The translations under genes and the position numbers were made by a program. DNA of 11,398 nt, taken from assembly GCA_025353525.1 (NCBI GenBank), contig JANXOO010000451.1:1-11398 (forward strand), read 5' to 3'. Of the stretch, positions 1 to 11,398 are shown piece by piece. This DNA comes from Schlesneria sp. GTDB taxonomy: Bacteria; Planctomycetota; Planctomycetia; Planctomycetales; Planctomycetaceae. The notes under the pieces are model-generated. The model did no database searches. It was not told where the DNA came from and saw only the letters and a list, made by a program, of their open reading frames with translations. The first letter of the stretch is position 1. Every line of letters begins with the position of its first letter.

Positions 1-1
1 A

Positions 2-70
2 CTGATGGTCAACAACGACCGCATCACGAAACTGAATGCCACGATGTTGATGGTTCATAAAGAGAGTTGA
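2..70 (+). CDS. 3' end of an unidentified upstream gene
   Basis: An open frame enters from the left edge and stops with TGA at 68-70, giving 22 residues that end in LMVHKES. The composition (NNDRITKLNAT, then hydrophobic and charged residues) looks like a helical C-terminus rather than random translation, and the strand matches the following cluster. I cannot identify it from so little. The C-terminus of an acyl-CoA dehydrogenase, a type of gene I recall near amino acid:carrier protein ligases, is one possibility, but it is a guess. The 131 bases between this stop and the next start (71-201) hold no convincing gene. Confidence 0.4.
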   Translation: MMVNNDRITKLNATMLMVHKES

Positions 71-201
71 TCGGGATGACCTGGGGGGAACCGCCGTATT
101 GGCCAACGGGTTCGGGAACAGGTTTCACAAACGGGACCTTCAAAAGCGTGTGGTGCAAGTCGACAGCGGCAAATCTTGAGGTTGAGCGAAGGGCGTAAAA
201 A

Positions 202-1131
202 ATGTGTGGCATTTCCAGTGACGTTCTGACAGCGTCTTACCAGGCCTATCTGGATCAGTTGACTGCAGCAGGAATCCTGATTCCACTGGGCGTCAAAGGA
301 CTCTACGGACACAGCGGTGTCTTTGAAGATGTGATCGAGCGGTTCGAACGGGCGGTGACGCGTCGCGGAGCCCATTTCAAGGCGGAAGTCATGCGCTTCC
401 CGGCGATTCTGAACCGTCAGCACTACCTGAAGACGAATCACATCGAAACATTCCCCGACTTGATGGGGTCGGTTCACAGCTTTACCGGCAACGAACGCGA
501 TCACGTGCAAATGCTTCAAAAGCGGGAGCGAGGCGAGGACTGGACACGGGATCTGACGCCGACAGAAGTCATGATGACGCCAGCAGCCTGCTATCCGCTC
601 TATCCCACAGCGACCGGAACGTTACCGGAAAACGGTCGAACCGTCGACCTGAGGTCGTTTGTGTTTCGACACGAACCCTCGATCGATCCGGCTCGCATGC
701 AGATTTTCAGACAACGGGAATACGTTCGGCTCGGAACGGCCGAACAGGCACTGGATCATCGAAATTACTGGTTGAAGACTGGCGAAGAGATCCTGAATTC
801 AGTCGGCCTCAAAGTCGAAGCAGTCGTCGCCAACGATCCGTTTTTCGGGCGTGGCGGACGCATGATGGCCGTCAGCCAAAAGGAACAGGTTCTGAAGTAC
901 GAACTCGTGATAGCGATCGCCAGCTCCGAAAAACCGACGGCAATCACTTCGTGCAATTGTCACCTGGACCACTTCGGGCATTCATTCGGGATCAAGACTG
1001 CAGACGGCCAGTATGCACACTCCGCCTGCGTCGGATTCGGACTGGAACGGATCGCTTTGGCCCTGTTCAAGACACACGGTTTCGATCCTGATCACTGGCC
1101 GTCCGATGTCCGGAATGTACTCGAATTGTGA
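202..1131 (+). CDS. Amino acid:[carrier protein] ligase (class II aaRS-like)
   Basis: This 309-residue protein matches the family of atypical seryl-tRNA-synthetase homologues typified by Bradyrhizobium Bll0957. These activate glycine or alanine with ATP and transfer it to the phosphopantetheine thiol of a small carrier protein instead of to tRNA. It is a bare catalytic core: there is no N-terminal coiled-coil tRNA-binding arm. Motif 2 lies around residues 154-178 (FRHEPS then FRQREYVRLGT). Motif 3 is GFGLERIALALF at 278-289. The expected zinc ligands are visible as Cys130 (TPAACYP), Glu173 (QREY) and Cys276 (SACVGFG). The start is the only ATG before residue 60; GAAGGG at 188-193 sits 8 bases upstream. 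It opens the preserved part of a four-gene co-directional run. The substrate amino acid cannot be read from sequence. The cognate carrier protein gene is not in the window. Confidence 0.92.
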   Translation: MCGISSDVLTASYQAYLDQLTAAGILIPLGVKGLYGHSGVFEDVIERFERAVTRRGAHFKAEVMRFPAILNRQHYLKTNHIETFPDLMGSVHSFTGNERDHVQMLQKRERGEDWTRDLTPTEVMMTPAACYPLYPTATGTLPENGRTVDLRSFVFRHEPSIDPARMQIFRQREYVRLGTAEQALDHRNYWLKTGEEILNSVGLKVEAVVANDPFFGRGGRMMAVSQKEQVLKYELVIAIASSEKPTAITSCNCHLDHFGHSFGIKTADGQYAHSACVGFGLERIALALFKTHGFDPDHWPSDVRNVLEL

Positions 1132-1198
1132 AAGATCACGTTTTCCCGCTTCGCCGGAGTTCAGCAGTCTGGCTGACTATCGAAGAAATCGCACGCGA

Positions 1199-2185
1199 AT
1201 GATGACACGAAACGTATTCCCTCTCGACCCGAATCGCTATGACCGGCATGTCATCCATGCCGGTGATCGCCAATGGGCCGAGACGAATTGTTATGTCGAC
1301 GTCTGGATCGAACTCCTGCACGCATGGAAGTTCGATCCGATCGCTGCATTGCCGTTCACATTGTCGATCGACTTCGAAGGGGATCAGTGGACGTTTTTCA
1401 AGTTTCCGCTGTCGCACCTCGACGATCTCTATTCGCTCGACGTACAGGAATTGGCGATCTGGCATCCTTTGGAAAGCCACCTGGAAGAACAAGTCGGAAT
1501 GGGACGCCCGGTCCTTGTTGAACTGGATTCGTACTTTCTGCCCGATACGGCCGGAACGTCGTATCAGCGCGAGCACGTGAAATCGACAGTCGCTGTGATT
1601 GCGATGGATGTCTCGAAACATTCCATGGGATATTTCCACGGCCAGGGCTACTATCACCTGTCAGGTGACGACTTCGACAACATTCTGCATCGAAACGGAA
1701 AACCACATCCGTCGGTTCTGCCACCCTACGTCGAAATTGTCAAACGCCGTACCCGACCGTCTCCAACGGGTGATGCACTGACGCAGGCATCGCTGGATCG
1801 CCTGCGGGAAGTGCTCCGAAGACTTCCGGATACAAATCCCTTCGAGAAGTTTCGCCCCAAATTTGAATCGGATCTGACGTGGCTCGCCGATCGACCGATT
1901 GAAACGTTTCATCAGTACTCATTTGCAACATTGCGTCAATTCGGTGCCTGTTACGAATTGACGACAACGTACCTGAGATGGTTGCTCCAACGAGGAGTGA
2001 CTGGTCTGGACCCTGCGATCGGACTGTTCGAAAGTTTGTCGAATGGTGCGAAGACGATGCAATTCCAGTTGGCCCGCGCGCTGGCCCGAAAGCGGCCGAT
2101 GAATCTTGCGGCGGTCGATCAAATGGCAGAGTCCTGGCAAGTGGCGATGGACGATCTTAAATCGCGTTTTTTGACTTCCGATTGA
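1199..2185 (+). CDS. DUF1839 family protein, candidate BtrH-like transacylase
   Basis: The 328-residue protein fits the uncharacterised DUF1839 family. The start is placed at ATG-ATG (1199/1202), 67 bases after the ligase; the frame is open further upstream but overlaps the ligase and reads as non-coding there. Two parts can be seen. An alpha/beta part (about 25-165) carries TNCYVDVW with Cys31, then GRPVLVELDSYFLP (102-115), then REHVKSTVAVI with His126, then GYFHGQGYYHL (144-154). A helical, arginine-rich part follows (about 195-328). By eye, Asn-Cys-x-Val-Asp/Glu, Val-x-Leu-Asp-x-Tyr-x-Leu-Pro and a following His are the same ordered landmarks as in the BtrH N-terminal domain, a papain-like fold that moves an acyl group from a carrier protein to an aminoglycoside, also followed by a helical domain. 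Being next to a carrier-protein ligase fits that role. Family assignment is firm; the transacylase role is inference. No membrane segment or signal peptide is seen. Confidence 0.85.
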   Translation: MMTRNVFPLDPNRYDRHVIHAGDRQWAETNCYVDVWIELLHAWKFDPIAALPFTLSIDFEGDQWTFFKFPLSHLDDLYSLDVQELAIWHPLESHLEEQVGMGRPVLVELDSYFLPDTAGTSYQREHVKSTVAVIAMDVSKHSMGYFHGQGYYHLSGDDFDNILHRNGKPHPSVLPPYVEIVKRRTRPSPTGDALTQASLDRLREVLRRLPDTNPFEKFRPKFESDLTWLADRPIETFHQYSFATLRQFGACYELTTTYLRWLLQRGVTGLDPAIGLFESLSNGAKTMQFQLARALARKRPMNLAAVDQMAESWQVAMDDLKSRFLTSD

Positions 2186-2198
2186 AAGCGAACGAACG

Positions 2199-4736
2199 AT
2201 GAAATCGCTCGCCCTCCAATCGAGCACAAATGCCGCGACGAAGACAACGATCCTGGGAGAATGGACGTTCTGTTCGCGCGCACCGGGGGCGATCTCGAAT
2301 CCCGAACAACTTGATGACACGGACGCCGACTGGATTGTCGCTTCTGCTCCAGGAACCGTCGCGGGCGCTTTGGCCAACGCGGGGCAATGGGACATGAATC
2401 GCCCCCCGTCAATCGACGAATTCGATTGGTGGTATCGAACCCGATTCAATGTATCGGACGATCTGGCGAGCCAACTTTGCCGACTCTGTTTTGACGGACT
2501 GGCAACTTTGGCAGAGGTCTGGCTTAACGGCGAACAGTTACTGGTTGCCGAGAATATGTTCTGTGCGTACCAGATCGATGTTTCGCACCGTCTTCATTCG
2601 CAAAATACGCTGGAAATCGGCTTTCGGTCGATCACTTCCGACGTTCAGAAGAAGCGTCCGCGTCCTCGCTGGAAGACGAACCTTGTCAGTCATCAACAGT
2701 TGCGCTGGCATCGAACATCGCTGCTCGGCAGGATGCCAGGTTGGTCACCACCGGTTCCTGCCATCGGACCATGGCGCTCAGTCCGGCTTGAATCGGGCAC
2801 GGCATTATTGTCAGAACTTCAATTGCGAACGAGCCTCGATGCGACGACAGGCGTTGTGAGTTTCAAAGCAAGACTGGAGTCCGTATCAGAAATCGACAGG
2901 GCAACACTGCGCGTCGGTACGCTTGAAAGCGAACTGAGCGTCAAACGAACAGAAAACGGATTGACCCTGAGCGGCGAATTACGATGGGACGACGTACCGC
3001 TGTGGTGGCCGCACACTCACGGAGATCAACCGCTGACCGAATGTCGCGTGGAACTCGAAACGGGTTCAGAGCGCATCGGGATCGATTGCGGCCGCATCGG
3101 TTTTCGCACATTGCGAGTCGAATCGCTCGACGAATTCTCGATCGAACTGAACGGTCAGCCGATCTATTGCCGAGGAGCGTGCTGGACAGTTTCAGACGTA
3201 TTCGACCCGAACGGAAATGAGGCGACGCTTCGTCGCGATCTGACACTCGTCCGCGATTCCGGCGCGAATATGCTGCGAGTCATTGGTACGATGGTCTATG
3301 AGAGCGACACGTTCTATCGTCTGTGCGATGAACTGGGTCTGCTTGTCTGGCAGGACTTCATGTTTGCCAACATGGACTATCCGGTGGACGATGCCGCGTT
3401 TTCCAGGAACATCACGGCTGAGGCGACGCAACGGCTTTGCCGACTGTCTCCACACCCTTGCGTCGTCGTCTATTGTGGCAGCAGTGAAATCGAGCAACAG
3501 GCTGCGATGCTGGGCGTTCGCCGCGACTTATGGCGGAACGAATGGTTCGGCGACCAATTGCCTCGACTGTGCGAAGCGCTTCATCCTGGTACTGTGTATG
3601 TCCCGTCATCACCGTCCGGGGGTGTGCTGCCGTTCCACCCGTCGTCGGGCATCAGCCACTATTACGGTATCGGAGCTTACCGGCGATCCCTGCTCGAATT
3701 GCGACAGGCGGATGTCCGGTTCACGTCAGAGTGCCTCGGGTTTGCAAATCTTCCCGAACCGGAAATGGTCAATACGATTACCGGAGGAATGACTCCCGTA
3801 GTCCATCACCCGGTCTGGAAACAGCGAGTACCTCGTGATACGGGTGCGGGCTGGGACTTCGAAGACGTGCGCGACTTTTACTTTCAGTCCCTGTATGGAC
3901 TCGACCCGGTCACGGTTCGATCAAGCGACACGCACCGCTATCTCGATCTAAGCCGCATTGTTCCCGGCGAAATGATGGCAAAGACGTTTTCGGAATGGCG
4001 CAGCAGCCATAGCCGCAATCGAGGTGGTCTGGTCTGGTTTTTCAAAGATCTTTGGCCAGCGGCCGGATGGGGAATTGTCGACAGTTCGGGTATTCCAAAA
4101 GCGGCGTATTATTCGCTTAAACGCACATGGCAGGATCGCCAGCTGACTATGACCGACGAAGGATTGAACGGACTGCACCTGCACATCATTAATGAGCGAT
4201 CTGACGAACTTGCGGGATTTGTCGAGGTCACACTACTGAAGGAACCGAACGTCGTCGTGGCTCGAAAAGAAGTTCAAATTAATGTGTCGGGGCGAGGGCA
4301 ACAACTTCTGAATGCCGATGAAATACTCGGTGGATTTTATGATACGAGCTACGCCTATCGATTCGGTCCTCCCCAGCACGATGTCGTTTCCGCAACACTC
4401 TTCGATATCAATCGCGAAGTCGTCAGCGAAGCATTTCACTTGATACGTCGACCAGTATCGATGATTGGGGCAGCGAAGGTCGAGATATTTGCTGAATGGA
4501 CTGATGAAACAGAATGCCGAGTGACCATTCGTTCCGAAAGGTTTCTGTATGGTGTCCGATTGAGTGCGAGCGGATTTCAGCCGGATGACAACTACTTCCA
4601 TCTCCTTCCCGACCGGACAAAAACCGTACGCTGCAAGCGGCTTTCGAATTCGGCTCTGTTTCGAGGTGAACTGGAAGCTCTGAATCTCGATTCCTCGATT
4701 TCCATCCCGACGCCGGGGAAAAGGAGCGGACCGTGA
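2199..4736 (+). CDS. Glycoside hydrolase family 2, beta-mannosidase type
   Basis: The 845-residue protein has the full GH2 order: a sugar-binding jelly-roll domain (about 15-200, with APGTVAGAL, WWYRTRF and an FDGLATLAEVWLNG core), an immunoglobulin-like domain (about 200-310, ending GFRTLRVE), a TIM barrel (about 311-645) and a C-terminal beta domain. The barrel shows ELNGQPIYCRGACW, NMLRVIG, CDELGLLVWQDF, the acid/base Glu430 in YCGSSE (family form WCGNNE) and the nucleophile Glu511 in FTSECLGF (family form SE-x-GF). GGLVWFFKDLWPAAGW (609-624) and KAAYYSLKR resemble beta-mannosidases and exo-beta-glucosaminidases more than LacZ. There is no signal peptide, so it should act in the cytoplasm. 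It starts 13 bases after the DUF1839 stop with no clear Shine-Dalgarno, suggesting coupled translation. Its true sugar specificity cannot be read; position in the cluster suggests an aminoacylated or amino-sugar glycoside rather than bulk mannan. Confidence 0.92.
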   Translation: MKSLALQSSTNAATKTTILGEWTFCSRAPGAISNPEQLDDTDADWIVASAPGTVAGALANAGQWDMNRPPSIDEFDWWYRTRFNVSDDLASQLCRLCFDGLATLAEVWLNGEQLLVAENMFCAYQIDVSHRLHSQNTLEIGFRSITSDVQKKRPRPRWKTNLVSHQQLRWHRTSLLGRMPGWSPPVPAIGPWRSVRLESGTALLSELQLRTSLDATTGVVSFKARLESVSEIDRATLRVGTLESELSVKRTENGLTLSGELRWDDVPLWWPHTHGDQPLTECRVELETGSERIGIDCGRIGFRTLRVESLDEFSIELNGQPIYCRGACWTVSDVFDPNGNEATLRRDLTLVRDSGANMLRVIGTMVYESDTFYRLCDELGLLVWQDFMFANMDYPVDDAAFSRNITAEATQRLCRLSPHPCVVVYCGSSEIEQQAAMLGVRRDLWRNEWFGDQLPRLCEALHPGTVYVPSSPSGGVLPFHPSSGISHYYGIGAYRRSLLELRQADVRFTSECLGFANLPEPEMVNTITGGMTPVVHHPVWKQRVPRDTGAGWDFEDVRDFYFQSLYGLDPVTVRSSDTHRYLDLSRIVPGEMMAKTFSEWRSSHSRNRGGLVWFFKDLWPAAGWGIVDSSGIPKAAYYSLKRTWQDRQLTMTDEGLNGLHLHIINERSDELAGFVEVTLLKEPNVVVARKEVQINVSGRGQQLLNADEILGGFYDTSYAYRFGPPQHDVVSATLFDINREVVSEAFHLIRRPVSMIGAAKVEIFAEWTDETECRVTIRSERFLYGVRLSASGFQPDDNYFHLLPDRTKTVRCKRLSNSALFRGELEALNLDSSISIPTPGKRSGP
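4721..4726 (+). promoter_or_regulatory. Ribosome binding site deciding the GTG start at 4733
   Basis: AAGGAG lies 6 bases before GTG at 4733 and 12 before ATG at 4739. The spacing favours GTG, which overlaps the preceding stop as GTGA (4733-4736). This is the clearest Shine-Dalgarno within the left-hand cluster. Confidence 0.7.
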
Positions 4737-6631
4737 TCATGTTGGCGACCGCCATCGAAGTCGCAAGCGAACACAAAGGCAAACCGGATGACGGGTTGTC
4801 TTTTGATGCGATTCGTCGCACAGCCTGTTATGTGCCGACGGGATCGGGATCACTGTTTGCCTGGCTTCACGAGCGTTCAGACAATCCAAATGTCGAACAT
4901 GGTGTCATTATTTGTCCGCCAATCGGTCACGAACAATTGCACTCGCATCGAGCCCTGCGTCATCTGGCCGATCACCTGGCGATGGAATCGGTGCCTGTAT
5001 TGCGATTCGACTGGAGCGGAACGGGGGATTCCCCTGGAAACGACGAAGATCCGGACCGCTATTCAACATGGTTGTCCGATATTACAAACGCGGTTCAGTG
5101 GATGCGACACACATGCGGCTGCCACCGCGTGACACTGATAGGTCTGAGGATGGGTGCGACACTGGCCGCGCTGGCGACAACCGATTGCGAAGTCGACAAC
5201 CTCGTCCTATGGGCACCGGTCCAGAAGGGACGGACTTACGTTCGCGAAATGAAGGCAATCGGGCTGACATCGGCCGTCTCGGTGGTGGCAACGTCAGATC
5301 GAAATCAGGATATCGAAGCAGCGGGATTTACGCTCGGTTCCCGGACAATCGCCGACCTCGGTCAAATCGAACTCCAGTCTTTTCGACCACAATGTCGCAG
5401 AATACTCGTTGTTGTCCGCGAAGATCTTCCTGACGGACATCAACTCTGTGATGAATGGGCAACGGCCGGGATTGACGTCGAACAGATTGCTTGTCCGGGC
5501 TATTTCGAAATGATGACCGAACCACATCGCACGGAAGTTCCGCAACAGGCCATATGTGATATTTCCAACTGGATTTCACACGTCATCAAGTCGCAGCAGG
5601 GACTTGACGAGGCCAAGGATTCCGTTCGACCTCGTTTGACGCGGATGTCCGAAACGACATGCAAATCACTCGACACTCAACCGGAATGCGATATTCGCGA
5701 ATCGATTTTTGAAGTCGATTGTCAGCCGGGATTGTTCGGCATCATCACTGAGCTGGCAACTTCTGTCGAGAACGAACTTCCAATCGTCGTACTGTTGAAT
5801 GCAGGATCGGCAAATCGGACCGGACCTGGTCGATTGAACGTTTTCATGGCACGACATTTCGCGTCGATCGGATTCCGCTGTTTGCGACTCGATCTGGGAG
5901 GAATCGGCGACAGTCCTTGTGAGTCCGCAGGTCGCGAAAACGACCCCTATCCGGCGACGGCGTTCAGGGATATTGATCGGACAATCGAAGAACTGGTACG
6001 TCGGTATCCAACAAAGAGAATCGTGTTGATGGGGCTTTGCTCGGGCGCGTATGCGGCATTTCAGGCGGCGGCACAACTTCCGAATCGGGCGCTGATTGAG
6101 TCGGTGCTGATCAATCCCCTGACGTTCTTCTGGATGGATGGTATGACGCTGGAGACTGCTCCGTCGAAGCAATTAACAACGTTTCACTACCATATCGGCG
6201 CGGCGATTCAGCCGAGAAAGTGGCTGAAGCTGGTTTCCGGGCGGAGCAAAATCGGCATCGTCGGGGCCATTCAATTGCTCGCGTGTCGACTGAAGTTGCT
6301 GAATTTGTCGCCCCGCGAAAGTCGAAAGCCGGTAATGGAAGACCAGTCGTCATCGAGCATTTTTCATCCACCGGTGGAAGACCTGTCGGCAGACTTGCGG
6401 CGAATCGCTGATACAGGTCGACATCTTGCAATGTTTTTCTCAAGTTCGGACCCGGGGTTCGGCATTCTGAATTTTCATGCACGACGCGAGGCAACGCGGC
6501 AGCGATCATCCGGTCGGCTGAATGTCGGGTTTATCGACAAAACAGACCATACATTTTCAACACGGGCGGCTCGATCCGATCTGATCCAGGCGGTTTCAGC
6601 CTATCTGGTTCGTCGGTATTCGGCCAAGTGA
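4733..6631 (+). CDS. Tandem alpha/beta-hydrolase fusion with atypical nucleophile elbows
   Basis: This 632-residue protein contains two alpha/beta-hydrolase modules, about 40-285 and 326-630, joined by a polar linker. Internal homology is plain: RFDWSGTGDSP (91-101) against RLDLGGIGDSP (385-395), and GLRMGA (137-142) against GLCSGA (434-439). In the first module the nucleophile-elbow serine is replaced by Arg139, the form I associate with the hydrolases of exosortase systems, so this half is probably non-hydrolytic or uses another mechanism. In the second module the position is Cys436, with Asp573 and His606 (KTDHTF) as plausible triad partners, giving a possible Cys-His-Asp enzyme acting on a thioester or ester. 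No signal peptide or membrane span is seen. GTG at 4733 is preferred because of the binding site at 4721-4726 and the 4-base overlap with the GH2 gene, pointing to translational coupling. A thioesterase or acyltransferase role on carrier-bound substrates is an inference. Fold assignment is strong, function open. Confidence 0.87.
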   Translation: MIMLATAIEVASEHKGKPDDGLSFDAIRRTACYVPTGSGSLFAWLHERSDNPNVEHGVIICPPIGHEQLHSHRALRHLADHLAMESVPVLRFDWSGTGDSPGNDEDPDRYSTWLSDITNAVQWMRHTCGCHRVTLIGLRMGATLAALATTDCEVDNLVLWAPVQKGRTYVREMKAIGLTSAVSVVATSDRNQDIEAAGFTLGSRTIADLGQIELQSFRPQCRRILVVVREDLPDGHQLCDEWATAGIDVEQIACPGYFEMMTEPHRTEVPQQAICDISNWISHVIKSQQGLDEAKDSVRPRLTRMSETTCKSLDTQPECDIRESIFEVDCQPGLFGIITELATSVENELPIVVLLNAGSANRTGPGRLNVFMARHFASIGFRCLRLDLGGIGDSPCESAGRENDPYPATAFRDIDRTIEELVRRYPTKRIVLMGLCSGAYAAFQAAAQLPNRALIESVLINPLTFFWMDGMTLETAPSKQLTTFHYHIGAAIQPRKWLKLVSGRSKIGIVGAIQLLACRLKLLNLSPRESRKPVMEDQSSSSIFHPPVEDLSADLRRIADTGRHLAMFFSSSDPGFGILNFHARREATRQRSSGRLNVGFIDKTDHTFSTRAARSDLIQAVSAYLVRRYSAK

Positions 6632-6761
6632 AACAGCACGCGAACGGAGTAATGTCGACCAAACAGCAAACCGTGACACCAGAATCCGGAATCGTCGACT
6701 GCAACCATACCCCTATGTCCGGCAATTCGAAAACGGCTGGTGTTCTCGTGTGGTATGTTCG

Positions 6762-7553
6762 TTACATCTGCGAGGGAATGCCTGTTTTTCCTTCGAGGAT
6801 CTGAATTAAAAGATTGTCGTGCGGCCAGGGATGACCACGATGCTGCGTGAATGCTTCGCCATATTCCACTCCGATCTCACGTCCGCGTTCCGACGACCAG
6901 CGACGACATCCGTCGAGGTATTCATCAAGGCCATGCTGGCGACGCAACCACGCTCGCTGGCTTTCGTGGCAGGCGAGCATTTCGAGTTTCGTTTCAAACG
7001 TTGCGGTCACATCAATAATAAAATCTGTCGGTAGGGGTCGCCCGAAATAGTCGATTCCCTGAATGGCATCAACATAGTACAGATGCGGGACCCGGGTCGT
7101 CGGCGGAGCGGGATCCCATTGTCCCGTTTTGTAGTTCGGGCAGCTTGCGTTGAAACAGGCGTCTCGTACAAGGCGACTGGTCATTTCGTGGTCGCTCATA
7201 TAATCAACCGGAGGCGCTGTCACAACGATATTCGGGCGGGCTCGGCGGATGACTTCGGTCACCCTTCGGCGGCTCTCGTTATCGACGATGATCGACAGAT
7301 CCCGAAATTCAAGGCAGGTGTAATCTGCACCGAGAATGTCGGCCGCGCGTTGGGCTTCGATGCGGCGTACCGAGGAAATTTCTTCGGGTGACAGTTCGGC
7401 ACTACCACAATCGCCCGGCGTCATCGTCGCCACTGAAACCGCGCAACCGAGTTGTTTGAGCCTTAAAAGCGTCCCCGCGCATTGCAATTCGATGTCATCC
7501 GGATGCGCGTGGATCGCGAGAACTCGTACGTTGCCGTCAATTGTGTCGGTCAT
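6762..7553 (-). CDS. PIG-L / LmbE family zinc deacetylase
   Basis: The 263-residue protein has the PIG-L signature AIHAHPDDIELQCAGTL near the N-terminus, with His17 and Asp20 as zinc ligands, and SDHEMTSRLV supplying His122 as the third. RRIEAQRAADILGAD (63-77) and a C-terminal RGREIGVEYGEAF are also typical. Family members remove acetyl groups from N-acetylglucosaminyl lipids or thiol precursors. The HPDDIE form is nearer to the BshB1/LmbE branch than to eukaryotic HPDDE enzymes, but the substrate cannot be read. The start is taken at the ATG ending at 7553 because the core begins a few residues later; the frame stays open to 7745 but that stretch overlaps the upstream gene and contains a tandem repeat. 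A GAGGAG motif (7567-7572) lies 13 bases upstream, rather far. The gene converges with the left-hand operon, so it is a separate transcription unit. Confidence 0.93.
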   Translation of the reverse strand: MTDTIDGNVRVLAIHAHPDDIELQCAGTLLRLKQLGCAVSVATMTPGDCGSAELSPEEISSVRRIEAQRAADILGADYTCLEFRDLSIIVDNESRRRVTEVIRRARPNIVVTAPPVDYMSDHEMTSRLVRDACFNASCPNYKTGQWDPAPPTTRVPHLYYVDAIQGIDYFGRPLPTDFIIDVTATFETKLEMLACHESQRAWLRRQHGLDEYLDGCRRWSSERGREIGVEYGEAFTQHRGHPWPHDNLLIQILEGKTGIPSQM

Positions 7554-7618
7554 TCTCAGTGAGTCACTCCTCAAAATCCTGTTATTGGCAAACTCGCCCG
7601 AATTGAAACCGTGCCAAA

Positions 7619-7650
7619 CACGTTGGAAAACACGTTGGAAAACTCGTTGG
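7619..7650. repeat. 12-bp tandem repeat, about 2.7 copies
   Basis: The unit CACGTTGGAAAA occurs at 7619-7630 and 7631-7642 without mismatch, followed by a partial copy with one change at 7643-7650. It lies in the 103-base gap between the membrane-protein stop (7657) and the PIG-L start (7553), so in the PIG-L leader if the two are cotranscribed. The unit length is a multiple of three. A role is not evident; replication slippage is the simplest origin. Confidence 0.9.
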
Positions 7651-7656
7651 GCCGGA

Positions 7657-8979
7657 TCAGCGGTAGATTTGAGGTCGCGGGAGTCCGGCGAGCGATTCCT
7701 GGCGGTGACCGGCGCCACCGTTGGAAATCGAAAGCCTGGCTTCATTTTCGCGGGCTTCCGTAGGCAAGTTGGCCAATCGGGGCCTGAACGTAACGAGCAG
7801 CATCAACGGCAAATACCACAGAACATAAATGCCCCCTTGGTCGGGATACCAGAACTGGGTGGCCACGATGATTGCGGCCGAATTGGCAAGCAATGTTTCG
7901 ATGTTTTTTTTCAGTGGCCAGATTGTTAACGACGCAAGGACCACGACAAATGTTGCAAAGACCGGAATTCGATAAGCAGGGTTATAGAGACTCCAGAATC
8001 CGACTCCGCCATCGGCCTGGAATTTGAGGACGCTCCAATCGATCGAACCGAGTGTCTGCCGGGTGAAACTGTGCGAATCGGCTGACGTGAGAACGAGGCT
8101 GCCAAGCAGGACTGCACCGACAAGAACCAGGGCCAGCCCGAATTTCATCGCACCGCGCTTCCAGTAGAATGCCATCCAGATCGGTAACAAAAAGACAGGG
8201 AAGAACAGCGTCCCGCAGGCGAGTCCCAACAGGCCACCGGCAACCGTGGGACGGTGATGCATGGCAACCGCCCAAACAATCAGCGCGGCAGGTAGCAAAT
8301 GGTTGACCTTTGTGACGTCGTAGGCAGTGGCAGGTAACAGCAGGTAGAGCGTACCCATCGCCAGGCCCAGATTGGTGTCGCTGAAATGCCAACGGCCGAC
8401 GGCGATCAGGCCGAACAATACGGCAAGATGCGAAAGGAATGCCATGGCACGAGCGGCGGCAATCTGCGCACCGCCGGTCAAAGGAACGACGGTTGTCGCC
8501 AGCAATCGTCCCGCAGGCCCCGTAACTGCCCCGGCGTCAACATCTTCCGTTGTCGCCGACGCGTCCTCGCGTTTGAGCAATCCATCAGCCTTGCGAACGG
8601 TCTGCATCGCCCCCGCGTCAGGATCTTCCGTCGCGATCTTGGTTGTCTGGAACAACATCGCCGCAGCACACAAGAAGGCCATCCCCGCCGGATTCAGGTT
8701 CTGTTCCATCCGGGGGCGTCGAGTTACCGTCCAGTCGAACAGCAATCGAAACAATAAAAAGCCGCTGATCGCGAACAACCAACAGTAGCCCAAGGTCGAT
8801 CCAGATGCCGTCGATTTAACAAAAAGCAATCCGGGAGTCAGCGACAACAACAGCGACAAATCGAGGTTGCGAACCGACCACAGACGGCCGAATTTGAAGA
8901 AAACCGCCATCACCAGAATTGTAGAAAGCACGAACCACGTCGGTGGATTGACGTGATAGCCGCTCAGGATTTCTTCCAT
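7657..8979 (-). CDS. Multi-pass integral membrane protein of unknown function
   Basis: The 440-residue protein has roughly 10-12 predicted membrane spans (for example 14-28, 40-55, 64-82, 98-110, 175-195, 203-241, 245-272, 278-298, 335-355 and 383-397). A hydrophilic loop at about 113-160 contains an imperfect duplication (ATEDPDAGAM at 116-125 and TTEDVDAGAV at 143-152). The C-terminus (about 400-440) is polar and likely cytoplasmic. I do not recognise a characterised family. The run of hydrophobic helices with interspersed short charged loops is reminiscent of polyprenyl-sugar-dependent (GT-C) glycosyltransferases, but I see no diagnostic acidic motif in the first loop, so this remains only a possibility. 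The start is supported by GAGGTG (8985-8990) 5 bases upstream. It is followed 103 bases later by the PIG-L gene on the same strand, and the two may be cotranscribed. Confidence 0.82.
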   Translation of the reverse strand: MEEILSGYHVNPPTWFVLSTILVMAVFFKFGRLWSVRNLDLSLLLSLTPGLLFVKSTASGSTLGYCWLFAISGFLLFRLLFDWTVTRRPRMEQNLNPAGMAFLCAAAMLFQTTKIATEDPDAGAMQTVRKADGLLKREDASATTEDVDAGAVTGPAGRLLATTVVPLTGGAQIAAARAMAFLSHLAVLFGLIAVGRWHFSDTNLGLAMGTLYLLLPATAYDVTKVNHLLPAALIVWAVAMHHRPTVAGGLLGLACGTLFFPVFLLPIWMAFYWKRGAMKFGLALVLVGAVLLGSLVLTSADSHSFTRQTLGSIDWSVLKFQADGGVGFWSLYNPAYRIPVFATFVVVLASLTIWPLKKNIETLLANSAAIIVATQFWYPDQGGIYVLWYLPLMLLVTFRPRLANLPTEARENEARLSISNGGAGHRQESLAGLPRPQIYR

Positions 8980-8984
8980 AACTG

Positions 8985-8990
8985 CACCTC
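8985..8990 (-). promoter_or_regulatory. Ribosome binding site of the membrane-protein gene
   Basis: On the - strand this reads GAGGTG, 5 bases before the ATG at 8979. It supports that start over any internal methionine. Confidence 0.65.
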
Positions 8991-9145
8991 AAACCGTCGA
9001 CATCGACAGTCACCGAGGAACCGCATTGGTGAATAGTGCCGGGGCCAATTCCCGGAAATCCCGGAAAATCGACCCGCAGGACGGAAACAACAACGAACTA
9101 CAGGATACGGTGTGCCGCCTAAACGTCAATCGGGAACTGCTTTCC

Positions 9146-9202
9146 CCCCTCAGGATCTGAATATCGACGGATGCAATTATCGCAATCCGGCAATCTGAGG
9201 GG
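9146..9202 (-). terminator. Nested hairpin directly after queD, possible terminator
   Basis: CCCCTCAG (9146-9153) and CTGAGGGG (9195-9202) are perfect 8-base inverted arms. Inside them a second stem pairs 9168-9174 (CGGATGC) with 9182-9189 (one bulged base). In the - strand transcript the structure begins one base after the queD TAG. There is no U-tract after the outer arm (it continues GGAAAGC), so a classical intrinsic terminator is not supported; a 3'-end stabilising or Rho-assisted structure is the alternative. Confidence 0.4.
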
Positions 9203-9203
9203 T

Positions 9204-9611
9204 CTATTCTGTTTCAAAGTAAGTGGCGTACGACTTGAACGTTTCCCACAACGACACTTCCGCGATCGGAAGTTTATGAGACTTTGCAAAATCGTAGATC
9301 AGTTTCGCAATATTCTCTGCGGTTGGATTCTGCTCAATCAGAAAAACCGGCTCGCCCTGTTGCTGCAGGTACTTCGCGACCGGGTCGGCTTCGTGAAGGA
9401 TCATACGATGATCCAGATTCGAATCGATCCAGCCCGCGACATGCTTCTTGATATCCGAAAAATCGACAAGCATCCCCCGGTGATCGAGTTGCTCACTCTC
9501 AAGGACGATCACGGCCTTGCCATTATGGCCGTGCAAATGCTTGCACTTGCCGTCGTAATTCAGCAACCGGTGTCCGTAGCAGAATTCAATTTCCTGTGTG
9601 ACGCGAAACAT
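9204..9611 (-). CDS. queD: 6-carboxytetrahydropterin synthase / PTPS family (QueD-like)
   Basis: The 135-residue protein belongs to the 6-pyruvoyl-tetrahydropterin synthase fold family. Bacterial members mostly act as QueD, converting dihydroneopterin triphosphate to 6-carboxy-5,6,7,8-tetrahydropterin, the second step of queuosine and 7-deazaguanine synthesis. Zinc ligands are visible as His14 (YGHRL), His27 and His29 (LHGH). The catalytic Cys23 precedes the HGH motif (CKHLHGH), Asp67-His68 form the LDH pair, and Glu123 (LWET) is the pterin-anchoring glutamate. It is slightly longer than Escherichia coli QueD, mainly between LDHRM and NPTAEN (about 73-94). The start chosen is ATG at 9611, 9 bases after GGAGGA; TTG at 9617, which overlaps the der stop, is only 3 bases from it. 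The gene begins 2 bases after der and is probably cotranscribed. No other queuosine gene is in the window, so a plain PTPS role is not excluded. Confidence 0.9.
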   Translation of the reverse strand: MFRVTQEIEFCYGHRLLNYDGKCKHLHGHNGKAVIVLESEQLDHRGMLVDFSDIKKHVAGWIDSNLDHRMILHEADPVAKYLQQQGEPVFLIEQNPTAENIAKLIYDFAKSHKLPIAEVSLWETFKSYATYFETE

Positions 9612-9613
9612 TG

Positions 9614-11056
9614 TCAATCGTCCTCCATATCGACGCCGAGGATTTCGTCTTCAAATTCGTCCAGGTCGATTCCTTTATCGAGTGCGGTTGAAATCGCCTC
9701 TTCTCGTTCGGCTTTCGTGTGATCGTCAGCCTTGGATCGGAAGTAGAGCTTGATCGGCACTTCCTTGAATGGAAGGCGTTCTCGCAACACACCCAGCAGA
9801 TACCGTTTGTAGTCCTCGTCGAACAGTTCCGCAGCATTGCATTTGATGACAATTGTCGGCGGCTCCGTCGACACCTGAGTCGCAAACAGGATTCGGGGCA
9901 AGCGGTTCATACGCATCGGCGGCGGTGCGTTTTTGATCGCCGCCCGAACCAGCTTGTTCAACTCGCCGGTTTTCGCCCGAAATCGCGATTGCTTGTAAAT
10001 CGACTGGGCGAGATTGATCAGTTTTTTCGTGTTGCGGCCGTCTTTGGCCGTAATGACACAGACGGGGACGTGCCGCATATGCGAAAAGTTTTTGAACAGA
10101 TATTCGGCCCAATCGGTCATTCCCGTCGATTCCGGGGCCAGATCCCATTTGTTGACGACGAAGATGCACGGTTTGTGTTCGTCGTGGATCTCGCCAACCA
10201 ACTGTTTGTCGACCTTCGAAACAGTCTCCATACAATCGAAAAACATCAGTACGACATTGGCGCGGCGGATGCTGCGTTTGGCACGAGCCAGACCGTACCA
10301 TTCGACGTTGTTCGCCAGACTTTTTCGCTTGCGTACACCGGGCGTGTCGATCGCAACAAAGGCCTTTTCGTCCATCAGGAATCGGACATCGATACTATCG
10401 CGCGTTGTCCCCGGAATTTCGCTGACAATAACGCGATCATCGTCGGCCAGTTGATTGATGAACGTACTTTTGCCGACGTTGCGTCGTCCGACAATCGCCA
10501 GCTTCAATTCCGGCACTTCGTCGAGGATCTCGCCTTCTTCCGCTTCCATATTGTCAGGCGGCGGCAGCGTCGACAGTATTGCCTTGAGCAATTCGTCCTG
10601 ATTGCGGTTCCCCTTGACGCTGATCGTCACCATCCGTGCATCTGACATCCGGTGGAATTCCGCGACTTCCCGATCGACTTTTGGTGAATCGCACTTGTTG
10701 ACGACCAGCAGTTTGGGCTTGTCGATCTTCCACAGTCGCCGACTGACTTCCTGGTCAAGTGCCGTAATTCCCGCCGGACCTTCAACGACGAACATCACGA
10801 CATCGGCTTGTTCGATGGCGATCCGGATCTGAGTGTCGACTTCTTCGGTCAATTCGCCGACATCGACGATGCCGATTCCTCCCGTGTCAATCAGTTCAAA
10901 ATAACGATCGTCGACGTGCATGAGATACGTGACGCGGTCGCGTGTGACCCCGGCCATCGGGTCGACAACAGAGACTCGCTTGTGTGCGAGCCAGTTCATG
11001 ATCGAACTTTTGCCAACATTGGGTCGACCGACGATGGCAACTTTAGGAACGGACAT
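9614..11056 (-). CDS. der: Ribosome biogenesis GTPase Der (EngA)
   Basis: The 480-residue protein has the hallmark double GTPase arrangement of Der, an essential factor in 50S subunit assembly. The first G domain shows GRPNVGKS (10-17), AGVTRD (35-40), DTGGIG and NKCD (120-123). The second shows GRRNVGKS (190-197), IPGTTRDSIDV (214-224), DTPGVRKRKS and NKWD (302-305). A KH-like domain follows (about 360-445), ending in an acidic tail (460-480) rich in Glu and Asp. The length is close to the usual 440-490. The start is set at the ATG ending at 11056 because the preceding 19 residues in frame do not fit the family and the P-loop begins at the usual distance; the Shine-Dalgarno is weak (a GAGAT element upstream). 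The gene overlaps or abuts queD and the pair likely forms an operon. Confidence 0.97.
   Translation of the reverse strand: MSVPKVAIVGRPNVGKSSIMNWLAHKRVSVVDPMAGVTRDRVTYLMHVDDRYFELIDTGGIGIVDVGELTEEVDTQIRIAIEQADVVMFVVEGPAGITALDQEVSRRLWKIDKPKLLVVNKCDSPKVDREVAEFHRMSDARMVTISVKGNRNQDELLKAILSTLPPPDNMEAEEGEILDEVPELKLAIVGRRNVGKSTFINQLADDDRVIVSEIPGTTRDSIDVRFLMDEKAFVAIDTPGVRKRKSLANNVEWYGLARAKRSIRRANVVLMFFDCMETVSKVDKQLVGEIHDEHKPCIFVVNKWDLAPESTGMTDWAEYLFKNFSHMRHVPVCVITAKDGRNTKKLINLAQSIYKQSRFRAKTGELNKLVRAAIKNAPPPMRMNRLPRILFATQVSTEPPTIVIKCNAAELFDEDYKRYLLGVLRERLPFKEVPIKLYFRSKADDHTKAEREEAISTALDKGIDLDEFEDEILGVDMEDD
9621..9626 (-). promoter_or_regulatory. Ribosome binding site deciding the queD start
   Basis: On the - strand this is GGAGGA, inside the last codons of der. 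It lies 9 bases before ATG at 9611 and 3 before TTG at 9617, which favours the ATG. Confidence 0.7.
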
Positions 11057-11398
11057 TCTGCGGATCTCGACTTTTTCTTGAAATATGCGGTGCGCGGGCC
11101 AGACATGTGGCATTCATCGAAAGCTGCCTGCTGCGGTGAGTGCCGGAATGCTGTGCTATGCCTGGCAGTCCATCAGAATTCAATGATTGGCAAACGTCTT
11201 ACATCATGCCGAGCGATGAATAATGGAACCGCGTATGATACCAGACCGCGAGCAAGACTTCAGCCCGCAGGGCAAAAGTTCCGTTAATACCCTGTAAGGC
11301 AACGCTTTGAAGCATTCTTTTCTGCACTTGCCACTGCTTGACCGTCTTCGGGCAAGAAGTGAACTTCTTCGGATGCGGTTTGCAAGCCAGGAGCACTG
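11057..11398. other. Upstream region of der without a supported gene
   Basis: These 342 bases lie before der and should hold its promoter, but I could not find a convincing -35/-10 pair. A short inverted repeat is present (AAGAAGT at 11354-11360 and ACTTCTT at 11363-11369). A - strand frame from the right edge to 11199 is open for about 65 codons, lysine- and glutamine-rich at first, but it resembles no family I know and lacks a good start inside the window. It could be the tail of a gene beyond the edge or chance. Confidence 0.4.

Follow-up and report, generated by a model that had tools for sequence, protein, structure and literature searches.

DUF1839 proteins share a predicted fold with carrier-protein-dependent condensing enzymes and are candidate amide synthases

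DUF1839 proteins are probably carrier-protein-dependent amide synthases that take an amino acid loaded on a carrier protein, by way of Cys31, to an acceptor amine; we put this reading, with its loading, transfer and acceptor steps, at a probability of roughly 0.7. It draws on the predicted fold class, conservation and gene order of the family, all established directly here: DUF1839 regularly adjoins carrier-charging genes and has the overall shape of enzymes that aminoacylate antibiotic amines, such as those of the lincosamides. Our window is an 11,398-nucleotide stretch of Schlesneria sp. DNA (contig JANXOO010000451.1) that opens at base 1 of its contig, which is why, of a carrier protein and its loading enzyme, only the latter, an amino acid–[acyl-carrier-protein] ligase (aaCPL), is visible in it. 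The genes of interest are as follows.

202..1131, forward strand: aaCPL, class II and SerRS-like (NF005479, 450.4 bits, cut-off 357)
1199..2185, forward strand: DUF1839 protein (PF08893), 328 residues (open reading frame, profile score and AlphaFold2 model)
2199..4736, forward strand: glycoside hydrolase family 2 (GH2) protein, a conserved cassette member (profile matches)
4733..6631, forward strand: two-domain alpha/beta hydrolase, a conserved cassette member (profile matches)

The ligase, which matches Bll0957 in the PDB (3mey, E 2e-74), presumably charges a carrier protein. The GH2 protein contains the stretches CGSSEIEQ and FTSECLG, which look like the pair of catalytic Glu sites in beta-mannosidases of GH2; loose patterns for these sites match 46/69 and 31/69 cassette copies, respectively. 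The alpha/beta hydrolase resembles exosortase-A-system hydrolases 1 and 2, scoring under the cut-offs of both. Its second domain carries a GLCSGA-like (GxCxG) box, found in 50/65 cassette copies by regular-expression count, whose Cys is presumably the nucleophile, as in PHA synthases; at the same place domain 1 has Arg in the window and in the copies displayed (GLRMGA, GLRLGA). This hydrolase could itself be an acyl transferase, which counts against that role for DUF1839. Further along, on the reverse strand, lie a PIG-L deacetylase gene (6762-7745; nearest to BshB1, at 136.8 of the 182.5 bits of its cut-off) and a long open reading frame that overlaps it (7657-8979) and matches no family above cut-off.

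The product of 1199..2185 scores 407.8 bits against the PF08893 profile (cut-off 22.5); Pfam and NCBIfam scans give no curated family except DUF1839, and PDB sequence searches give no credible match. Its second Met is the first residue of most of 39 aligned homologues, and translation may therefore really begin at 1202. The AlphaFold2 model is formed by a papain-like N-terminal half and then a helical C-terminal half. The initial annotation had ended the gene at 1780, near residue 194 of 328, and so lost the helical half; the residues that it named (Cys31 in NCYVD, VELDSYFLP at 107-115, His126 in REHVKSTVAVI, and GYFHGQGYYHL) all lie where it placed them.

A structure search with the full-length model reveals matches to CcbD, AziU3 and CtaG that cover both domains. 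The top Foldseek match is AziU3, and CcbD outranks it by Z in structural comparison. For BtrH, with which the initial annotation had compared the protein, a low-confidence family model matches the same three enzymes; its pLDDT is under 50 in the active-site region, so it could not place the BtrH His. AziU3 belongs to an aziridine pathway and is thought to act in a ring-forming step, and a fold in common therefore does not prove common chemistry, which counts against an amide synthase. DUF1839 might accordingly alter the carrier-bound group without moving it, for example by AziU3-like ring formation, as the Foldseek ranking would allow; we regard this as very unlikely, given the higher Z of CcbD. 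The N-terminal half is papain-like in having a Cys that heads the central helix, a beta sheet after it and a structural match, and the available text of a 2023 account (PMC10318531) also describes a papain-like fold. An ordinary papain-like peptidase is nevertheless barely credible, as the canonical His is missing by alignment and the full-length match goes to enzymes of carrier-protein pathways.

Sequence alone ties DUF1839 to BtrH weakly. Aligned with hhalign to a profile of 15 BtrH sequences, the N-terminal profile gives P 1.2e-4 and a probability of 55% over 123 columns, with the Cys and LP motifs in register; a profile of just 7 BtrH proteins gave a weak result (probability 8%). Six decoy profiles yield P 0.055-0.44 and reversal of one profile yields P 0.36 and 0.46, while the P of 8.6e-4 obtained on reversing both is the same comparison mirrored and serves as no control. 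Peptidase_C39_2 (20 sequences from 30 fetched loci) scores nearly as well, at P 1.8e-4 over 21 columns only, and matches BtrH itself at P 1.8e-10; the profile link therefore does not single out BtrH. In sequence, the C-terminal halves fail to align (P 0.49). Neither Pfam BtrH_N nor DUF4872 matches DUF1839 at E<=1, and all three BtrH-family proteins scanned match both; lying outside these models, DUF1839 is a remote relative of BtrH, not a member. The proposal of a BtrH-type transacylase is thus supported in part: its core stands on the fold match and on the carrier and loading genes, with the N-terminal profile as a less specific link, and membership of the Pfam families falls.

Conservation was mapped on relatives from two sources: one protein database search found 4145, of which 120 were listed and used downstream, and 271 were confirmed after scanning species genomes for a pattern, the best 80 loci being kept. 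The resulting set holds 211 distinct sequences (profile E 1e-20) from 94 loci and the 120 listed proteins. The positions under discussion are these.

1289..1291, forward strand: codon of Cys31 (NCYVD), the proposed nucleophile, which opens helix 31-42 (sequence, conservation, model secondary structure)
1526..1528, forward strand: codon of Asp110 (in VELDSYFLP), at the end of strand 105-110 (conservation, model)
1574..1576, forward strand: codon of His126 (in REHVKSTVAVI), in the loop before strand 128-137 (conservation, model)
1583..1585, forward strand: codon of Ser129, Ser/Thr in the family (by-eye alignment, conservation, available text of PMC10318531)
1637..1639, forward strand: codon of His147 (in GYFHGQGYYHL), the proposed base, at the end of strand 142-147 (by-eye alignment, conservation, model, available text of PMC10318531)

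Cys31 is kept in 209/210 members with a residue at that place (the other has Arg), and Asp110, His126 and His147 are each invariant (211/211), which upholds the family conservation looked for at Cys31 and His126. Lys128 and Ser/Thr129 are each present in 210/211 members, and Arg293, near the end of helix 271-297, in 210/210 with a residue there. As both histidines are invariant, conservation alone cannot choose between them. Alignment by eye puts Ser/Thr129 at the place of the catalytic His that is canonical in BtrH-like proteins, and His147 at the place of their acid, an Asp. The same by-eye comparison gives a His-to-Asp distance of 18 residues in the BtrH-like protein of locus L110, exactly that from Ser129 to His147, and a His-to-acid spacing of 16-18 in a few BtrH-like sequences and AziU3; His126 to His147 spans 21. 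The spacing from the LP motif, 12 residues for His126 and 15 for Ser129 versus 11-14 in BtrH-like relatives and AziU3, by this alignment suits His126 better. The His-to-acid spacing, together with the C(T/S)H triad, its His swapped with Thr/Ser, that the available text of PMC10318531 reports for DUF1839, leads us to favour with good confidence a predicted site of Cys31, Ser/Thr129 and His147, with His126 as the alternative. Ser/Thr129 and His147 would then complete the site around Cys31, and His126, which the initial annotation had made the catalytic His, is probably not the base. With the canonical His missing by alignment, a working triad requires that this His/Ser swap be real.

The genomic setting was surveyed in 82 DUF1839 loci (81 without that of the window), 57 of the 81 having enough flank. 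Presence was counted by profile, with an aaCPL profile cleaned of dehydrogenase sequence, because a first gene clustering had taken in antisense reading frames of GC-rich loci. Among the 57, an acyl-CoA-dehydrogenase-like flavoenzyme (ACAD) and GH2 are present in all (57/57 each), a carrier protein (ACP) in 56/57 and aaCPL in 49/57; a match to the alpha/beta hydrolase occurs somewhere in 57/59 loci whose downstream flank is 5 kb or more. The genes usually run ACP, ACAD, aaCPL, DUF1839, GH2, hydrolase. The hydrolase usually follows GH2, stands upstream of the carrier protein in 11 loci (L041, L044, L047, L057, L061, L066, L069, L072, L074, L075 and L079) and is on the opposite strand in L154. 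Record titles place the cassette in Planctomycetota, Verrucomicrobia, Proteobacteria, Acidobacteria, Chloroflexi and Gemmatimonadota, and it is plasmid-borne in Azospirillum, Rhizobium and Mycetohabitans (4/59 plasmid records viewed). Across 300 genomes of one order, DUF1839 occurs in 7 and aaCPL above cut-off in 8 (3 more are weaker), both together in 7; across 199 genomes of the window's phylum the counts are 2, 2 (2 more weaker) and 2. The cassette carrier proteins of L059, L153 and L154, the three scanned, all exceed the NF005480 cut-off; 4h2w, crystallised together with an aaCPL, and 2jq4 (Atu2571) come closest to the carrier protein of L051. In one genome (G365; loci L086 and L093) DUF1839 is encoded twice and aaCPL once, and one of the DUF1839 genes starts 127 bases from the first base of its contig.

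The cleaned profile finds no aaCPL in 15/82 loci, among them one whose sequence opens inside DUF1839 (L078) and two with a dehydrogenase directly upstream (L052, L068). We followed 12 of the 15, searching six genomes whole and the other six at the locus; no aaCPL was found in the six whole genomes, and 3/3 controls were positive. Dependence of DUF1839 on a neighbouring aaCPL as such was therefore rejected. A stand-alone adenylation enzyme above the TIGR01733 amino-acid-adenylation cut-off adjoins the cassette carrier protein in L073; another follows the hydrolase in L053, and that of L024 also exceeds this cut-off. The L073 enzyme or a closely related one (56-61% identity, 591-687 bits) is present in 10/12 genomes with aaCPL-less cassettes, the query's own included, versus 0/9 aaCPL-bearing genomes that we chose from the 67 loci with aaCPL (best match 247 bits, 35% identity), a difference with a Fisher P of 2.2e-4 uncorrected for kinship. 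In five of these ten cases a cassette-type gene is no more than 1.5 kb away. Searches with the L073 enzyme gave no match in the L039 genome and no close relative in that of L054 (best 235 bits, 33%). An AMP-binding protein near the L063 cassette is under the amino-acid-adenylation cut-off (217.1 of 317.4), and the close relative in that genome sits away from the cassette. The SerRS-like and adenylation loading enzymes are thus complementary in presence, and one would appear to replace the other. Read most simply, this would mean that an unrelated enzyme still supplies the carrier protein with an amino acid, and that the link of DUF1839 is to the carrier protein in its charged form.

Three aaCPL-less loci have, after the cassette, a second carrier-protein-like reading frame and an FkbH-type enzyme (L059, 13052-16062; L048, 13199-15069; L032, 13481-16496), joined in L059 by an acyltransferase 3 family protein. 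The second carrier protein of L059, the only one scanned, is below family cut-offs. These extras suggest a second, perhaps glyceryl, acyl group.

The Cys-His chemistry would be unchanged were water the acceptor, and DUF1839 would then be a thioesterase that frees the (modified) amino acid as an acid, or clears mischarged carrier, leaving transfer to another enzyme. A Priestia aryabhattai plasmid (p-LAD4; L158, 890-14713) has an ACP-ACAD-aaCPL set without DUF1839, accompanied by a holo-ACP synthase, a DMT transporter, an ATP-grasp protein and an alpha/beta hydrolase, so release and ligation are possible by other means. We hold a thioesterase to be unlikely, because the nearest folds by far are two-domain enzymes of carrier-protein pathways and because the C-terminal half of CcbD, according to the available text of PMC12945683, gives residues to its sugar and carrier-protein sites. 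The Priestia stretch also encodes an alanine permease, an alanine racemase and a D-Ala-D-Ala ligase; this make-up suggests biosynthesis of an alanine-type product together with self-protection, and gives a hint of alanine as the amino acid charged by its aaCPL.

Acylation of a hydroxyl rather than an amine, giving an ester of a polysaccharide for instance, seems quite unlikely to us. Two glycosyltransferase genes adjoin the L156 cassette, and a Tsukamurella plasmid (L157, 4752-13339) has aaCPL and a carrier protein, though neither DUF1839 nor the dehydrogenase, within a polysaccharide locus that also encodes a phosphopantetheinyl transferase and glycosyltransferases; both would suit an ester. 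BtrH and CtaG are reported to form amides. CcbD also makes an amide, as given in the available text of PMC12945683, and these enzymes speak against an ester, for which the glycan processing guessed in 2023 (PMC10318531, available text) would speak. No polysaccharide genes are annotated near L153 and L154, so the cassette need not be part of a polysaccharide locus.

Under the amide synthase that we prefer, aaCPL, or in some genomes the unrelated adenylation enzyme, would attach an amino acid to the carrier protein through a thioester, and the ACAD may modify it there. DUF1839 would bind the loaded carrier protein, the aminoacyl group would move onto Cys31 as an acyl-enzyme, and from there it would pass to an acceptor amine, most likely that of an amino sugar or amino-sugar glycan, a choice suggested by the chemistry of CcbD and the neighbouring GH2. 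The product would be an amide, not an ester or acid, and the cassette GH2 and alpha/beta hydrolase would then process the aminoacylated acceptor. That the cassettes are operons for a new class of aminoacyl amino-sugars or aminoacyl-glycans, with interchangeable loaders, flavoenzyme oxidation and a His/Ser-swapped amide synthase, is a more tentative extension, which we think possible and would not call probable.

Ligases that charge carrier proteins with amino acids were described in 2010 as relatives of aminoacyl-tRNA synthetases (PMC9437257, PMC2922099, available text). A note added in proof to PMC2922099 predicts that the reading frame adjoining a SerRS-like ligase, for example Atu2574, joins the amino acid by an amide bond to an amino group on a sugar derivative of the cell surface, and it mentions the glycosidase and the redox enzyme. 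From gene order, Atu2574 would be a DUF1839 protein. The initial annotation, which took itself to be assigning a first chemistry to the family, had thus rediscovered a prediction in print, which its reference to BtrH made more precise. The available texts of PMC2922099 and PMC10318531 leave the two accounts unjoined, make no comparison with CcbD, CtaG or AziU3 and describe no second kind of loading enzyme. We found no prior report of the fold match to these three or of the second loading enzyme in the literature searched, nor, in its partial coverage, of the fate of the charged amino acid. The match to CcbD supplies a concrete reaction that can be tested on the family, and the second loading enzyme tells which partner of DUF1839 matters. 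If the amide synthase reading is true, carrier-protein-dependent amide synthases gain a branch with a rearranged active site; if the operon reading is, at least this branch of the 2010 ligases acquires a purpose.

DUF1839 is 11-14% identical to the lincosamide condensing enzymes CcbD and LmbD (PDB 7yn1, 7yn2, 9dkr, 9dks), the latter described in 2015 as without any similarity (PMC4351081, available text). The CcbD triad is Cys-His-Glu, whereas in DUF1839 the alignment shows Ser/Thr where the canonical His would be, and its usual loading enzyme is, unlike that of CcbD and LmbD, a SerRS-like ligase. Near the C terminus of CcbD, Arg312, 316 and 324 bind the carrier protein (PMC12945683, available text). 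Identity is 9-14% to CtaG (closthioamide; PDB 9quz, 9qvk, 9qvo, 9qvs) and AziU3 (azinomycin; PDB 7wuw, 8gs1), the latter crystallised together with its partner AziU2. Going by the PDB titles, C11, H128 and D144 of CtaG have been mutated, and by alignment DUF1839 has His at the place of the acid. BtrH (PF14399 plus PF16169) is alike in length and layout, and DUF1839 loci resemble those of the CcbD, CtaG and AziU3 type in encoding a carrier protein and its loading enzyme alongside.
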